In this document: one piece after another, positions 1 to 64,000 of the stretch | Numbering within the stretch: the stretch's first letter is position 1 | Layout of the letters: each line of letters opens with the position of its first letter | Source of the DNA: Tistrella mobilis | Lineage (GTDB): Bacteria > Pseudomonadota > Alphaproteobacteria > Tistrellales > Tistrellaceae | Direction of reading: 5' to 3' | Length of the DNA: 64,000 nucleotides | Assembly: GCF_041468085.1 (NCBI RefSeq) | Contig: NZ_CP121017.1 | Span: 3,967,501-4,031,500 of the forward strand | Program-made: the position numbers and the translations under genes | The notes under the pieces: generated by a model | Databases searched by the model: none | Seen by the model: the letters and a program-made list of their open reading frames with translations, nothing else | Told to the model about the DNA's origin: nothing

Positions 1-513
1 GAGCCAGATCGAGGTGTTGAGCGCCGTGGCGAAGGCGCCCCAGGCCAGATAGGGCAGCATCAGCAGGCCGGCCACGCGATCGTGACGACCGAAGGCGATG
101 GCCGTGGCGGCAACGGCGACCAGCAGCACCAGGATATCGACCAGCGCCAGCCCCACCTGATGCAGGCCGAAGAACAGCACCGACCAGGCAAGGTTGAGCG
201 CCAGCTGCACGAGATGCAGGCCCAGAGCACCCCGTGCCCCGGCAATGCCGGCCTTGCGCCAGACCCGCCAGGCCGCAACGGCCATCAGGACGTAGAGCGT
301 GGTCCAGACCGGCGCGAAGACCCAGTCGGGCGGGGTGAAACCGGGCTTGGGCAGGGTGCGGTACCAGCCGTCGATTTCGGGCGTAGTGACCGCACCGCCA
401 AGCCCAGAGACCACGGCAGAGAGGACAAGAAAGCTCAGCAGAGCCAGCAGCGACCGCCCCGAAAAGACGGGCGGGCGGGCGGTATGGCCGACGCGGGCAG
501 AGGGGGAGGTCAT
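1..513 (-). CDS. tspO: TspO/MBR family membrane protein (3' end cut by window edge)
   Basis: Translated from the ATG at 513, the frame stays open to base 1, so only the last few residues are missing. The protein has five hydrophobic segments and Trp-rich loops. Family marks visible are WYRTLPKPGFTPPDW near residues 50-65, WRVWRK after the second helix, LNLAWSVLFFGLHQ in the middle, and the closing PYLAWGAFATALNTSIWL, which matches the usual C-terminal PYLxWxxFAxxLNxxIW signature. TspO proteins are outer-membrane or envelope tryptophan-rich sensors that bind porphyrins and affect tetrapyrrole metabolism and stress responses. The gene lies 42 bases downstream of the histidine phosphatase gene on the same strand and may share its transcript. 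The family assignment is firm; the ligand is unknown. Confidence 0.88.
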   Translation of the reverse strand, partial: MTSPSARVGHTARPPVFSGRSLLALLSFLVLSAVVSGLGGAVTTPEIDGWYRTLPKPGFTPPDWVFAPVWTTLYVLMAVAAWRVWRKAGIAGARGALGLHLVQLALNLAWSVLFFGLHQVGLALVDILVLLVAVAATAIAFGRHDRVAGLLMLPYLAWGAFATALNTSIWL

Positions 514-555
514 GATGAGCATCCTGATGAGGCTGAGGGGGTACCGGTCAGGCGG

Positions 556-1137
556 TCACGGGGAGAGGCGCGCCCGGACGGCAGCGGTTCCATCCTGCAG
601 CACCTCGACCACGACGATCTCTCCCGAGGCCGGGAAGATGCCGGTGACGGCGGTGATGTTGACCTGATGGCTGACCATGATCAGCGGCGGATCACCGGCC
701 TTGCGGTCGGCGATCCGCGCCAGGATGTCGCGCCGTGCCGCATCTTCCCGGCTGCGGTCACGGAAGAAACTGTCGAGCGGGGGAAACGGCTCCACCTTGC
801 CCAGATCCATCTCGCGTGCCGTATCTGCCGCCCGGCACCAGCGGCTGGTCAGGACGGCGGCATCGGCCAGTCCGGCCGCCCGGAGCAGCCGGCCGGTCTC
901 GCGCGCCTCGGCACGCCCCGCCTCAGACAGGTTGCGCTGGGTGGTGCAGTCGTCGAGGCGGAAATGATCGGGATCACCGGTACCCGGAGCGGTGGCATGG
1001 CGCATCAACGCGGCATGGCGCGGAAGATCCAGCAGCTGAACCACCTGACCGGCATCCGCCGCCTCTGCCGGCCGCGGGGCGGCAACCGCCAGGAGCAGAG
1101 CCAGAAAACCAAGGCGGAGGAAGGCGGATGCATGCAT
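556..1137 (-). CDS. Exported histidine phosphatase family protein
   Basis: A 193-residue protein with an N-terminal signal peptide (hydrophobic stretch at residues 7-20, Ala-rich cleavage region near AEAAD). The catalytic RHA motif of the phosphoglycerate-mutase-like clan is at about residues 45-48 (LMRHATAPG). It is followed by DDCTTQRNLSEAGRAEA, typical of the periplasmic subgroup, and a second conserved His occurs near MVSHQVN. The likely role is phosphomonoester hydrolysis in the periplasm; the substrate cannot be inferred. It is transcribed toward tspO. The start at 1137 is chosen because it gives a complete signal peptide. Confidence 0.82.
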   Translation of the reverse strand: MHASAFLRLGFLALLLAVAAPRPAEAADAGQVVQLLDLPRHAALMRHATAPGTGDPDHFRLDDCTTQRNLSEAGRAEARETGRLLRAAGLADAAVLTSRWCRAADTAREMDLGKVEPFPPLDSFFRDRSREDAARRDILARIADRKAGDPPLIMVSHQVNITAVTGIFPASGEIVVVEVLQDGTAAVRARLSP

Positions 1138-1281
1138 GGCGAAGCCTCCGGCAGAGCAGAATTCCGTCTCACCGTTTTACGCATCGCGGCCGGCAACGGA
1201 TCAGGCCGTGTGCCCCGACCGCTGCCGGCACGGCTGGGATCAGCTCCGCCGCCCGCTCGCCTCCTCTCTGCCGGTGGCACG

Positions 1282-2403
1282 TCAGATGCCGGTGGAGATG
1301 CGGATCCAGGTCGCCCAGGCCATCAGCACGCCGAAGACAAGGATCATCGCCGGCGCCACGAAGCCCAGGCCACGATCCAGCAGCCGGGCCGTACGCGACC
1401 CGCCGCCCGACGCCAGCGCCAGCAGTGACCGTCGGACCCCGACGACCCCCAGGCCGATCAGCACCACGGTTATGGCCGACCCCAGGCTCATCGCCACGAC
1501 GCCCGTGATCCCCAGCAGAAAAGCCCCCTGGCTCATCGAAAACAGCAGCAGCAGGATCGCGCCGGAACAGGGGCGGATACCGGCTGCGACGATCATCCCC
1601 CAGAAGGCATCCGGGTGACGCCGGACCGGCGGAGCGCGGTGGCCGTGGTCATGATCATGGTGATGGTCGTGGTGATGATCGGCCGCGCAGCCTGCGCAAC
1701 CGTGCTGGTGGTCGTGGCCGTGACGGGCATGGTGGTCGTGCCCGCCGTGACTGTGCCCATCATGCGCGGCATGATCGTGCGCGCCGTGATCATGCTCGCC
1801 ATGGCCATGGCCGCAGGCCGCGCGGCCACGCAGCAGGTTCAGGATCATCCAGCCGCCCATGGCCGCGATCAGGGCATAGCTCGCCAGCTCCAGCGCCAGA
1901 GGATCGGTCATCCGGCCCAGCCCCTGCCGCCCCAGGATCAGGGCAAGGCCGCCGATCACCAGAATGGCCACCGCCCCCTGCATCAGGCTGATGGCAATCC
2001 CCATCACCATGCTGGTCCGCGCATCGGCCGGCCGGCCGGCCAGATAGCCCGCCACCGCCACCTTGCCATGGCCGGGACCGGCGGCATGCAGCACGCCGTA
2101 GACGAAGGCGAGGCCGATCACGGTCAGGGCCGGCAGGATGGTTCCCTCGCGCACGGCCTCGCCCAGTCGGCCCGAGATCAGCGCGTTGAGTTCACCCTGC
2201 CAGGCGATGATCTGCATCAGCACCGGCCCCAGGATGCCGGCCCCCACGGCCGCCTCGGTCACCGGTGCCGCAGGCGGGGTTGCACCACCGCCCCGCCCCA
2301 GATAGCTGGACGCCGTCGCCATCGTGGGCAGCAGGGTCGCGGCAAGGACGAACACCGCCGCCCGGATCCTCCGCATCCGGTCAGCGTGCAGGGCAGACGA
2401 CAT
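1282..2403 (-). CDS. NicO-family nickel/cobalt transporter with His-rich loop
   Basis: A 373-residue integral membrane protein. Conserved NicO signatures are HAAGPGHGK (about residues 106-113) and GIRPCSGAI (about 275-283). Between them, residues 197-255 form a cytoplasmic or periplasmic loop with more than twenty His residues, a metal-buffering feature of RcnA/NicO proteins. The N-terminus looks like a signal peptide. The ATG at 2403 has GAGGTG five bases upstream. The reading frame overlaps the preceding DUF1007 gene by 23 bases, so the two are co-transcribed and probably translationally coupled. NicO/DUF1007 pairs are a standard Ni/Co transport arrangement. Whether it imports or exports cannot be read from sequence. 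A cobalt supply would suit the cobalt-type nitrile hydratase at 53.6 kb. Confidence 0.87.
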   Translation of the reverse strand: MSSALHADRMRRIRAAVFVLAATLLPTMATASSYLGRGGGATPPAAPVTEAAVGAGILGPVLMQIIAWQGELNALISGRLGEAVREGTILPALTVIGLAFVYGVLHAAGPGHGKVAVAGYLAGRPADARTSMVMGIAISLMQGAVAILVIGGLALILGRQGLGRMTDPLALELASYALIAAMGGWMILNLLRGRAACGHGHGEHDHGAHDHAAHDGHSHGGHDHHARHGHDHQHGCAGCAADHHHDHHHDHDHGHRAPPVRRHPDAFWGMIVAAGIRPCSGAILLLLFSMSQGAFLLGITGVVAMSLGSAITVVLIGLGVVGVRRSLLALASGGGSRTARLLDRGLGFVAPAMILVFGVLMAWATWIRISTGI

Positions 2404-2998
2404 CGATCACCTCGGGGTTCACATAGCCGAAATAGATGGGGTTGAGCGTGTCCTCGCGCGCAACCGGGCGGCAGAGGTCGAGCGGCGGTGCGTTGAGATG
2501 CAGCGACGCCGCCGGCAGATCGAAGGCGATGTAGTATTCCGGATCATAAACCCCGATGGTGATCCGGTGCTTCCGCGGATCGACCGGCTCGGTCAGGCGG
2601 GCGCGGAAGGTCATGGTCACGACCTTGTCGCCGATCTCGGCGGCCATGCCGTCCACGCCGGCCAGCTCGACGAAGGACGCATCGACCTGGACATGGGTGA
2701 AGTAGCCGTATTCCGACATGTTCTTGAGCAGCTCGGCGGTCAGGGCCGCCTGCTCGTCGGCGTCGTAACGGCCGTCGGCATTCCTGTCGAAATCCTGGAT
2801 CAGCACCGCGCTCAGCATCGGGTCGAAAGCCCAGCGCAGCTGGATCGCCGTCACCCGGTCGTCGACCGTCTCGGGCGTCGCCTCGGCGGTCACCCAGACA
2901 TGCGGGTGCGCGCGAGCCGGCATCGGCTGAAGCAGGGGGATGAGCGCGACCACGACCGCAGCGGCGACGTGGACGATGCGGAAGCGCATCCGGATCAT
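2381..2998 (-). CDS. DUF1007 family periplasmic protein, partner of the NicO transporter
   Basis: From the ATG at 2998 the product is about 205 residues. It starts with a signal peptide ending in ARAHPHVWV; a mature N-terminal HPHVWV is characteristic of DUF1007 proteins and is thought to bind metal. An EF-hand-like stretch DRNADGRYDADE follows. An upstream in-frame ATG at 3073 exists but would place a charged non-signal segment ahead of the signal peptide, so it is rejected. The gene immediately precedes and overlaps the NicO gene, as is usual for this pair. The predicted job is periplasmic delivery or binding of Ni/Co; the mechanism is unproven. Confidence 0.85.
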   Translation of the reverse strand: MIRMRFRIVHVAAAVVVALIPLLQPMPARAHPHVWVTAEATPETVDDRVTAIQLRWAFDPMLSAVLIQDFDRNADGRYDADEQAALTAELLKNMSEYGYFTHVQVDASFVELAGVDGMAAEIGDKVVTMTFRARLTEPVDPRKHRITIGVYDPEYYIAFDLPAASLHLNAPPLDLCRPVAREDTLNPIYFGYVNPEVIDVVCPAR

Positions 2999-3331
2999 GG
3001 GCAGCGGAGCCTCGGCTTCGGGGTGGGCGATCCGACGGTAACGCCGCAGCCCGCCCGCGTGCAACCAGGACACAATTCACCGATCGGAATCCGACGGCCC
3101 GGCACGAGTGTCACACATGGACATGGTCGTTCTGAATGGCGAGAGGCCGCCATGCAAATTTTATGAAATTCTGCGCCTCCCTCCATCCGAAAGCATTGGT
3201 TAATATGCGGGCCGCATGCTTGACCCATGGCCGCCCGAAGGGCGGTTCCGGGAGGACCGCCCGAGAGAATGGCGGCAACAGGCAGCAGCTTCCACGCCGG
3301 AAGCGAGCCATACAGGAACGGGACGAGCCGC
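2999..3331. promoter_or_regulatory. Divergent intergenic region between DUF1007/NicO and exoD
   Basis: This gap of about 330 bases separates two divergent genes and must hold both promoters. It includes an A/T-rich patch near 3155-3172 containing a short inverted repeat (AATTT/AAATT spaced by four bases). That patch could be a metal-regulator site for the NicO operon, but it matches no consensus I can name. A small GC-rich hairpin (CCGCCC gaa GGGCGG) lies near 3232-3246. I see no convincing NikR palindrome, cobalamin riboswitch or NiCo riboswitch, and no gene. Confidence 0.35.
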
Positions 3332-4000
3332 GTGACGGATGGTATGATGACGCTTCACGAGGATGCTGCTACGGACGGCAGCCATCCGCCTCGTCCTGAA
3401 AGGACGTCGGACGTCCTCAAGCGGCTGATCCGGGACTGGCCGGGCGAGCGCATCAGCCTGCATGACCTGACATCGGTGATGGGTGATCGTGCCTTTGCCG
3501 CCCTCATCCTGCTGTTCGGCCTGCCCAACTGCCTGCCGCTGGGCATTCCCGGCCTCTCGGCCGTGCTGGGCGCGCCGATCGTTCCCTTCGCCATCGGCCT
3601 TATGCTCGGCCAGCGCAGCCCCTGGCTGCCGGCCTTTCTGGGGCGCCGGTCGTTCCGCAAGACCGACTTCATGATGGTCTTCAACAAGGCCCTGCCCTGG
3701 CTCGAAAAGGTGGAACGCCTGCTGAAGCCGCGTTGCGCCTGGGTGATCGAGGGTAAGGCCGAACGGCTGCTCGGCCTGATCCTGGTGATCCTGTCGATCG
3801 TGCTGGTGCTGCCCATTCCCTTCGGCAACAACCCGCCGGCGATCGCGATCTCGGTGATCGCCCTCGGCCTGATCGAACGCGACGGGCTCACGGTGCTCAT
3901 CGGCTATCTGCTGGGCCTGATCAGCTGCGCCGTCGCCGCCGCGGTCGTGGTCGCCCTGTTCAAGGCGCTGGTTTACGCCCTGGTGCACTTCCTGACCTGA
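3332..4000 (+). CDS. exoD: ExoD family exopolysaccharide-synthesis protein
   Basis: The membrane protein matches ExoD throughout: SDVLKRLIRDWPGERISLHDL near the N-terminus, then GDRAFAALILLFGLPNCLPLGIPG, PIVPFAIGLMLGQRSPWLPAF, LPIPFGNNPPAIAI and a C-terminal hydrophobic hairpin. ExoD is needed for normal exopolysaccharide production and alkali tolerance in rhizobia, but its biochemical activity is unknown. The start is uncertain: GTG at 3332 has AGGAACGGG ten bases upstream, while ATGs at 3344 and 3347 lack a good ribosome site. An in-frame ATG at 3227 would add an implausible basic tail. It converges on the MFS gene ten bases downstream. Confidence 0.85.
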   Translation: MTDGMMTLHEDAATDGSHPPRPERTSDVLKRLIRDWPGERISLHDLTSVMGDRAFAALILLFGLPNCLPLGIPGLSAVLGAPIVPFAIGLMLGQRSPWLPAFLGRRSFRKTDFMMVFNKALPWLEKVERLLKPRCAWVIEGKAERLLGLILVILSIVLVLPIPFGNNPPAIAISVIALGLIERDGLTVLIGYLLGLISCAVAAAVVVALFKALVYALVHFLT

Positions 4001-4010
4001 CTGCGGCCGT

Positions 4011-5201
4011 TCAGCGACGGCGGAGGGTGAGTGCCGCCGCGATCGCCCCCAGGAACAGCGCTCCTGCTCCGGCGATGAACAGTGGCCGGTGTTCGCCGAA
4101 CACCGCATACCATTCCGTCATCGCGAAACCCGACAGGCTTTGTGCCACAGCGAAGCTCACGGTCATCGCCGCCCAGGCCTGGCGCTGGCGATGCGGGCTC
4201 GCGATTTCGGTGATCCGCCCGGCGACCATCGTCCCCATGCCCGGCGTCAGCAGCCCGACCACCGCAGCACTTGCCGCGAGCGCCCAGGGGGCGGTGGTAA
4301 AGGCGGCGAGGCCGATGGCGGCACCCTTGATGACCAGGCCACCCACCAGGGTGCGTCCGAAACCGATCCGCTCGGCGACCAGCCCGACGGTGATGGGGCC
4401 GAAAGCGGCACCCAGGCCGAACAGGCTCCAGGATGCGCCGGCTGCCGCGAGGCCGAGCCCCAGGGTGCGGGCGACGTAATCCGCCCAGAACAGGGTATGG
4501 GGCACGAAGCCGAAGGCATCGAGAGCATAGGCAAGGCCGACCAGGGCGAGCGCGGCCCCGGTCGCCGCGGGCGGCACGCCCAGATGCCCGCCCCCGACGG
4601 CCGGCCCCGCGGCCTCGCGCGGCCAGCCGTTCCAGCCGACCACGCCCAGCACCAGGGCGAAGACGGTGAGCATGGCCCAGGCCTCGACCACGCCGAAACC
4701 GGCCGCGATCGGCACCAGCTGGCCCGAGACCACCACGCCCAGTCCCACACCGGTAAAGACCAGCCCGGCCACCCGGCCGCGCCGACGGATCGGGGTTGCC
4801 GACAGGGCCGCCGGCACCGCGACGATCATCAGGATGGCGCCGGTGATGCCGCCGATCGCGCGCCAGACCGCCAGCCAGCCATAGCCCAGATGGACGGCCG
4901 AGGCCGCGAAGGAGATCACGGTCAGGGCGATCGCAATCCGGATCAGCATGGCCACCGGCACCCGGCGGGCCAGCGGTGCCGCCGCCAGGGCCCCGGCCAG
5001 ATAGCCGCCCAGATTGACCGCCCCGAGACTTGCCGCCGCCGCGCCGTCATACCACCCGCCCTGGACCAGGGCCGGGATCATCGGCGTATAGGCGAAGCGG
5101 GCAAGCCCCAGACCGATCAGCACCGAGGCGAAGGCTGCCGCGGCTGCCCGCCAGGGGATCCGGTCCTCGTCCGGCGTTGCAGGGTCGCTCGCACTCATCA
5201 T
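4011..5201 (-). CDS. YbfB/YjiJ family MFS transporter
   Basis: About 396 residues with roughly twelve hydrophobic segments. The N-terminal helix FASVLIGLGLARFAYTPMIPAL is the hallmark of the YbfB/YjiJ (DUF1228) branch of the major facilitator superfamily. The start is set at the ATG at 5201, preceded by GGGAG; the further-upstream GTG at 5213 overlaps that ribosome site. Substrate is unknown; members of this branch are poorly characterised exporters or importers. It is a single-gene unit divergent from amiC and convergent with exoD. Confidence 0.8.
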   Translation of the reverse strand: MMSASDPATPDEDRIPWRAAAAAFASVLIGLGLARFAYTPMIPALVQGGWYDGAAAASLGAVNLGGYLAGALAAAPLARRVPVAMLIRIAIALTVISFAASAVHLGYGWLAVWRAIGGITGAILMIVAVPAALSATPIRRRGRVAGLVFTGVGLGVVVSGQLVPIAAGFGVVEAWAMLTVFALVLGVVGWNGWPREAAGPAVGGGHLGVPPAATGAALALVGLAYALDAFGFVPHTLFWADYVARTLGLGLAAAGASWSLFGLGAAFGPITVGLVAERIGFGRTLVGGLVIKGAAIGLAAFTTAPWALAASAAVVGLLTPGMGTMVAGRITEIASPHRQRQAWAAMTVSFAVAQSLSGFAMTEWYAVFGEHRPLFIAGAGALFLGAIAAALTLRRR

Positions 5202-5346
5202 CCGGTCTCCCACACCCAGGCGCGCCGGTACGGTGCCGCGCGCGCGTTTCGTTGGCCGGGATTATGGCCGGCGCCCGGGGGCCGGTGTCGAGCCCGCGAT
5301 ACGGCCCGCTCCGCATGGCTGCCATGCGATCCCGGTGCCGAGCATG

Positions 5347-5375
5347 TTGCAACGCACCGTCATTGGGCGTAGCTT
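5347..5375 (+). promoter_or_regulatory. Candidate sigma-70 promoter of amiCR
   Basis: TTGCAA at 5347-5352 and TAGCTT at 5370-5375 are separated by exactly 17 bases. Transcription from about 5382 would give a leader of roughly 90 bases that contains the ANTAR-like hairpin and terminator ahead of amiC. It is the best promoter-like match in the MFS/amiC gap, but it is predicted from pattern only. Confidence 0.5.
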
Positions 5376-5384
5376 GTTTCCAAC

Positions 5385-5459
5385 GCGGACGACCTCCGCA
5401 GTGTGATTGTGAGCAGGGCAGCTCCCGTCGGCATCTCGTGCCGGCCGGGGGCTTTTTTT
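5385..5459 (+). terminator. amiC leader: ANTAR-like hairpins overlapping an intrinsic terminator
   Basis: Three elements follow the promoter. Hairpin P1 is GCGGA (5385-5389) pairing with TCCGC (5395-5399). Hairpin P2 is GAGC (5411-5414), a six-base loop AGGGCA and GCTC (5421-5424). The terminator pairs AGCTCCCG (5420-5427) with CGGGGGCT (5446-5453) around an inner CGGCA/TGCCG stem and ends in seven T's (5453-5459). The P2 loop has A at position 1 and G at position 4, as in known ANTAR RNA targets. Its 3' strand is the terminator's 5' arm, so the two folds exclude each other. This is the expected layout for AmiR antitermination. P1 has a five-base loop and does not fit the consensus. Confidence 0.7.
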
Positions 5460-5471
5460 ATGTGCAGGGCC

Positions 5472-6635
5472 ATGGGCAAGAGATCGATACCGGATAGCTG
5501 GCGCGTGGGCGTGCTGTTCTCCGACACCGGCGTCACCGCCGCGGTGGAACGTACCCAGCGCCATGGCACGCTGCTCGCGATCGAGGAGATCAACGCCTCG
5601 GGCGGCATCGCCGGCCGGCTGATCGAGCCGGTGGTTCTGGATCCCGCCTCCACGCCCCGGCTCTATCGCGACCAGGCAGAACATCTGCTGGATGTGGAGC
5701 GGGTGCAGGTGATCTTCGGCTGCTACATGTCCAGCACGCGCAAGGCCGTGCTGCCGGTGGTGGAGGCCCGCAAGGCGCTGCTGTTCTACCCCACCCTCTA
5801 CGAGGGCTTCGAATATTCCCGCAGCTGCATCTACACCGGCGCCTGCCCCAATCAGAACTCGGTCCAGCTGGTGAATTATCTGACGGCCCATTACGGCAAG
5901 CGACTTTTCATCGTGGGGTCGAACTACGTCTATCCTTACGAATCCAACCGCATCATCGCCGATCTCTATCTGCAGTCCGGCGGTACCCTGCTGCACGAGA
6001 TGTATGTGCCGCTGGCGGTGGACGAGATCGATATGAACGAGGTCATCGCCCAGATCCGTCGCACCCGGCCGGATGTGATCTACTCGACCGTGGTCGGCGA
6101 CGGCATCGCCCGGTTCTACGAGGCCTATCGTGCCGCAGGCTTCGACCCGGCCACCATGCCCATCGCGAGCCAGTCGACCAGCGAGGCCGAGATCGCCCAG
6201 ATGGCCCCGGGCATCGCTGAAGGCCATATCGGCGTCTCGCCTTATTTCGCCGCGATCGACACCCCCGCCAACCACAGGTTCGTGGCCGCCTTCCGGCGCC
6301 GCTTCGGTGCCGATGCGGTGATTGCGGCGGCGGCCGAAGCGGCGTATTTCCAGGTCCATCTCTATGCAGCCGCCCTCGCCCGGGCCGAAAGCGACCGGGC
6401 GCAGGATCTGCTGCCCCAGCTCTACGAGGTCGAGGTGGATGCCCCGCAGGGCCGGATCCGGATCGAGCGCGACAACAACCACACCCATCTCTGGCCGAAA
6501 GTCGGCCGGGTGACGGCCGCCGGTCAGTTCGACGTGGTCTACGACCCGAAGACCCGGGTCCGCCCCGATCCGTACATGCTGGAATATCGTCTCGACGCCC
6601 CGGCGGCCCATGGCCTGCCGGTGGCAGGCCTCTGA
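5472..6635 (+). CDS. amiC: AmiC-type amide sensor / negative regulator (periplasmic-binding-protein fold)
   Basis: From the ATG at 5472 the product is 387 residues, close to the 385 of Pseudomonas AmiC, and has no signal peptide, so it is cytoplasmic. It opens WRVGVLFSDTGVTA and contains the binding-protein landmarks INASGGIAGR, VIFGCYMSSTRKAVLP, LFYPTLYEGFEYS, GSNYVYPYESN and SPYFAAIDTPAN, shared with UrtA/FmdD solute-binding proteins. AmiC binds short aliphatic amides and releases AmiR to act on leader RNA. The gene is 26 bases ahead of amiR, the conserved order. An alternative ATG at 5460 sits directly on the terminator T-run, with its ribosome site inside the terminator stem. Confidence 0.88.
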   Translation: MGKRSIPDSWRVGVLFSDTGVTAAVERTQRHGTLLAIEEINASGGIAGRLIEPVVLDPASTPRLYRDQAEHLLDVERVQVIFGCYMSSTRKAVLPVVEARKALLFYPTLYEGFEYSRSCIYTGACPNQNSVQLVNYLTAHYGKRLFIVGSNYVYPYESNRIIADLYLQSGGTLLHEMYVPLAVDEIDMNEVIAQIRRTRPDVIYSTVVGDGIARFYEAYRAAGFDPATMPIASQSTSEAEIAQMAPGIAEGHIGVSPYFAAIDTPANHRFVAAFRRRFGADAVIAAAAEAAYFQVHLYAAALARAESDRAQDLLPQLYEVEVDAPQGRIRIERDNNHTHLWPKVGRVTAAGQFDVVYDPKTRVRPDPYMLEYRLDAPAAHGLPVAGL

Positions 6636-6661
6636 CCCTCCTTCACGGGAGCGCCCCCCAC

Positions 6662-7270
6662 GTGTCGGTCGCCCTGCTGCGTGATCTTCTCGGCCTCAAG
6701 GTTCTGGTGGTCCATCCACCGGACGAGGAGGGCGCCTTTCTGGTCGATCATCTCCGGCGCATCGGCTGCATGGTCACCACGCTCTGGCCGGTGCCGGCGG
6801 AGCTGCCGGCCAATGCCGAAGTGGTTCTGCTGACCATCGCGGTGGAATACCGGGCCGAGATCGAACGCCTGCTCAAGGCCATGGGACCGGTACCGCCCAC
6901 CATCATCGCCATCGTCGGCTACGAGGATCCGGGCACGCTCCAGATCGTGCTGGAAAGCGGCGCCTTCGCGGTGCTTGAAAAGCCGCTCAAGCCCTTCGGT
7001 CTGCTCACCAACCTCGCCATCGCCCGCAGCCTGTGGCTGGAACGCCAGCGGCTGCTGAAAGAGGCCCGCAAGCTGCGGCGCAAGATGGTCGGCGAACAGA
7101 CGCTCGCCCGCGCCAAGGCGATCCTGATGGCGTCGAAGAGCCTGAGCGAGAACGAGGCGCATCAGTTCATCCGCCGCCAGGCCATGGCACGCCGGGCACC
7201 GATGGAAGAGATCGCGGCCGCGATCGTGAAGACCGAGGACCTCTTGACCCTGCCCCGCAAAGCTGATTAA
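6662..7270 (+). CDS. amiR: AmiR-type ANTAR transcription antiterminator
   Basis: A 202-residue protein starting with GTG at 6662 (Pseudomonas AmiR is 196). The N-terminal half is a pseudo-receiver fold (VLVVHPPDEEGAFLVDHLRRIG). A central coiled-coil follows (WLERQRLLKEARKLRRKMVGEQ). The C-terminus is an ANTAR RNA-binding domain (ILMASKSLSENEAHQFIRRQAM through IAAAIVKTEDLL). ANTAR proteins bind paired hairpins in leader RNA and prevent terminator formation. The candidate targets are the leaders before amiC (5385-5459) and before the substrate-binding-protein gene (7358-7438). By analogy with AmiC/AmiR of Pseudomonas, AmiC should hold it inactive until amide is bound. Confidence 0.88.
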   Translation: MSVALLRDLLGLKVLVVHPPDEEGAFLVDHLRRIGCMVTTLWPVPAELPANAEVVLLTIAVEYRAEIERLLKAMGPVPPTIIAIVGYEDPGTLQIVLESGAFAVLEKPLKPFGLLTNLAIARSLWLERQRLLKEARKLRRKMVGEQTLARAKAILMASKSLSENEAHQFIRRQAMARRAPMEEIAAAIVKTEDLLTLPRKAD

Positions 7271-7357
7271 CATTCGCGCATGCTCAAGATCTGAGCAGCA
7301 GTCGGCGTCCTCTGAAATCGGGTCACCCGGTATAAATTCAGGCCACGCCGTGCTGCA

Positions 7358-7438
7358 GCCGGAAGAACGGGGATGTTCGACCGGCACGTGGCAAGGATGC
7401 CTCGCAACCCCTCCTTCCGGGGTCTGCGAGGTTTTTTT
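7358..7438 (+). terminator. Importer leader: tandem ANTAR-like hairpins overlapping an intrinsic terminator
   Basis: P1: GCCGG (7358-7362) pairs with CCGGC (7381-7385), enclosing GAAC/GTTC with the hexaloop GGGGAT (7369-7374). P2: GGC (7390-7392), hexaloop AAGGAT (7393-7398) and GCC (7399-7401), extended by two outer pairs across a T-T mismatch. Terminator: CCTCGCA (7400-7406) pairs with TGCGAGG (7425-7431), with an inner ACCCC/GGGGT stem, then seven T's (7432-7438). The P2 3' strand is the terminator 5' arm. P2 has the A1/G4 loop bases of ANTAR targets; P1 has G at position 1. A TATAAA at 7331-7336 could be the -10 box. Confidence 0.75.
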
Positions 7439-7719
7439 ATGCCCACGCCGACAGGGCTGTCGGCATTCACCCTCGACCAGAAAACGAGGCAGACACCCCT
7501 GCGTTCCACTTGAACGCAGCACGGGAGAAATTTGCCTCATGCTCTGCCCGACAGGCGTGAGATCCCTCCACCGACGGCCTTCCTCCCCCCGGATGCCGAC
7601 CGGACATCCCGGTCTTCCGGCGCTTTTTCGACAACGGCTCCGACCCGCGCCACGCGCGCCAAACATCACGGGCAAAAACGCCCGAGGCTTCACCTCACCG
7701 TCATCGGGAGACCGACCCC
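7439..7719 (+). promoter_or_regulatory. Long untranslated segment between ANTAR terminator and importer gene
   Basis: About 280 bases with no supportable gene. It contains several hairpins: GCCGACA/TGTCGGC near 7446-7463, TGCGTT/AACGCA near 7499-7518, and GACCGG (7598-7603) pairing with CCGGTC (7609-7614). The last is followed by an outer GCC/GGC closure and a run of five T's at 7624-7628, which resembles a second, weaker terminator. GGGAG at 7706-7710 precedes the ATG at 7720. Confidence 0.45.
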
Positions 7720-8973
7720 ATGAGCATCACCCGACGCTCGCTGCTGAAATCCACCGCTGCCGCCTCACTTGCCGCCGTCGCCGCCCCCTCGCTGATCGGC
7801 CGGGCGCTGGCCGCCGACACGATCAAGGTCGGCGCGCTCTATTCCCAGACCGGTGGTCTCTCGATCGTCGAGAAGATGCTGGCCGATGCCGTGATGATGG
7901 CGGTCTCGGAAGTCAACGCCCAGGGCGGCGTGCTCGGCCGCCAGGTCGAGGTGATCGTCGAGGACGGCGCCTCGGATCCGAAGACCTTCAGCGAAAAGGC
8001 CTCGAAGCTGCTGGTCCGCGACCGCGTGAACGCGGTCTTCGGCTGCCACACCTCCGCCAGCCGCAAGGCGGTGCTGCCGCTGTTCGAGCGCCGCGACGGC
8101 ATGCTGTTCTACCAGACCCATTACGAGGGCTTCGAGTGCTCGAAGAATGTGGTCTATACCGGCGCGGTGCCGAACCAGCAGCTGGGCAACTACATCCCCT
8201 GGATCGTCAAGACCCTGGGTAAGAAGAAGTTCTTCATCGTCGGCTCGAACTATGTCTACCCGCGTGAGATGGCCAAGGTCAGCAAGAAGCTGATCGAAGA
8301 GGCCGGTGCCGAATGGGTGGCGGACGAGTATCTGGAACTCGGCCATTCCGAATGGGCGACCATGGTCCGCAAGATCAAGGAGTCCGGCGCGGATGTGGTG
8401 CTCTCGAACGTGGTCGGCGACTCGATCGTCGCCTTCTATCGCGAATACAAGAACCAGGGCATGTCCCAGGCCGATGTGCCGATCTGCGCGACCGTGACCT
8501 CCGAGATCGAGATCGCGGCCATGGGCGCCGAATACGCCGCCGGCAGCTACACCTCCTTCCCCTATTTCATGTCGCTCGACACCCCGGCCAACAAGGGCTT
8601 CATCGAACGCTACCGCACCTTCGTGAAGGACCCGGCGGCGCTCACCTATCACTCGCTCGAAGCCGCCTATTTCCAGGTCTTCCTGTGGAAGCAGGCCGCC
8701 GAGAAGGCGGGGTCGGTCAAGGCCGCCGACATCCGCGCCGCGATCGGCGGCCAGAGCTATGACGCACCGGGCGGCAAGGTCACCATCGATGGCGACAATC
8801 TGCACGCCTATCTGACCCCGCGCATCGGCCAGTGGCAGGCCGACGGCCAGAGCAAGGTGGTCAACGCCTATCCTGAGCCGATCCGCCCGCTGCCCTATGC
8901 CGCCTATGGCGAGACCGCGGACAATCTGTTCTGCACCGCCAAGGGCCTCGACAGCGCCAAGCTGAAGGGCTGA
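7720..8973 (+). CDS. urtA: Amide/urea ABC transporter substrate-binding protein (UrtA/FmdD type)
   Basis: A 417-residue protein beginning with a Tat-type signal (TRRSLLKSTAAASLAAVAAP, then GRALAAD). The mature part follows UrtA/FmdD: VGALYSQTGGLSIVEKM, GGVLGRQVEVIVEDGASDP, AVFGCHTSASRKAVLP, FYQTHYEGFECSKNV, GSNYVYPREM, VVGDSIVAFYREYKNQG. It is clearly homologous to the AmiC sensor upstream. No urease genes lie in the window, and the flanking genes are an amide sensor and an amidase, so short amides are the more likely cargo than urea. The symbol reflects the family, not a demonstrated substrate. Expression is probably controlled by AmiR through the 7358-7438 leader. Confidence 0.85.
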   Translation: MSITRRSLLKSTAAASLAAVAAPSLIGRALAADTIKVGALYSQTGGLSIVEKMLADAVMMAVSEVNAQGGVLGRQVEVIVEDGASDPKTFSEKASKLLVRDRVNAVFGCHTSASRKAVLPLFERRDGMLFYQTHYEGFECSKNVVYTGAVPNQQLGNYIPWIVKTLGKKKFFIVGSNYVYPREMAKVSKKLIEEAGAEWVADEYLELGHSEWATMVRKIKESGADVVLSNVVGDSIVAFYREYKNQGMSQADVPICATVTSEIEIAAMGAEYAAGSYTSFPYFMSLDTPANKGFIERYRTFVKDPAALTYHSLEAAYFQVFLWKQAAEKAGSVKAADIRAAIGGQSYDAPGGKVTIDGDNLHAYLTPRIGQWQADGQSKVVNAYPEPIRPLPYAAYGETADNLFCTAKGLDSAKLKG

Positions 8974-8984
8974 CGCCCAATTCC

Positions 8985-9041
8985 GGCCGCTGCAAAGGCT
9001 CCTGCCTTTCCCCTGTGTCCCACAGGTCTTTTGCGGCGGCC
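8985..9041 (+). repeat. Stem-loop between substrate-binding-protein and permease genes
   Basis: GGCCGC-t-GCAAA (8985-8996) can pair with TTTGC-g-GCGGCC (9030-9041). Inside, CCTGTG (9012-9017) pairs with CACAGG (9021-9026), followed by TCTTTT. Such structures often stabilise the binding-protein transcript or partly terminate before the permease genes, giving excess binding protein. The function here is inferred. Confidence 0.5.
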
Positions 9042-9065
9042 GACAACGGGTGGAGTCCGTCCCAC

Positions 9066-9959
9066 ATGCTCGACATCCTCTTCATCGGCCTCAGCCTGGG
9101 CTCGATCCTGCTGCTGGTCGCACTCGGCCTCGCCATCACCTACGGCGCCATGGGGGTCATCAACATGGCCCATGGCGAACTGGTGATGATCGGGGCTTAT
9201 ACCGCCGTGCTCTCCGGCATCTGGCTTGATCTGGGGCTGTTCGCGGCCCTGCCGCTCGGCTTCCTGTCGGCGGCAGCCATCGGCTGGGCGATCGAGCGGG
9301 TGGTGGTGCGCCGGCTCTACGGCCGGCTGCTCGACACCCTGCTCGCCACCTGGGGCATCGCAATCCTGCTGCAGCAGGCGGTGCGCCTGGAATTCGGCCT
9401 CAGCTTCTTCGGCATTCACATCCAGGGCCTGGGCCCCGGCCTGCAGAACGTCGCCGTGCCCGAGATCCTGCAGACCACGATCACCATCGCCGGCAGCTCG
9501 ATCAACGCCTACCGGGTGTTCATCGTGGCGGTCACCCTGGTGCTGACCCTGCTCACCTGGGCGATCATGTACCGCACCCGCATCGGCATGCAGGTCCGCG
9601 CGATCATCCGCAACCCGCGCATGGCGGCCGCCTCGGGCATCGACGTCGCCCGGGTCAATGCCCTCACCTTCGCCTTCGGCTCGGGCCTCGCCGGGGTCGC
9701 GGGCGTGATGATGTCGGGCTTCAAGACCGTCTTCCCCGACATGGGCAGTTCCATGGTGGTCGACGGCTTCCTGGTCGTGGTGGCCGGCGGCGTCGGCAGC
9801 CTGCTGGGCTCGGTTCTCTCGGCCGGCATGCTGGGCGAGATCAACGCGGTCGCGGCCGCGGTCACCAATGACATCCTGGCGCGCGCCATCGTCTTCGGAG
9901 TGGTGATCCTGATCATCATCGTGAAGCCGGCCGGCCTCTTCTCGTTCAAGGGGCGCTGA
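9066..9959 (+). CDS. urtB: Amide/urea ABC transporter permease (UrtB type)
   Basis: A LivH/UrtB-family inner-membrane permease of 297 residues with about eight hydrophobic segments. Typical motifs are GLAITYGAMGVINMAHGELVMIGAY at the N-terminus and the coupling-loop region YRTRIGMQVRAIIRNPRMAAASGID near the middle. The ATG at 9066 follows GGTGGAG; the in-frame ATG at 9015 lies inside the intergenic stem-loop and is rejected. It is separated by only three bases from the next permease gene. Confidence 0.88.
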   Translation: MLDILFIGLSLGSILLLVALGLAITYGAMGVINMAHGELVMIGAYTAVLSGIWLDLGLFAALPLGFLSAAAIGWAIERVVVRRLYGRLLDTLLATWGIAILLQQAVRLEFGLSFFGIHIQGLGPGLQNVAVPEILQTTITIAGSSINAYRVFIVAVTLVLTLLTWAIMYRTRIGMQVRAIIRNPRMAAASGIDVARVNALTFAFGSGLAGVAGVMMSGFKTVFPDMGSSMVVDGFLVVVAGGVGSLLGSVLSAGMLGEINAVAAAVTNDILARAIVFGVVILIIIVKPAGLFSFKGR

Positions 9960-9962
9960 GCC

Positions 9963-11081
9963 ATGCGGATGCGTCTCTCGACCACCACCACCCTCCTCGC
10001 CTATCTGGCCTTCGCCGGCCTGGTTCTGGTGGCCCCGGCCTTCCTCGACGATTTCTGGCTGAACCGCATGGCCAAGTATCTGGTCTTCGGCATGCTGGGC
10101 GTCGCCATCTCTCTCTCCTGGGGCTATGCCGGCATCCTCAATCTCGGCCAGGGCCTGTTCTTCGGCTTCGGCGCCTATATGCTCGCCATGTCGCTGAAGC
10201 TCGCGAGCCCGACCAGCCTTGCCCAGGGCTCGGACACGCCGGTGCCGGACTTCATGCTCTGGAATGCCGAGCCCGGTGCACAGACCGATCTCTGCTGCAT
10301 CACCGGCTCGTCCTTCCTGTGGCAGCCCTTCATCTCTCAGGGCTTCGGCATCTTCATGGGGCTGGCCCTGCCGGTGACGGTCGCCTTCCTGCTGGGAATG
10401 GTGGTGTTCCGCAAGCGCATCGCCGGGGTGTTCGTTTCGATCATCACGCTCGCGCTGGTGCTGCTGGTCCGGCTGCTGGTCATCGACGCCCAGCCCTTCA
10501 CCAACGGCTTCAACGGTCTGACCGATCTCGGCTGGCTCACCATCGGCGGCTTCGAATTCGATCCCTACTCGCAGGCCACCTATTATCTGGTCGCCATCAC
10601 CCTGCTGGTGGTGCTGGCCGCCGCCCGGCTGCTGGTCGAAACCCGCGCCGGCCTGGTGCTTCAGGCGATCCGCGACGATGCCACCCGCGCCCGCTATCTG
10701 GGCTTCGACGTGCCGGCCTATCAGATCTTCTTCTTCGCAGTCTCGGCCGGGATCGCGGGGCTTGCCGGCATGCTCTATGTGGTGGTGGCCGAGTTCGCCT
10801 CCCCCACCTTCATGGACCTCGCCTTCTCGATCACCATGGTGGTCTGGGCGGCGGTCGGCGGTCGCTCCAGCCTGCTCGGCGCCTGCATCGGCGCCATCGT
10901 CATCAACATGATCGAGGCCGGCGCCAGCGAGACCGAAGCCCTGGTCGAGGCCTGGAAGGCGGTGATCGGCCTGATCTTCGTCCTGGTGGTGCTGTTCATG
11001 CCGCGCGGCCTGGGCGGTCTTGCCCATGACCTGATCGACCGGGTGAGCGGTGCGACCCGCAAGGCGGAGGGCCGGAAATGA
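9963..11081 (+). CDS. urtC: Amide/urea ABC transporter permease (UrtC type)
   Basis: A 372-residue LivM/UrtC-family permease. It shows LSWGYAGILNLGQGLFFGFGAYMLAM near residue 60 and the coupling-loop segment ETRAGLVLQAIRDDATRARYLGFDVPAYQ in the C-terminal half. A longer loop between helices (about residues 80-120, containing CC) is normal for UrtC. The stop overlaps the next start as ATGA (11078-11081), indicating translational coupling to the ATPase gene. Confidence 0.88.
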   Translation: MRMRLSTTTTLLAYLAFAGLVLVAPAFLDDFWLNRMAKYLVFGMLGVAISLSWGYAGILNLGQGLFFGFGAYMLAMSLKLASPTSLAQGSDTPVPDFMLWNAEPGAQTDLCCITGSSFLWQPFISQGFGIFMGLALPVTVAFLLGMVVFRKRIAGVFVSIITLALVLLVRLLVIDAQPFTNGFNGLTDLGWLTIGGFEFDPYSQATYYLVAITLLVVLAAARLLVETRAGLVLQAIRDDATRARYLGFDVPAYQIFFFAVSAGIAGLAGMLYVVVAEFASPTFMDLAFSITMVVWAAVGGRSSLLGACIGAIVINMIEAGASETEALVEAWKAVIGLIFVLVVLFMPRGLGGLAHDLIDRVSGATRKAEGRK

Positions 11082-11842
11082 CCGCCGGAACCAGACACGG
11101 CATCGCCCTGACCCTCGACGGGCTCGGCGTCTCCTTCGGCGGCTTCAGGGCCGTGGACGAGGTGAACCTCACGGTCGCCGACGGCGAACTCAGGGTGCTG
11201 CTCGGCGCCAACGGTGCCGGCAAGACCACGCTGATGGACCTGATCTCGGGCCGTACCCGGGCCAGTCGGGGCCGCGTGCATCTGCACGAGACCGACATCA
11301 CCAACTGGCCCGAACACCGCATCGCCCGCGCCGGGCTGGGGCGCAAATTCCAGATCCCGAGCGTGTTCCGCGAGCTGACCGTGCGCCGCAATCTGGAGGT
11401 CGCCGCCTTCCGCGCGCCCACCGTCCGGGCAAATCTGGGCTTCGGCCTGGATGCTGCGGGCCGCAGACGCGTGGACGAGGTGCTGGAGCTGACCGGCCTT
11501 ACACAAGAGGCCGATACCGTCGCGGGTTTCCTCAGCCACGGCCAGACCCAGTGGCTGGAGCTGGGCCTGCTGGTGGTGCGCAGCCCGCGCGTGATCCTGC
11601 TCGACGAGCCGACCGCGGGCATGACCCAGGCCGAGACGCTCAAGACCGCGCGGATCATCAACGACCTCAAGGGCAGCCACACCCTGCTGGTGGTCGAGCA
11701 CGACATGGCCTTCGTCCGCGAGATCGCGACCCGGATCACCGTGCTGCATCTGGGCCGGGTTCTGGCCGAAGGCACGGTCGCCGAGATCGAGACCAATGCG
11801 GATGTGCGCGCCGCCTATCTCGGCACGAAGGGGATCGGCTGA
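11078..11842 (+). CDS. urtD: Amide/urea ABC transporter ATPase (UrtD type)
   Basis: A 254-residue LivG-like ATPase. Walker A is LLGANGAGKTTLMDLI (about residues 40-55). The signature segment reads LSHGQTQWLELGLL, where UrtD proteins typically carry SHGQxQWLEIG rather than LSGGQ. Walker B is VILLDEPTAGMT, and the switch His is in VVEHDMAFVREIA. The gene overlaps both neighbours by four bases (ATGA at 11078 and 11842). Confidence 0.9.
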   Translation: MTAGTRHGIALTLDGLGVSFGGFRAVDEVNLTVADGELRVLLGANGAGKTTLMDLISGRTRASRGRVHLHETDITNWPEHRIARAGLGRKFQIPSVFRELTVRRNLEVAAFRAPTVRANLGFGLDAAGRRRVDEVLELTGLTQEADTVAGFLSHGQTQWLELGLLVVRSPRVILLDEPTAGMTQAETLKTARIINDLKGSHTLLVVEHDMAFVREIATRITVLHLGRVLAEGTVAEIETNADVRAAYLGTKGIG

Positions 11843-12537
11843 TGCTGCAGATGTCCGCGATCGACAGCTATTACGGCCGCAGCCATGTGCTGCAGGGTGT
11901 GGCGCTGCAGGCGCCCGCCGGCCGGATCACCGCGGTGCTGGGCCGCAACGGCACCGGCAAGACCACGCTCATGAAGACCATCATGGGCCTTACCGACCGC
12001 ATGTCCGGCAGCATCCGGCTCGACGGCATCGAGATCGGCCACGAGCCGACCTTCCGCCGGGCACGGGCCGGGATCGGCTATGTGCCCCAGGGCCGCGAGA
12101 TCATCCCCGACTTCACGATCCACGAGAACATCCTGATGGGCGCCTTCGCCCGCACCGACGGGCGCATCGAGGTGCCGGCGCTGGTGCCCGAGCTGTTCCC
12201 CTATCTGCCCGAGAATTACGACCGCCGCGGCGGCGTGCTCTCGGGCGGGCAGCAGCAGCAGCTCGCCATCGCCCGGGCGCTGGCCGCCAACCCCAAGCTG
12301 CTGCTGCTCGACGAGCCGAGCGAGGGCATCCAGCCCTCGATCGTGGAAGAGATCCACGCGGTGATCGCGCGGCTCAACCGCGAACACGGGCTCACCGTGA
12401 TCCTGGTCGAACAGAACATCGACTTCGTCCGCGCGGTCGCCCACGGCTTCGTGATGCTCGAAAAGGGCCGCATCGCCGCAGGCGGCCCGATCGAGACGCT
12501 GACCGACGAGCTGGTCCACCGCCACATGGCGGTGTGA
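11842..12537 (+). CDS. urtE: Amide/urea ABC transporter ATPase (UrtE type)
   Basis: A 231-residue LivF-like ATPase starting at the ATG that overlaps the urtD stop. It has Walker A VLGRNGTGKTTLMKTIMG, the YVPQGREIIPDFTI segment typical of UrtE, the signature LSGGQQQQLAIARAL, Walker B LLLLDEPSEGIQPSI and ILVEQNIDF. It completes a five-component importer (binding protein, two permeases, two ATPases). The next gene, the amidase, follows after 58 bases. Confidence 0.9.
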   Translation: MLQMSAIDSYYGRSHVLQGVALQAPAGRITAVLGRNGTGKTTLMKTIMGLTDRMSGSIRLDGIEIGHEPTFRRARAGIGYVPQGREIIPDFTIHENILMGAFARTDGRIEVPALVPELFPYLPENYDRRGGVLSGGQQQQLAIARALAANPKLLLLDEPSEGIQPSIVEEIHAVIARLNREHGLTVILVEQNIDFVRAVAHGFVMLEKGRIAAGGPIETLTDELVHRHMAV

Positions 12538-12595
12538 CCGGCCGGCCCGGCCATTCCCCCGCCTCAGAATTTCCGGTTACAGAGAGTTCCGCATC

Positions 12596-14323
12596 ATGAC
12601 CGAGACGTCCTACAAGGTCGCCGCCGTCCAGTTCGAGCCGACGCTCTACGAGAAGGAGCGCAACATCACCCGCCTCCTCGCCCTGGTGGAGACGGCCGCA
12701 CAGGGCGGCGCGAAGCTGATCGTGACGCCCGAGATGGGGACGACCGGCTATTGCTGGTACGACCGCGCCGAAGTCGCCCCCTTCGTCGAGCCGGTGCCCG
12801 GCCCCACCACCGACCGCTTTGCGGTGCTGGCCCATGCCTATGACTGCTACATCGTCATCGGCATGCCCGAGGTCGACCCTGAAACGAACCTCTATCACAA
12901 CACCGCCGTGCTGATCGGCCCCGACGGCGTGATCGGCCGCCACCGCAAGAGCCATTCCTATATCGCCGAGCCCAAATGGGCGGTGGCCGGCGACGAGCAT
13001 GCGGTGTTCGAAACCCCGATCGGCCGCATCGCCATGCTGGTCTGCATGGACATCCATTTCATCGAGACCGCCCGCCTCGACGCGCTGGGCGGGGCGGACG
13101 TGATCTGCCATATCAGCAACTGGCTGGCCGAGCGCTGCCCGGCGCCCTATTGGATCACCCGCGCCTTCGAGAACGGCTGCTATGTGATCGAGGCCAATCG
13201 CTGGGGGCTGGAGCGGACGGTCGAATTCTCGGGCGGCAGCTGCATCCTCGGCCCCGACGGCACCATGGAGGCGGTGCTCGACTGCGGTGACGGCGTCGTC
13301 TACGGCACGGTCGATCTGGCCCGCGCCCGGGCGCGCAAGGTGCTGGGCGAGCCGGTCTTCACCCAGCGCCGGCCCGCGCTTTATGCCGAGCTGATGACCA
13401 ACACCTTCCTCTGGAACCCGCTCGACTTCTTCCGCCTCTACGGCTATCGCGCCCTGCCCCAGGGCGGCGTGTTCGAGGTTGCGGCGGCGCAGTTCACGCC
13501 GGGCGACGACACCGCCGCCAATCTGGAGCGGGCAGCCTGGCACGCGGCCGAGGCATCGGCCAAGGGCGCCGTGCTGCTGGTCCTGCCGGAATATGCGCTG
13601 ACCGGCACCGCGCCCGCCAATGCCGTCGGGCTCGACGGGCCGGAGATCGCGCGGCTGGTCAACATCGCCATCCGCCACCGCCTCCACATCGTCGCCGGCC
13701 TGATCGAGGCCGAGGGCGAGGCCCGCTATTCGACCGCGGTTCTGGTCGGCCCCGAGGGCATCGTCGGCCGCTACCGCAAGATCCACCTCACCACCGCCGA
13801 GGCCGGCTGGGCGACGGCCGGTGACGAGTGGGCGGTGTTCGACCTGCCTTTCGGGCGGCTGGGTCTGCTGATCGGCCATGACCTCGCCTTCCCCGAGGCC
13901 GGCCGCGTCCTGGCGCTGCGCGGGGTCGACGTGATCGCGGCACCGGCCGCCATCGCCGGGCGGATCTCCTTCGGCCATCCGGGCAGCAAAGTGGCGCAGA
14001 ACCCGCCGATCCCGACCGGCGCCGATCCGCATCACTGGCTGCTGTTCCGGGTGCGGGCGGGTGAGAACAATGTCTGGCTGGTGGCCGCCAACCATATCGA
14101 CGAGGCCGCAGGCTTTGCCGGCAAGAGCGGCATCTTCGGCCCCGACAGCTTCGCCTTCCCCCGCCGCGAAGCCTTCATTCCCGAAGGCGAAGGCCTGGTG
14201 ACCGCGACCATCGATACCGGCACCCTGCCAGGCTCGCCCTATCCCACCAATGTCGTGCGCCGCAAGGATCTGGTCGCCATGCGCCAGGTTCATCACTACC
14301 TGCCGCTGGTCCGGCAGGGCTGA
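12596..14323 (+). CDS. Tandem nitrilase-superfamily amidase; second domain lacks the catalytic Cys
   Basis: A 575-residue protein made of two carbon-nitrogen hydrolase domains. Domain 1 (about 1-285) has the full triad: Glu46 (TPEMG), Lys118 (RHRKSH) and Cys150 (LVCMDIHF). Domain 2 (about 293-570) keeps Glu332 (LPEYAL) and Lys395 (RYRKIH), but the nucleophile position is Gly427 (LLIGHDLAFPE, where active members read CxDxxFPE). Domain 2 is therefore probably a catalytically dead, structural or regulatory copy. The reaction is most likely hydrolysis of a short amide to acid and ammonia, given the AmiC/AmiR sensors and the importer just upstream. Nitrile or N-carbamoyl substrates cannot be excluded. 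Single-domain enzymes of the family are about 260-350 residues. Confidence 0.82.
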   Translation: MTETSYKVAAVQFEPTLYEKERNITRLLALVETAAQGGAKLIVTPEMGTTGYCWYDRAEVAPFVEPVPGPTTDRFAVLAHAYDCYIVIGMPEVDPETNLYHNTAVLIGPDGVIGRHRKSHSYIAEPKWAVAGDEHAVFETPIGRIAMLVCMDIHFIETARLDALGGADVICHISNWLAERCPAPYWITRAFENGCYVIEANRWGLERTVEFSGGSCILGPDGTMEAVLDCGDGVVYGTVDLARARARKVLGEPVFTQRRPALYAELMTNTFLWNPLDFFRLYGYRALPQGGVFEVAAAQFTPGDDTAANLERAAWHAAEASAKGAVLLVLPEYALTGTAPANAVGLDGPEIARLVNIAIRHRLHIVAGLIEAEGEARYSTAVLVGPEGIVGRYRKIHLTTAEAGWATAGDEWAVFDLPFGRLGLLIGHDLAFPEAGRVLALRGVDVIAAPAAIAGRISFGHPGSKVAQNPPIPTGADPHHWLLFRVRAGENNVWLVAANHIDEAAGFAGKSGIFGPDSFAFPRREAFIPEGEGLVTATIDTGTLPGSPYPTNVVRRKDLVAMRQVHHYLPLVRQG

Positions 14324-14328
14324 TCGGC

Positions 14329-15663
14329 TCAGCGCGTGACCACCAGCGAGGCATTGATCCCGCCGAAGCCGAAGCTGTTGACCAGCACCGGCCGGCCGGG
14401 ATCGATGTCCCGCGGTGCGCCTGCCACCACGTCGATGCAGGCGGTGTCCTCCGATGGGGCCCGGAATCCCGCAACCGGCGGCAGCCGCCGGCGCGACAGG
14501 GCGCCCAGCGCCGCCACCGTGCTGACCGGCCCGTTGGCGGCGAAGACATAACCGGTGGCCCCCTTGATCGAGGTGACCGGTGGCCGATGGCTGCCGGTCA
14601 GCTCCGCGATCGCCGCCGCTTCGATCGCATCACCGGTGATCATGCCCGAGGCCTGGGCCAGCACCGCGCCGAGATCATGTGAATCGACAGCCGCATCCCT
14701 GAGCGCGAGGCGCATGCAGGCGAGCCCTTCACGGTCGGGAATGCGGGTCAGATCGGGCGCGCCGGAATTGGTGGCATAGCCCAGAATCCGGCCCAGCACC
14801 GTCCGGCCCTCACAGGTATCCGCCCGGTGCAGCAGCAGCATGGCGGCGGCCTCGCCGCAGATCATGCCGTCACGCGCGCCGTCGAAGGGCCGCGCCGCCG
14901 GCCCCTCACCCCCCGCCGCCCCATCGCCAGCACCCCCGCGCGAAAGCGCATGCATCGCCTCGAAGCCCGACCAGGTGATGGGGGTGGTGACGGCTTCGGA
15001 GCCCCCGGCCAGCGCCCAGTCGATCCGTCCGGCGCGCAGCTCGGCCAGCGCATGGCCGATGGCCTGGGTACCGCTGGCACAGGCGCCGGCCAGCGTCACC
15101 TGCGGGCCCTCGAAGCCGAGCCTGAGTGCGGTCATGCTCGCCGCCATGTTCGGGATCAGCGAGGGGATCAGGAAGGGCGTGGTCTTGCGGGGGCCGGACC
15201 GCTCCTGCTTCAACACACCCTGCTCGATATGGGGCAGGCCGCCCATGGCGACCCCCATGGCGATCAGCCCGCGGCCTTCGGGCAGGCGTGGCCGGCCGGT
15301 CACCGCCGGATCCGCACCGAGTGCGGCCATGGACGCATGGACCGCGAGCCGGACGAACAGGCTCATCCGCTCCAGCTCGTGCGAAAGATGATCGCGGGCG
15401 AAGCGCAGGGAGGGTTCCGGCACTTCGGCCGCGATCCGGCAGGCAAATCGGGCGGGATCGAACCGGGTGACGGGTGCTGCCGCCACCCGCCCCGCGGCCA
15501 GGGCGTCGTCGAGACTGTCCCGCCCCAGGCCGAAGGCGGTGACGCAGCCGATGCCGGTCACCGCGACGGCGCGGGTCCCGGCCGTGATACGGGCCGGATC
15601 GCCGGACGGCAGCGGGTCGTCTCCGGCGGCCGTCCGTCGCCAGGGCCAACGCATCGGCTTCAT
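14329..15663 (-). CDS. FabF-like beta-ketoacyl synthase with Cys but without active-site His residues
   Basis: A 444-residue thiolase-fold protein of the FabF type. The nucleophile is retained as Cys195 in LAGACASGTQA, and the C-terminal NSFGFGGINASLV loop is normal. Both His residues needed for decarboxylative condensation are missing: the NAHGTSTP position reads LAQASGMI (Gln337) and the K-x4-GH position reads KGATGYVF (Tyr372). It probably cannot decarboxylate malonyl-ACP and may act as an acyltransferase, hydrolase or scaffold for the operon's ACP. Chain-length factors differ because they lose the Cys. It is the last gene of the polyketide operon, 17 bases after the ACP gene. The first 25 residues are an unusual basic/Pro-rich extension. 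Confidence 0.8.
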   Translation of the reverse strand: MKPMRWPWRRTAAGDDPLPSGDPARITAGTRAVAVTGIGCVTAFGLGRDSLDDALAAGRVAAAPVTRFDPARFACRIAAEVPEPSLRFARDHLSHELERMSLFVRLAVHASMAALGADPAVTGRPRLPEGRGLIAMGVAMGGLPHIEQGVLKQERSGPRKTTPFLIPSLIPNMAASMTALRLGFEGPQVTLAGACASGTQAIGHALAELRAGRIDWALAGGSEAVTTPITWSGFEAMHALSRGGAGDGAAGGEGPAARPFDGARDGMICGEAAAMLLLHRADTCEGRTVLGRILGYATNSGAPDLTRIPDREGLACMRLALRDAAVDSHDLGAVLAQASGMITGDAIEAAAIAELTGSHRPPVTSIKGATGYVFAANGPVSTVAALGALSRRRLPPVAGFRAPSEDTACIDVVAGAPRDIDPGRPVLVNSFGFGGINASLVVTR

Positions 15664-15680
15664 GGCTGAGGCTGCCTCCG

Positions 15681-15932
15681 TCAGGCCGCCGCGGCGCGCT
15701 GTTCACGGATATGGTCGACGAGCCCGCCCAGGGTGTCGATCCGATCCATCACCGCCTCGTCGAATTCGACCCCGAAACAATCCTCCAGATAGAGGATCAT
15801 TTCGAACATCTTGAGCGAGTTGAGCCCGTCGATCGAGGTGGCGAGCTTGGAGTCGGGCGTGAGGTGGCTCACATCGGTTTCCAGATACTCGCCGATGCGG
15901 GTCACGACATCGTCGAACAGCGTATCGGTCAT
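15681..15932 (-). CDS. Stand-alone acyl carrier protein with NSL attachment motif
   Basis: An 83-residue acidic four-helix carrier protein. The phosphopantetheine Ser is Ser39 in DGLNSLKMFEM, where most ACPs have DSL; here Asn38 precedes the Ser. Helix II continues FEMILYLEDCFGVEF, a normal ACP pattern. The ATG at 15932 follows GGAGGAG. It lies between the thioesterase and ketosynthase-like genes and is the likely acceptor for acyl groups activated by the fatty-acyl-AMP ligase or released from the polyketide synthase. Confidence 0.85.
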   Translation of the reverse strand: MTDTLFDDVVTRIGEYLETDVSHLTPDSKLATSIDGLNSLKMFEMILYLEDCFGVEFDEAVMDRIDTLGGLVDHIREQRAAAA

Positions 15933-16002
15933 GGGGGATCTCCTCCTTCCGGCCGCCGGCTCCGCCGGTCGGCAGTTTTCGGGCGGGCCCGCAGGCAGCG
16001 GC

Positions 16003-16437
16003 TCAGCGCCGCTGCAGCACCGCCAGCGACACCACCGCCTTGGACACCCGCACCGGCGTGTCGTCCCTGACGGCGAAGACTTCGGATTCGCACACCACCA
16101 GCCGGCGCCCCGCCTGCAGCACCGTCGCCCGGCAGCGCAGCTCCGTGCCCAGCGCCGCCTTCAGGAGGCTGGTGGTGAAGCTGGTGGTCAGCACGAATTC
16201 ATCGGCGGCGATGGTGGTGAAGGCCGCCGCCCCCGCGGTGTGGTCGGCGATGGTCATCTGCACGCCGGCATGGATCACGCCGTCATGCTGCATGTGCCGC
16301 GGATGGATGGTCACACGGCTTTCGACCAGCCCCGGCTCGACCACCACCGGCTCGATGCCGAGATCGGTGATGAAACCGGCCTGACCGAAGATGGCACGGG
16401 CGGCTTCGGCGAAAGCGGGGTTGCGGGGTTCGAACAT
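16003..16437 (-). CDS. PaaI-type hotdog thioesterase
   Basis: A 144-residue single hotdog-fold protein. The PaaI/YigI pattern is visible as VIHAGVQMTIADHTAGAAAFTT (HxGVxxxxAD, about residues 56-77), followed by two core strands (VLTTSFTTSLLKAA and LRCRATVLQAGRRLVVCES). Such enzymes hydrolyse acyl-CoA or acyl-ACP thioesters. The polyketide synthase directly upstream (52 bases) ends in an ACP without a thioesterase domain, so this protein is the best candidate for product release. The substrate is not demonstrable from sequence. Confidence 0.78.
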   Translation of the reverse strand: MFEPRNPAFAEAARAIFGQAGFITDLGIEPVVVEPGLVESRVTIHPRHMQHDGVIHAGVQMTIADHTAGAAAFTTIAADEFVLTTSFTTSLLKAALGTELRCRATVLQAGRRLVVCESEVFAVRDDTPVRVSKAVVSLAVLQRR

Positions 16438-16489
16438 CGGCGTCTCTCTCCGGCTTGGGAAAAGGCTCGTCTGCGGAGCCCTGGATGGG

Positions 16490-19400
16490 TCAGGGTGCGA
16501 TCGCGGGCAGCAACCGCTCCGCCAGCTTGGAGAGCGACGGGCTCTGGGTCAATTCTATCGCAGGTGTCTTCACGCCCAGATCGTCCTCGATCAGGCAGCT
16601 GAGTTCGACGGCCATGAGCGAATCGAGCCCGAGTTCGGCCAGCGGCTGACCGGTATCGAGCGTTTCGGCACTGGTGCCGAGCACGGTGGCGAGCCGTGCG
16701 GCCAGCGCCGCCTCGACCATGGCCTGGCGATCCTCGGCCGCCGCCTCGCGGATCCGGGCCAGGACCTGATCACCCTCTCCGCCGCCACCGCCGGTGCCAC
16801 CGGCGCCTTCGGTCAGCGGCAGATCGGCATAGCGCGGGTTGCGCGCCAGTTCCGGCATGTAGCGGGCCCAGACCGCCCAGTCGATGTCGATCACGCCCGA
16901 GGCGACCGCTCCCGTACCAAGCAGGGCTTCAAGCGAAGCCAGCGCATCCGGTGCCTGAACGGGGGTGAGGCCGTGGCGTTCGAAATGCCGGGCGATCTCG
17001 TCATGGGCCGCGACATAGCCCACGCCCCCGATCGCCCCCCAGTCGACCGCCAGCGCCGGCAGCCCCTGCGCCCGGCGGCGTTCGGCCAGTGCCACCAGAT
17101 ACTGGTTGGCGGCAACGTAATTGGCCTGGCCGGGATTGCCGACCATCGCCGCGAAGGACGAGAACATCACGAACATCTCGACCGGGTCATCGCGGGTCGC
17201 CAGATGCAGGTTGAGCGCACCTTCGATCTTGGGCGCCGTCACCCGGTGCAGGCGATCGCGATCGAGCTTCAGCACGAAATCGTCGTCCAGCACCATGGCC
17301 GCATGCAGCACGCCCCTGAGCGGCGGCAATTCGGCCCGGATCCGGCCGAGCATGGCCTCCACCGCCGCCCGGTCGGTGACGTCGCAGCGTTCCACCCGGA
17401 CCCGGGTGCCGCCGGCGCGCAGCCGGTCGACCGCGGCCTGGGCCTCGGGCGTGGCGGCGCCGGACCGGCCGGCCAGCACCACCGTCCCTGCACCTTTGGC
17501 CACCAGCCATTCGGCGACGGCGAGGCCGAAGCCACCCAGACCGCCGGTCATCAGATAGGTGCCGTCGGATTTGAGCGGCAGCGGCTTCGGCAACGGCCGG
17601 GCGATGCGTGCCGCCTCGTCTTCCATGGCGAGCACGATCTTGCCGATATGGCGCGCCTGGGCCATGTGGCGGAAGGCCTGTTCGGCCCTGGACACCGGCC
17701 AGACCCGCCGCGGCAGCGGCTGAAGCCCGCCTTCGGCGAAGGCATCGGCCACCTCGGTCATCAGCCGTGCGGCCAGCTTCGGCCGCTCGCGGAACACCCG
17801 GTCGAGGTCGATGGCGAAATAGGAGAGGTTGTTGCGGAACGGCCGGAGACCGATGCGGGAATTGCCGTAGATGTCGGTCTTGCCGATTTCAAGGAAACGG
17901 CCATAAGCCCTGAGCAGGCCGAGCGATTTCGGGATGGCCTCGCCCGCCAGCGAGTTCAGCACCATGTCGACGCCTTCGCCATCGGTCGCCGCCATGATCT
18001 GGTCGGCGAAGTCGAGGCTGCGGCTGTCATAGACATGGGTGACGCCCAGGCTGCGGACGAAATCGCGTTTCTCGGGCGAGCCGGCCGTGGCATGGATCTC
18101 CAGCCCCGCCCGCTGCGCAACCTGGATCGCGGTCAGGCCGACACCGCCGGCGGCGGCATGGATCAGGATCCGCTCTCCGGCCTCGGCGCGGGCCAGATGA
18201 TGCAGCGCATACCAGACCGTGACGAAGGTGATCGGGATGGTGGCGCCCCCTTCCAGCGGCACCCCGTCGGGCAGCTTCGCCACGAAGCCGCGGCCGACCA
18301 CGGTGCGGCTGGCGAAGCCGGGCGCGATCGCCATCACCCGGTCGCCGGGCGCCAGATCATCCACCCCCGGCCCCACCCGACGGACGGTGCCGGCGACCTC
18401 GTCGCCCAGCACCAGGGGCTCGTCGCCCTCGGTCGGGTAGATGCCCATCACCTTCATCACGTCGCGGAAATTGAGCCCGGTGAAGGCGACGTCGATTTCG
18501 ACCTCCCCCGGCCCCGGCTCGCGCAGCCGCGCCTCGGTCAGCATCAGATTGTCGAGCGCGCCGGTCTTGAGGGCATCGAGCCGGAAGGCGGTTCCGGCCG
18601 CCGCCGGCCTGGGGTCGAGCGCCCGGCGGCGAAGCCCGTCGAGCGTCTCGGCCCGGATGCGGCCGACATGGGTCCGCGCGCCGCGGAGCGCGATTTCCGT
18701 CTCGTCGCCGGCCCCCTCGGCGCAGATCCGGGCCAGCGCTTCGATTTCGTCGGTTCTGTCGGTCGAGACGGCGGCCGGCAGGTCGACCATCACCGTGCCC
18801 AGTTCCGGATGTTCGTTGGTCAGCACCCGGGCAAAGCCCCAGGCCGGTGCCTGTGCGGCCTCGGGGGCCGGATCGTCGGGCCGCACCCGCCGGGCACCGG
18901 CGGTCGCCAGCACCAGCCGCGGCGGGTTGCCGAAGCTCGGATCGGTCACCGTCTGGACCAGTTCCATCAGCACCGCGGCCCCCGTCGCCTCCACGGCCGT
19001 CATGTCGGCCGCTTCGGTCGGCCCGGCATCGAGCGACCAGAGATGCAGAATGCCGCCCACCTCGGGCAGATCCATCAGTGCCCGGTCCACCAGGCTACGG
19101 ACATCGGCCACCTCGCCGGCCGTCACGGTGCTCACGGGATGGCCGCGCGCCTCAAGTGCTGCGGCAACCGCCGCACCGACACCACGACCATCGGCCAGCA
19201 CCAACCAGCCGGGCTTCGCCCGGGTGATGGTGCTGAGACCGAGCAGGGCATCCAGCTCGTCGGCCCCGGCCGCCGGCGGCTCGTCGGTGGTCCGGGCGGT
19301 CTCGGTGGTCGACCGCCGGGCCAGGATGACGCTGTGAACGGTCGCCCCGCCATCCTCGCGGTCGTCAAGCGCCGCCACCGCCGGGCAGCCGGCGCGCATG

Positions 19401-22400
19401 AGCGCGGCTTCCCAGGCCGGCAGGGTCATGCAGGCATGATCGGGGCGGGTCCCGGCGTCGTCGAAGGCCCACCAGCCCTTGAGCATGCCGAAGACCAGAT
19501 CGAACCAGGGCGGCGGCGCGGTCAGCTCAACCAGCGCCATCAACCCGCCCGGACGGAGCAGACCGGCGGCATGGGCGATTGCGGTGTCGATCGCCCGGGT
19601 CGCGTGAAGCGCGTCGGTCGCCACCACCAGATCGAAGCTCGCCGGCGCGAAGCCCTGGGCCGCCGGCTCCTTCTCGATGTCGAGCAGGCGGTAGCGGACG
19701 AAATCGAAGGCGCGGAACTTCTGCTCGGCCTTGGTGGTGAAGGCGGTGGAGATATCGGTGAAGACATAATCGGTCCGGCTGGCCGGCAGCACCGGCAGCA
19801 GATGGGCGGCGGTGGCGCCGGTGCCGGCACCGATCTCCAGGATCCGCAGCGGCCGGTCGGCGGGCAGCCGGTCGACCAGGGCGCGGACCGCCTGTTCCAG
19901 GATCCGGTTATAGGTGCCGAAGCTCGGGCTGTCGCGATAGACCCGCTCGGCATCGACCTGCGACCCGTCGGGGAAGATCAGATCCAGCGGATCCTGCGCC
20001 CCGGTCAGCACCCGGGCCAGCGCCTCGCCGCAGCGGCGGATCAGCACCATTTCAGGTGCCAAGCCGGGATGACGGCGGTCGATCTCGGCACCCGGCACCT
20101 CGGGTTCGGGCAGCGGACCCGTGGCCGTCTCGGTCCTGACCACCTGGGCCAGCCGCGCCAGCAGCCGATGATGGACGGGATCGACCCGCGCCGGATCGGG
20201 CGTATCGGCATCGATGCCCAGTTCGGCGAAGGCGCGGGCGGCATAGGCGGCCGTCAGCCGGTCGAGCAGCGGCTGCGCCTCGGCATAATAGCCGGCGCGG
20301 TCGAGCTTGCGGATCAGCGGCAGCACCATCGGCCGGGTCTCGGCCACAAGATCGGCCGGATCTGGCAGATCCGCCGCCACCACACCCGCCGCCTGCTCCA
20401 CCCAATGTTCGGCAAAGAGCCTGCGATCGATCTCGCGGCCGGCACCGCGGCCGCCTTCGGCCTGATCCAGCGCCATGCACGAGAAGCCCTGCACCTCGGC
20501 CAGCACCCGGCCTGCGGCATCGGTCAGGCGGATATCGGCATCCAGCTGCTTGGAATTGAGCGTCAGCAGCCGGGCATGGGCATGAAGTTCGGCACCGTCA
20601 TCGATCCGCCCCGACAGCCTGAGCCGCTCCACCGCCACCGGCAGATAGGCACCAGCGGCCGCGCTGCGGCTGTCGATCGCGCCAAGCACCGCCTGGAAAC
20701 AGGCATCCAGCAGCGAGGGATGGAAGAGATAGCCGCCGGCAGCATCCGGCGCGCCATCGCCCGCCCGTGCTGCGGCCGGCAGGGCCAGCCGGGCCAGCGC
20801 CTCGGCCGGCCCCCGCGACAGGGCCGCGATACCCTGGAAGGCCGGGCCGTAATTCAGCCCGCGCGCCGCGAAGGCGCCATAGCCACGATCGGCCACCGCC
20901 TCGGTGCAGCGCCCGGCCGCGGCCTCCAGATCCACCGCCTGGGCCGGCAGCGCGCCCTGGGGCTTCAGCGTCATCGCGGCATGCAGCGTCCACGGCGCCT
21001 CGTCCTCGCCGAGCGGCCGGGAGAGCACGCGGGCGCCGCCGCTCGCGGGATCGAGCGCCACCTGCAGCTTCACCGCGCGGTCGGCGCCCAGGATCAGGGC
21101 CTTCAGAAAGCGCACATCCTCGACCGCGGCCGGGACGGCGCCCATGGCCACGGTCCAGGCGGCGAGCGCCGCCTCGATGAAACCGGCGCCGGGGAACAGA
21201 ACCGAGCCGCCGACGGCATGGTCGGCCAGATAGGGCAGCCGTTCCAGATCGATGCGGATCTCGTAGAGCGGCAGACCGGCCGCAATCCGCCGGCCGATGA
21301 AGGGATGGGCCGGCATACCGGCGCGGCCGTCCAGGCTTTCCGCTGCCTCCTGCCAGTAGCGCTTGTCCTGCCAGGGATAGGCGGGCAGCCGGACCGGCCG
21401 CAGCCGGCCGGCGCCCGAAACCGCCTGCCAGTCGACCTGGTGGCCGGCCGCATAAAGCTGGCCCAGATTGCCGAGCAGAACCGCACGCTCTTCCGTCTGG
21501 CGGCGGAGCGAGTGCACCGTCATCACCCGCTCGCCCAACTCGCCCGCGGTATCGTCGATCGACGACGAGATCACCGGATGCGGCCCGACCTCCAGGAAGG
21601 TCCGATGGCCGTCGCGGATCAGGCTGCGGATCGCGTCGGCGAACCGCACCGGCTGGCGGACATTACGCCACCAATAGGCGGCGTCATAGGGCAGATCCTC
21701 CGCCAGATCGCCGGTGACGGTGGAATAGAGCGGCAGACTGGCCGCAGCCGGGCGGATCGCGGCGAGCGAGGCTTCCAGATCCTCGCGCAGCGGATCCATA
21801 TGGTGGCTGTGGAAGGGCACGGCCACGGTCAGGAAGCGGTTGAACCGGCCCTCCCCGGCCAGGCCGGCGGCGATCGCCTCCAGCGGTTCGGCGTCGCCCG
21901 CAAGCGTCAGGATGCCGGGGCCGTTCATGGCCGCGATCGACACCCGATCGGCCACGGGGGCGATGCGCTCCAGCGCCTCGGCCTCGGTCAGGGCCGCCGC
22001 CAGCATGCGGCCCTTGCCGCTTGCCCGCTGCTGCACACGCGATCGGTGATAGATCACGGTGCAGGCGGTGGCGAGGTCCAGCTGGCCGGCGACATGAGCG
22101 GCCGCCGCCTCGCCGGTCGAATGGCCGACGATGGCCGCAGGACGGATGCCCCAATGGCTCCAGAGCCGGGCGAGCCCGACCTGAAGGGCGAAGTTCGACG
22201 GCTGCGAGATATAGGTCTCGGCCATCAGGCTCTGCGCCTCGTCGCGGCACATCTCGTCCATCAGCGACCAGGGCGCGCCGGCCGCACGCAGATGGGCGTC
22301 GCATTCCTCGATCGCGGCCCGGAACAGGGGCTCGCGTTCGATCAGCTGGCGGCCCATCGCCCACCATTGCGGCCCCATGCCCGAGAACACATAGACCGGG

Positions 22401-24106
22401 TTGCCCGGCGCGGAACGGACCCGGCCGCGGCCGGCGATGATACCGGGGCCGGCCGTGCCGGCGGCGGCATCGCGCAGCCGTTCCGCCGCTTCGGCATGGT
22501 CGGCCGCCACGACCGCCAGCCGGTGGTCATGCTGACTGCGCCGGGTGCCCGCCCAGGCGGCGACCTCGGCGAGGGGCCGGTGCGCAGCCGCCTGCCCGCC
22601 ATCGGTCAGCGCCTCCGCCAGACGGCGGGCGGCCTCGGCCAGCGCCTCGGCACTGCGGGCGGAAACGGGAATCAGGACGGGTGCGCCGGTCCTGCCGGCA
22701 TCAGGGGCGATGCCAGGCGCCCCCTCGTCCGACAGGGCCGGGCGCACGGCTTCGGCGGGTGCCGCTTCCAGCACCGCATGGGCGTTGGTGCCGCCGAATC
22801 CAAAGGAATTGACGCCCGCGCGGGGCGGATGACCGTTGTCCGGCCAGGGCCGATCGCCGACGGCGACTTCAAGCTTCAACCCCTCGAAATCGATCTCGGG
22901 GTTCGGCCGCTCGAAATTGAGGTTGGAGGGAACATGCCGGTGATGGATGGCAAGCGTCGCCTTGATCAGCCCCGCAATGCCCGCCGCTGCCTCCAGATGG
23001 CCGATATTTGTCTTCACCGAGCCCACCAGGCAGCGATCTCCATCCGGCCGTCCCTGCGACAGCACCCGGCCGAGCGCGCGGGCCTCGATCGGGTCGCCGA
23101 CCGGCGTGCCGGTGCCATGGGCTTCCATGTATTGCAACGTGCCGGGCACGATGCCGGCCCGGGCATAGGCGGTCTCCAGCATGCGCGCCTGGGCATCCTC
23201 GCCCGGCACGGTCATACCGTTGGTATGGCCGTCCTGGTTGACGACCGTGGCCTTGATCACGCCATAGACCGGATCGCCATCGGCAAGCGCGGCCGAAAGC
23301 GGCTTCAGCACGACGATGCCGGCGCCCTCGCCGCGGGTATAGCCGTTGGCGCGGGCATCGAAGGTCTTGCAGCGGCCGTCGGGGGCCAGCATCGAGGCGC
23401 GGCTGAAGCCGATGGTCGGCTCCGGCTTCAGGATCGCATTGACCCCGCCCACGATCGCCGCCCGGCTTTCGCCTGATCGCAGCGACTGACAGGCGAGGTG
23501 GAGGGCGACCAGAGACGAGGAACAGGCGGTGTCGACCGCCACACTCGGCCCTTTGAGATTAAGGAGGTACGAGATGCGGTTGGCTGCGATCGACAGCGCG
23601 AGCCCGGTATTGGTATGGCCGGAAATCAGCTCGCGATTAGCCATGCCATGCTGAATTTCGGCATAGTCATAGGCCGCGATGCCGATGAACACGCCGACAT
23701 CCGTGCCGTCGATGTCTTCAAGCTTCAGCCCGGCATCGTCGATGGCGTCGACGGCCGATTCGAGCAGCAGGCGCTGCTGGGGGTCCATCAGCTGCGCCTC
23801 GCGCGGCGAGATGCCGAAGAAGCCCGGGTCGAAGCGGTCGATCCCGTCCAGGAACCCGCCCATGCGGGTGCCGATGGTGCCTGGACGCGAGGCCGGATCG
23901 GGATGGTGGAACAGGGCCGCGTTCCAGCGATCGGCCGGCACCTCGCGGATGGCATCCACCCGGTTGCGGAGCAGCGACCAGAAGGCCGCGGGGCTGGAGG
24001 CACCACCCGGCAGACGACAGCCGATGCCGATGATGGCGACCGGCTCGGCCACGGAGGAAACCACGGCAGCGGCCTCTGAGGCCGCCATATCCTTGGGCGC
24101 ATTCAT
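16490..24106 (-). CDS. Highly reducing type I polyketide synthase, KS-AT-DH-CMT-ER-KR-ACP
   Basis: A single 2538-residue module. KS (about 20-450): Cys195, His330 and His370 all present. AT (about 565-860): Ser663 in GHSTGE, with FHSH at 765-768, suggesting malonyl. DH (about 930-1210): His963 in HAVGGSVLFPG and Asp1134 in HPSLLDACFQ. C-methyltransferase (about 1330-1600): SAM site ILEIGAGTG at 1422-1430. A ketoreductase-like structural part spans about 1630-1830. ER (about 1845-2160): AAAGGVG at 1984-1990. KR (about 2180-2400): GGLGGFG at 2188-2194, Tyr2330, and LDD suggesting B-type stereochemistry. ACP: Ser2496 in LGLDSL. No terminal thioesterase. The order is that of fungal highly reducing iterative synthases. 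ATG at 24106 (GGGAGG upstream) overlaps the ligase stop; longer frames are rejected. Confidence 0.93.
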   Translation of the reverse strand: MNAPKDMAASEAAAVVSSVAEPVAIIGIGCRLPGGASSPAAFWSLLRNRVDAIREVPADRWNAALFHHPDPASRPGTIGTRMGGFLDGIDRFDPGFFGISPREAQLMDPQQRLLLESAVDAIDDAGLKLEDIDGTDVGVFIGIAAYDYAEIQHGMANRELISGHTNTGLALSIAANRISYLLNLKGPSVAVDTACSSSLVALHLACQSLRSGESRAAIVGGVNAILKPEPTIGFSRASMLAPDGRCKTFDARANGYTRGEGAGIVVLKPLSAALADGDPVYGVIKATVVNQDGHTNGMTVPGEDAQARMLETAYARAGIVPGTLQYMEAHGTGTPVGDPIEARALGRVLSQGRPDGDRCLVGSVKTNIGHLEAAAGIAGLIKATLAIHHRHVPSNLNFERPNPEIDFEGLKLEVAVGDRPWPDNGHPPRAGVNSFGFGGTNAHAVLEAAPAEAVRPALSDEGAPGIAPDAGRTGAPVLIPVSARSAEALAEAARRLAEALTDGGQAAAHRPLAEVAAWAGTRRSQHDHRLAVVAADHAEAAERLRDAAAGTAGPGIIAGRGRVRSAPGNPVYVFSGMGPQWWAMGRQLIEREPLFRAAIEECDAHLRAAGAPWSLMDEMCRDEAQSLMAETYISQPSNFALQVGLARLWSHWGIRPAAIVGHSTGEAAAAHVAGQLDLATACTVIYHRSRVQQRASGKGRMLAAALTEAEALERIAPVADRVSIAAMNGPGILTLAGDAEPLEAIAAGLAGEGRFNRFLTVAVPFHSHHMDPLREDLEASLAAIRPAAASLPLYSTVTGDLAEDLPYDAAYWWRNVRQPVRFADAIRSLIRDGHRTFLEVGPHPVISSSIDDTAGELGERVMTVHSLRRQTEERAVLLGNLGQLYAAGHQVDWQAVSGAGRLRPVRLPAYPWQDKRYWQEAAESLDGRAGMPAHPFIGRRIAAGLPLYEIRIDLERLPYLADHAVGGSVLFPGAGFIEAALAAWTVAMGAVPAAVEDVRFLKALILGADRAVKLQVALDPASGGARVLSRPLGEDEAPWTLHAAMTLKPQGALPAQAVDLEAAAGRCTEAVADRGYGAFAARGLNYGPAFQGIAALSRGPAEALARLALPAAARAGDGAPDAAGGYLFHPSLLDACFQAVLGAIDSRSAAAGAYLPVAVERLRLSGRIDDGAELHAHARLLTLNSKQLDADIRLTDAAGRVLAEVQGFSCMALDQAEGGRGAGREIDRRLFAEHWVEQAAGVVAADLPDPADLVAETRPMVLPLIRKLDRAGYYAEAQPLLDRLTAAYAARAFAELGIDADTPDPARVDPVHHRLLARLAQVVRTETATGPLPEPEVPGAEIDRRHPGLAPEMVLIRRCGEALARVLTGAQDPLDLIFPDGSQVDAERVYRDSPSFGTYNRILEQAVRALVDRLPADRPLRILEIGAGTGATAAHLLPVLPASRTDYVFTDISTAFTTKAEQKFRAFDFVRYRLLDIEKEPAAQGFAPASFDLVVATDALHATRAIDTAIAHAAGLLRPGGLMALVELTAPPPWFDLVFGMLKGWWAFDDAGTRPDHACMTLPAWEAALMRAGCPAVAALDDREDGGATVHSVILARRSTTETARTTDEPPAAGADELDALLGLSTITRAKPGWLVLADGRGVGAAVAAALEARGHPVSTVTAGEVADVRSLVDRALMDLPEVGGILHLWSLDAGPTEAADMTAVEATGAAVLMELVQTVTDPSFGNPPRLVLATAGARRVRPDDPAPEAAQAPAWGFARVLTNEHPELGTVMVDLPAAVSTDRTDEIEALARICAEGAGDETEIALRGARTHVGRIRAETLDGLRRRALDPRPAAAGTAFRLDALKTGALDNLMLTEARLREPGPGEVEIDVAFTGLNFRDVMKVMGIYPTEGDEPLVLGDEVAGTVRRVGPGVDDLAPGDRVMAIAPGFASRTVVGRGFVAKLPDGVPLEGGATIPITFVTVWYALHHLARAEAGERILIHAAAGGVGLTAIQVAQRAGLEIHATAGSPEKRDFVRSLGVTHVYDSRSLDFADQIMAATDGEGVDMVLNSLAGEAIPKSLGLLRAYGRFLEIGKTDIYGNSRIGLRPFRNNLSYFAIDLDRVFRERPKLAARLMTEVADAFAEGGLQPLPRRVWPVSRAEQAFRHMAQARHIGKIVLAMEDEAARIARPLPKPLPLKSDGTYLMTGGLGGFGLAVAEWLVAKGAGTVVLAGRSGAATPEAQAAVDRLRAGGTRVRVERCDVTDRAAVEAMLGRIRAELPPLRGVLHAAMVLDDDFVLKLDRDRLHRVTAPKIEGALNLHLATRDDPVEMFVMFSSFAAMVGNPGQANYVAANQYLVALAERRRAQGLPALAVDWGAIGGVGYVAAHDEIARHFERHGLTPVQAPDALASLEALLGTGAVASGVIDIDWAVWARYMPELARNPRYADLPLTEGAGGTGGGGGEGDQVLARIREAAAEDRQAMVEAALAARLATVLGTSAETLDTGQPLAELGLDSLMAVELSCLIEDDLGVKTPAIELTQSPSLSKLAERLLPAIAP

Positions 24107-25899
24107 CCGGTGATCCTCCCTGGGGCGGGTGTCGTCTTGTTTTTTGAGGCCGCGGCCTGACGGTCCGCCAGGCGCGCAGCCACGATCTCGCGGCAGCGGA
24201 AGCGCTGGACCTTGCCGCTGGGGGTGCGCGGCACCAGGCCGGCCGCGATCCAGTGCGTGCCGATGCCGGTCAGGCCGAAGGCCTCGGCCAGGGCGTCGCG
24301 GATGCGCTGGGCAATGGCGGCACGCGCCTCTTCGGGGCCGAGGCGGGTGTCGAGCAGCAGATGCAGGGTCTCGGTGCCCAACGTCTCGTCGGTAAGACCA
24401 ACGGCAATGACCGCGGGCGTGATCGCGGCATCCGCCGCAGCTTCGGCCACATCCTCGATCTGGGCGGGCGTGAAATTGCGTCCGCCCAGGATCAGCAGAT
24501 CCTTGGCCCGGCCGGTGACATGCAGCCGGCCATCGGCCAGATAGCCCAGATCGCCGGTGCGTAGCCAGCCATCGGGTCGGGTCAGCCGGGCGCTTTCGGC
24601 CGGATCCTGCCAATAGCCGCCGACGGTCGCGGGGCTGGCGACCTCGATCTCTCCCACCCGGCGTTCGGGCAGTTCGGTGCCGTCGGGCGCGGTGATGCGG
24701 ATCGCGGCCCCGGGCACGGCCGGGCCCAGGGTCACGGCATGCAGGCGGCGTTCCGCATCGTCGCCGGCGGGTGCCGCCAGCCCTTCGGCCGCCAGTCGGT
24801 CGGCATCGACCGGGTCGGTCACGCAGCCCCCGACAGGCGGGATTGCCACCGCCAGCGTCGCCTCGGCCAGGCCATAGACCGGGCGGAGGGTCTGCGGAGC
24901 AAAGCCGTGACTGCCGAAGGCGGTGCTGAAATCCTGCAAGGTGCGGGCATGGACCGGTTCCGCCCCGCACAGCGCCACCCGCCAGGCCGAGAGGTCGAGC
25001 CCGCGCGGCGGCCTCAGCCGGGCCAGGCGCGCGCACATCTGGAAGGCGCTGTTGGGGGCAGGCGACAGCGTGCCCTTGTGCCGCGACATCCAGGCCGGCC
25101 AGTTCATCGGGTTGCGGACGAATTCGCCGGTATCGGCCAGCACCATCGGCACGCCCCAGCGGAGCGCATAATTGAGCCCGACCAGCCCCATATCGTGGGA
25201 AAGCGGCAGCCACGACACCAGAACGTCGCCGCCCACACCCTGGGGTGTCGCACAGATCGCAGCCGCGATCTGGGCCAGATTGGCCGAAAGCCGGTCGTGA
25301 TGGACCACCGCCAGCTTGGGCGCTCCGGTCGACCCCGATGTCTGCTGAAGATGCGAGATGCCCTGGGGATCTGCGGTCATCGCCGGCAGGGCTGCGCGCA
25401 GCCCCGCCGCCAGCAGCCGGTCGGCCGCGGCGACCGAAAGCCCGGTCACCTGCGCATTCAGACCATCGAGCGCGGCGGCAGGTTCCGCCTCGGCGACCAG
25501 CAGCCGGGCCCCCGCTCGGCGGGCGATATCGGCCAGATGGGCGCGCGCCGGATCCGGCACCGGCACGGCGGGAGGTGCCACTACCACCGGCAGGGCGCCG
25601 ATGGCCCCTGCACCCAGGTGCAGCGCCAGAAACAGCCGCGAGGCCGGCAGCGCCAGCACGATCCGGTCACCGGCCGCGATACCGGCAGCCGCAAGGGCGC
25701 GGGCACCTGCCGCCGCCAGGGTGGCGAGGTCACCGCGGGTCAGCACCGCCTCGGCGCCGCCACGTTCGATCACGCGCAGGGCGAAGGCATGCGGTGCGGT
25801 TTCCGCCCCACGGGCCACCGCCTCCCAGGTGGTTGCGGCGGGCAGCGCATCGCGGAAGCTGCGGAAATGCTGGTCCGCAGGAGAGGTCGCCATGGTCAT
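24103..25899 (-). CDS. Fatty-acyl-AMP ligase (FAAL)
   Basis: An ANL-superfamily adenylating enzyme of 598 residues. Motifs in order: LQQTSGSTGAPK (AMP-binding P-loop), SWLPLSHDMGLVG (characteristic of FAALs), VYGLAEATLAV, GDLGYLADGRLHVTGRAKDLLILGGRN and the C-terminal Lys in RTPSGKVQR. FAALs activate fatty acids as acyl-AMP and pass them to an ACP or polyketide synthase instead of CoA. It has no fused ACP, so the free ACP or the synthase itself should be the acceptor. The start is set at the ATG at 25899, ten bases after GGGGAGG; the GTG at 25908 abuts that site. Its stop overlaps the synthase start (ATGA), implying coupled translation and a starter-unit role. Confidence 0.9.
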   Translation of the reverse strand: MTMATSPADQHFRSFRDALPAATTWEAVARGAETAPHAFALRVIERGGAEAVLTRGDLATLAAAGARALAAAGIAAGDRIVLALPASRLFLALHLGAGAIGALPVVVAPPAVPVPDPARAHLADIARRAGARLLVAEAEPAAALDGLNAQVTGLSVAAADRLLAAGLRAALPAMTADPQGISHLQQTSGSTGAPKLAVVHHDRLSANLAQIAAAICATPQGVGGDVLVSWLPLSHDMGLVGLNYALRWGVPMVLADTGEFVRNPMNWPAWMSRHKGTLSPAPNSAFQMCARLARLRPPRGLDLSAWRVALCGAEPVHARTLQDFSTAFGSHGFAPQTLRPVYGLAEATLAVAIPPVGGCVTDPVDADRLAAEGLAAPAGDDAERRLHAVTLGPAVPGAAIRITAPDGTELPERRVGEIEVASPATVGGYWQDPAESARLTRPDGWLRTGDLGYLADGRLHVTGRAKDLLILGGRNFTPAQIEDVAEAAADAAITPAVIAVGLTDETLGTETLHLLLDTRLGPEEARAAIAQRIRDALAEAFGLTGIGTHWIAAGLVPRTPSGKVQRFRCREIVAARLADRQAAASKNKTTPAPGRITG

Positions 25900-25919
25900 T
25901 TCCGGCACGCCTCCCCGGC

Positions 25920-27455
25920 TCAGCGGGCATAGGCCTTGGCGAAGGCCGGCTCGGCCCCGCGGGCCGACCGGGCCAGCCAGTCACGGGTGGCACCGTGCCG
26001 GGCCTCGAAATCCCCCAGCAGCAGATCCTCTTTCAGCGTGCCCTCGCGGGTGTAGTAGGGCGCCTCCAGCGTCTCAAGGAAGCCGATATGGCGTTCCATG
26101 CCACCACGGCTCTGGGCGACGCTGCGCTGATAGGATTTCAGCCGCATCCGCCGCTGCGGCCGGGTCTCGACCTCGAAGGCGCGCTCGAAGAACACGTCAT
26201 AGCTGTCCAGGATCGACCGCTGCAGGTCGGAGGGCCGCATGTGGCGCGGGAAGATGCCGACGAAGGAATAGTGCTGATAGGTCGGGACCTCCATGATGAT
26301 CCGGTGGTCCTCGATGTCCTGGCGCGCGCCGAACAGCAGGTTCTGGAAGGGGTATTCCGCCAGACAGACGAAGGTCGGATGCACGATCCGGGCATCGGCG
26401 CACCAGCGGGCCGTGCGGCGGATGGCCCCCTGGTCCTGGGCTTCCAGACCGAAGATGATCGCCGAATGGATGTAGACGTCGTTTTCGGCGAAGCGCCAGA
26501 GACGCTCGGTCTGTTCGCTGGCATCGACCTTCTTGTTGAAGGCGCGCAGCACGCCCGGATCTTCGGATTCCACGCCCAGGCAGTATTCGTCGAAGCCCGA
26601 GGCCTTCATCTCCAGCACCAGATCCATGTCATCGGCATGGTTGATCCGGCTCATCGAGATGAATTTGTACGGCCGGTCGCGCACCGCCTGCGCCACCTGC
26701 TGGCAGAAATCGCGACGGGTGGTGAAGTTGAGATCCGTGACATAGAACCGGGTACAGCCGGTCTGGGCATGGATGCCGTCCAGCTCGGCCACGATATCGG
26801 GCACGGTCTTGGTCCGGAACCGCCGGCCCAGCAGGCGGATGGCGTAGCAGAACGAGCAGTCGAAGGGGCAGCCGCGCGACATCGACACCGTCGCCCAGTG
26901 CAGCCGCGGCGCCCGCGCCAGCAGTTCCGGGCGGATGGCGGTCGAGACCTTCTCGAAGCGCTTCACGTCGGAAATGGCAAGCCGGCCGTCCTCGCCGATC
27001 CAGGCGATGTTGGGGATGTCGTCGATCGGCCCGCCCACACCGCCGACCGCACGGCGTGCAATCAGCTCCAGCGTCGGCAGCTCCCCCTCGCCGATCACCG
27101 CGACATCGGCGTATCTCAGCGCCTCATGCGGGGCGAAGGCCGCATGCGGCCCGCCCATGATCATGAGCGAGTCCTTGCGCCGCCGCCGGGCGATCGTCTC
27201 AAGGGTCGGGATGTTGGACCAGAAATGGGTGGCGAGCGCCGAGACCAGGATGACGTCGTAGCTCTCCAGCGGGAAGTCGGCCGGGTTCTCCCCCCAGAAC
27301 ATCTGGCACATGTCCAGCTGTGCCTCGGGGAGCTGATCGGCGACGAAGGAGGCGACGTAATAGATGCCGTCATTGTAGGTGGTGGCGAGCGTCGACACAT
27401 CCGGATAGTCGGGATGGAAGCCGAGCTGAATGGCCAGGATCTTGAGCGCGCTCAT
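25920..27455 (-). CDS. B12-binding-type radical SAM protein (first of pair in the polyketide operon)
   Basis: A 511-residue protein. The N-terminal 170 residues form a Rossmann-like B12-binding region (VILVSALATHF, MIMGGPHAAFAPHEALRYADVAVIGEGE). The radical SAM core follows, with the 4Fe-4S Cys ligands C196, C200 and C203 in RGCPFDCSFC. The C-terminal about 120 residues carry the basic segment RPQRRMRLKSYQR. The B12-binding His of the DxHxG motif is not evident, as in many B12-radical SAM relatives. Members of this class catalyse methylation, ring formation or other radical chemistry at unactivated carbons. It lies 20 bases ahead of the ligase gene in the same operon; the actual reaction is unknown. 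Confidence 0.8.
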   Translation of the reverse strand: MSALKILAIQLGFHPDYPDVSTLATTYNDGIYYVASFVADQLPEAQLDMCQMFWGENPADFPLESYDVILVSALATHFWSNIPTLETIARRRRKDSLMIMGGPHAAFAPHEALRYADVAVIGEGELPTLELIARRAVGGVGGPIDDIPNIAWIGEDGRLAISDVKRFEKVSTAIRPELLARAPRLHWATVSMSRGCPFDCSFCYAIRLLGRRFRTKTVPDIVAELDGIHAQTGCTRFYVTDLNFTTRRDFCQQVAQAVRDRPYKFISMSRINHADDMDLVLEMKASGFDEYCLGVESEDPGVLRAFNKKVDASEQTERLWRFAENDVYIHSAIIFGLEAQDQGAIRRTARWCADARIVHPTFVCLAEYPFQNLLFGARQDIEDHRIIMEVPTYQHYSFVGIFPRHMRPSDLQRSILDSYDVFFERAFEVETRPQRRMRLKSYQRSVAQSRGGMERHIGFLETLEAPYYTREGTLKEDLLLGDFEARHGATRDWLARSARGAEPAFAKAYAR

Positions 27456-27484
27456 CGGACGGTCCCTCGGACAGGCCCCCCGTC

Positions 27485-27508
27485 GCCGCCCGCCCTTGCG
27501 GCGGGCGG
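27485..27508 (-). repeat. GC-rich hairpin between the two radical SAM genes
   Basis: CCGCCCGCC (27486-27494) and GGCGGGCGG (27500-27508) form a nine-base-pair stem with a five-base loop, in the 114-base gap between the two radical SAM genes. There is no T-run on either strand, so it is more likely an mRNA processing or stabilising structure than an efficient terminator. Confidence 0.4.
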
Positions 27509-27569
27509 GCGGCAGACGGATGGTACCGGGCGTTTCGGCAGCAGACGGAACAGGTGGTCCGGGCGCCGG

Positions 27570-28919
27570 TCAGCGCTCGGGGGCCGCGAAGGCGCCGGCA
27601 GCCATGCCACCGCCCAGCCGCGACGGCCGGCTGCCGATCGGCAGCTGCCCGCGCTTCGCCGCCATCTCGCGGCGCAGCTTTTCCTTCATGTCCTGCTTGA
27701 TCTTCTGCGCCACGACGCCGGGGTCGTTCACCTTGCGCTGGGCCCAGGCCATCAGGTCGCGGGCCTCTGACGGCGACATCTTGGGGTGCTTCCAGACCAG
27801 GTTGTAGAGGTCGAATTTCGACAGGTCCGGCTCGTTCACCAGATGCTCCATCTGCTTCCACAGCTTGGTGCCGTGGAAGGGCGTGAGCAGGGTCAGCTGG
27901 CAGGCGAACAGCCCCTCATCAGCCAGCTGGGTGATGTCGTATTCCATGTCCTCGATACTGTCGTCCTGGAAGCCGACCATGAAGGTGCCGAGGGCTCGGC
28001 GGCCGTTCTTGATCAGCTCGCGGACGGTGGCGCGGACGTTGTAGACGTCGTCGCGCTTCTGCACATCGGCGATGTTCTTGTCGCGGTAGCTCTCGATGCC
28101 GATGATCGCACCATCCATGCAGCGATCGGTGAGTTCGGAGATCCGGCCGCGCAGCAGATCGGCACGGGTCAGGCAGATCCAGCCGAGACCGCGTTTGGCA
28201 AGCCCGTCCACCACCCGTTCGGCGATGTCGTTCTTCAGGAAAAACGACTCGTCATAGATGATGACATGAGCGACGCTGTTCTCCTTGTAGGTGTCGAGCG
28301 CGTACTCCATGTCCTCCATGAAGATCGCGTCTTCCTTGGGGTTGAAGACCGGTGTCGAGCAGAAGGTGCAGCCGATGTTGCAGCCGCGCTTGCTGTACAG
28401 ATAGCCGACCTTCGAACTCACGCCGCGGAAGCTCGACTCGCCCATCATCGGCGGATGGGTGACGTGCTCCAGCGGCCGGCCATAAACGTACTGATGCAGC
28501 ACGTATTCGCCCGGTCCCTTGATCAGCCGGTCGAAATGCGGCTGGATTCCGGGCGTGATCGCGCCGTAATTGCCGCCCCAGACTTCTTTCACACCGTAGT
28601 CACGAGCCAGTTTCGCCATCTGGATCGCGACCGGCACCGACCAGGTGTAGAAGCTGATGCCCACCATGTCCCACTGCTCGGAGCCGAGCGCCTTTTCGTA
28701 TTCGGCCCAGGTGGGATATTCCAGAACCTCGACATCCGGCACATTGGCCTTCAGGAAGTTCAGACCGGTGGGGGGGCAGGTCACCGACAGGCGGTCGGCA
28801 AGGTCGTTGGCGCAGGTCCAGGCCATGTAAGTATCGGTACGATCGTACCAATTGCCGCCGATACCGTTCATCTCCACCAGCGCCTCCTTGGGCGCCGTGG
28901 TGAGAAGTACCCGTTTCAT
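27570..28919 (-). CDS. B12-binding-type radical SAM protein (first gene of the polyketide operon)
   Basis: A 449-residue protein starting at the ATG at 28919, which has GGGAGG seven bases upstream. Residues about 45-150 resemble a degenerate cobalamin-binding fold (CPPTGLNFLKANVPDVEVLEYPT, VGISFYTWSVPVAIQMA, WGGNYGAITPGI). The iron-sulfur ligands are C180, C184 and C187 in KRGCNIGCTFC. Later segments DGAIIGIESYRDKNI and FMVGFQDDSIEDM are usual for B12-radical SAM enzymes. It is not a close copy of the neighbouring radical SAM protein, so the pair may act on different carbons. The gene leads a seven-gene minus-strand operon; its substrate is unknown. Confidence 0.8.
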   Translation of the reverse strand: MKRVLLTTAPKEALVEMNGIGGNWYDRTDTYMAWTCANDLADRLSVTCPPTGLNFLKANVPDVEVLEYPTWAEYEKALGSEQWDMVGISFYTWSVPVAIQMAKLARDYGVKEVWGGNYGAITPGIQPHFDRLIKGPGEYVLHQYVYGRPLEHVTHPPMMGESSFRGVSSKVGYLYSKRGCNIGCTFCSTPVFNPKEDAIFMEDMEYALDTYKENSVAHVIIYDESFFLKNDIAERVVDGLAKRGLGWICLTRADLLRGRISELTDRCMDGAIIGIESYRDKNIADVQKRDDVYNVRATVRELIKNGRRALGTFMVGFQDDSIEDMEYDITQLADEGLFACQLTLLTPFHGTKLWKQMEHLVNEPDLSKFDLYNLVWKHPKMSPSEARDLMAWAQRKVNDPGVVAQKIKQDMKEKLRREMAAKRGQLPIGSRPSRLGGGMAAGAFAAPER

Positions 28920-29321
28920 GGAACATCCTCCCTGGCGGATCTCCGGCGGGAGCCGGTCGAACCATCTCGGGCGCCTCATGCGTCAGAGAATGGCTCGGGG
29001 GGAACCTCCCAGCCCCGCGCCGGGGGCTGGCGGAAGTCGGCACCTCGCTACCATCCGTCTCGTTCTGCAGCACTTCTTATCCATATACGATAGTCGAAGG
29101 ACCACCCTGGCGCATCATGATTCTATAATAATCGCGGAACGGTTTAGTAACACCGTTATTGCATCGGTATGTGTGCGGCCATACTTCGCATGGCGGACCC
29201 CGGCGGCCCGGCCATGTCGCGTCGCGCGGCGCCGGGCTAAACTCGCCCCGGCGCATCGCGAAGATCATCATGACCGGCATGCGGGCCAGCTGCGCCGGCC
29301 CGGCCGGCGGAGGAAGACCCC
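28920..29321. promoter_or_regulatory. Promoter region of the polyketide operon with an A/T-rich core
   Basis: About 400 bases without a gene, between divergent units. Bases 29075-29165 are markedly A/T-rich in an otherwise GC-rich window. On the minus strand TTACTA and TTATAG are spaced by 16 bases (about 29125-29152) and could be the operon promoter, giving a leader of roughly 200 bases. On the plus strand TATAAT at 29124-29129 lacks a matching -35. The remaining sequence toward 29321 shows nothing identifiable. Confidence 0.45.
29138..29157. promoter_or_regulatory. Inverted-repeat operator candidate upstream of the polyketide operon
   Basis: AACGGT (29138-29143) and ACCGTT (29152-29157) form a perfect 6+6 inverted repeat with an 8-base spacer. 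It overlaps the putative -35 region of the minus-strand operon. This is a typical size for a dimeric repressor site, but no regulator gene adjoins the operon, so the binding protein is unknown. Confidence 0.4.
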
Positions 29322-30116
29322 ATGTCGGAACTGCTCGAACATATCGAAAACGGCGTTGCCTGGCTGACGCTCAACCGGCCCGAACGGCGCAATGCCATGT
29401 CGCGGCCGATGCTGGCCGCGCTGGTCTCGGCCCTGACCCGGCTTGCTGCGGATGACGAAGTCCGCGTGGTGGTCCTGACCGGCGCCGGCGGCGCCTTCTG
29501 CGCCGGCGGCGACGTCAAGCGCATGGCGGAAACCGCCGAGGCCGAGGCCGCGAAGTCGAGCGAGCGCCGGGCCACGGAGTTGCGCCAGGTGATGGAGGCC
29601 TCGCGCTGGCTTCACGAAATGGGCAAGCCGACCATCGCCGCCCTGCCCGGGCCCGCGGCCGGGGCGGGCCTGTCATTGGCGCTCGCCTGCGACATGCGCA
29701 TCGCCGCCCGCTCGGCCGTGATGACGACGGCCTTCGCCAAGGTGGCGCTGTCGGGCGATTTCGGTGGCAGCTGGTTCCTGACCCGGCTCGTCGGCCCCGC
29801 CAAGGCGCGTGAGCTTTACCTGACCGCCGAACTGCTCGACATGGCCGCGGCCGAGAAGCTGGGCCTGGTCAACCGGGTGGTCGATGCCGAGGCCCTGGAG
29901 GCCGAGACCCGCATGATCGCCGAGACGCTTGCCCGTGGGCCGGCCCTGACCTACGCCGCCATCAAGCGCAACATGAACCTGGCGCTGACCGGCACGCTGT
30001 CGGAGGTGATGGATCTGGAGGCGATCCAGCACACCCGCTGTTCGGAAAGTGTCGATCACCGAGAGGCCGCCCAGGCCTTCGTCGAGAAGCGGGCGCCACG
30101 GTTCATCGGCCGCTGA
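29322..30116 (+). CDS. Enoyl-CoA hydratase/isomerase family protein
   Basis: A 264-residue crotonase-fold protein. Oxyanion-hole segments are GGAFCAGGDVKRMA (about 55-68) and GPAAGAGLSLALACDMRIA (about 108-126). In the active-site helix (FAKVALSGDFGGSWFLTRLVG) an Asp replaces one of the two hydratase Glu residues, which is commoner in isomerases or other crotonase branches. The likely substrate is an acyl-CoA thioester; its identity is open. It is divergent from the polyketide operon and could belong with it, but it is equally at home in general beta-oxidation. Confidence 0.83.
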   Translation: MSELLEHIENGVAWLTLNRPERRNAMSRPMLAALVSALTRLAADDEVRVVVLTGAGGAFCAGGDVKRMAETAEAEAAKSSERRATELRQVMEASRWLHEMGKPTIAALPGPAAGAGLSLALACDMRIAARSAVMTTAFAKVALSGDFGGSWFLTRLVGPAKARELYLTAELLDMAAAEKLGLVNRVVDAEALEAETRMIAETLARGPALTYAAIKRNMNLALTGTLSEVMDLEAIQHTRCSESVDHREAAQAFVEKRAPRFIGR

Positions 30117-30118
30117 CG

Positions 30119-30670
30119 TCAGACCGGCCGCGCGTTTTCAATCACGAGACGCGCCGCCGCATCCAGATCCGGCGCCCAGAGATCGGGTGCCGGATCCGAC
30201 GCCCCGGCCGCCGCCTCGTCTCCGATCAGCACGGCCATGGCCCCCACCGCGCGGGCCAGGCCCATATCCGACGGCTTGTCGCCGAAAACCACCGCCCGGG
30301 CCGGATCGAACCCCAGCCGGGCCGCCGCACGCCGCACCATGCCGGGCAACGGCTTGCGGCAGTCGCAGCCCGCGTCGGGCCCGTGGGGGCAGATCTCGAT
30401 CGCGTCGAAGCGAATGCCGTGCGGCGCCAGCAGATCACACATCCGGGCATGGATCGCCTCCAGCGCTTCGGGGCGGATCAGGCCGCGGGCGATGCCGGAC
30501 TGGTTGGTCACCACCACCAGGCCGAAACCGGCGGCGACAAGCCGCTTCAGGCCCGCCAGCGCCCCGGGCAGCAGCTCGAAACCGGCCGGATCGGCCAGAT
30601 AGCCGGTGTCGCGATTGATGGTACCGTCGCGGTCGAGCAGGGCATAGCGACGGGGGGAAGTCTCCGGCAT
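30119..30670 (-). CDS. gmhB: D-glycero-D-manno-heptose 1,7-bisphosphate 7-phosphatase (GmhB type)
   Basis: A 183-residue HAD phosphatase starting at the ATG at 30670. Catalytic Asp residues are in LLDRDGTIN near the N-terminus and motif II is VVVTNQSGIARG. The zinc-binding loop CPHGPDAGCDCRKP distinguishes GmhB/histidinol-phosphatase proteins from other HAD enzymes, and motif IV is FGDKPSDM. The enzyme removes the 7-phosphate in ADP-heptose synthesis for lipopolysaccharide core. No other heptose gene is nearby. A longer frame to 30805 would add a basic non-homologous tail and is rejected. Confidence 0.85.
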   Translation of the reverse strand: MPETSPRRYALLDRDGTINRDTGYLADPAGFELLPGALAGLKRLVAAGFGLVVVTNQSGIARGLIRPEALEAIHARMCDLLAPHGIRFDAIEICPHGPDAGCDCRKPLPGMVRRAAARLGFDPARAVVFGDKPSDMGLARAVGAMAVLIGDEAAAGASDPAPDLWAPDLDAAARLVIENARPV

Positions 30671-30776
30671 GGGGAAGCGTCTCCGGCGGCGTGATCGGAG
30701 GGGGTTGCCGTAAGCGGCAGGGCGCGCGTATGGTGAGGCGGTCCGCGCCCTTCCGCAAGGCTGGCGGCGGACGATA

Positions 30777-30952
30777 CGTTCTCGGGGCGGGGTGGAAGTC
30801 CCCACCGGCGGTATGCAGACGGGCCCAGGTCCGGCTGCGAGCCCGCGAGCGCCCGCCAGAGGTTTGCGGCCGGTCGGCCGGAACCGATGGCGGGGTCAGC
30901 AGATCCGGTGCGAAGCCGGAGCCGACGGTCACAGTCCGGATGGAAGAGAACG
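30777..30952 (+). ncRNA. FMN riboswitch (RFN element) upstream of ribH
   Basis: The closing stem is CGTTCTC (30777-30783) with GAGAACG (30946-30952). Inside are the conserved RFN blocks GGGGTGGAAGTCCCCACCGG, GAGCCCGCGAGC, the GATCCGGTG...AAGCCGGAGCCGACGGT block and AGTCCGGATGGAAGAGAA. A variable stem-loop occupies about 30860-30895. It senses FMN and should repress ribH when FMN is plentiful. The next 125 bases, to the ATG at 31078, contain GC hairpins (GTCCC/GGGAC at 30962-30975; GGCCGC/GCGGCC at 31001-31016) but no T-run, so control is more likely translational than by intrinsic termination. Confidence 0.93.
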
Positions 30953-31077
30953 GAGAGGCGCGTCCCCGGCGGGACGGGCGGCGGCGTGTCTACATGCCCG
31001 GGCCGCCCGTGCGGCCGAAGGGGCGTTTCCCCGTGCGCCCTGATTCTGGCAAACCGGTATCCTGAATGAGGACCGCC

Positions 31078-31644
31078 ATGAATCAGATCAGTCAGACCAC
31101 CCCCACCACGATCGGCCAGAACGACGAGATCACGCCGCGTTTCGCCGTGCTGCGCGCGCGCTGGCATGCCGATCTGGTCGATCGCGCCGTCGACGGCTTT
31201 ACGGACCGCATGGCCGAACGCGGCATCCCCGCTGCGGCCATCGACGTGATCGACCTGCCCGGCGCCTTCGAAATCCCGCTGGAGGCCAAGCGCATCGCGG
31301 AAGCCGGCCGGCATGTGGCCGTCATCGCGGTGGGCTTCGTGGTCGATGGCGGCATCTACCGCCACGACTTCGTCGCCCGCGCAGTGATCGAGGGGCTGAT
31401 GCGCGTCCAGCTCGACACCGGCATGCCGGTGTTTTCGGTGGTGCTGACACCACATCACTTCCACGAGCATGATGTCCATCAGGCCTTCTTCACCGGCCAT
31501 ATGACCACCAAGGGGCAAGAGGCCGCCGAGGCCTGCCTTGCCACCCCGGCCGTGCGCGACCGGCTGGGCGACCACGCCGCCAGGCCGGACGCCGCCCGGC
31601 CAGACGCCCCCCGGGCCGACGCCCCCCGGGCCGACGCCGCCTGA
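31078..31644 (+). CDS. ribH: 6,7-dimethyl-8-ribityllumazine synthase, type II (RibH2)
   Basis: A 188-residue enzyme joining ribitylaminouracil and dihydroxybutanone phosphate in riboflavin synthesis. The type II signature is clear: GFVVDGGIYRHDFVARAVIEGLMRVQ and SVVLTPHHFHEHDVHQAFF, then MTTKGQEAAEACL. Type II enzymes occur mainly in alphaproteobacteria and form decamers. The ATG at 31078 is seven bases after AGGA; the ATG at 31066 lacks such a site. The C-terminus carries an Ala/Arg/Pro/Asp repeat tail absent from usual homologues. No other riboflavin gene is adjacent, so this is a riboswitch-controlled single gene. Confidence 0.92.
   Translation: MNQISQTTPTTIGQNDEITPRFAVLRARWHADLVDRAVDGFTDRMAERGIPAAAIDVIDLPGAFEIPLEAKRIAEAGRHVAVIAVGFVVDGGIYRHDFVARAVIEGLMRVQLDTGMPVFSVVLTPHHFHEHDVHQAFFTGHMTTKGQEAAEACLATPAVRDRLGDHAARPDAARPDAPRADAPRADAA
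31579..31640 (+). repeat. 15-bp tandem repeats in the ribH 3' end
   Basis: Four degenerate 15-base units encode RPDAA/RPDAP/RADAP/RADAA. Units at 31606-31620 and 31621-31635 are identical (GCCCCCCGGGCCGAC). The array lies in frame just before the stop codon, so copy-number change would only lengthen or shorten the C-terminal tail. Confidence 0.75.
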
Positions 31645-31700
31645 CCTGCCGGCCCGCCCCGGAGACGGGGCGGGCCCTGTCGAACCATTGCGGAGATCCC

Positions 31701-32105
31701 ATGCGCCACAAACCGTTCGTCCTGCGCCAGGCCGCCATGGCCGCAGGTGTCGCCACCACCCTGCTCGCCCTCACGAGCGGGGTTCAGGCCGCCGATCCGG
31801 TCTGCTGGGTGGATGTGGATCGCACCAATGCGCTCGCCACACGGGGCGCTGCGCAGGATGGCGACTTCGCCGCCGCCGTCCGCAAGCTTCTGGCGCGGAC
31901 CTGCAAGGCCGGCCATCCCCTGCGTGGCTATGTTCCCTATGCCGCAAACGCCCCGGCCGGCGCCGCCAAGGCCGACCGGACCTATGCCGCCTATCCCGAC
32001 TGGACGGCTGCCGGCAATATTGCAGCCGCGGCCTGCGACATCGATGCCACCATCGCCTTCACGCCCGAGGTGCCGGGATTCGTCTGCCGCTTCGTGGGGG
32101 AATAG
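31701..32105 (+). CDS. Small exported protein of unknown function with four cysteines
   Basis: A 134-residue protein with a signal peptide (hydrophobic MAAGVATTLLALTSG, cleavage near VQAAD). The mature part has four Cys residues (PVC, RTC, AAC, FVC), enough for two disulfide bonds, and no domain I recognise. It starts 56 bases after ribH and converges on the MFS gene four bases away. GGAG lies just upstream of the ATG. Its signal peptide and codon use support a real gene; its function is unknown. Confidence 0.65.
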   Translation: MRHKPFVLRQAAMAAGVATTLLALTSGVQAADPVCWVDVDRTNALATRGAAQDGDFAAAVRKLLARTCKAGHPLRGYVPYAANAPAGAAKADRTYAAYPDWTAAGNIAAAACDIDATIAFTPEVPGFVCRFVGE

Positions 32106-32108
32106 GGT

Positions 32109-33359
32109 TCAGGACGGGCGGGACGGCAGGCGCCAGCCCGCAATGACGGCCACCAGCAGTGCCGCCAGCGCAACGCCGAAGGGCAGCTCCGCCCCCAGGG
32201 CGTAGAGACCGCCCACGGCCGATCCTGCGGCATAGCCCGCGGTCTGGGCCGAATTCAACAACCCGGCTCGGGTGCCGCGCAGGCGGGGATCGGCAGTGAC
32301 CCGGGCGAAGAGCATCGCCACCACCACCGCCATGCCGGCGCCGGTCAGCATCGCAGAGGCGACGAAGGCCCACCACGCCCCGCCCCACCAGCCGAGCGCG
32401 ATCGACACCGGCAGCAGCACCAGCCCGACAGCCCAGGCGCGTGCCGCCAGCGCCGGCCGGGTACCGAGCCGCGGCAGCACCAGGGTCTGTACCCCCAGCA
32501 TCACCACGGCTGCCGCCGCCATGACGATGGCCACCAGCTGCGATGCCACGGGCGCCGCCATGTCGAGCCGGGCCATGGCATGCAGGCCGAAGACGAACTG
32601 CATCATGGCCATGGCGAAGGTGCCGATGCCGATCACCAGGAAAGGCCGCATCATGCCGTCCGCCGCACGTGGCGGACGCCCGGCTGCGGCGGCAACACCG
32701 CCGCGTCCGGCCGCGGCAGCGGCACCGCCCAGCCCCACCACCACCAGCACGGCCGATGCGGCACCGATCGCCGACAGCCCCCAGAGCGGTGCCACCGGCC
32801 CGACCATCAGCAGGGCCAGCGCCACCGCCGGCCCGGCCAGACGACCGACGCTCAACCCCGCGGCCAGGGCACCGGCTGCCGCCAGGCGTCGTTCGGGCCC
32901 CGCCAGATCCACGGCCCAGGCCTGACCAACCGGATAGATTGCCGAACCTGCCACACCGAAGATCAGGCGCGACACCACCATCATCGCAATCCCGGTACCG
33001 TGGCTGATATGCCCCGCCGCCAGCAGATCGGCCGCGGCTGCGAACAGGGCATGGGCAAGGGCGGCACCCGCGAGCCCCGCCAGCAGCACCGGCCTGCGGC
33101 CGAAACGATCACTCAGCCGCCCCCAGAGCGGTGCTCCGACCATGAAAGGCAGCACGCCCAGGGCCACCAGAAGACCAAGCGTGGCGGCGTCGACGCCGGT
33201 GGCGGCGATCAGCCCGGGCACGATGGCGACCTGGATGGCCTGCCCCGCCCCGATCACCGCCACCGCCGCCCCCAGCAGCCGAAGGACATGGCGCGGAACG
33301 GCCCCTGAGGGCGGGGACGCAGAGGCCGATGTGGAAGCGGCGGAGGATGGTCCCGGCAT
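32109..33359 (-). CDS. MFS drug/metabolite exporter-like protein
   Basis: A 416-residue protein with about twelve transmembrane segments. The MFS motif A loop is PLWGRLSDRFGRRPVLLAG between helices 2 and 3, and RLIFGVAGSAIYPVGQAWAVDL is in helix 5, as in 12-TM proton-coupled exporters. The ATG at 33359 follows AGGGG; an in-frame ATG lies at 33377. A low-complexity Ser/Ala N-terminal segment precedes helix 1. Substrate is unknown. It is divergent from panC. Confidence 0.78.
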   Translation of the reverse strand: MPGPSSAASTSASASPPSGAVPRHVLRLLGAAVAVIGAGQAIQVAIVPGLIAATGVDAATLGLLVALGVLPFMVGAPLWGRLSDRFGRRPVLLAGLAGAALAHALFAAAADLLAAGHISHGTGIAMMVVSRLIFGVAGSAIYPVGQAWAVDLAGPERRLAAAGALAAGLSVGRLAGPAVALALLMVGPVAPLWGLSAIGAASAVLVVVGLGGAAAAAGRGGVAAAAGRPPRAADGMMRPFLVIGIGTFAMAMMQFVFGLHAMARLDMAAPVASQLVAIVMAAAAVVMLGVQTLVLPRLGTRPALAARAWAVGLVLLPVSIALGWWGGAWWAFVASAMLTGAGMAVVVAMLFARVTADPRLRGTRAGLLNSAQTAGYAAGSAVGGLYALGAELPFGVALAALLVAVIAGWRLPSRPS

Positions 33360-33598
33360 GGAGGATCCCCTGATCACCTGAGGACGATAATCAACCCATG
33401 ATAAATTTTATGCTGACGTCATTACGCCGTTCGCGCAATAGCCCTCGCATCCGCAGCCGGGTTCCCCGGTGGTGGACCATACTTCCCTCATGATGGAAAA
33501 GACTCGCGTGCTGCACCGCAACAGGCTAGCTTGCCGGTCACGCGCCTCCACCAAAGAAGAGGCGCCCGCCGTGATCGCCAGAGGAGACCGCAGCCGCC

Positions 33599-34501
33599 AT
33601 GTCATCCCTCCCCCTCGCCGCCACCTCTCGACAGGCCGTCGATGTCGTCCATGATCGCGCCGACCTGCGCGGCCGGGTGCTGCGCTGGCGCGCCCAGGGC
33701 GCCCGCATCGCCCTGGTGCCGACCATGGGCGCCCTGCATGACGGCCATCTGAGCCTGATCGACATCGCACGCGCCCGGGCCGACCGCGTGGTGGTCAGCA
33801 TCTTCGTCAACCCTACCCAGTTTGCCCCCGGGGAAGATTTCGACCGCTATCCCCGCGACGAGGCCGGTGATCTGGCCCGGCTGGCGGAGCGGGGCGTCGA
33901 CCTTGCCTGGATGCCGGCCGTCAGCGACATGTATCGCCCCGACGCCGCCACCACCGTCCATGTCGCCCGGCTGACCGAGGGGTTGTGCGGCCCCTGGCGC
34001 CCGGGCCATTTCGACGGCATGGCGACCGTGGTCGCCAAGCTGCTGATCGGCTGCGGCCCTGATGTGGCCGTGTTCGGCGAGAAGGACTGGCAGCAATTGC
34101 AGGTGATCCGCCGGATGGTGACGGATCTCGACATCCCGGTGGAGATCGTGGGCGCCCCCACCAGCCGCGAGCCCTCGGGCCTCGCCCGGTCGTCACGCAA
34201 TGTCTATCTCGACGCCCGCGAGCGCCCGGCCGCCGAAGCGTTGAACCGGGTCCTGCACGATACGGCCGCAGCAATTCTGGCAGCAGGCCCCGAGGATACC
34301 GGCGCGGTGAGTGACGCCCTCGCCCGCGGCCGTGCAGAGCTGGCCGATCTCGGTTATGGCCGGGTGGAATATCTGGATCTGGTCGACGCCGAAACCCTGG
34401 CCCCGCTGGACCGGGCACCGGCAGCGGACCGCCCGGGCCGGCTGCTGGTGGCCGCCCGGCTGGGCAACACCCGGCTGATCGACAACATCCCGGTCACATA
34501 G
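33599..34501 (+). CDS. panC: Pantothenate synthetase
   Basis: A 300-residue ATP-dependent ligase joining pantoate and beta-alanine in CoA synthesis. Signatures: LVPTMGALHDGHLSLI (HxGH nucleotide-binding site), IFVNPTQFAPGEDFDRYPR, GPWRPGHFDGMATVV, VFGEKDWQQLQVIRRMV and SREPSGLARSSRNVYLD (KMSKS-equivalent). The ATG at 33599 follows AGAGGAGA at a longer-than-usual spacing. Most homologues are 280-290 residues. panB is not in the window. Confidence 0.93.
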   Translation: MSSLPLAATSRQAVDVVHDRADLRGRVLRWRAQGARIALVPTMGALHDGHLSLIDIARARADRVVVSIFVNPTQFAPGEDFDRYPRDEAGDLARLAERGVDLAWMPAVSDMYRPDAATTVHVARLTEGLCGPWRPGHFDGMATVVAKLLIGCGPDVAVFGEKDWQQLQVIRRMVTDLDIPVEIVGAPTSREPSGLARSSRNVYLDARERPAAEALNRVLHDTAAAILAAGPEDTGAVSDALARGRAELADLGYGRVEYLDLVDAETLAPLDRAPAADRPGRLLVAARLGNTRLIDNIPVT

Positions 34502-34650
34502 ATAAAGTGATTAATACATAACAATTATCCGGCATTGTTGGTATCTTTTCCTTCTTATGACAACGGCGGTGCAATTACACTCGCGCTAGATCCGCTCACA
34601 GCAGGGATGAGTCGGAAACAAGAATAAGCCTCGCTAGCGGAGGTAAGCCC
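34502..34650 (+). promoter_or_regulatory. A/T-rich upstream region of the EAL-like gene
   Basis: About 150 bases of markedly lower GC content than the surroundings, ending with GGAGGT seven bases before the ATG at 34651. It probably carries the promoter for that gene. I see no clear -35/-10 pair with correct spacing and no terminator for panC. Confidence 0.35.
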
Positions 34651-36063
34651 ATGCGCGTCACAGGACTGTCTCAGATTGCCCTAAGGTTGAAACGCCTGCT
34701 TTCTTCTGAAGATTATTCTCAGGTTGAAGAAGCATCGTCACAGGCAGCGGATGAAGAGGCTCGGATATCGTCCCCATACGATGATAGAACATTTAATCTG
34801 GTCACGACGGAACTGGTGAAACTGGTCAAGCGGGGCGGCCCCGACATGGCCGCCCGAATCATGCGGTTCGACCTCGGCCCAATACGTGCAGAATTCGGAA
34901 CGGACTGGCCGGCACATGCCCGCAGGATCCGCGAAGGATGCCAGACCACCCTGCGGCGCTCTCTGGGAGACGGCGCGCTGATTATTTCGCACGGGCCGGA
35001 GGTGTTCCTGATCGTCGCCCCAGGACTGTCACCCGATGCCGCATGGCTCGCCCTGAGACGGGCAGCGGCCGATGCCACCAGGTTCGTCTTCGGTGACGGT
35101 GCCATCGCTCCGGCACCGGAACTGAGTCATCTGTCTCAGACCACGGACGGTTCTCTCACCTTCCGGCCGCTGCCATCAGCCGATCCCGCCGACGACCCGC
35201 AGCCGGCGGACAATGCCCCGCCCGGAATATCCGAAGCCCCCCGGCCCCGGATCGCCATGCGGTGGTGGACCACGACGGCGGATCGCGCCGTCCCTGATTT
35301 CGATGTGTTCGAGATCCCCGATCTGCCGGCCCTGAAGCCGGTGGTACGATACCTGCCGGTGGTCGCCCTCCGCAGTTCAACGATCGCCGCTGGCCTGCTG
35401 CGCATCGAGCACACCGATCCATTGGGTACGATGACGGATCATGGTCTTCTGGGACCGAACCCACCGGCACAACTTGTCGCCGAATATGACCACCGGCTCC
35501 TCAGTCGTGCTGCTCGTGATCTCGCCCTGCGGCTGCATCAGGCCATGAGCACCATCGTGGTCGCCCCCCTTCATTTCGACACCGTCGCTGCCGCCGGCCG
35601 GCGAAGCCTCTATGCAGCCCATCTGAGACAACTGCCGGCCGCCGTGCAGCGCGCCCTGATGATCAAGATCATCAATTGCCCGTCCGACGTCTCACCAGGA
35701 CTGCTGTCCGAGATCACCCTGGCCCTGCGAACCGGCGCGCGGGGCGTGATTGCCGCCATTCCCGTGAATACCATCGACGTCCAGCGCTTCGCCGACGCCG
35801 GCGTGGCGGGCATCTGCCAGAGTTTCGACCCGCGTCCGGCGGAAACGGCACTGGCAGCCATGTCTGCCAGAATCCAGCGCGCGCGCCTCACCCTTCAGGT
35901 CTCGGACGTGACCGACGGCAACCGTCTCGACGAGGCCCGCCGGATCAAGGCGCACACGGTCTGTGGTGAGGCCGTGGGACGGGGCGATGCAATCCCTCCA
36001 AGCCTTGGCATCCCCCATCACCTCCCCGAGCCGGGTCTCAGCCACACCATCCGCACGGCCTGA
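34651..36063 (+). CDS. Hypothetical protein with a degenerate EAL-like C-terminal region
   Basis: A 470-residue soluble protein. Residues about 65-145 have a weak cyclase-like alternation (DMAARIMRFDLGPIRAEFG, then GDGALIISHGPEVFLIVAPG) without a GGDEF motif. Residues about 215-440 resemble an EAL fold: a first strand VRYLPVVALRSSTIAAGLLRIEH, then GLLGPNPPAQLVAEYDHRLLSRAARDL and ISQ-like strands near IPVNTIDVQRFADAGVAGICQSF. The catalytic Glu and metal ligands are not preserved. If the relationship is right, it is an enzymatically inactive signalling or adaptor protein. The first 100 bases are A/T-rich and use rare codons for this genome. The relationship is tentative; it may be an unrelated family. 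Confidence 0.45.
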   Translation: MRVTGLSQIALRLKRLLSSEDYSQVEEASSQAADEEARISSPYDDRTFNLVTTELVKLVKRGGPDMAARIMRFDLGPIRAEFGTDWPAHARRIREGCQTTLRRSLGDGALIISHGPEVFLIVAPGLSPDAAWLALRRAAADATRFVFGDGAIAPAPELSHLSQTTDGSLTFRPLPSADPADDPQPADNAPPGISEAPRPRIAMRWWTTTADRAVPDFDVFEIPDLPALKPVVRYLPVVALRSSTIAAGLLRIEHTDPLGTMTDHGLLGPNPPAQLVAEYDHRLLSRAARDLALRLHQAMSTIVVAPLHFDTVAAAGRRSLYAAHLRQLPAAVQRALMIKIINCPSDVSPGLLSEITLALRTGARGVIAAIPVNTIDVQRFADAGVAGICQSFDPRPAETALAAMSARIQRARLTLQVSDVTDGNRLDEARRIKAHTVCGEAVGRGDAIPPSLGIPHHLPEPGLSHTIRTA

Positions 36064-36132
36064 ACCTGTCGGCCGGGACTTCCCGGCGTGAGCAATCGGT
36101 GTCGCGACTTGGCACCGGCTGCCACCCGGTCT

Positions 36133-36852
36133 ATGTCACGCCCCATGCGCCGCCTCTGTGTACATCCGCTGCCGCTCATCCTCGGCCTGGGGCTGGCCGG
36201 TGCCGGCCTCGCTCTGGCCGCCGGGCTGATCCGCATTCCGGATCGCTGGAACCCTTTCGCTCCGCCGGTCATCGCCGACGCCCCGAACCTGCTGACCGGC
36301 TGGAAGATCGCCCGGCTGAAGGACGCACCGGACCAGTGCCTGACGGTGCTTAAGACCGGGCCGCTGTCCTTCACGCCGGTGCCCGACCGGCAGACCGCCG
36401 AAACCTGCGGGTTCGAAAACGCCGTCCGCGTCGGTAACGCCGGAGATCCGCGCTTCTCGTCGGGTTTCACCGCCAGCTGTCCGCTGATGGTCGCCTGGTC
36501 GATCTTCGAGCGTCACGTTCTGCAACCCGCCGCCCGCCGCCATTTCGCGAGCCGGGTCACCCGGATCGATCATCTGGGCACCTATGCCTGCCGCCCGGTC
36601 CGGGGCGGCAGCACCCCCAGCCAGCATGCCACCGCCAATGCGATCGACATTGCCGGCATGGTGCTCGCCGACGGAACCCGCATCAGCCTGACGCACGACT
36701 GGTCGGGCGACGATGCGCGCAAGCGTGCCTTCCTGCGTGACCTGCGCGACGGCGCCTGCGAGGTCTTTCGCGGCGTGCTCGGCCCAGACTACAACGCGGC
36801 CCATCGCGACCACTTCCATCTGGACATGGGGCGCTGGACCATCTGCCGTTGA
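36133..36852 (+). CDS. Extensin-family (Extensin-like_C) envelope protein
   Basis: A 239-residue protein with an N-terminal membrane anchor (LPLILGLGLAGAGLALAAGLI). The body matches the bacterial extensin-like C-terminal domain: CGFENAVRV, FTASCPLMVAWSIFERHVLQPAARRHF, HLGTYACRPVRGGSTPSQHATANAIDIAGMVL and HRDHFHLDMGRW. The SxHATANAID and HRDHFHLD His/Asp residues resemble the metal site of D-Ala-D-Ala carboxypeptidase-like domains, suggesting cell-wall or polysaccharide hydrolysis, though this is not proven. The start could be the ATG at 36133 or 36145; neither has a good ribosome site. Confidence 0.82.
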   Translation: MSRPMRRLCVHPLPLILGLGLAGAGLALAAGLIRIPDRWNPFAPPVIADAPNLLTGWKIARLKDAPDQCLTVLKTGPLSFTPVPDRQTAETCGFENAVRVGNAGDPRFSSGFTASCPLMVAWSIFERHVLQPAARRHFASRVTRIDHLGTYACRPVRGGSTPSQHATANAIDIAGMVLADGTRISLTHDWSGDDARKRAFLRDLRDGACEVFRGVLGPDYNAAHRDHFHLDMGRWTICR

Positions 36853-36859
36853 CCGGCGC

Positions 36860-37408
36860 TCAGCTGCCGCCGTCGCCTTCGCCGATTGCCGCCATCACCC
36901 GCGCCAGAAGCGGCCGGTCCTCGGGCCGGGCCAGCGCCATCATGATGGTCGAGAAGTCGTCGGCATGTCCCGGCCCCGCCGCCCGGATCGCGGCCGAGAT
37001 CACCGCTTCCTGACAGGCGAAGGCGGCACGTTCCATCCGGACGCCGGCATCGGTGAGATACAGCCGCCGGCGCCGGCGGTCGCCGCGGTCGGTTTCCTGG
37101 CGCAACAGCCCGTCATCAAGCAGCCGGTTCAACACCCGCGCCACGCCCTGCGCCGTGATCCCCAGGATGTCCAGCAGCTCCCCCACCGTGATGCCCGGCA
37201 GCCGGGCCGCGAAATACAGCACCCGGTAATGAGCGCGGCCGAGCCCGTGCTCGCGCAGGAAGCTGTCGGCATCGCCGGTGAAACCACGATGGGCGAAAAA
37301 GAACAGCTGCGCGACCCGATGGGCGGCGGCGGTCGTATCCGACAGGTCACCGAGGGGCGCGCGCTCGGGCAGGTCCGGTCTGAACGGGTCTCGCGGGATG
37401 TCTGACAT
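36860..37408 (-). CDS. MarR family transcriptional regulator
   Basis: A 182-residue protein with a MarR winged helix: RAHYRVLYFAARLPGITVGELLDILGITAQGVARVLNRLLDDGLL (recognition helix), then the wing RGDRRRRRLYLT. It starts at the ATG at 37408. It is divergent from a substrate-binding protein and a CoA-ligase gene. That arrangement is known for MarR regulators of aromatic-acid catabolism such as CouR/HcaR, which respond to aryl-CoA thioesters. The near-perfect palindrome at 37491-37505 is the probable operator for both directions. The effector is an inference. Confidence 0.84.
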   Translation of the reverse strand: MSDIPRDPFRPDLPERAPLGDLSDTTAAAHRVAQLFFFAHRGFTGDADSFLREHGLGRAHYRVLYFAARLPGITVGELLDILGITAQGVARVLNRLLDDGLLRQETDRGDRRRRRLYLTDAGVRMERAAFACQEAVISAAIRAAGPGHADDFSTIMMALARPEDRPLLARVMAAIGEGDGGS

Positions 37409-37490
37409 CGGGGCTCCGGCTGGGGGCTTTGAAACATCCTGCGTCCCGCCGGGTGCCGGGGTCAAGCGACCCATGTTTCAATCCTAATAG

Positions 37491-37505
37491 CACAATATTA
37501 TTGTG
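37491..37505. promoter_or_regulatory. Palindromic MarR operator candidate
   Basis: CACAATATTATTGTG is a perfect 7+7 palindrome around one central base, in the only A/T-rich part of the 189-base gap between marR and the binding-protein gene. A second, shorter palindrome ATCAGCTGAT is at 37514-37523, flanked by ACTAT/ATAGT. Spacing and size suit MarR dimers; occupancy would block both divergent promoters. Confidence 0.6.
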
Positions 37506-37597
37506 TTACTATGATCAGCTGATAGTCTCTCATCCCAGAACCGACTGATGCGGCGCGCAAGACCGCATGCGTCACCGACCCCGGGAGGATCCCAAGG

Positions 37598-38827
37598 ATG
37601 ATCGCGCTCAAGACCCCGCTGACCCGCCTGATGGCTGCGGCCCTGCTGGCCGGTACCGCCGGCCTCGCCCTCACCGCCCCGGCCATGGCCGGTGCCGATG
37701 GTGCCGTGAAGATCGGCATCCTCAACGACCGCTCCGGCCCCTATTCCGACGCCACCGGTGAAGGCGCCGTGGTCGCGGCCCGCATGGCGGTGGAAGATTT
37801 CGGCGGCAAGGCGTTGGGCAAGCCGGTCGAGGTCGTCTCGGCCGATCACCAGAACAAGGCCGACATCGGCTCGTCGACCGTGAACCGCTGGCTGGATGTC
37901 GAGGGTGTCGACGCCATCTTCGACGTGCCGAATTCGGGCGTGCTGCTGGCGCTGCAGGAAATCGTCCGCAACAAGGACGGCATCCTGGTCTCCTCGGGCG
38001 GCGGCGTGTCGAAGTTCACCGGCGACGCCTGCTCTCCCTACGGCTTCCAGTGGAGCTATGACACCTATTCGGTCGCCAACGCGCTGGGCCGTGCCACGGT
38101 CGCGGAAGGCGGCGACAACTGGTTCCTGGTTCAGGTCGACTATGCCTTCGGCGAGGCCCTGGCCGGCGATCTGACCAAGGCGATCACCGAGGCCGGCGGC
38201 AAGATCGCAGGCTCGGTCAAGCATCCGCTGAACACGCCCGACTTCTCGTCCTATCTGCTGCAGGCCCAGGGCTCGGGCGCCAACACCGTGGCGCTGATCA
38301 ATGCCGGCGGCGACACGGTCAACGCGCTCAAGCAGGCGAAGGAATTCGGCCTCGCCGACTCGGGCCAGAAGATGGTCGCCATGCTGTTCTTCAATACCGA
38401 CGTGCTGGCGATCGGCGCCGACGACCTCAAGGGCCTGACCGCGATCAACGGCTATGAGGCGAGCCTGAATGCCGAAACCCAGGCCTTCGGCGAGCGCTTC
38501 GCGAAGCTGCACGGCACCTGGCCGACCTCGCTGCAGATCGGTGTCTATTCGGCGGTGAACCACTATCTGAAGGCGGTCGAAGCTGCCGGCACCGATGCCC
38601 GCGATCAGGTCGCGGCCAGGATGCGCGACATGCCGGTCGAGGATCTGTTCGTGAAGGGCGGCAAGGTCCGCGCCGACGGGCTGATGATCCACGACATGCT
38701 GCTGACCGAGGTGAAGCCGTCGTCGGAGTCGAAGGCCCGCGGCGACGTGTTCAAGGTGGTTCGCGCCATTCCGGGCGACGAGGCCTTCCGCCCCCTCGAC
38801 AAGGGCGGCTGCCCTCTGGTCAAGTGA
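37598..38827 (+). CDS. Branched-chain-amino-acid-type ABC substrate-binding protein (orphan)
   Basis: A 409-residue periplasmic binding protein with a signal peptide (MAAALLAGTAGLALTAPAMAGAD). Type I Peripla_BP_6 landmarks are VKIGILNDRSGPYSDATGEG, ADHQNKADIGSSTVNRWLD, GVDAIFDVPNSGVLLALQEI and GVYSAVNHYLKAVEAAG. The C-terminus, PGDEAFRPLDKGGCPLV, recurs in the paralogue at 44.4 kb. No permease or ATPase gene is adjacent, so it must work with a transporter encoded elsewhere. Its partner is the acid-CoA ligase 58 bases downstream, so the ligand may be an aromatic or short-chain carboxylate; this is inferred from context. Confidence 0.82.
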   Translation: MIALKTPLTRLMAAALLAGTAGLALTAPAMAGADGAVKIGILNDRSGPYSDATGEGAVVAARMAVEDFGGKALGKPVEVVSADHQNKADIGSSTVNRWLDVEGVDAIFDVPNSGVLLALQEIVRNKDGILVSSGGGVSKFTGDACSPYGFQWSYDTYSVANALGRATVAEGGDNWFLVQVDYAFGEALAGDLTKAITEAGGKIAGSVKHPLNTPDFSSYLLQAQGSGANTVALINAGGDTVNALKQAKEFGLADSGQKMVAMLFFNTDVLAIGADDLKGLTAINGYEASLNAETQAFGERFAKLHGTWPTSLQIGVYSAVNHYLKAVEAAGTDARDQVAARMRDMPVEDLFVKGGKVRADGLMIHDMLLTEVKPSSESKARGDVFKVVRAIPGDEAFRPLDKGGCPLVK

Positions 38828-38885
38828 TCCCGGTTCCGCAGCAGGAACCAGGCCCACAATAAGAAACCGGGAAGGAACCGCCCCC

Positions 38886-40451
38886 ATGCGCATCATCGAT
38901 TTTTTCGATCGGGGGGCGGCCATCGCTCCCGATCGTGAGGCCCTGGTTTCGGCGGGGCACAGCCTCACCTATGCCGAAGCCCGGGACCTCACCCGCCGGA
39001 TCGCCGCCGCCCTCGCTGCCCGGGCGGGCGGCGATCCGGCAGCGGTCGGCACCGTCGCGGTCTGGAGCCCCAATCATGCGCTCGCCTTCGCCTGTCTGCT
39101 CGGCGGCGTTCGTGCGGGCGGGGTCTGGGCACCGATCAATGCCCGCGGCCATGCCGACGACAATATCGACTTCCTCGGCACCGCCGACTGCCGGACGCTG
39201 TTCATCCATTCGAGCTTCGCCGGATACCTGCCGCGGATCCGCGAGACGGTCCCGACGCTGGAAGACGTGATCTGCATCGACGGCCCGCTTGAGGGTGCCC
39301 TCTCACTCGATGATCTGCTGGCCCGGGCGGAGGGGTTGCCGGTCCCGGATCTGCGCCCCGATCCGAACCGCCTGGCCGCCCTTTTCCCCACCGGCGGCAC
39401 CACCGGCCGCTCCAAGGCCGTGCGGCTGACCGAGGGGGTGTGGACGGCCCTGATCGCGATCACCCACACCGCCATGCCGCCGGTCGAGCGTCCGGTCTAT
39501 CTGGTCGCAGCCCCGATGACCCATGCCGCCGGCGCCATGGCCTTCCCCGCCCTTGCCGCCGGTGCCCGGGTGGTGATCATCGAGCGCGCCGATCCGCTGG
39601 AGGTGATGGAGGCGATCGATCGCGAGAAGGTTACCGATCTCTTCCTGCCGCCGACCGTGATCTACGGCATGCTCGGCCATCCGCGACTGCGCGATTTCGA
39701 CTACAGCTCCCTCCGCCACTTCATCTATGCCGCCTCGCCCATGGCGCCCGACAAACTCGCCGAGGCGATCAGGGTCTTCGGCCCGGTGATGGCCCAGACC
39801 TATGGCCAGGCCGAAGCACCGATGCTCTGCACCTTCCTGTCACCCGCCGACCATGCGGCGGCGGCAGCCGATCCCGCCCTCGTCCATCGCCTCGCCTCCT
39901 GCGGACGTCCGACCCTGCTGACCCGGGTCGAGATCATGGATGACGACGGCAATATCGTGCCCAGGGGCGAGCGCGGTGAGATCGTGGTCCGCGGTGATCT
40001 GGTCATGGCCGGCTATCACAAGCGTCCCGAGGCGACGGAGGAGGTCAGCCAGTTCGGCTGGCACCATACCGGCGATGTCGGCTGGATGGATGCGGACGGC
40101 TTCGTCTACATCGTCGACCGCAAGAAGGACATGATCATCACCGGCGGCTTCAACGTCTATTCGGCCGAGGTGGAGAACGTGATCCAGGGCCATGCCGCGG
40201 TGCAAAACTGCGTGGTGATCGGTGTTCCCGACCCGAAATGGGGCGAGGCGGTGACCGCAGTGGTCGAGCCCGTTCCCGGCGCCGCAGTGACGGCGGAAGA
40301 GCTGATCGCCCTCTGCCGGTCGAAGCTCGGCCCGGTCAAGACGCCAAAATCGGTGCTGTTCGAAGACGCGCTGCCGCGCAGCCCGGTGGGCAAGATCCTG
40401 AAACGGGCGGTCCGCGACCGCTTCTGGAGCGGGCGCGACCGGCTGGTCTGA
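38886..40451 (+). CDS. Acid-CoA ligase / AMP-binding acyl-CoA synthetase
   Basis: A 521-residue ANL ligase. Motifs: ALFPTGGTTGRSKAVRLT (P-loop), AQTYGQAEAPMLCTFL (A5), GWHHTGDVGWMDADGFVYIVDRKKDMIITGGFNVY (A7/A8) and the catalytic Lys in SPVGKILKR. It makes an acyl-CoA from a carboxylate, ATP and CoA. The regulator and binding-protein neighbours suggest an imported aromatic (phenylpropanoid or benzoate-like) or medium-chain acid. No hydratase/lyase or ring-cleavage genes follow, so downstream metabolism is elsewhere. GGAAGG lies 9-14 bases upstream of the ATG. Confidence 0.86.
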   Translation: MRIIDFFDRGAAIAPDREALVSAGHSLTYAEARDLTRRIAAALAARAGGDPAAVGTVAVWSPNHALAFACLLGGVRAGGVWAPINARGHADDNIDFLGTADCRTLFIHSSFAGYLPRIRETVPTLEDVICIDGPLEGALSLDDLLARAEGLPVPDLRPDPNRLAALFPTGGTTGRSKAVRLTEGVWTALIAITHTAMPPVERPVYLVAAPMTHAAGAMAFPALAAGARVVIIERADPLEVMEAIDREKVTDLFLPPTVIYGMLGHPRLRDFDYSSLRHFIYAASPMAPDKLAEAIRVFGPVMAQTYGQAEAPMLCTFLSPADHAAAAADPALVHRLASCGRPTLLTRVEIMDDDGNIVPRGERGEIVVRGDLVMAGYHKRPEATEEVSQFGWHHTGDVGWMDADGFVYIVDRKKDMIITGGFNVYSAEVENVIQGHAAVQNCVVIGVPDPKWGEAVTAVVEPVPGAAVTAEELIALCRSKLGPVKTPKSVLFEDALPRSPVGKILKRAVRDRFWSGRDRLV

Positions 40452-40455
40452 CCAT

Positions 40456-41883
40456 CTAGCGGCGGCGCCGGCCGGTCTCTTCCGCCCGGGGCAGCGTCAC
40501 CCAGGCGGCGAGACCGCCCAGCCCGTCGCTTGCCGTCAGCACCAGCGTGCCGCCATAGATCTCGACCACATCCGAGACGATGGAGAGCCCCAGCCCCGAT
40601 CCGGGCACCCGCTCATCCAGCCGCCGCCCGCGCTGAAGGGCGGCGGTGGCCTGATCGGGGGTCAGCCCCGGGCCGTCATCCTCGATCGCGACCAGAACCA
40701 TGCCGTCGCCGATCGCCGCACCACTCACCCGGACGCGGCCGGCAGCCCATTTGCAGGCGTTCTCCATCAGATTGCCCAGGATTTCCTCCAGATCCTGACG
40801 CTCACCGCGGAAATCGAGATCCGGCGCCAGATCGACCGCAATGGTGACGGACGGGGCGCGGCGGGCGAACATCCGCTCCAGACTGCGGGCAATGTCCGCA
40901 GCCACCGGGGCGATCGGCGTCCGTGCTCCGATCACCGCGGCATTGGCGGCGGCGGAGGCGCGGGTCAGATGCCGCTCGACGATCAGCCGCATGGCATCGA
41001 TCTGCCGGCGCGCCGCCGCACGCCGCTCCTCCGGCAGATCGGCGATATCGGCCGAAAGCAGGGTCAGCGGGGTCTTGAGCCCATGGGCGAGATTGCCGGC
41101 CTGGGCGCGGGCCCGACGCACCACCTCGGCATCATGGTCGAGCACGCCGTTCATCGCCCGGACCAGGGGAAGCACCTCGCGCGGGCGCTGTTCATCGAGC
41201 CGGGCGGCCCGGCCGGCACGGATCGCATCCAGATCGCCCGAGAGCCGCCGGAGCGGCGCCAGCCCCCAGCGCAGTTGAACCAGCGTCAGCAGCGTCGCGA
41301 CCAGCACCAGCCCGCCCAGCATCAGGATCAGCAACCGGTCGAAGCGCCGGGTCTCCAGTCCGATTTCGGCCGCATCGGCGGCCACCGCAACCACTAGCGG
41401 GCCATTGTGATCAGGCAGGGTGATGGTCCGGGCCACCAGACGCAGCGGCACACCCTCGGTGGGGCCGTCGACGATCTGGCGCACCGCCACCGGGCCCGAA
41501 CCCGGTGTGCCGGCGACGTCGAGTGTCTGATCCCAGAGCGAGCGCGAGGCGAGCACCACCTCGTCGGTCATGCCCTCCTGGCCGACATCCTCGACCTGCC
41601 AGTACCAGCCCGAGAAGATCTGATCGAAGCGCGGATCGCCGAGCCCGCGGTCGAGGCCGATGCTGCCGTCACGGCCCACCCTGAGCGCGGCGACCAGCGC
41701 CCGGTGCAGGGCTTCCAGCCGCTGATCGAACGCCGCCTCGACCGAGCGATGGAAGGCATGGGAGAGCGCAAATCCGCCGGCGGTGACGGCGATGAGCGTC
41801 GAGACCAGGGCCGCCGCAGCCAGGCGGAGCGCGATTGAGCCGGCGCGACGGGGCGGGGGCGCGAAGGCCGGATCCTCGCTCAA
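40456..41883 (-). CDS. Sensor histidine kinase
   Basis: A 475-residue PhoQ-like membrane kinase. First transmembrane segment about 22-45; periplasmic sensor region about 46-180 containing DPRFDQIFSGWYWQVEDVG; second transmembrane segment about 184-203; HAMP-like linker (WGLAPLRRLSGDLDAIRAGRAARL). His267 in NLAHGLKTPLTLL is the phosphorylation site. The catalytic domain has N and G boxes (LMENACKWA, EDDGPGLTPDQ, GSGLGLSIVSDVV). Such kinases in alphaproteobacteria sense periplasmic signals, often together with PepSY proteins. The start codon overlaps the response-regulator stop (ATGA). Confidence 0.88.
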   Translation of the reverse strand: MSEDPAFAPPPRRAGSIALRLAAAALVSTLIAVTAGGFALSHAFHRSVEAAFDQRLEALHRALVAALRVGRDGSIGLDRGLGDPRFDQIFSGWYWQVEDVGQEGMTDEVVLASRSLWDQTLDVAGTPGSGPVAVRQIVDGPTEGVPLRLVARTITLPDHNGPLVVAVAADAAEIGLETRRFDRLLILMLGGLVLVATLLTLVQLRWGLAPLRRLSGDLDAIRAGRAARLDEQRPREVLPLVRAMNGVLDHDAEVVRRARAQAGNLAHGLKTPLTLLSADIADLPEERRAAARRQIDAMRLIVERHLTRASAAANAAVIGARTPIAPVAADIARSLERMFARRAPSVTIAVDLAPDLDFRGERQDLEEILGNLMENACKWAAGRVRVSGAAIGDGMVLVAIEDDGPGLTPDQATAALQRGRRLDERVPGSGLGLSIVSDVVEIYGGTLVLTASDGLGGLAAWVTLPRAEETGRRRR

Positions 41884-42545
41884 CTGGCGCCCGCCTCCAG
41901 CACCCAGCCACGCCCGCGCACGGTACGGATCAGCGGCTGGTCGAGCTTGCGGCGGATGCGGGCCAGCAGCACGTCGACGACATTGGAATCCGGGTCGGCA
42001 TCGCGTTCATAGACATGCTCGACGATTTCGCTCCGGCCGACCACCCGGCCCTGATTGTGCATCAGATAGGCAAGCAACCGGTATTCCTGGGCCGTGAGAT
42101 CCAGCCCGGCACCGTCGATCCGGAATCGACCGGCACGGGTATCGAGCACCAGCGGTCCGCAACGCAGATCCGCCGCGGCATGGCCGGAAGCCCGGCGGAT
42201 CAGGGCATGAAGGCGCAGCACCACCTCGCCCATCTCGAAGGGCTTGGTCATGTAGTCATCGGCACCGGCATGGAAGCCGGCCTGTTTTTCCGACCAGCGG
42301 CCGCGCGCCGTCAGGATCAGCACCGGCATGTCCAGCCCGTCCTCTCGCCAGCGCTGCAGCACGCTGACCCCATTCATGCCCGGCAGGCCCAGATCCAGCA
42401 CCACCGCATCATAGGTTTCGGTCTGGCCCAGATATTCGGCGAGCGTCCCATCGACCGCGATGTCGACCGTGAAACCCGCCTCGACCAGCACCTTCTTCAG
42501 CCGGTCGGCAAGTTCGGCGTCGTCTTCGGCGAGCAGAATTCTCAT
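41880..42545 (-). CDS. OmpR/PhoB family response regulator
   Basis: A 221-residue regulator. The receiver domain (1-120) has MRILLAEDDAELADRL with the acidic pair, the phospho-acceptor Asp in DAVVLDLGLPGMNG and the conserved Lys in DYMTKPFEMGE. The C-terminal winged helix carries LTAQEYRLLAYLMHNQGRVVGRSEIVEHVYERDADPDSNVVDVLLARIRRKLD. It overlaps the kinase start and the PepSY gene by four bases each, forming a three-gene unit transcribed PepSY-regulator-kinase. Targets may include the divergent OB-fold gene at 43.0 kb. Confidence 0.9.
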   Translation of the reverse strand: MRILLAEDDAELADRLKKVLVEAGFTVDIAVDGTLAEYLGQTETYDAVVLDLGLPGMNGVSVLQRWREDGLDMPVLILTARGRWSEKQAGFHAGADDYMTKPFEMGEVVLRLHALIRRASGHAAADLRCGPLVLDTRAGRFRIDGAGLDLTAQEYRLLAYLMHNQGRVVGRSEIVEHVYERDADPDSNVVDVLLARIRRKLDQPLIRTVRGRGWVLEAGAS

Positions 42546-42919
42546 CGGATCCTCGCAGCCTCGATCCCCCGGCCGGCAACCTCCAGGAAGGCGCCATCCG
42601 AGGCCCGGAAGCGGAATTTCAGCACGGTTCCGGCCTCGGTCAACAGGTCGACGACATAGATCATGTCGTCGTCGTCATCGTCATCGCGTTCGAGTTCCGC
42701 CTCGATCACCCGGCCGCGATAGCGCTCGCCGATCCAGGCGATGATGCGCGAGAGCGGCACCACCCGGCCTTCACGCACGGCTTCGCGCAACGCCCTGCGA
42801 TCGCCGGGCGGGTCGGCAAGGCCGGGAGACGGGCCTGCAAGGGTCAGCGCCACGGGCACGGCAAGAACCAGGGCGGCACAGACGCGGCGCAGGTGGTGAA
42901 GAAGACGGGTCACGCGCAT
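42542..42919 (-). CDS. Exported PepSY-domain protein
   Basis: A 125-residue protein with a signal peptide (CAALVLAVPVALTLAGPSPGLAD) and one PepSY domain: RALREAVREGRVVPLSRIIAWIGERYRGRVIEAELERD, then YVVDLLTEAGTVLKFRFRASDGAFLEV. A run of seven Asp residues lies between the helix and the sheet. PepSY proteins are common partners of periplasmic sensors and may tune the kinase. First gene of the two-component operon. Confidence 0.85.
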   Translation of the reverse strand: MRVTRLLHHLRRVCAALVLAVPVALTLAGPSPGLADPPGDRRALREAVREGRVVPLSRIIAWIGERYRGRVIEAELERDDDDDDDMIYVVDLLTEAGTVLKFRFRASDGAFLEVAGRGIEAARIR

Positions 42920-43056
42920 GCGCGGGATCCTGCCTGATCTTCCATGAACGGCGCATGAACGGACCGTTCAGTTTCCGGCGAGGGCCATCCTGCCATGATG
43001 CAGCCATCGAGACACGCCGCAGCCGGGCGTGTGGAGAGAACCAGAGGAGTGACGAC

Positions 43057-43908
43057 ATGACCGCCAGGACGACGCGACGCCGCCCGATCGCCGCAGCCAC
43101 CTTCGGGGCCGCGGCACTGGGGTTGATCGCGGCCACCCTGCCCGCCGCCCCGGCCCGGGCGCTCGACACCCCGATCGGCCAGCTCGACCAGTACCGCGAC
43201 ATCACGATTTCGGGCACGGTCAGCGGGGTCTGGGGCAATGATTTCGTGCTGGAGGATCCGAGCGGCAAGGTGCTGGTCCATGCCGGCCCCCACTGGTACC
43301 ACGATGTGGGCGTGAAGGAAGGCGACCGGCTGACGGTCACCGGCCGGGTCGACGGTCCGAATTTCGAGGCCAGCACCATCACCTGGGATGACGGCCGCAG
43401 CTTCACCGTTCGCCCTGCCGACGGCCCGCCGCCCTGGGGCGGCAAGGAACGCGAAAAGGCCGAACGGGATCGCGATCACGGCCCCCGCCACGACCGGGCC
43501 CATGACGGCCCCGGCCCGCGTCCGGTCGCCGAACTGGATCTCCGGGTCCTGGGCGAGCGGCTGGCAGCCGCCGGATATACCCGGATCACCGATGTCGACC
43601 TGGAGCGCCGCCACATCTCGGCCGAAGCCGTCTCTCGCGACGGGCTGCAGGTGGAGCTGCACATCGATCCGCGCGGCTACGACATCATCCGTGAACGCCG
43701 CGACGAGGATGACCGCCGCCCCGACATCGCGCTTGATCTGCCGGCCCTTGCCGGGATGCTCAGCGACCGGGGATACGCGACCATCACCGATGTCAGCATC
43801 GATGACGGGCTGATCGAGGTCGACGCCGTCGCCCGCGGCAATCAGCGCGTCGAGCTTGAGATCGACCCTCTGACCCTGAACATCCTGCGTGAACGCCGCG
43901 ACGACTGA
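43057..43908 (+). CDS. Exported OB-fold protein with two PepSY-like repeats
   Basis: A 283-residue protein from the ATG at 43057 (AGAGGAG upstream). After a signal peptide (AALGLIAATLPAAPARALD) comes a YgiW-like OB-fold of about 80 residues (TISGTVSGVWGNDFVLEDPSGKVLV and GDRLTVTGRVDG). A charged His/Asp/Arg linker follows. Two homologous repeats then close the protein: LGERLAAAGYTRITDVDLERRHISAEAV...IIRERRDE and LAGMLSDRGYATITDVSIDDGLIEVDAV...ILRERRDD. Each resembles PepSY. It faces the PepSY/two-component operon across 137 bases and is probably part of the same envelope-sensing system. An upstream in-frame ATG at 42955 is rejected for lack of a signal peptide. Confidence 0.78.
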   Translation: MTARTTRRRPIAAATFGAAALGLIAATLPAAPARALDTPIGQLDQYRDITISGTVSGVWGNDFVLEDPSGKVLVHAGPHWYHDVGVKEGDRLTVTGRVDGPNFEASTITWDDGRSFTVRPADGPPPWGGKEREKAERDRDHGPRHDRAHDGPGPRPVAELDLRVLGERLAAAGYTRITDVDLERRHISAEAVSRDGLQVELHIDPRGYDIIRERRDEDDRRPDIALDLPALAGMLSDRGYATITDVSIDDGLIEVDAVARGNQRVELEIDPLTLNILRERRDD

Positions 43909-43962
43909 TCCGGCGCCCGCAAGCCCCTGCCCCCGCAAGTCCCTGCCCGAGGAGGCAATCCC

Positions 43963-44352
43963 ATGTCGGACCCACACCCTGCCCGTCCGGCATCCCACAG
44001 ACGCCGTCCGGCTGCCGTCGCGATCACCATCGCGGCGGCAGCCCTGCTGCTCGGCGCCTGCGTTCCCCACGAACGACGCAGCTGGGGATATGGCGATCCG
44101 CCGCCGCGGGTCTACCATGCGCCCCGCTACGGCTATGCGCCGCCACCACCACCGCGGGTGATCTACGTGCCCCGGCCACCGGTGCGGGCGGTAACGCCAC
44201 CCCGGCATCACGGGCCCCGGCCCGGCGAGTACCACCACCATCGCCGGGATCGCGATGGCTGGGACAGAGGCGGTCACCGCCGGGATGACGACCGGCGCCA
44301 CCACCGCGATCGGGACCGGGATCGCGACGGCTGGGGCCGGGGCAGATCCTGA
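43963..44352 (+). CDS. Small Arg/His/Pro-rich lipoprotein
   Basis: A 129-residue protein with a lipobox (AALLLGACVP, Cys near 33), so a predicted outer- or inner-membrane lipoprotein. The mature part is low-complexity: Pro/Tyr-rich (YGYAPPPPPRVIYVPRPP), then His/Arg/Asp-rich (EYHHHRRDRDGWDRG and similar repeats). Low-complexity RcnB-like or Asp/His tails of this kind can bind metal or anionic polymers, but no function is assignable. It follows the OB-fold gene by 54 bases and is probably co-transcribed. Confidence 0.68.
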   Translation: MSDPHPARPASHRRRPAAVAITIAAAALLLGACVPHERRSWGYGDPPPRVYHAPRYGYAPPPPPRVIYVPRPPVRAVTPPRHHGPRPGEYHHHRRDRDGWDRGGHRRDDDRRHHRDRDRDRDGWGRGRS

Positions 44353-44358
44353 GCAGAC

Positions 44359-45591
44359 TCAGCCGGCCCTGGCGCCATCCACCAGGGGGCACCCACCCTG
44401 GTCGAGCGGCCGGAAGGCCTGGTCGCCCGGCACCGTGCGGATCAGCTTCAGATAATCCCAGGGCCGGGTGGACTCGGCCGGCGCCTTCACTTCCAGCACA
44501 TACAGATCATGGACCATGCGACCGTCGGGCCGGATATGGCCGTTCTTCGCAAACATGTCGTTCACGGGCGTCGCACGCATCTGCGCGTTCACCGCATCGG
44601 TCGCATCGGTGCCGGCGTCCTTCACCGCCTGAAGATAGTGGCGGACCGCGGAATAGGTACCGGCCTGACCCATGGTCGGCATGGCGCCGTGGCGGGCAAA
44701 GAACCGTTCTGACCAGGCACGGGTCTCGTCGTTCAGATCCCAATAGAAGGCCTGGGTCATGATCAGACCCCGGGCGGTCTCCAGCCCGATCGCATGGATA
44801 TCGGTGATGTGGAGATAAAGCCCGGCAAGCTTGATGCCCGATGCCGACAGGCCGAACTCCGCCGCCTGCTTGATCGCGTTCACCGAATCGGCGCCGGCAT
44901 TGGCAAGGCCGATCATCCGCGCACCCGATCCTTGCGCCTGCAACAGGAAGGACGAAAAATCCGACGTTCCCTGCGGGTGACGCACCCCGCCTGCGACCTT
45001 ACCGCCCGCAGCCTCGATGGCGGCCGTGGTGTCGCGCTCCAGCGCATGGCCGAAAGCGTAATCGGCGGTCAGGAAATACCAGGGGCCCTGATCGGCCAGC
45101 GGCAGGCCCGTACCCACCGCAAGACCATAGGTGTCGTAGGTCCAGTGGATGCCGGTGGGCGCACAGGCCTTGCCGGTGAAATCCGACGAGCCGCCGGTCG
45201 AGGCCAGCACCAGCCGGTTCTTCTGACGGCCGATCTCCTGCACCGCCAGCAGAACGGACGAGGTCGGGATGTCGGCGATGACATCGACCTGTTCCTCGTC
45301 GATCCAGCGATTGACCAGGGTGACGCCGACATCCGGCTTGTTCTGATGATCGCCCGAGACGATCACGATCGGCTTGCCCCGGATCGCGCCGCCGAACTCT
45401 TCGGCAGCCATTTCAGCGGCAATCACCGATCCGCGGCCGGCCATGTCGGCATAGATGCCGGACATGTCGTTCAGCACACCGATCTTGATCACCCCGTCGG
45501 AGATTGCGTCATCCCCGGCGGCCACTGCCGGCACCGCCGCCACCAGCGCGGCCGTCACTGCCGCACGCACGCCGAAATTCGTCATGACCAT
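44359..45591 (-). CDS. Branched-chain-amino-acid-type ABC substrate-binding protein (orphan paralogue)
   Basis: A 410-residue binding protein with a signal peptide (RAAVTAALVAAVPAVAAGD). It aligns throughout with the protein at 37.6 kb: IKIGVLNDMSGIYADMAGRG, SGDHQNKPDVGVTLVNRWID, DVIADIPTSSVLLAVQEIGRQKN and the shared ending AFRPLDQGGCPLV. It has no adjacent permease or ATPase genes. The start could be the ATG at 45591 or 45585; both are close to GGGG. It is a single-gene unit with its own A/T-rich promoter. Confidence 0.82.
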   Translation of the reverse strand: MVMTNFGVRAAVTAALVAAVPAVAAGDDAISDGVIKIGVLNDMSGIYADMAGRGSVIAAEMAAEEFGGAIRGKPIVIVSGDHQNKPDVGVTLVNRWIDEEQVDVIADIPTSSVLLAVQEIGRQKNRLVLASTGGSSDFTGKACAPTGIHWTYDTYGLAVGTGLPLADQGPWYFLTADYAFGHALERDTTAAIEAAGGKVAGGVRHPQGTSDFSSFLLQAQGSGARMIGLANAGADSVNAIKQAAEFGLSASGIKLAGLYLHITDIHAIGLETARGLIMTQAFYWDLNDETRAWSERFFARHGAMPTMGQAGTYSAVRHYLQAVKDAGTDATDAVNAQMRATPVNDMFAKNGHIRPDGRMVHDLYVLEVKAPAESTRPWDYLKLIRTVPGDQAFRPLDQGGCPLVDGARAG

Positions 45592-45672
45592 GTACCCCCG
45601 CATGCGTCCGGACCCGCTCCGGAATTCCGCAGGGCGGTTCATACGATTTCACGTCGATGTCCGTCAAATCAA

Positions 45673-45700
45673 TATTTATTCAACTAATAAAACTTGTAAA
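45673..45700 (-). promoter_or_regulatory. Candidate promoter of the 44.4-kb substrate-binding-protein gene
   Basis: On the minus strand TTTACA (45700-45695) and TAAATA (45678-45673) are spaced by 16 bases. The spacer includes TTATT/AATAA in inverted orientation, a possible operator. This patch is strongly A/T-rich compared with its surroundings. Confidence 0.5.
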
Positions 45701-45739
45701 TTATGGCACGAAGCATGCCGGGGCGGCCCGGGAGGTCTT

Positions 45740-46096
45740 TCACCCCCGGGCGGTGTCCTCGCCCCGTTCCGATGCCGGCAGCGCCGAAATGCTGTCGGGG
45801 CCGAGCCTGGTGCCGCATAGCGGGCAGTCCATCAGCGCCAGCGCCTGTTCGATGCGCTCGGGCGTGGCACCCTGGCGGACCATCTCGGCGCGCACTTCCG
45901 CACGGAACGCCAGATGTCGACGCTGTTCGGCCAGCGCATTTTCCAGCACCGCCCCTGCCGTGCCGGTGGCGGGCTCCACGGTGAAGGCTGCGGCCGGGCG
46001 GCCCGCCGCCAGCATTGCCGCGCCGACGGCCCCGGCTCCGATCCCGGCAAGGAAACGCCGCCGTCCCGTCGACGGCTTGTCCGAATGACCGGTCAT
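45740..46096 (-). CDS. Small Tat-exported protein of unknown function with a CPLC motif
   Basis: A 118-residue protein with a twin-arginine signal (GRRRFLAGIGAGAVGAAMLAAG). The mature region is helical (VLENALAEQRRHLAFRAEVRAEMVRQGATPERIEQALALMD) and ends with C91-P-L-C94, a possible metal or redox site. Its start overlaps the stop of the lyase gene (ATGA), which strongly supports a real, co-translated gene. Tat export suggests folding or cofactor loading before secretion. No family recognised. Confidence 0.65.
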   Translation of the reverse strand: MTGHSDKPSTGRRRFLAGIGAGAVGAAMLAAGRPAAAFTVEPATGTAGAVLENALAEQRRHLAFRAEVRAEMVRQGATPERIEQALALMDCPLCGTRLGPDSISALPASERGEDTARG

Positions 46097-47010
46097 TCTC
46101 CGCTCTCCTGATCCGGATATGGGCGGTTCGCGACCACCCGCGCCGCCTGGTCGAGATAGGCCTGTTCGCGCGCCCGAAGATCGGGCAGCCCGACCAGCTG
46201 ATTGAAGCCGTCGAAATCGAGCATGCGATCGGCAAAGGCCGTGGTGATGCCGTCGCGGCGCAAGGTCGCAAACAGGTCGCGCGCGGCCTTGGCAACCGCA
46301 TAGGTCAGGGCAACCGGATGGGTGACCACGGCATAGCCGATCTCCTGAAGCTCGGTCGCGGTCAGCATCGGGGTCAGCCCGCCCTCGATGTTGTTGGCAA
46401 GCAGCGGCGCCTGAACCGCAGCGCAGATCCGGCGCATCTGCTCCACCGTGCGCGGCGCTTCGACGAAAACCATGTCGGCACCCAGCTCGCGATAAAGGCA
46501 GGCGCGGTCGATCGCAGCCTCGATCCCTTCCACGGCAAGCGCGTCGGTCCGGGCCATGATCACCAGATCGGGGTCGCGCCGTGCGTCCAGTGCCGCCTGC
46601 AGCTTGGCGACCATGTCCTCGACCGGCACCACCGCCTTGCCGGCCATGTGACCGCAGCGCTTGGGGAAGACCTGATCTTCGATGAACAGTCCGGCAACCC
46701 CCGCCTGCTCATAGGCCCGTACCGCCCGGCGGGTGTTGGTGACATTGCCGAAGCCGGTATCGGCATCGGCAAAAACCGGCACATCGACCGCGTCGCAGAT
46801 CCGGGCGTAGTGATCCGCCAGTTCACGCATCGACAGCTGCGAGGTGTCGGGCTCCCCGATCAGCGCCGCCGTGGAGGCATAGCCACCACAGGTCACCGCC
46901 TCGAAGCCGGCCTCGGCAGCGATGCGCGCGGTCAGCGCATCCTGCACGCCGGGCATTTCCAGGATCTCCGGGGCCTCGACGAGGGCCCGGAAGCGTGAGG
47001 TACGACGCAT
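46093..47010 (-). CDS. Isocitrate lyase/PEP mutase family C-C lyase (methylisocitrate-lyase-like)
   Basis: A 305-residue TIM-barrel enzyme. The metal-binding acidic cluster is ADADTGFGN (81-89) and the active-site loop is K117-R-C-G-H121 (FPKRCGHMAGK), found in methylisocitrate lyase and related 2-methylmalate/dimethylmalate lyases. No methylcitrate synthase or dehydratase gene adjoins it, so a propionate-pathway role is unsupported. The neighbouring alpha-hydroxy-acid oxidase suggests a hydroxy-dicarboxylate or oxaloacetate-type substrate. It lies 102 bases after the oxidase gene and overlaps the Tat-protein gene. Confidence 0.8.
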   Translation of the reverse strand: MRRTSRFRALVEAPEILEMPGVQDALTARIAAEAGFEAVTCGGYASTAALIGEPDTSQLSMRELADHYARICDAVDVPVFADADTGFGNVTNTRRAVRAYEQAGVAGLFIEDQVFPKRCGHMAGKAVVPVEDMVAKLQAALDARRDPDLVIMARTDALAVEGIEAAIDRACLYRELGADMVFVEAPRTVEQMRRICAAVQAPLLANNIEGGLTPMLTATELQEIGYAVVTHPVALTYAVAKAARDLFATLRRDGITTAFADRMLDFDGFNQLVGLPDLRAREQAYLDQAARVVANRPYPDQESGE

Positions 47011-47112
47011 ATGGGTACCGCCAGTCGGTTCTGTTTCGACGCTCCTTCAACGGTATAGCGCAGGAGGGCGGCACCTGCCAGCGATCAGGCCCGGGCAATT
47101 CGTTCCCCGTGG

Positions 47113-48264
47113 TCAGATCCGGCGAAAGCGCAGGCTGTCGCGGCCCAGCTGATCGACCGAGGTGCAGCCCATCAGCTTCATGTCGCGCTCGATCTCGATC
47201 CGCATCAACTCCAGCGCCCGTTCCACCCCGGCCTGCCCGGCGGCTGCCAGCGGAAAGAGGTAATAGCGGCCCAGCCCCACCGCCTTCGCCCCCAGCGCCA
47301 GGGCCTTCAGCACATGAGTGCCGCGCTGAACACCGCCATCCATCATCACGTCGATCCGGTCACCCACGGCATCGACGATCTCGGCCAGCTGGTCGAAGCC
47401 GGTCCGCGATCCGTCGAGCTGACGGCCGCCATGATTGGAAAGCACGATGCCGGTGCAGCCGATCTCGACCGCCCGCTTCGCATCCTCGACCGACATGATG
47501 CCCTTCAGGCAGAACTGCCCGCCCCACTCGCGCACCATGCCGGCGACATCCTCCCAGGTCATCGACGGGTCGAGCATCTCGGTGAAATAGCGGCTGATCG
47601 ACATGGTGCCGCCACCCATGTCGACATGGGCGTCCAGCTGGGGCAGCCGGAAGCGCTCATGGGTGAAGTGCTCGATCGCCCAGCGCGGCTTGACGGCGAA
47701 CTGCGTGATCCCGGCCAGGTTCAACCGGAAGGGAATGGCGAAACCGGTGCGCTTGTCGCGTTCGCGATTGCCGCCGGTGATGCTGTCGACCGTCAGCATC
47801 ATCACCTGGACACCGGCATCGCGGGCACGTTGCATCATCGCCCGGTTCAGGCCGCGATCCTTGTGGAAATAGAACTGATAGACCTGCGGGCCGCTGGAGA
47901 TGCGCCGCGCCTCTTCCAGGCTGACGGTGCCGAGCGAGGACACGCCGAACATGGTGCCGAACTTCCCCGCCGCGGCGGCAACCGCGCGCTCCCCCTGATG
48001 ATGGAACAACCGCTGCAGCGCCGTGGGCGAACAATAGACCGGCATCGCCAGCTTCTGGCCCATCACCGTCACCGACATGTCGACCTCGCCCACGCCACGC
48101 AACACCCGGGGCACCAGATCGCAGTCATCGAAAGCGGCGGTATTGCGGCGCAGCGTCACCTCGTCATCGGCGGCGCCATCGATATAGTCGAAGATCGGCC
48201 CCGGCAGGCGGCGGCGGGCCATGCGACGGAAATCGTGGAAATTATGGCAGTCGGCAAGGCGCAT
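47113..48264 (-). CDS. FMN-dependent alpha-hydroxy-acid oxidizing protein (LldD-like)
   Basis: A 383-residue FMN enzyme starting at the ATG at 48264 (GGAGAG upstream). Family signatures: FDYIDGAADDEVTLRRN (residues 25-41), PVYCSPTALQRLFHHQGE, the catalytic His278 in SNHGGRQLDGS, and MMDGGVQRGTHVLKALALGAKAVGLGR at the FMN phosphate site. It oxidises an L-2-hydroxy acid (lactate, glycolate, mandelate type) to the 2-oxo acid; the electron acceptor cannot be told. Lactate is plausible because the divergent gene is an FCD regulator of the LldR/PdhR group with a matching operator. Confidence 0.86.
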   Translation of the reverse strand: MRLADCHNFHDFRRMARRRLPGPIFDYIDGAADDEVTLRRNTAAFDDCDLVPRVLRGVGEVDMSVTVMGQKLAMPVYCSPTALQRLFHHQGERAVAAAAGKFGTMFGVSSLGTVSLEEARRISSGPQVYQFYFHKDRGLNRAMMQRARDAGVQVMMLTVDSITGGNRERDKRTGFAIPFRLNLAGITQFAVKPRWAIEHFTHERFRLPQLDAHVDMGGGTMSISRYFTEMLDPSMTWEDVAGMVREWGGQFCLKGIMSVEDAKRAVEIGCTGIVLSNHGGRQLDGSRTGFDQLAEIVDAVGDRIDVMMDGGVQRGTHVLKALALGAKAVGLGRYYLFPLAAAGQAGVERALELMRIEIERDMKLMGCTSVDQLGRDSLRFRRI

Positions 48265-48326
48265 CGCACTCTCCACGGGGTGACGGCCGGGCCTGCCGGT
48301 CGTATAAGAGAACCAGAACCGATATC

Positions 48327-48347
48327 TTGGTAAACTCATTTTACCAA
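48327..48347. promoter_or_regulatory. Operator of the FCD regulator
   Basis: TTGGTAAA (48327-48334) and TTTACCAA (48340-48347) form a perfect 8+8 inverted repeat with a five-base spacer, in the 126-base gap between the oxidase and regulator genes. The TTGGT...ACCAA core resembles GntR/FadR-family sites such as those of LldR. Binding would control both divergent genes. Confidence 0.7.
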
Positions 48348-48390
48348 AAACGCAACGACAAGAGCCGCCGCCTGGCGCGAGAGGACGGAC

Positions 48391-49170
48391 GTGATGGAAC
48401 AGGACGAGGGGAAGCCGGCCGCCGACGGCGCCGCGGCACGGACCGCCCGGCAGATCGAGACGCTGATCCTGGAGGGGGCCCTCACCCCCGGCGATCCGTT
48501 GCTGCCGGAGCGGGAGCTGGCCGAGCGGCTGGGCGTCTCGCGCCCGACTCTGCGCCAGGCGCTGAAACTGCTGGAAGCCCGCGGCCTGATCCTCACCGAT
48601 CAGGGGCGGCGGCTGGTGGCACCGCTGGGCAGCGGTTTCATCGATCCCCTGATCGCGCTGATGGCCGATCATGGCGAGGTGGTCGACGATTATCTGGAAT
48701 TCCGGGTGACGGTGGAGCGTATGGCTGCAGGCCTGGCGGCGCAGCGGGCGAATGGCGTCGACCGCGCACGGATCAGCGAGGCGATGGCCGCGATCGATCG
48801 TGCCCATGAAACCGGCCCCGAACCGGCGGAGGCGGCGGCGGATGTCGCCCTGCATCTGGCGCTGTACGACGCCTCGCACAATCTGGTGCTGATGCAGGTG
48901 ATGCGCGCGCTGACCGGTCTTCTGCGCCGGGGGGTGATGGAAAATCGCGAGACGATGTTCCGCCGGCCTGAAACCCGCGAGGCGCTGCGCGCCCAGCATC
49001 ATGCGATCCATGATGCGGTGCTTGCGGGTGATGCGGCCGCGGCCGAAGCCGCGGCAGAGGCCCATATCCGCTATGTCCATCGGGCGCTTCGCGAGATCGC
49101 CGCGGCAGAGGCACGGCTCGCCACCTCGCTGCGCCGGCTGGACGGCGGCGGGATCACCCGGCGCGGTTGA
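48391..49170 (+). CDS. FCD-type GntR transcriptional regulator
   Basis: A 259-residue regulator. N-terminal winged helix: GDPLLPERELAERLGVSRPTLRQALKLLEARGLILTDQG, the FadR/PdhR/LldR pattern. The C-terminal FCD ligand domain is all-helical (VDDYLEFRVTVERMAAGLAA, DVALHLALYDASHN, LRAQHHAIHDAVLAGDAAAAEAAAEAHIRYVH) with His residues placed to bind a divalent metal and a carboxylate effector. It is divergent from the alpha-hydroxy-acid oxidase gene and probably represses that operon until its hydroxy-acid ligand is present. It converges on arsC. Confidence 0.87.
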   Translation: MMEQDEGKPAADGAAARTARQIETLILEGALTPGDPLLPERELAERLGVSRPTLRQALKLLEARGLILTDQGRRLVAPLGSGFIDPLIALMADHGEVVDDYLEFRVTVERMAAGLAAQRANGVDRARISEAMAAIDRAHETGPEPAEAAADVALHLALYDASHNLVLMQVMRALTGLLRRGVMENRETMFRRPETREALRAQHHAIHDAVLAGDAAAAEAAAEAHIRYVHRALREIAAAEARLATSLRRLDGGGITRRG

Positions 49171-49187
49171 CGCCGCGCCGGGTGATC
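49152..49187. terminator. Stem-loop between convergent regulator and arsenate-reductase genes
   Basis: GATCACCCGGCGCGG (49152-49166) and CCGCGCCGGGTGATC (49173-49187) form a perfect 15-base inverted repeat with a six-base loop. The left arm is the last coding part of the regulator. It can serve both directions as a transcription-end structure, although no T-run follows. Confidence 0.6.
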
Positions 49188-49193
49188 TGCCCG

Positions 49194-49712
49194 TCAGGCC
49201 GCGGCAGTGTCGCCGATATCGTCGATGCGCTTCTGCAGCGACAGACGGTCGAGAGCTGCGATCGAGAGGTTGGCGAAGATGCCGATGCGGGTATTGAGCA
49301 TGCGGAAGGCCTCGGCCACCGCCAGGGCGCGCTCGGCATCGGTGCCTTCGACGGCCGACGGATCGGGCACGCCCCAATGGGCCGTCATCGGCTGGCCGGG
49401 CCAGGCCGGGCAGACCTCGCGCGCCTGATCGCAGACGGTGAACACGAAATCGAAACGCGGCGCGTCGGGGCCACGGAACTCGTCCCAGCTCTTGGACCGC
49501 AGCCCTTCGGTCGGAATGCGCGACCGTTCGAGCAGGGCCAGCGCCAGCGGATCGGGGGCACCGGCCGGATGGCTGCCGGCGCTGTAGGCCCGGAAACGCC
49601 CCCTGCCCAGATGATTGAGCAGGGCCTCGGCCATAAGGCTGCGCACGGCATTGCCGGTGCAGAGGAACAGAACGTTGTGAATGCGGTCAGCAGTGGGCGC
49701 AGCGTCGCTCAT
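49194..49712 (-). CDS. arsC: Arsenate reductase, thioredoxin-dependent low-molecular-weight phosphatase type
   Basis: A 172-residue protein. The phosphatase P-loop is LFLCTGNAVRSLMAEALL (CX5R; most ArsC proteins read CTGNSARS, so the Ala-Val pair is a variant). The redox Cys pair is in TVCDQAREVCPAWPG and the conserved Asp-Pro is in HWGVPDPSAVEG. It should reduce arsenate to arsenite via thioredoxin. No arsR, arsenite pump or ACR3 gene is adjacent, so it is an orphan ars gene here. Confidence 0.88.
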   Translation of the reverse strand: MSDAAPTADRIHNVLFLCTGNAVRSLMAEALLNHLGRGRFRAYSAGSHPAGAPDPLALALLERSRIPTEGLRSKSWDEFRGPDAPRFDFVFTVCDQAREVCPAWPGQPMTAHWGVPDPSAVEGTDAERALAVAEAFRMLNTRIGIFANLSIAALDRLSLQKRIDDIGDTAAA

Positions 49713-49841
49713 CAGAAACCTCGGATCCGCTGGAGCATCGCGGGCCCTTCGGGCCCGCAGATCCGCAGATCCTGCCGCTCGGGCCCGGACCAGTCCGTGA
49801 CCGTATGGTGACTGCTGGATGAAACTGCAACAGATATGCGG

Positions 49842-50666
49842 TCAGTGATCCACCGCCGCCAGGGTCACGAACCAATGCGGCGTCCCCTTGACCGGAATCG
49901 GCCGTCCCGCGGCATCGGCCGGAAACAGGCTCATCGCCACCCGGTCGCGGACATTGCCGCCGATGGCCGCGATCGTGCCGGGTGCAACCCTGACCACCAG
50001 GTCGCAATGCATGCCACGCGGCCGCGTATCCCAACCGCGGGCGCGGGCGTCCAGCACCTCGCGGGCGCGCTGCTGCCAGTCATCGAGTTCCGGCTCGCCT
50101 TCCGATCGGCCACGATCGGCGCAAAGCAGATCGCCGGGCCGTATCGAGGTCTGATGCGGGTCGGCCGGCACGAAACGGGCGGTGAGATCGCCCTGCCGGC
50201 CCAGCGCGCGGAAGATCACATGATCGACATAATCGAGATGCCGCGAGGCCGGCGGCAGATCGGCGGGTGAAATGCCCGCCATGCAGGCGACATAGGAGAT
50301 GAAGGCGGCCGACCAGGGCGAAAGCTCGGGCACGTCGGACGCCCCCATCTTCAGGCCGTGATCGTCGGCAGCGGCACGCCAATAGAGCTGCAGCCGGCCG
50401 CGCACACGGCTGTCGGTCTCGTCCAGGCCGGGGGGGTTCAGCGACGGGGCACCGCCACGGAAGTCGATCACCGGGCTGCCGAAGGCCCGCCATTCGCCTT
50501 CGGCCACGCCGACCATGGCCGCAACCATACCGCCGGGCGGCGGCTCCGCCGCACAGACCAGAGGCGCCGCCCGCGGCGCATCCGGCCCCGGAATGTCGCC
50601 GCCCGCGCAGGCCGCAAGCGCGAGGCTGGCGATCAGGCCGGGCAGGATCCGCAGCCGCCGGTCCAT
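49842..50666 (-). CDS. DUF2272 domain lipoprotein
   Basis: A 274-residue protein with a lipobox (IASLALAACAGG, Cys near 20). The DUF2272 domain runs from about residue 48: EWRAFGSPVIDFRG, RLQLYWRAA, SPWSAAFISYVACMAGI, HLDYVDHVIF and PGDLLCADR near 180, then GMHCDLVVRV. The Cys/His residues in these segments resemble an NlpC/P60-like or CHAP-like active site. It lies eight bases after the L,D-transpeptidase gene, so an envelope or peptidoglycan role is plausible. Confidence 0.82.
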   Translation of the reverse strand: MDRRLRILPGLIASLALAACAGGDIPGPDAPRAAPLVCAAEPPPGGMVAAMVGVAEGEWRAFGSPVIDFRGGAPSLNPPGLDETDSRVRGRLQLYWRAAADDHGLKMGASDVPELSPWSAAFISYVACMAGISPADLPPASRHLDYVDHVIFRALGRQGDLTARFVPADPHQTSIRPGDLLCADRGRSEGEPELDDWQQRAREVLDARARGWDTRPRGMHCDLVVRVAPGTIAAIGGNVRDRVAMSLFPADAAGRPIPVKGTPHWFVTLAAVDH

Positions 50667-50674
50667 GGCCGGGC

Positions 50675-51337
50675 TCAGGCCCGCATGTCGATCGGGAACG
50701 GGCGGCGGCCGTTATACGAGATCATTTCGCGGATCTCGTCGATTTCCTGATTGGTGACCGCCAGGCAACCGAGCGTCCAGCTGCGGTCGCCGCGGGCATG
50801 GATGCTCTCCCACGGGCCGTCGCCGGTACCGTGCAGACCGATCGCGCCCCCCAGCTTCAGCCGCCCGCCGGCCGCGGCGGCGCGCGCCTTGTCCTCGGCA
50901 TTGGGATAGCTGATCGGGATGAACCAGCGGAAGCCGTCGAGCGATTCGCGGCCCGGCGGCATCATGTGATAGCGGCCCTCGGGGGTCAGGGCGTCGCCTT
51001 CCTCCCGCTTCGGCCCCGGACCGCCGCGGCCGATGGCGACCGAATAGCGCTTCACCTCGCGGTCGCCGTCGAAGAAGACCAGCGTCCGCTCCATCTTGCT
51101 GAGCACCGCCCGGGTCGGGAAGAGCGGCATGCCCGGCACCACCTCCTGCGGCGGGAGGGTTTCGGGCATCGGCGCCGGCTCGATCACCGTCATCTGGCGG
51201 GGTGCGCGCGCCTCGCAACCGGCCAGCAGCCCGGTGCCCGCCACGATTCCGGCCACACCGAAGCGCAGGAAACGCCGCCGTCCCTGCACGTCCGGCGCGG
51301 GCCGGACACCATGCTTCTGATCCTTCAGATCCGTCAT
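50675..51337 (-). CDS. L,D-transpeptidase (YkuD) lipoprotein with twin-arginine signal
   Basis: A 220-residue protein. Its N-terminus has both a twin-arginine motif (GRRRFLRFG) and a lipobox (GTGLLAGCE, Cys41), suggesting a Tat-exported lipoprotein. The YkuD catalytic motif is HGTGDGPWESIHARGDRSWTLGC, with His169 and nucleophile Cys191. The enzyme would form 3-3 peptidoglycan cross-links or anchor proteins. The ATG at 51337 is chosen over the ATG at 51367 because the signal is then normally placed. It is co-transcribed with the DUF2272 gene. Confidence 0.86.
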   Translation of the reverse strand: MTDLKDQKHGVRPAPDVQGRRRFLRFGVAGIVAGTGLLAGCEARAPRQMTVIEPAPMPETLPPQEVVPGMPLFPTRAVLSKMERTLVFFDGDREVKRYSVAIGRGGPGPKREEGDALTPEGRYHMMPPGRESLDGFRWFIPISYPNAEDKARAAAAGGRLKLGGAIGLHGTGDGPWESIHARGDRSWTLGCLAVTNQEIDEIREMISYNGRRPFPIDMRA

Positions 51338-51411
51338 CGGGTTTTCCGTCTGTCCCCTTGGCCCCACAATGGTTTACGTTGCAACGCGACAGGGGGCAAG
51401 GCCCCAATCGC

Positions 51412-51897
51412 ATGCCGCCGTCCCACGCCTCTTCCGCAGCCCTCGCGAGCCCGTCCATGACCATGCCCCCGCCCATCCGCCAGCGCCCGGCCGTCACCGA
51501 CAGCCCGGTCGATCCCGCCACCCTGGAACGGCTGGTCGCCGCCTTTTATGACCGGGCCCGGCATGACGAGATGCTGGCACCGGTTTTCGCCCGGGTCGCA
51601 GATGATGCCTGGCCCGGGCATATCGCGCGGGTGGTGGGGTTCTGGCGCTCGGTGCTGTTCCATGACGGCAGCTACAAAGGCAATCCGATGCGCACCCATG
51701 CGGCGATGCCCGAGCTGACGCCGGGCCATTTCCACCGCTGGCTGGCGATCTGGCGCGAGACCGCGATCCGCACCTGCCCGCCGGTGGCGGCGGTACTGAT
51801 GATCGACAAGGCCGAACGGATGGCTGCCGCCCTTGCCGGCGGCCACCCGACCGTGGGGGCGGCACGCGACCCCGAGGACACAGCAGGCCGGGCATAA
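51412..51897 (+). CDS. Group III truncated haemoglobin
   Basis: About 161 residues. The globin part covers ATLERLVAAFYDRARHDEMLAPVFARV, VVGFWRSVLFHDGSYKGNPMRTHAAM and HFHRWLAIWRETA. The heme-ligand His lies in the HFHRWL segment and the B/E-helix residues are typical of trHbP (group III) globins. Suggested roles are oxygen or NO chemistry under microaerobic conditions. The start is uncertain (ATG at 51412, 51457 or 51463); the first 25 residues are Ser/Pro-rich and poorly conserved in type. It is divergent from the L,D-transpeptidase gene. Confidence 0.83.
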   Translation: MPPSHASSAALASPSMTMPPPIRQRPAVTDSPVDPATLERLVAAFYDRARHDEMLAPVFARVADDAWPGHIARVVGFWRSVLFHDGSYKGNPMRTHAAMPELTPGHFHRWLAIWRETAIRTCPPVAAVLMIDKAERMAAALAGGHPTVGAARDPEDTAGRA

Positions 51898-52032
51898 GGA
51901 TCAAATCGCCGCAGGATCAACGGATTCGGGGTTGGATTGCGCGACATTTCGGCGCATCCTTTGCCCGGCTCTAGCCGCACCCCGGCCCGGACACTTCGTC
52001 CCGGCCCGCGTGCCGATACGGAGATCGCCGAC

Positions 52033-52383
52033 ATGTCCGCCCTGATCGCCGCCGCTTCGCCCGCTCGCACCGCCACCGCCACCAGCGTGACCGCGACCAC
52101 CATCGCGACCGTCGCCCTTGGTGCCGCCGTGACCGTGATGACCGTGCAGGCCGCCCGCAATCAGGGTCGCGACCGCAATTGGTTTGGCGGCTGGCAGGCC
52201 GACCATGCCGATGGAGGCTCCATTTCGCGCCGCCAGTTCGACCTCGACGGTCGCCGCGGCAAAGATGACAAGCGACCGGGTGGTACCGTGATGCATCCGC
52301 AGCACGCTGCCACCCCGATCGCCCGGCATGGCGCCATCACGCCGCCGGCCTCCGCCCGTTCCGGAGTACCCCGCGCCGCCTGA
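52033..52383 (+). CDS. Small hypothetical membrane protein
   Basis: A 116-residue frame with one hydrophobic segment (TATSVTATTIATVALGAAVTVMTVQAA) followed by a charged tail (NQGRDRNWFGGWQADH). GGAGA lies nine bases before the ATG. The opposite strand also has an open frame, but it is Gly-rich and lacks a ribosome site. Support is modest: no family recognised, and the Thr/Ala composition is the kind also produced by chance in GC-rich DNA. Confidence 0.4.
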   Translation: MSALIAAASPARTATATSVTATTIATVALGAAVTVMTVQAARNQGRDRNWFGGWQADHADGGSISRRQFDLDGRRGKDDKRPGGTVMHPQHAATPIARHGAITPPASARSGVPRAA

Positions 52384-52647
52384 GTGCGGTCGGTTCCGGC
52401 CCAAGCTCCCCTTATCCGTCAGTCAGACCGCCTTCGACCCGGCATCCGCCTGAGGCCGCTGGTCCGGTTATCCCGTTTCCCTTGATGGAGAGACGGATTG
52501 CCGGGCCGGCCGCGGATGGTACGGACAGGCTGGCCGGACCATCATCGTGATCCCACGATGCGGACCGCACGCCCCTGCCCGCCCCGCGCTGCCCCAGAGG
52601 CCCAGCGGATGCCGCCTGGTCGACGCCAGATCCGGAGCGTCCTGCCA

Positions 52648-53601
52648 ATGTCACGCCGTCGCCTTCCCCCCCTGGGTGCCCTGCACGCCTTCGAGGCTGC
52701 CGCCCGCCATCAGAGTTTCGCCCGCGCCGCCGAGGAACTGCACCTCACCGACGGCGCCATCAGCCACCGGATCCGCGATCTGGAAGACCGGTTGGGCATG
52801 CGGCTGTTCCGCCGGCTGCACCGCAAGGTGGTGCTGACCGAGCATGGGCGGCGGCTTTATGCCACCTCTCGCGAAATGTTCGACCTGCTCGCCCGCGGAC
52901 TGGTGGAGCTGGACGGCCTGCCGGCCGAGCCGGTTCGCATCGCGGCACCTGCGGTGATCGCCACCCGCTGGCTGCTGCCACGCATGGACGAGTTGGAAAC
53001 CGCCGTCCCCGGCATCGAGCCGCATCTGATGGTGGAGGGCGCCCCCGATGGCGATGCCCCGCCGCCCGACCTGATCCTGAGGATCGGGGCGCGGCCGCGC
53101 AGCAGCGAGCGGGTCGACCGGCTGGCCGGCGACATGCTGGTGCCGGTCGCCGCCCCGGTCTATCTGGCCCGGGCCGGCCGGCCGGCGGCGCCCGAAGCCC
53201 TGCTGCGCTACCGGCTGTTGCGCGGCCCTGACGATGCCTGGGATCTGTGGTTCCGCAGCGCCGGCATTTCGCGGGCCGAACCGCCGCGCGGCCCGGTTCT
53301 GGGCGATCACGACCATCTGATCGGCGCGGCCATCGCCGGTCATGGCGTGGCGCTGGCGCCGAACCGCATGGTCGCAACCGATATCGCCGCCGGCCGTCTG
53401 GCCCGGCTGTTCGCCACCGCCGTGCCCTGGACCGACGCCTATTGGCTGATCCACGGGGAAAGTGCGGCCGACCGGCCCGAGATCGAGCGCGTCGCCGCCT
53501 GGCTTGAACAGGCGATGACGGCCGATGACGGGCTGCCCGGCCGGTCCACACTGCCGGGCAGCGACTTGCGCCGCATACCGGAGCGGCCTACCGTCGACTG
53601 A
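52648..53601 (+). CDS. GcvA-like LysR family transcriptional regulator
   Basis: A 317-residue regulator from the ATG at 52648. The helix-turn-helix region is PPLGALHAFEAAARHQSFARAAEELHLTDGAISHRIRDLEDRLGMRLFRR, the classic GcvA/AmpR-type start. The effector domain (about 90-300) contains RIAAPAVIATRWLLPRM and GHGVALAPNRMV. It reads in the same direction as, and 39 bases ahead of, the nitrile hydratase operon, so it probably activates it. LysR proteins more usually lie divergent from their targets. The preceding 264 bases show no feature beyond the likely promoter. Confidence 0.85.
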   Translation: MSRRRLPPLGALHAFEAAARHQSFARAAEELHLTDGAISHRIRDLEDRLGMRLFRRLHRKVVLTEHGRRLYATSREMFDLLARGLVELDGLPAEPVRIAAPAVIATRWLLPRMDELETAVPGIEPHLMVEGAPDGDAPPPDLILRIGARPRSSERVDRLAGDMLVPVAAPVYLARAGRPAAPEALLRYRLLRGPDDAWDLWFRSAGISRAEPPRGPVLGDHDHLIGAAIAGHGVALAPNRMVATDIAAGRLARLFATAVPWTDAYWLIHGESAADRPEIERVAAWLEQAMTADDGLPGRSTLPGSDLRRIPERPTVD

Positions 53602-53640
53602 ACGGAACCGCGCACGGAAACGACGCCCAGGGAGGACAGG

Positions 53641-54315
53641 ATGGCAGGCGATCATCATGACCATGCCCATGATCATGACCATGATCACGGACATGACGGG
53701 CGGGGGCACGCGCATGCGGCCCCCACCTCGCCCATGGCGGAACGGGTGAAAGCGATCGAGGCCCTGGCAGTGGCCAAGGGGCTGGTCGATCCGGCGGCGC
53801 TCGACCTGATCGTCGACACCTATGAAAGCAGGGTCGGGCCGCGCAACGGTGCCCGCGTGGTCGCCCGCGCCTGGACCGATCCCGCCTACAAGGCCCGGCT
53901 GCTGAGCGATGCCACGGCCGCCATCGCCGAGTTCGGCTTCACCGGCCGCCAGGGCGAGGACATGGTGGTGCTGGAGAACACCGACCAGGTCCACAATATG
54001 GTCGTGTGCACGCTCTGCTCCTGCTACCCCTGGACGGTGCTGGGCCTGCCGCCGGTCTGGTACAAATCCGCCCCCTACCGGTCGCGTGCGGTGCTGGACC
54101 CGCGCGGCGTGCTGGCCGAATTCGGCTGCACCATCGGCGACGAGGTCGAACTCCGGGTCTGGGACAGCACCGCCGAACTCCGCTATCTGGTCCTGCCCCA
54201 GCGCCCCGCCGGCACCGAGGGCTGGGACGAGGAGCGGCTGGCCGCGATCGTCACCCGCGATTCGATGATCGGCGTCACCCGTCTGGCCGATCAGCCCGCG
54301 GAGCTGCGGCCATGA
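53641..54315 (+). CDS. nthA: Nitrile hydratase alpha subunit, cobalt type
   Basis: A 224-residue subunit. The metal-binding claw is C123-T-L-C126-S-C128 ([11 protein letters not shown]); Thr in the second position marks the cobalt type (iron enzymes have Ser). The flanking VVENTxxVHN-like segment and [27 protein letters not shown] are standard. The N-terminal 27 residues are an Asp/His-rich tail with eleven His, probably for metal handling. The enzyme hydrates nitriles to amides. GGGAGG lies just before the ATG, and the stop overlaps the beta-subunit start (ATGA). The amide product could feed the amidase block at 5-14 kb. Confidence 0.93.
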
Positions 54316-54986
54316 ACGGGGCACAGGATCTGGGCGGCATGATGGGCTTCGGCCCGATCGGCATCGAAGCGAACGAGCCGGTCTTCCATGCCCCCTGGGA
54401 AGCGCGCGCCCTGGCGGTGACGCTGGCCGTCGGCTTCCTGGGCCGCTGGTCGATCGACGAGGCCCGCCATGCCCGCGAAAGCCTGCCGCCGCCGGTCTAT
54501 CTGACCAGCAGCTACTACGAGATCTGGCTGCGCGGGCTGGAAAGGTTGATGGTCCGCCATGGCCTCGCCATCGACGCTGAATTTGAAACGGGGGTGCCTG
54601 ATCCGGCCGCCCCGGCCCTGCCCGCGGACCTCAAACCCGCCCCTGATGCGGCCCAGGCGGCCGCCATCCTGGCGCGTGGCGCCAGCGCCCGCCGGGACGG
54701 CAGCGGCCGCCCTGCCCGCTTCACGGCCGGCGACCGGGTGAAAGTCCGGGATATCAATACGCTGGCCCACACCAGGGCGCCGCGCTATGTGCGCGGCCGT
54801 GTGGGCACGATCGAGCGCCTGCACGGCGATTTCGTGCTGCCGGATGCCGCCGCCGCCCGCCGCGGCGAGGATCCCCAGCCCTGTTATGCGGTGCGCTTCG
54901 CCGCTCGCGACCTCTGGGGCGAAACCGCCCATCCCAATGACTGCGTCCATGCGGATCTGTGGGACGACTATCTGGAGCCGGCATGA
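54312..54986 (+). CDS. nthB: Nitrile hydratase beta subunit
   Basis: A 224-residue subunit. N-terminal [15 protein letters not shown], then [30 protein letters not shown], and the C-terminal SH3-like domain [36 protein letters not shown] through [22 protein letters not shown]. All are typical, including the Arg-containing segment that contacts the alpha claw. The gene overlaps alpha and the accessory gene by four bases each, supporting stoichiometric expression. Confidence 0.93.
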
Positions 54987-55378
54987 TGGCGATGGAGCAT
55001 CAACCCCCCTCAACCCCGCGCCCGATCACCGTGGTCCCGGCCGGCGCCGCCCGCCCCGCGACAGCCGGCACCCCGGATGTCGACGCCCATGGCATCACCT
55101 GCACACCGCCCGCGGCCAGGCCGGTACCGCCCCTGCTGCTGGGCCAGCCGGCCGATGCCGGGGGGCCGGTCTTCCGCGAGCCCTGGGAAGCCCAGGCTTT
55201 CGCCCTGGTGGTGTCGCTGCACGAGGCCGGCCTGTTCAGCTGGAATGAATGGGCGGCGACCCTGTCGGCGCGGATCGTCACCGCCCAGCTGGGTGGCGAT
55301 CCGGATATCGGCACCACCTATTACCATCACTGGCTGGCCGCACTGGAAGACATCACCCGCGCCAAGGGCCTGGCCTGA
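54983..55378 (+). CDS. Nitrile hydratase accessory protein (P14K-type activator)
   Basis: A 131-residue protein related to the beta-subunit N-terminal half: FREPWEAQAFALVVSLHEAGLFSWNEWAATLSARI, then GGDPDIGTTYYHHWLAALEDITRAKGLA. Such proteins (P14K, NhlE, CblB) act as self-subunit-swapping chaperones that deliver cobalt to the alpha subunit and allow Cys oxidation. The first about 50 residues are Pro/Ala-rich and variable. It is the last gene of the operon, followed by a strong terminator. Confidence 0.87.
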   Translation: MMAMEHQPPSTPRPITVVPAGAARPATAGTPDVDAHGITCTPPAARPVPPLLLGQPADAGGPVFREPWEAQAFALVVSLHEAGLFSWNEWAATLSARIVTAQLGGDPDIGTTYYHHWLAALEDITRAKGLA

Positions 55379-55382
55379 TCTG

Positions 55383-55415
55383 CCCCACCATCAACCCGGT
55401 GGGTTGATGGTGGGG
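55383..55415. terminator. Bidirectional terminator between nitrile hydratase and kdp operons
   Basis: CCCCACCATCAACCC (55383-55397) pairs perfectly with GGGTTGATGGTGGGG (55401-55415), a 15-base stem with a three-base loop. It sits between convergent operons and is one of the longest perfect stems in the window. TTGATT follows on the plus strand. Confidence 0.8.
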
Positions 55416-55438
55416 TTGATTCCGCAACGCCCCTCGAC

Positions 55439-56170
55439 TCAGCCTCCCTCCAGCCGGTAGCCGACGCCGGGTTCGTTGACGATCAGCTTCGGATCGGCGG
55501 GGTCGTCGCCCAGCTTCTGGCGCAGATGGCCGACATAGATCCGCAGATAATGGGTATCGGCCTCGTGCGCCGGCCCCCAGACCTCGCGCAGCAGCTGGGC
55601 ATGGGTCATCATCCGGCCGCGATTGCGGGCCAGGATGCGCAGCAGGTCGTATTCCCGCCGGCTGAGCTTCACCGGCTGACCGTCGAGCGTCACTTCATGG
55701 CGCGGCTGATCAATGGTGATCCGGGTGCCGATGCGGATCAGCGCCTCGTCATCAGGCGCGGCCGGGATCTGGCCCGGCTGGACCGGTGCGGTGCCGCGCG
55801 CCCGCAGCGTCGCCCGGATGCGGGCGGTGAGTTCGGCGATGCCGAAGGGCTTGGTGACGTAATCATCCGCCCCCCGATCCAGCGCCGCCACCTTGCCCGC
55901 CTCGTCGGCCCGCACCGAAAGGACCAGGATCGGTACGCCCGACCAGTCGCGGATCCGGCCGATCACCTCGGTGCCGTCGATATCGGGCAGGCCCAGATCC
56001 AGCACGATCATCGCCGGCGCCCGGGTCGCCGCGGCCCGGACCGCCTCCTCCCCCGTCGCCGCCTCGATCACCTCGAAGCCCGCGGCGCCGAGCGCGATCT
56101 TGAGAAAGCGGCGGATCTGGGGTTCGTCATCGACCACCAGAATGCGGGCGGTGTTCATGTCGACGGGCAT
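55439..56170 (-). CDS. kdpE: KdpE response regulator
   Basis: A 243-residue OmpR-type regulator. Receiver: ILVVDDEPQIRRFLKIALGAAGFEV, phospho-Asp in MIVLDLGLPDIDG, and DYVTKPFGIAELTARIRATLR. DNA-binding domain: VKLSRREYDLLRILARNRGRMMTHAQLLREVWGPAHEADTHYLRIYVGHLRQKLGDDP, characteristic of KdpE. It is phosphorylated by KdpD and activates the kdp operon under potassium limitation. Its gene is 21 bases after kdpD. Confidence 0.92.
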   Translation of the reverse strand: MPVDMNTARILVVDDEPQIRRFLKIALGAAGFEVIEAATGEEAVRAAATRAPAMIVLDLGLPDIDGTEVIGRIRDWSGVPILVLSVRADEAGKVAALDRGADDYVTKPFGIAELTARIRATLRARGTAPVQPGQIPAAPDDEALIRIGTRITIDQPRHEVTLDGQPVKLSRREYDLLRILARNRGRMMTHAQLLREVWGPAHEADTHYLRIYVGHLRQKLGDDPADPKLIVNEPGVGYRLEGG

Positions 56171-56191
56171 CGTCTCTCCGATGAGGGGGCG

Positions 56192-58933
<2,742 letters not shown>

Positions 58934-58962
58934 CCGGGCTCTCCGCGCGCGGGGCTCAAGGA

Positions 58963-59553
58963 TCAGCCTGCCCCGGGGCCGGCCATGGCGTCGAGCGCCA
59001 TGTTGAGCCGCAGCAGGTTGACCCGCGGCCAGCCGATCAGCCCGGCCACGGGCCGCTCGACATGGGCGGCGACCAGAGCCTCCACCGCATCAGGCGCCAT
59101 CTGCCGGGCGGCCGCCACCCGCGGGACCTGCAGCCGCACCGCTTCGGGCGAGAGATCGGGGTCGAGCCCCGAGCCCGAGGCCGTCACCAGATCGGCAGGG
59201 ATCGCGCCGCCCGCCCCCGTCTCCGCCCGAACCGCGGCGATACGGTCGCCGATCTGTGCCGCCAGCGCAGCCGAGGTCGGCCCCAGATTGGAGGCGCCGG
59301 CGGCCGCCGCATCATAGCCCACCGCCGACGGCCGGCCGTGGAAGTAGCCGGGCGAGGTGAAATCCTGGCCGACCAGCGCCGAACCGACCACCCGGCCCGC
59401 CGCATCGGTGACCGGGCTGCCCGCGGCCTGCCGGGGTGCGATCGCCCCGGCAAGACCGGTCATGGCCAGCGGATAGGCGAGGCCGAGCAGGCCTGAAAAC
59501 AGCGCGAGCGGCACCACCGCCCGGCGGATGTTGCGCAACATGGGGTGCAGCAT
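58963..59553 (-). CDS. kdpC: Potassium-transporting ATPase subunit KdpC
   Basis: A 196-residue single-span protein. One N-terminal transmembrane helix (VVPLALFSGLLGLAYPLAMTGLAGAI), then the KdpC signature GSALVGQDFTSPGYFHGRPSA, DLVTASGSGLDPDLSPEAVRLQVPRVA and the C-terminal GLIGWPRVNLLRLNMALD. KdpC supports ATP binding in the KdpFABC complex. Start at 59553, 17 bases after kdpB. Confidence 0.93.
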   Translation of the reverse strand: MLHPMLRNIRRAVVPLALFSGLLGLAYPLAMTGLAGAIAPRQAAGSPVTDAAGRVVGSALVGQDFTSPGYFHGRPSAVGYDAAAAGASNLGPTSAALAAQIGDRIAAVRAETGAGGAIPADLVTASGSGLDPDLSPEAVRLQVPRVAAARQMAPDAVEALVAAHVERPVAGLIGWPRVNLLRLNMALDAMAGPGAG

Positions 59554-59570
59554 AAGACTGTCTCCCTCGC

Positions 59571-61619
59571 TCAGACCAGACCGAGGCCCGAGACGATCAT
59601 GTCGATCGCCTTGATGCCGATGAAGGGCGCGATCAGCCCGCCCAGACCATAGACCAGCAGGTTCCGGCGCAGCAGCGCCGCAGCAGAGGCGGCCCGCGCC
59701 GTAACGCCTTTGAGCGCCAGCGGCACCAGCGCCACGATGATCAGGGCGTTGAAGATGACCGCCGAGAGGATCGCGCTTTCGGGGCTTGAAAGCTGCATGA
59801 CGTCGAGCGCCCCCAGCGCCGGATAGACGCCCGCGAACAGCGCCGGGACGATGGCGAAATATTTCGCCACGTCATTGGCGATCGAGAAGGTGGTGAGGGC
59901 GCCGCGGCTGACCAGCAGCTGCTTGCCGACCATCACCACCTCGATCAGCTTGGTGGGGTCGCTGTCGAGATCGATCAGATTGGCCGCCTCCTTGGCGGCC
60001 GGCGTGCCCTCGTTCATCGCAACACCGACATCGGCCTGGGCAAGGGCCGGCGCATCATTGGAACCGTCGCCGCACATCGCGACCATGCGGCCCTTCGCCT
60101 GTTCGGCGCGGATCAGCTCCAGCTTGCGTTCAGGCGTCGCCTCGGCCAGAACGTCGTCGACGCCGGCCTCGGCCGCGATCGCCGCCGCCGTGATCGGGTT
60201 GTCGCCGGTGATCATCACCGTGCGGATGCCCATCCGGCGCAGCTCGGAAAAGCGTTCGCGGATGCCCGGCTTGATCACATCCTTCAGATGGATGACACCC
60301 AGCGGCCGGTCGTCTTCCGCCACCACCAGCGGCGTGCCGCCGCTGCGCGCGACCTGATCGACCAGATGGCCGAGCTGCGGGGGCACGCTGCCCTTCGCCT
60401 GTTTCAGGATGGCATCGCCCGCCCCCTTGCGGACCCGGCGGCCATCGGTGAGGTCGGCCCCCGAGATCCGGGTCTGGGCGGTGAAGGCCACCAGGCGCGC
60501 CACCTCCGCCACCTCGGCACGGAAGCCGTGGGCCTTGCGGGCGAGGTCGAGGATGGAACGGCCTTCCGGCGTCTCGTCGCCCAGACTGGCGAGCGCCGCA
60601 ATCTCGGCCAGCCTTGCCTCTCCCACGCCGGGCAGGGGCAGGAAGGCGTCGGCCATACGATTGCCGAAGGTGATGGTACCGGTCTTGTCGAGCAGCAGCA
60701 CATCGACGTCGCCCGCCGCTTCGACCGCACGGCCCGATCGGGCGACCACGCCTGCGCGGATCAGCCGGTCCATGCCGGCGATACCGATCGCCGACAACAG
60801 ACCACCGATGGTGGTGGGGATCAGGGTGACCAGCAACGCGATCAGGAAGCCGACCGGAAGCAGCGTGCCCGAGAAAGCGGCGAAGGCTTCAAGGCTGGCG
60901 ACCACGATCAGGAAGATGAGCGTCAGCGAGACCAGCAGAATGGTGAGCGCAATCTCGTTCGGCGTCTTGCGCCGCGTCGCCCCCTCGACCAGACCGATCA
61001 TCCGGTCGAGGAAGCTCTCTCCCGGCCGCTGGGTGACCCGGACCACGATCGCATCCGACACCACCCGGGTGCCGCCGGTGACGGCGGAGCGGTCGCCGCC
61101 GCTCTCGCGGATCACCGGCGCGCTTTCGCCCGTGATGGCGCTTTCATCGACCGAGGCGATGCCGGCGACGACCTCGCCATCGGCGGGCACGATATCGCCC
61201 GCCTCGACATAGACCAGATCGTCGAGGCCGAGATCGCGGGAGGATACCTCACGCCAGTCGTGGATGCGGGCATCGCCACGGGGCATACCCGGCAGCAGTT
61301 TGGCCAGCGTCTCGGACTGGGTGGCGCGCAGGCTGTCAGCACGGGCCCGGCCGCGCCCCTCGGCCAGTGCCTCGGCGAAGTTGCCGAACAGCACCGTGGC
61401 CCAGAGCCAGAGACAGATCTGCGCCAGTACCGGACCATGCGGGCCGCCGGTTGCGAGCTCCAGCCCGGCAAGGACGGTTGCGACGGCGGCGACCACCGCG
61501 GTGGTCAGCATGACCGGGTTGCCGGCAAGAGCCTGCGGCGACAGTTTGGTGAAGGCCTCGCGGGCGGCGCGCGACAGCAGCGCCGGGTCGACGAGGCGGA
61601 TGTCCTCGGATGTACGCAT
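59571..61619 (-). CDS. kdpB: Potassium-transporting ATPase subunit KdpB
   Basis: A 682-residue P-type ATPase. The phosphorylated Asp is in [14 protein letters not shown]; other motifs are [22 protein letters not shown] (actuator), [21 protein letters not shown] and [25 protein letters not shown] (hinge). Seven transmembrane helices are predicted in the usual KdpB arrangement. The Ser phosphorylation site of the TGES loop is retained. It energises potassium uptake through KdpA. Confidence 0.95.
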
Positions 61620-61633
61620 GGGAGCGGGTTCCG

Positions 61634-63334
61634 TCAGAACGTCCGGCCGAGGAGCATGGACAGATGCTCCGCGACGGGGCCGAGCGCGAGCGCCGGGAAA
61701 TAGGTGAGGCCGCCGATGATCGCGACCGTGCCGATCAGCAGGCCGATGAAGAGCGGGCCGTGGGTCGGCAGGGTGCCGGCGGTGGCCGGGATCTTCTTCT
61801 TGGCCGCAAGGCTGCCGGCGATCGCCAGCACGACCACCACCGGCAGATAGCGACCGATCATCATCGCGATGCCGACGGCAATGGCATGGAAGGTCCGGGT
61901 GGCGCCAAAGCCCGCGAAGGCCGAGCCGTTATTTCCGGCCGCCGAGGCATAGGCGTAGAGGATCTCGGACAGGCCGTGCGGACCGGCATCCTGCACGGCC
62001 GCCCGGCCGGCGGGCAGCACGGCCGACAGGGCGGCGGGCACCAGCATGGCGACCGCAAGGCCGATCAGCGCCAGCATCGCCAGCGTCATCTCGCGCGCCT
62101 CGATCTTCTTGCCCATGTATTCGGGTGTCCGGCCGACCATCAGCCCGGCGGCAAACACCGCGATCACGGCGAAGATGATCAGCCCGTAGAGCCCGCTGCC
62201 GACGCCGCCGAAGATCACCTCGCCCAGCATCATGCCGATCATGGCGACCATGCCGCCGAGCGGGGTGAAGCTGTCATGCATGGCATTGACCGAGCCGTTG
62301 GATGCGGCCGTGGTCGCCGCCGCCCAGATCGCACTGTCGGTCGCCCCGAAGCGGACCTCCTTGCCTTCCATGTTGGGGCCGGCGAGGCCCAGCGCGTGGT
62401 GGATCGGGTTGCCGGTCGTCTCCGCCCAGACGGTCAGCCCCACGAACAGCGCGAAGGGGATCAGCATGGCCAGGAACAGCGCCCGACCCTGGCGCGGGTC
62501 GCCGGCAAGGCGACCGAAGGCGAAGGGCATCGCCGCCGGCAGGGCCAGGATCGCCACCACCTCGATCAGGTTCGACCAGGCGGTCGGGTTTTCCAGCGGA
62601 TGGGCGGAGTTGACGCCGTAGAAGCCGCCGCCATTGGTACCGAGCTGCTTGATCGCCACCTGCGAGGCCACGGGCCCGAGCGGAATGGTCTGGGCATGGC
62701 CGTCGAGGCCGATGGAGGCGAGCGTGCCCGACATCACCTGCGGCACACCCTGCAGCACCAGCAGGATGGTCACTGCGATCGCCAGCGGCAGCAGCAGGCG
62801 CAGCGTGATGCGGGTGACGTCGGTGGTCAGGCAGCCGATGGTCGGCGTCTCGGCACGGGCGAACCCGCGCGCCAGCGCCACCATCACCGCAATGCCGGTG
62901 GCCGCCGACAGGAAGTTCTGCACCCCCAGCCCGAAAGCCTGCGAGAAGGAAGACAGCTGCGCCTCCCCCGAATAGGCCTGCCAGTTGGTGTTGGTGACGA
63001 AGCTGATCGCGGTGTTGAAGGCGAGTGCCGGATCGAGCGGCGGAATGCCGGCCGGGTTCCAGGGCAGGACGCCCTGCAGGCGCAGCACCCCGTAGAGCAG
63101 CAGGAAGCCCGCATAGTTGAAGGCGATCAGCCCCAGCGCATAGCCGAGCCAGCTGCTCTCGCGGCCGGCACGCACGCCCGACAGGTTGAGGATGCCGGCC
63201 TCGACCGGCGCGAAGATGCGGCCCAAACGGCCGGAAGGAGATGCGGCGGCGACCGTCCAGCGGCCGAGCGGCACCGCGATCAGGGCCAGGATCGCGAGAT
63301 AGAGCGCGATCCGCCCGAAATCCAGGGATGTCAT
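61634..63334 (-). CDS. kdpA: Potassium-transporting ATPase subunit KdpA
   Basis: A 566-residue channel-like subunit of the SKT superfamily. Selectivity-filter and neighbouring segments visible are [50 protein letters not shown] and [13 protein letters not shown], covering the four pore repeats. Its gene directly precedes kdpB (14 bases). The ATG at 63334 is the first in frame. Confidence 0.95.
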
Positions 63335-63363
63335 GGGGTGGCAGGATCCGTGTCTGGGCGGGA

Positions 63364-63480
63364 TCAGCGATCGGGGCGCATCAGCACGGCGGCAAGCCAG
63401 GCAGCCAGCGCCGCCACGGCCAGGCCGCCCAGGATCAGCCCGATCAGATCGACCAGCCCCGGTTCAGGCAGGGGGGTCAT
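63364..63480 (-). CDS. kdpF: KdpF-like small membrane peptide
   Basis: A 38-residue peptide with one transmembrane helix ([29 protein letters not shown]). The ending LxRPxR is typical of KdpF, which stabilises the KdpABC complex at the lipid interface. The start overlaps the stop of the preceding 27-residue peptide gene (ATGA at 63477-63480). kdpA begins 29 bases downstream. Confidence 0.75.
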
Positions 63481-63560
63481 AGCCGTGCGATCCCGACGGC
63501 CGCGAGAGCTGCCAGGCCGAACAGCCCGGATCCCAGCGCCAGCATCAGAAGGTCCATCAT
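63477..63560 (-). CDS. 27-residue membrane peptide, first gene of the kdp operon
   Basis: An in-frame ATG at 63560 (second ATG at 63557) gives MMDLLMLALGSGLFGLAALA plus a short VGIARL tail, a single transmembrane helix. AAGGA lies about nine bases upstream and the stop overlaps the kdpF-like start. Small hydrophobic peptides of this general type are found ahead of kdpA in other proteobacteria, but I cannot assign a function. It is too short to be certain without expression data. Confidence 0.5.
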   Translation of the reverse strand: MMDLLMLALGSGLFGLAALAAVGIARL

Positions 63561-63630
63561 GGCTCCGGTCCTTGATGTGCGGAGCGACCATCACAGGACG
63601 CTCCCGTCAGGATGGAGTGTCGGCCCGACG

Positions 63631-63686
63631 GCCGTAAAATCGCGATGGCGATCCTGGTCGGACTGCATAAACGGGGCGTAAAAATT
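63631..63686 (-). promoter_or_regulatory. Candidate KdpE-binding region upstream of the kdp operon
   Basis: On the minus strand, 63686-63671 reads AATTTTTACGCCCCGT, similar to the TTTTTACACCCCG core of the Escherichia coli KdpE site. A weaker copy ATTTTACGGC occurs at 63640-63631, about 45 bases closer to the operon. Both are A/T islands in GC-rich DNA. The match to the E. coli site is from memory and unscored. Confidence 0.45.
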
Positions 63687-63710
63687 CCCTGGAAGGCCCG
63701 CCGGCGGGGG

Positions 63711-64000
63711 CTATTCTCCCGGCGCACTCGCCAGGCCGAAATCCCGGAGGCTGGCGGTGATCGCCGGCACGTGTTCCTCTTCCGGCAGGATGTCGCTGCT
63801 GGTCCACGAGAACACCAGAACCGTCCAGTCGGTGATGTGGGAATAGCCATAGACCGGGCCGGTGGCATCGACGAACCGTCCGTCATGGGCATCATAGGCG
63901 ATGGCGGCCAGCTTGACCGTGCCACGGCGTTCGTCGCGCTTCACCAGGGCCAGTTCGGGGGTGCTGACATCGCTCATCGGCACCGGAATGTCGATCGCAG
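63711..64000 (-). CDS. Protein of unknown function, C-terminal part only (runs off right edge)
   Basis: The frame is open from base 64000 to the stop at 63711, giving 95 residues: ...AIDIPVPMSDVSTPELALV, then KRDERRGTVKLAAIAYDAHDGRFVDATGPVYGYSHITDWTVLVFSWTSSDILPEEE and a short tail. The upstream codons are in frame and coding-like, so the start probably lies outside the window; internal GTG/ATG codons at 63983 and 63977 are alternative starts. Many Asp/Glu and aromatic residues suggest a folded exported or membrane-associated domain, but no family is recognised. It lies upstream of kdp on the same strand, separated by 150 bases. Confidence 0.55.
   Translation of the reverse strand, partial: AIDIPVPMSDVSTPELALVKRDERRGTVKLAAIAYDAHDGRFVDATGPVYGYSHITDWTVLVFSWTSSDILPEEEHVPAITASLRDFGLASAPGE

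Follow-up and report, generated by a model that had tools for sequence, protein, structure and literature searches.

Two conserved ANTAR-type leaders and a hairpin past a terminator in an amide-utilisation locus of Tistrella mobilis

Gene content and leaders of the locus

The amide-utilisation locus of T. mobilis lies on the forward strand of contig NZ_CP121017.1, within a stretch of 64,000 nucleotides that was analysed as a whole and is called here the window. It contains amiC and amiR, and, after a gap of about 450 nt between the end of amiR and the start of a urtA-like gene, the importer genes and a gene encoding a tandem CN-hydrolase, probably an amidase (Table 1). AmiC matches the AmiC crystal structure, 1pea. 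AmiR matches P. aeruginosa AmiR (1qo0 chain D), followed by 6wsh and 1s8n; 6wsh is a response regulator, and its companion entry 6ww6 is the EutV-RNA complex described in PMC8934654. AmiR, which shows AmiR_N and ANTAR domains and adjoins AmiC as in an AmiC-AmiR amide regulator, is 98% identical to that of T. mobilis KA081020-065. It is the single PF03861 match that a search with the ANTAR model found in the whole Tistrella genome. AmiC and the substrate-binding protein of the importer share 40% identity. Two start codons are possible for amiC: the ATG at 5460, which abuts the T-run of its leader, and the ATG at 5472.

Table 1. Genes and leader elements of the amide-utilisation locus, in window coordinates
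Feature	Position	Strand	Domains, matches or structure
P1 of amiC leader	5385..5399	+	gcgga-CGACC-tccgc; 5-nt loop; 11 nt 5' of P2
P2 (antiterminator hairpin) of amiC leader	5411..5424	+	gagc-AGGGCA-gctc
Intrinsic terminator of amiC leader, with T7	5420..5459	+	stem 5420-5453; T7 5453-5459
amiC, amide sensor	5460..6635 (start ATG 5460 or 5472)	+	PF13433; 1pea, E 2e-109
amiR, ANTAR antiterminator protein	6662..7270	+	PF21332, PF03861; 1qo0 chain D, E 2e-26
P1 of importer leader	7358..7385	+	inner gaac-GGGGAT-gttc (7365-7378) inside outer gccgg/ccggc stem
P2 of importer leader	7390..7401	+	ggc-AAGGAT-gcc
Intrinsic terminator of importer leader, with T7	7399..7438	+	stem 7399-7432; T7 7432-7438
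P3, post-terminator hexaloop hairpin	7447..7464	+	gccgacAGGGCTgtcggc; arms gccgac and gtcggc, loop AGGGCT (A1/G4)
urtA-like importer substrate-binding protein	7720..8973	+	PF13433; TIGR03407 below its cut-off
urtB, urtC, urtD, urtE, importer genes	9066..12537	+	TIGR03409, TIGR03408, TIGR03411, TIGR03410
Tandem CN-hydrolase, probable amidase	12596..14323	+	PF00795, two stretches

Both amiC and the importer genes are preceded by a leader that ends in an intrinsic terminator with a run of seven T, as the initial annotation had proposed. The terminator stem shows a folding energy of -24.5 kcal/mol (z -4.25) before amiC and of -22.3 kcal/mol (z -4.88) before the importer. A consensus scan gave a less clear picture: of the amiC terminator it reported the inner part, and the importer terminator was missing from its list. 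In each leader the terminator overlaps a hairpin, P2, whose six-base loop carries A at position 1 and G at position 4 and whose 3' arm is the 5' arm of the terminator. When both strands of the window were scanned for terminators (T-runs of at least 5 and a custom stem score), three passed, and only the two leader terminators carry such a P2. The initial annotation had described these shared arms, and had placed amiR between the two leaders, and both points hold. It had assigned a single hairpin to each leader, and this account is incomplete: P2 is correct, an upstream hairpin with a non-canonical loop (P1) was left out of both leaders, and P3 was missed.

The stem of the importer P2 contains only 3 bp, followed by a T-T mismatch, and RNAfold pairs A1 with U6 in both P2 and P3 of this leader, so that the term hexaloop is nominal for these two hairpins. 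Shuffling of the 30 nt upstream of each terminator recreated P2 in 3.4% of trials for the amiC leader and in 6.6% for the importer leader; the evidence from the single sequence is therefore modest, and the strong evidence is conservation.

An ANTAR leader is defined in PMC3369931 by dual hexaloops, P1 and P2, both with A1 and G4, and by a terminator that overlaps P2. The linker between P1 and P2 (about 5-12 nt in this definition) is 11 nt in both leaders of the window when measured by the inner stems, and 4 nt in the importer leader if the outer P1 stem is counted. An A1/G4 hexaloop is absent from P1 in both leaders: before amiC the loop is CGACC, of 5 nt, and before urtA it is GGGGAT, in which G1 replaces A1 and G4 is kept. 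Since P1 is non-canonical, neither leader belongs to the strict dual-hexaloop class of PMC3369931. According to the same source, both hairpins are required in eutP; according to PMC8934654, EutV binds single hexaloops and G4 is its sole base-specific contact. The genome gives a single match to the ANTAR model, and the sequence features support the reading that both leaders operate like ANTAR leaders outside the strict dual definition, with binding by AmiR predicted. A promoter scan gave one match, at 7244-7273, before the importer leader, where 0.6 matches are expected by chance, and none before the amiC leader. A second terminator-like fold is located near 7581-7627; its shorter stretch folds no better than shuffled sequences.

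Conservation of the leaders in related loci

Relatives of AmiR were collected from genome contigs, the genomes being samples of larger groups, and from plasmids, where 13 of 214 records with an AmiR relative were included. After removal of duplicates with the same AmiR DNA or from the same genome (L001, L018, L020, L041, L071, L072, L074-L078 and L111), the related set contains 39 distinct loci whose AmiR is at least 47% identical to that of the window; loci lacking leaders were judged by eye. A terminator with P2 is found after amiR, ahead of an importer or amidase-type gene, in 37 loci. The other two, L121 (51%) and L123 (47%), show neither leader by eye and lie outside the 37-row set, so that the count is 37/39. 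The leader before amiC is present in 21 loci and absent from 17; the denominator is 38 because L112 contains no sequence upstream of amiC. The overlap of P2 and terminator recurs in Rhizobiaceae, Comamonadaceae, Amorphus and further relatives. In the AmiR tree, the window belongs to a clade of 17 rows with Rhizobiaceae and Comamonadaceae (support 100/98), all 17 of which are labelled both "amiC leader" and "P3"; over the whole midpoint-rooted tree, the label "amiC leader" requires three changes. Among the more distant AmiC-AmiR loci (25-46% AmiR identity), left out of the main counts, several have a terminator ahead of amiC, or combine a canonical P1 with a P2 of the U1 type and lack P3.

The P2 loop of the 21 amiC leaders shows A at position 1 in 20 and G in one, G (17) or A (4) at position 2, G at position 4 in all, and A (20) or G (1) at position 6; positions 3 and 5 are variable. 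In the 37 post-amiR leaders, selected with a pattern that fixed the stem GGC/GCC and not the loop, position 4 is G in 36 (the loop of L011, the exception, has 7 nt); at position 1, A occurs in 20, T in nine and G in eight. In this set, then, G4 holds firmly and A1 does not, which agrees with EutV, for which G4 is the only base-specific contact (PMC8934654). P1 is more diverse. Its loop in the post-amiR leaders shows A (27), G (6) or a gap (4) at position 1 and G (24), T (7) or A (6) at position 4. Among the 21 amiC leaders, a canonical A1/G4 hexaloop is found in P1 only in L010 (Amorphus; gggtc-AGCGCC-gaccc) and L115 (ggatc-AGCGTC-gatcc), L114 and L117 show A1/G4 in a 7-nt loop, and the remaining 17 have neither; these assignments were made partly by eye. 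In L010 and L115, the P1 and P2 loops are canonical in both leaders (L115 by eye). The P1 stem of the amiC leader of the window is kept with G-U changes in L002 and L019; the loop is not of the A1/G4 type.

The post-amiR terminators show a covariation score of 0.534 against 0.212 in shuffled alignments, with 97 double-change cells against 35, and the amiC terminators 0.248 against 0.174, with 22 against 11.7; since many of the rows are closely related, the counts do not represent independent events. So little variation occurs in the P2 stems that they are nearly uninformative about covariation. In the post-amiR P1, 75.7% of the cells are paired and two pairs show double changes; the MAFFT alignment of P1 in the amiC leaders is unreliable, and no covariation is claimed for it. 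The proposal that these are ANTAR leaders has thus passed the check in orthologous leaders through the recurring overlap, the covarying terminators and the top rank given to each leader by models from other bacteria, the P2 stems being too constant for a covariation check.

Covariance models built without Tistrella gave a second line of evidence. R1, for the amiC leader, was built from A4 (18 rows) and R2, for the importer leader, from A5 (34 rows). In the 6.3-Mb genome, R1 ranked the amiC leader first (E 5e-8; next match E 0.0028; 150 of 5606 candidates scored) and R2 ranked the importer leader first (E 1e-12; next match E 0.1; 150 of 4275 candidates scored), the matches covering 5379-5459 and 7354-7481 of the window, respectively. 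With 150 candidates scored per model and rough E-values, the leaders are recognised from their relatives, and weaker targets could still exist. An example of a weak target that can escape is the importer leader itself, which R1 matched with 17.9 bits on the window alone and which is absent from the R1 matches listed for the genome. The R1 runner-up (C4:2151185, E 0.0028), considered as a third AmiR target, was rejected: it follows a small ORF as an ordinary terminator and has no P2. In a search of 385 genomes of the class, run with stricter filters and about nine candidates scored per genome, R2 gave 59-63 bits in three Tistrella genomes and at most 28.5 bits among the 23 other genomes listed with a match at E 0.01.

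A hexaloop hairpin past the importer terminator

P3 starts 8 nt after the T-run of the importer leader. It was first spotted by eye, and the loci in which it was then counted are the same ones; many of them are near relatives. A hairpin of this type, defined by a hexaloop with A1 and G4, at least four Watson-Crick pairs and a position within 45 nt of the T-run, is present in 31 of the 37 related post-amiR leaders, against 0.39 expected from 300 rounds of composition shuffling, which gave at most 3. Among the 16 possible letter pairs at loop positions 1 and 4, A-G accounts for 31 rows and the next best for three; taken singly, G occupies position 4 in 34 rows and A occupies position 1 in 31. 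By eye, L009, L011, L105, L112 and L113 are without P3, and in L122 the hairpin has a mismatch and a loop of the G1/G4 form. After the terminators of the 21 amiC leaders no P3 was found. In a wider set including the distant loci, the count is 24/45 against 0.83 expected, with the hairpin of L023 included although it does not resemble P3. The closing A-U and C-G pairs of P3 are those that mattered in P1 of eutP (PMC3369931).

The P3 stem shows a covariation score of 0.283 against 0.155, a value reached in none of 500 shuffles, in the 37-row alignment that includes the rows without P3. No slid control reaches its number of paired cells or its score. Its double-change cells (14, against 16 at slide +2) and the pairs showing them (four, against five at +1) are unexceptional, and RNAalifold gives a weak consensus of -0.76 kcal/mol for this alignment.

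The distance from the T-run to P3 is 7-20 nt, and that from P3 to the next start codon ranges from about 75 to 343 nt in the eight loci with a known start. A role as a translation element was considered and is unlikely, given the variable distance to the start codon. Since P3 lies past the terminator, it exists only on read-through mRNA, and since it is made after the termination decision, it must act later.

Regulation by AmiR and possible roles of P3

In P. aeruginosa, AmiC binds the amide and releases AmiR to the leader (PMC3369931). In Tistrella, AmiC-AmiR very probably controls two transcription units by antitermination via two leaders, with AmiR binding, amide as the signal and separate promoters as predicted parts of the mechanism. 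AmiR control of both units is the simplest reading because AmiR is the only ANTAR match. The initial annotation had proposed such separate control, and the conservation of both leaders supports it; AmiR binding is putative, and the amiC leader is not universal (21/38). Without amide, AmiC would hold AmiR and each leader would stop transcription at its terminator. With amide, free AmiR would stabilise P2, which takes the 5' arm of the terminator, and the polymerase would read into amiCR and, separately, into urtABCDE and the amidase gene.

Two other explanations of the leaders have to be weighed. The terminator before amiC could be an ordinary one and amiCR constitutive, the importer leader alone being regulated. 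The lack of a promoter-like match before the amiC leader and the 17 related loci without this leader agree with that, but the gene upstream (4011-5213) is on the opposite strand, no evident same-strand gene ends at the terminator, and in every one of the 21 amiC leaders P2 overlaps it and has G4, the P1 loop being canonical in two of these leaders; constitutive amiCR is thus distinctly unlikely. It is still less probable that another RNA-binding antiterminator, or a ligand-binding RNA, reads the leaders in place of AmiR. P1 of the window does depart from the ANTAR rule, but no Rfam family matches either leader at the gathering score, and the G4 rule, the linkage to amiR and the single ANTAR match point to AmiR.

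P3 is putatively bound by AmiR. The function judged most likely for it, itself tentative, is the recapture of AmiR displaced when the terminator refolds, as a feedback sink. After passage of the polymerase, AmiR should be driven off P2 by the terminator, which is much more stable; P3 lies a few nucleotides downstream and could catch the displaced protein and retain it on the message, leaving less free AmiR and braking the positive loop that arises from the amiC leader. The importer leader might then be a three-hairpin ANTAR leader, in which P1 and P2 decide termination and P3 recaptures AmiR; with amiCR behind an AmiR-dependent terminator, and hence under positive feedback, the importer leader would carry its own brake in P3, a cis version of the EutX sponge. 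This complete scheme is speculative. Of the 17 loci that have no leader before amiC, 11 carry P3 (10 under the strict definition and, in addition, L122). P3 therefore does not depend on the positive loop, which weakens the brake as its only role.

The main rival to recapture is message protection. In this reading, AmiR on P3 would guard the importer mRNA, along its long untranslated leader, against Rho or RNases, and transcripts that have passed the terminator would persist for as long as amide is available. The maintained spacing of P3 to the T-run, next to its variable spacing to the start codon, and its existence on read-through mRNA only agree with this role, but no Rho or RNase site is evident in what was examined, and protection is rather doubtful. 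An improbable explanation is that P3 is a functionless relic or duplicate of P1. The two hairpins have almost the same sequence in L010 and L115, but alpha- and betaproteobacteria alike have retained A1/G4 and a covarying stem, whereas the other loop bases change.

If the two-leader reading is true, the ANTAR wiring of this locus is unlike the amidase paradigm, since one protein reads two leaders, that of the regulator operon and that of the importer operon. The P. aeruginosa amiE leader shares with it the AmiC and AmiR families (1pea, 1qo0), the amide genes and a terminator overlapping P2. By description, the leader of P. aeruginosa precedes amiE (PMC3369931), whereas those of Tistrella precede amiC and the importer operon, the latter with P3. 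No leader before amiC and no post-terminator hexaloop were met in the portions of the literature consulted; the supplementary hit tables of PMC3369931 could hold either. P3 raises the question of why an ANTAR hexaloop is located beyond a terminator that it cannot influence, and the answer would tell what ANTAR proteins do once termination has been decided.

From the eut and nas systems it is already known that a single ANTAR protein can serve several leaders. The eut system of E. faecalis shares one ANTAR protein (EutV in that case, with four leaders), dual hexaloops and terminator exclusion (PMC3369931, PMC5821096). It differs in that two-component signalling takes the place of AmiC and both hexaloops are of the A1/G4 type, and the parts of these sources consulted mention no post-terminator hexaloop. 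The EutX/Rli55 sponge is likewise an RNA with an ANTAR binding site, and it titrates the regulator (PMC5821096), titration being only proposed for P3; the sponge is a small RNA in its own right, controlled by a B12 riboswitch and carrying a dual hairpin, whereas P3 consists of one hairpin within the target mRNA. In Bradyrhizobium, the ANTAR protein NasT also serves several leaders, that of nosR being shown and those of coxS and nirA proposed; the system differs in its sensor, the nitrate sensor NasS (PMC6759348).

Leader hairpins and the urtA leader

The leader between amiR and urtA carries a third hairpin, P3 (see table), after P1 and the terminator-overlapping P2. In relatives, U replaces A at the first position of the post-amiR P2 loop and G is retained at the fourth (TATGTA and TGTGCA, for example) in loci L045-L049, L051-L053, L097, L101, L105 and L113, and in several of these leaders a canonical P1 accompanies the U1-type P2. 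The Tistrella urtA leader also shows a terminator-like fold with T5 at 7581-7627 (T6 in locus L002); the folding of its shorter stretch was not better than chance when compared with shuffles.

Features of the window
Feature	Position	Strand	Remarks
P3, conserved ANTAR-type hexaloop	7447-7464	+	shortly 3' of importer terminator; beyond the coordinates of the initial annotation
Tandem CN-hydrolase	12596-14323	+	two halves; motif LVCMD in first, LIGHD in second
FMN riboswitch (RF00050)	30774-30955		5' of lumazine synthase gene
Lumazine synthase gene	ORF 31066-31644		FMN riboswitch (RF00050) upstream

Distribution of the amiCR-urt locus

In the AmiR tree, Comamonadaceae amiCR-urt loci with both the pre-amiC and post-amiR leaders (L003-L008, L012 and L096) are placed among the alphaproteobacterial ones, which suggests between-class transfer of the locus. 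In L100, on a Klebsiella michiganensis plasmid, an IS5-like element separates amiC from amiR.

Tandem CN-hydrolase

The first half contains Cys in the expected motif, and the second half shows LIGHD instead; with this replacement, the second half may be inactive.
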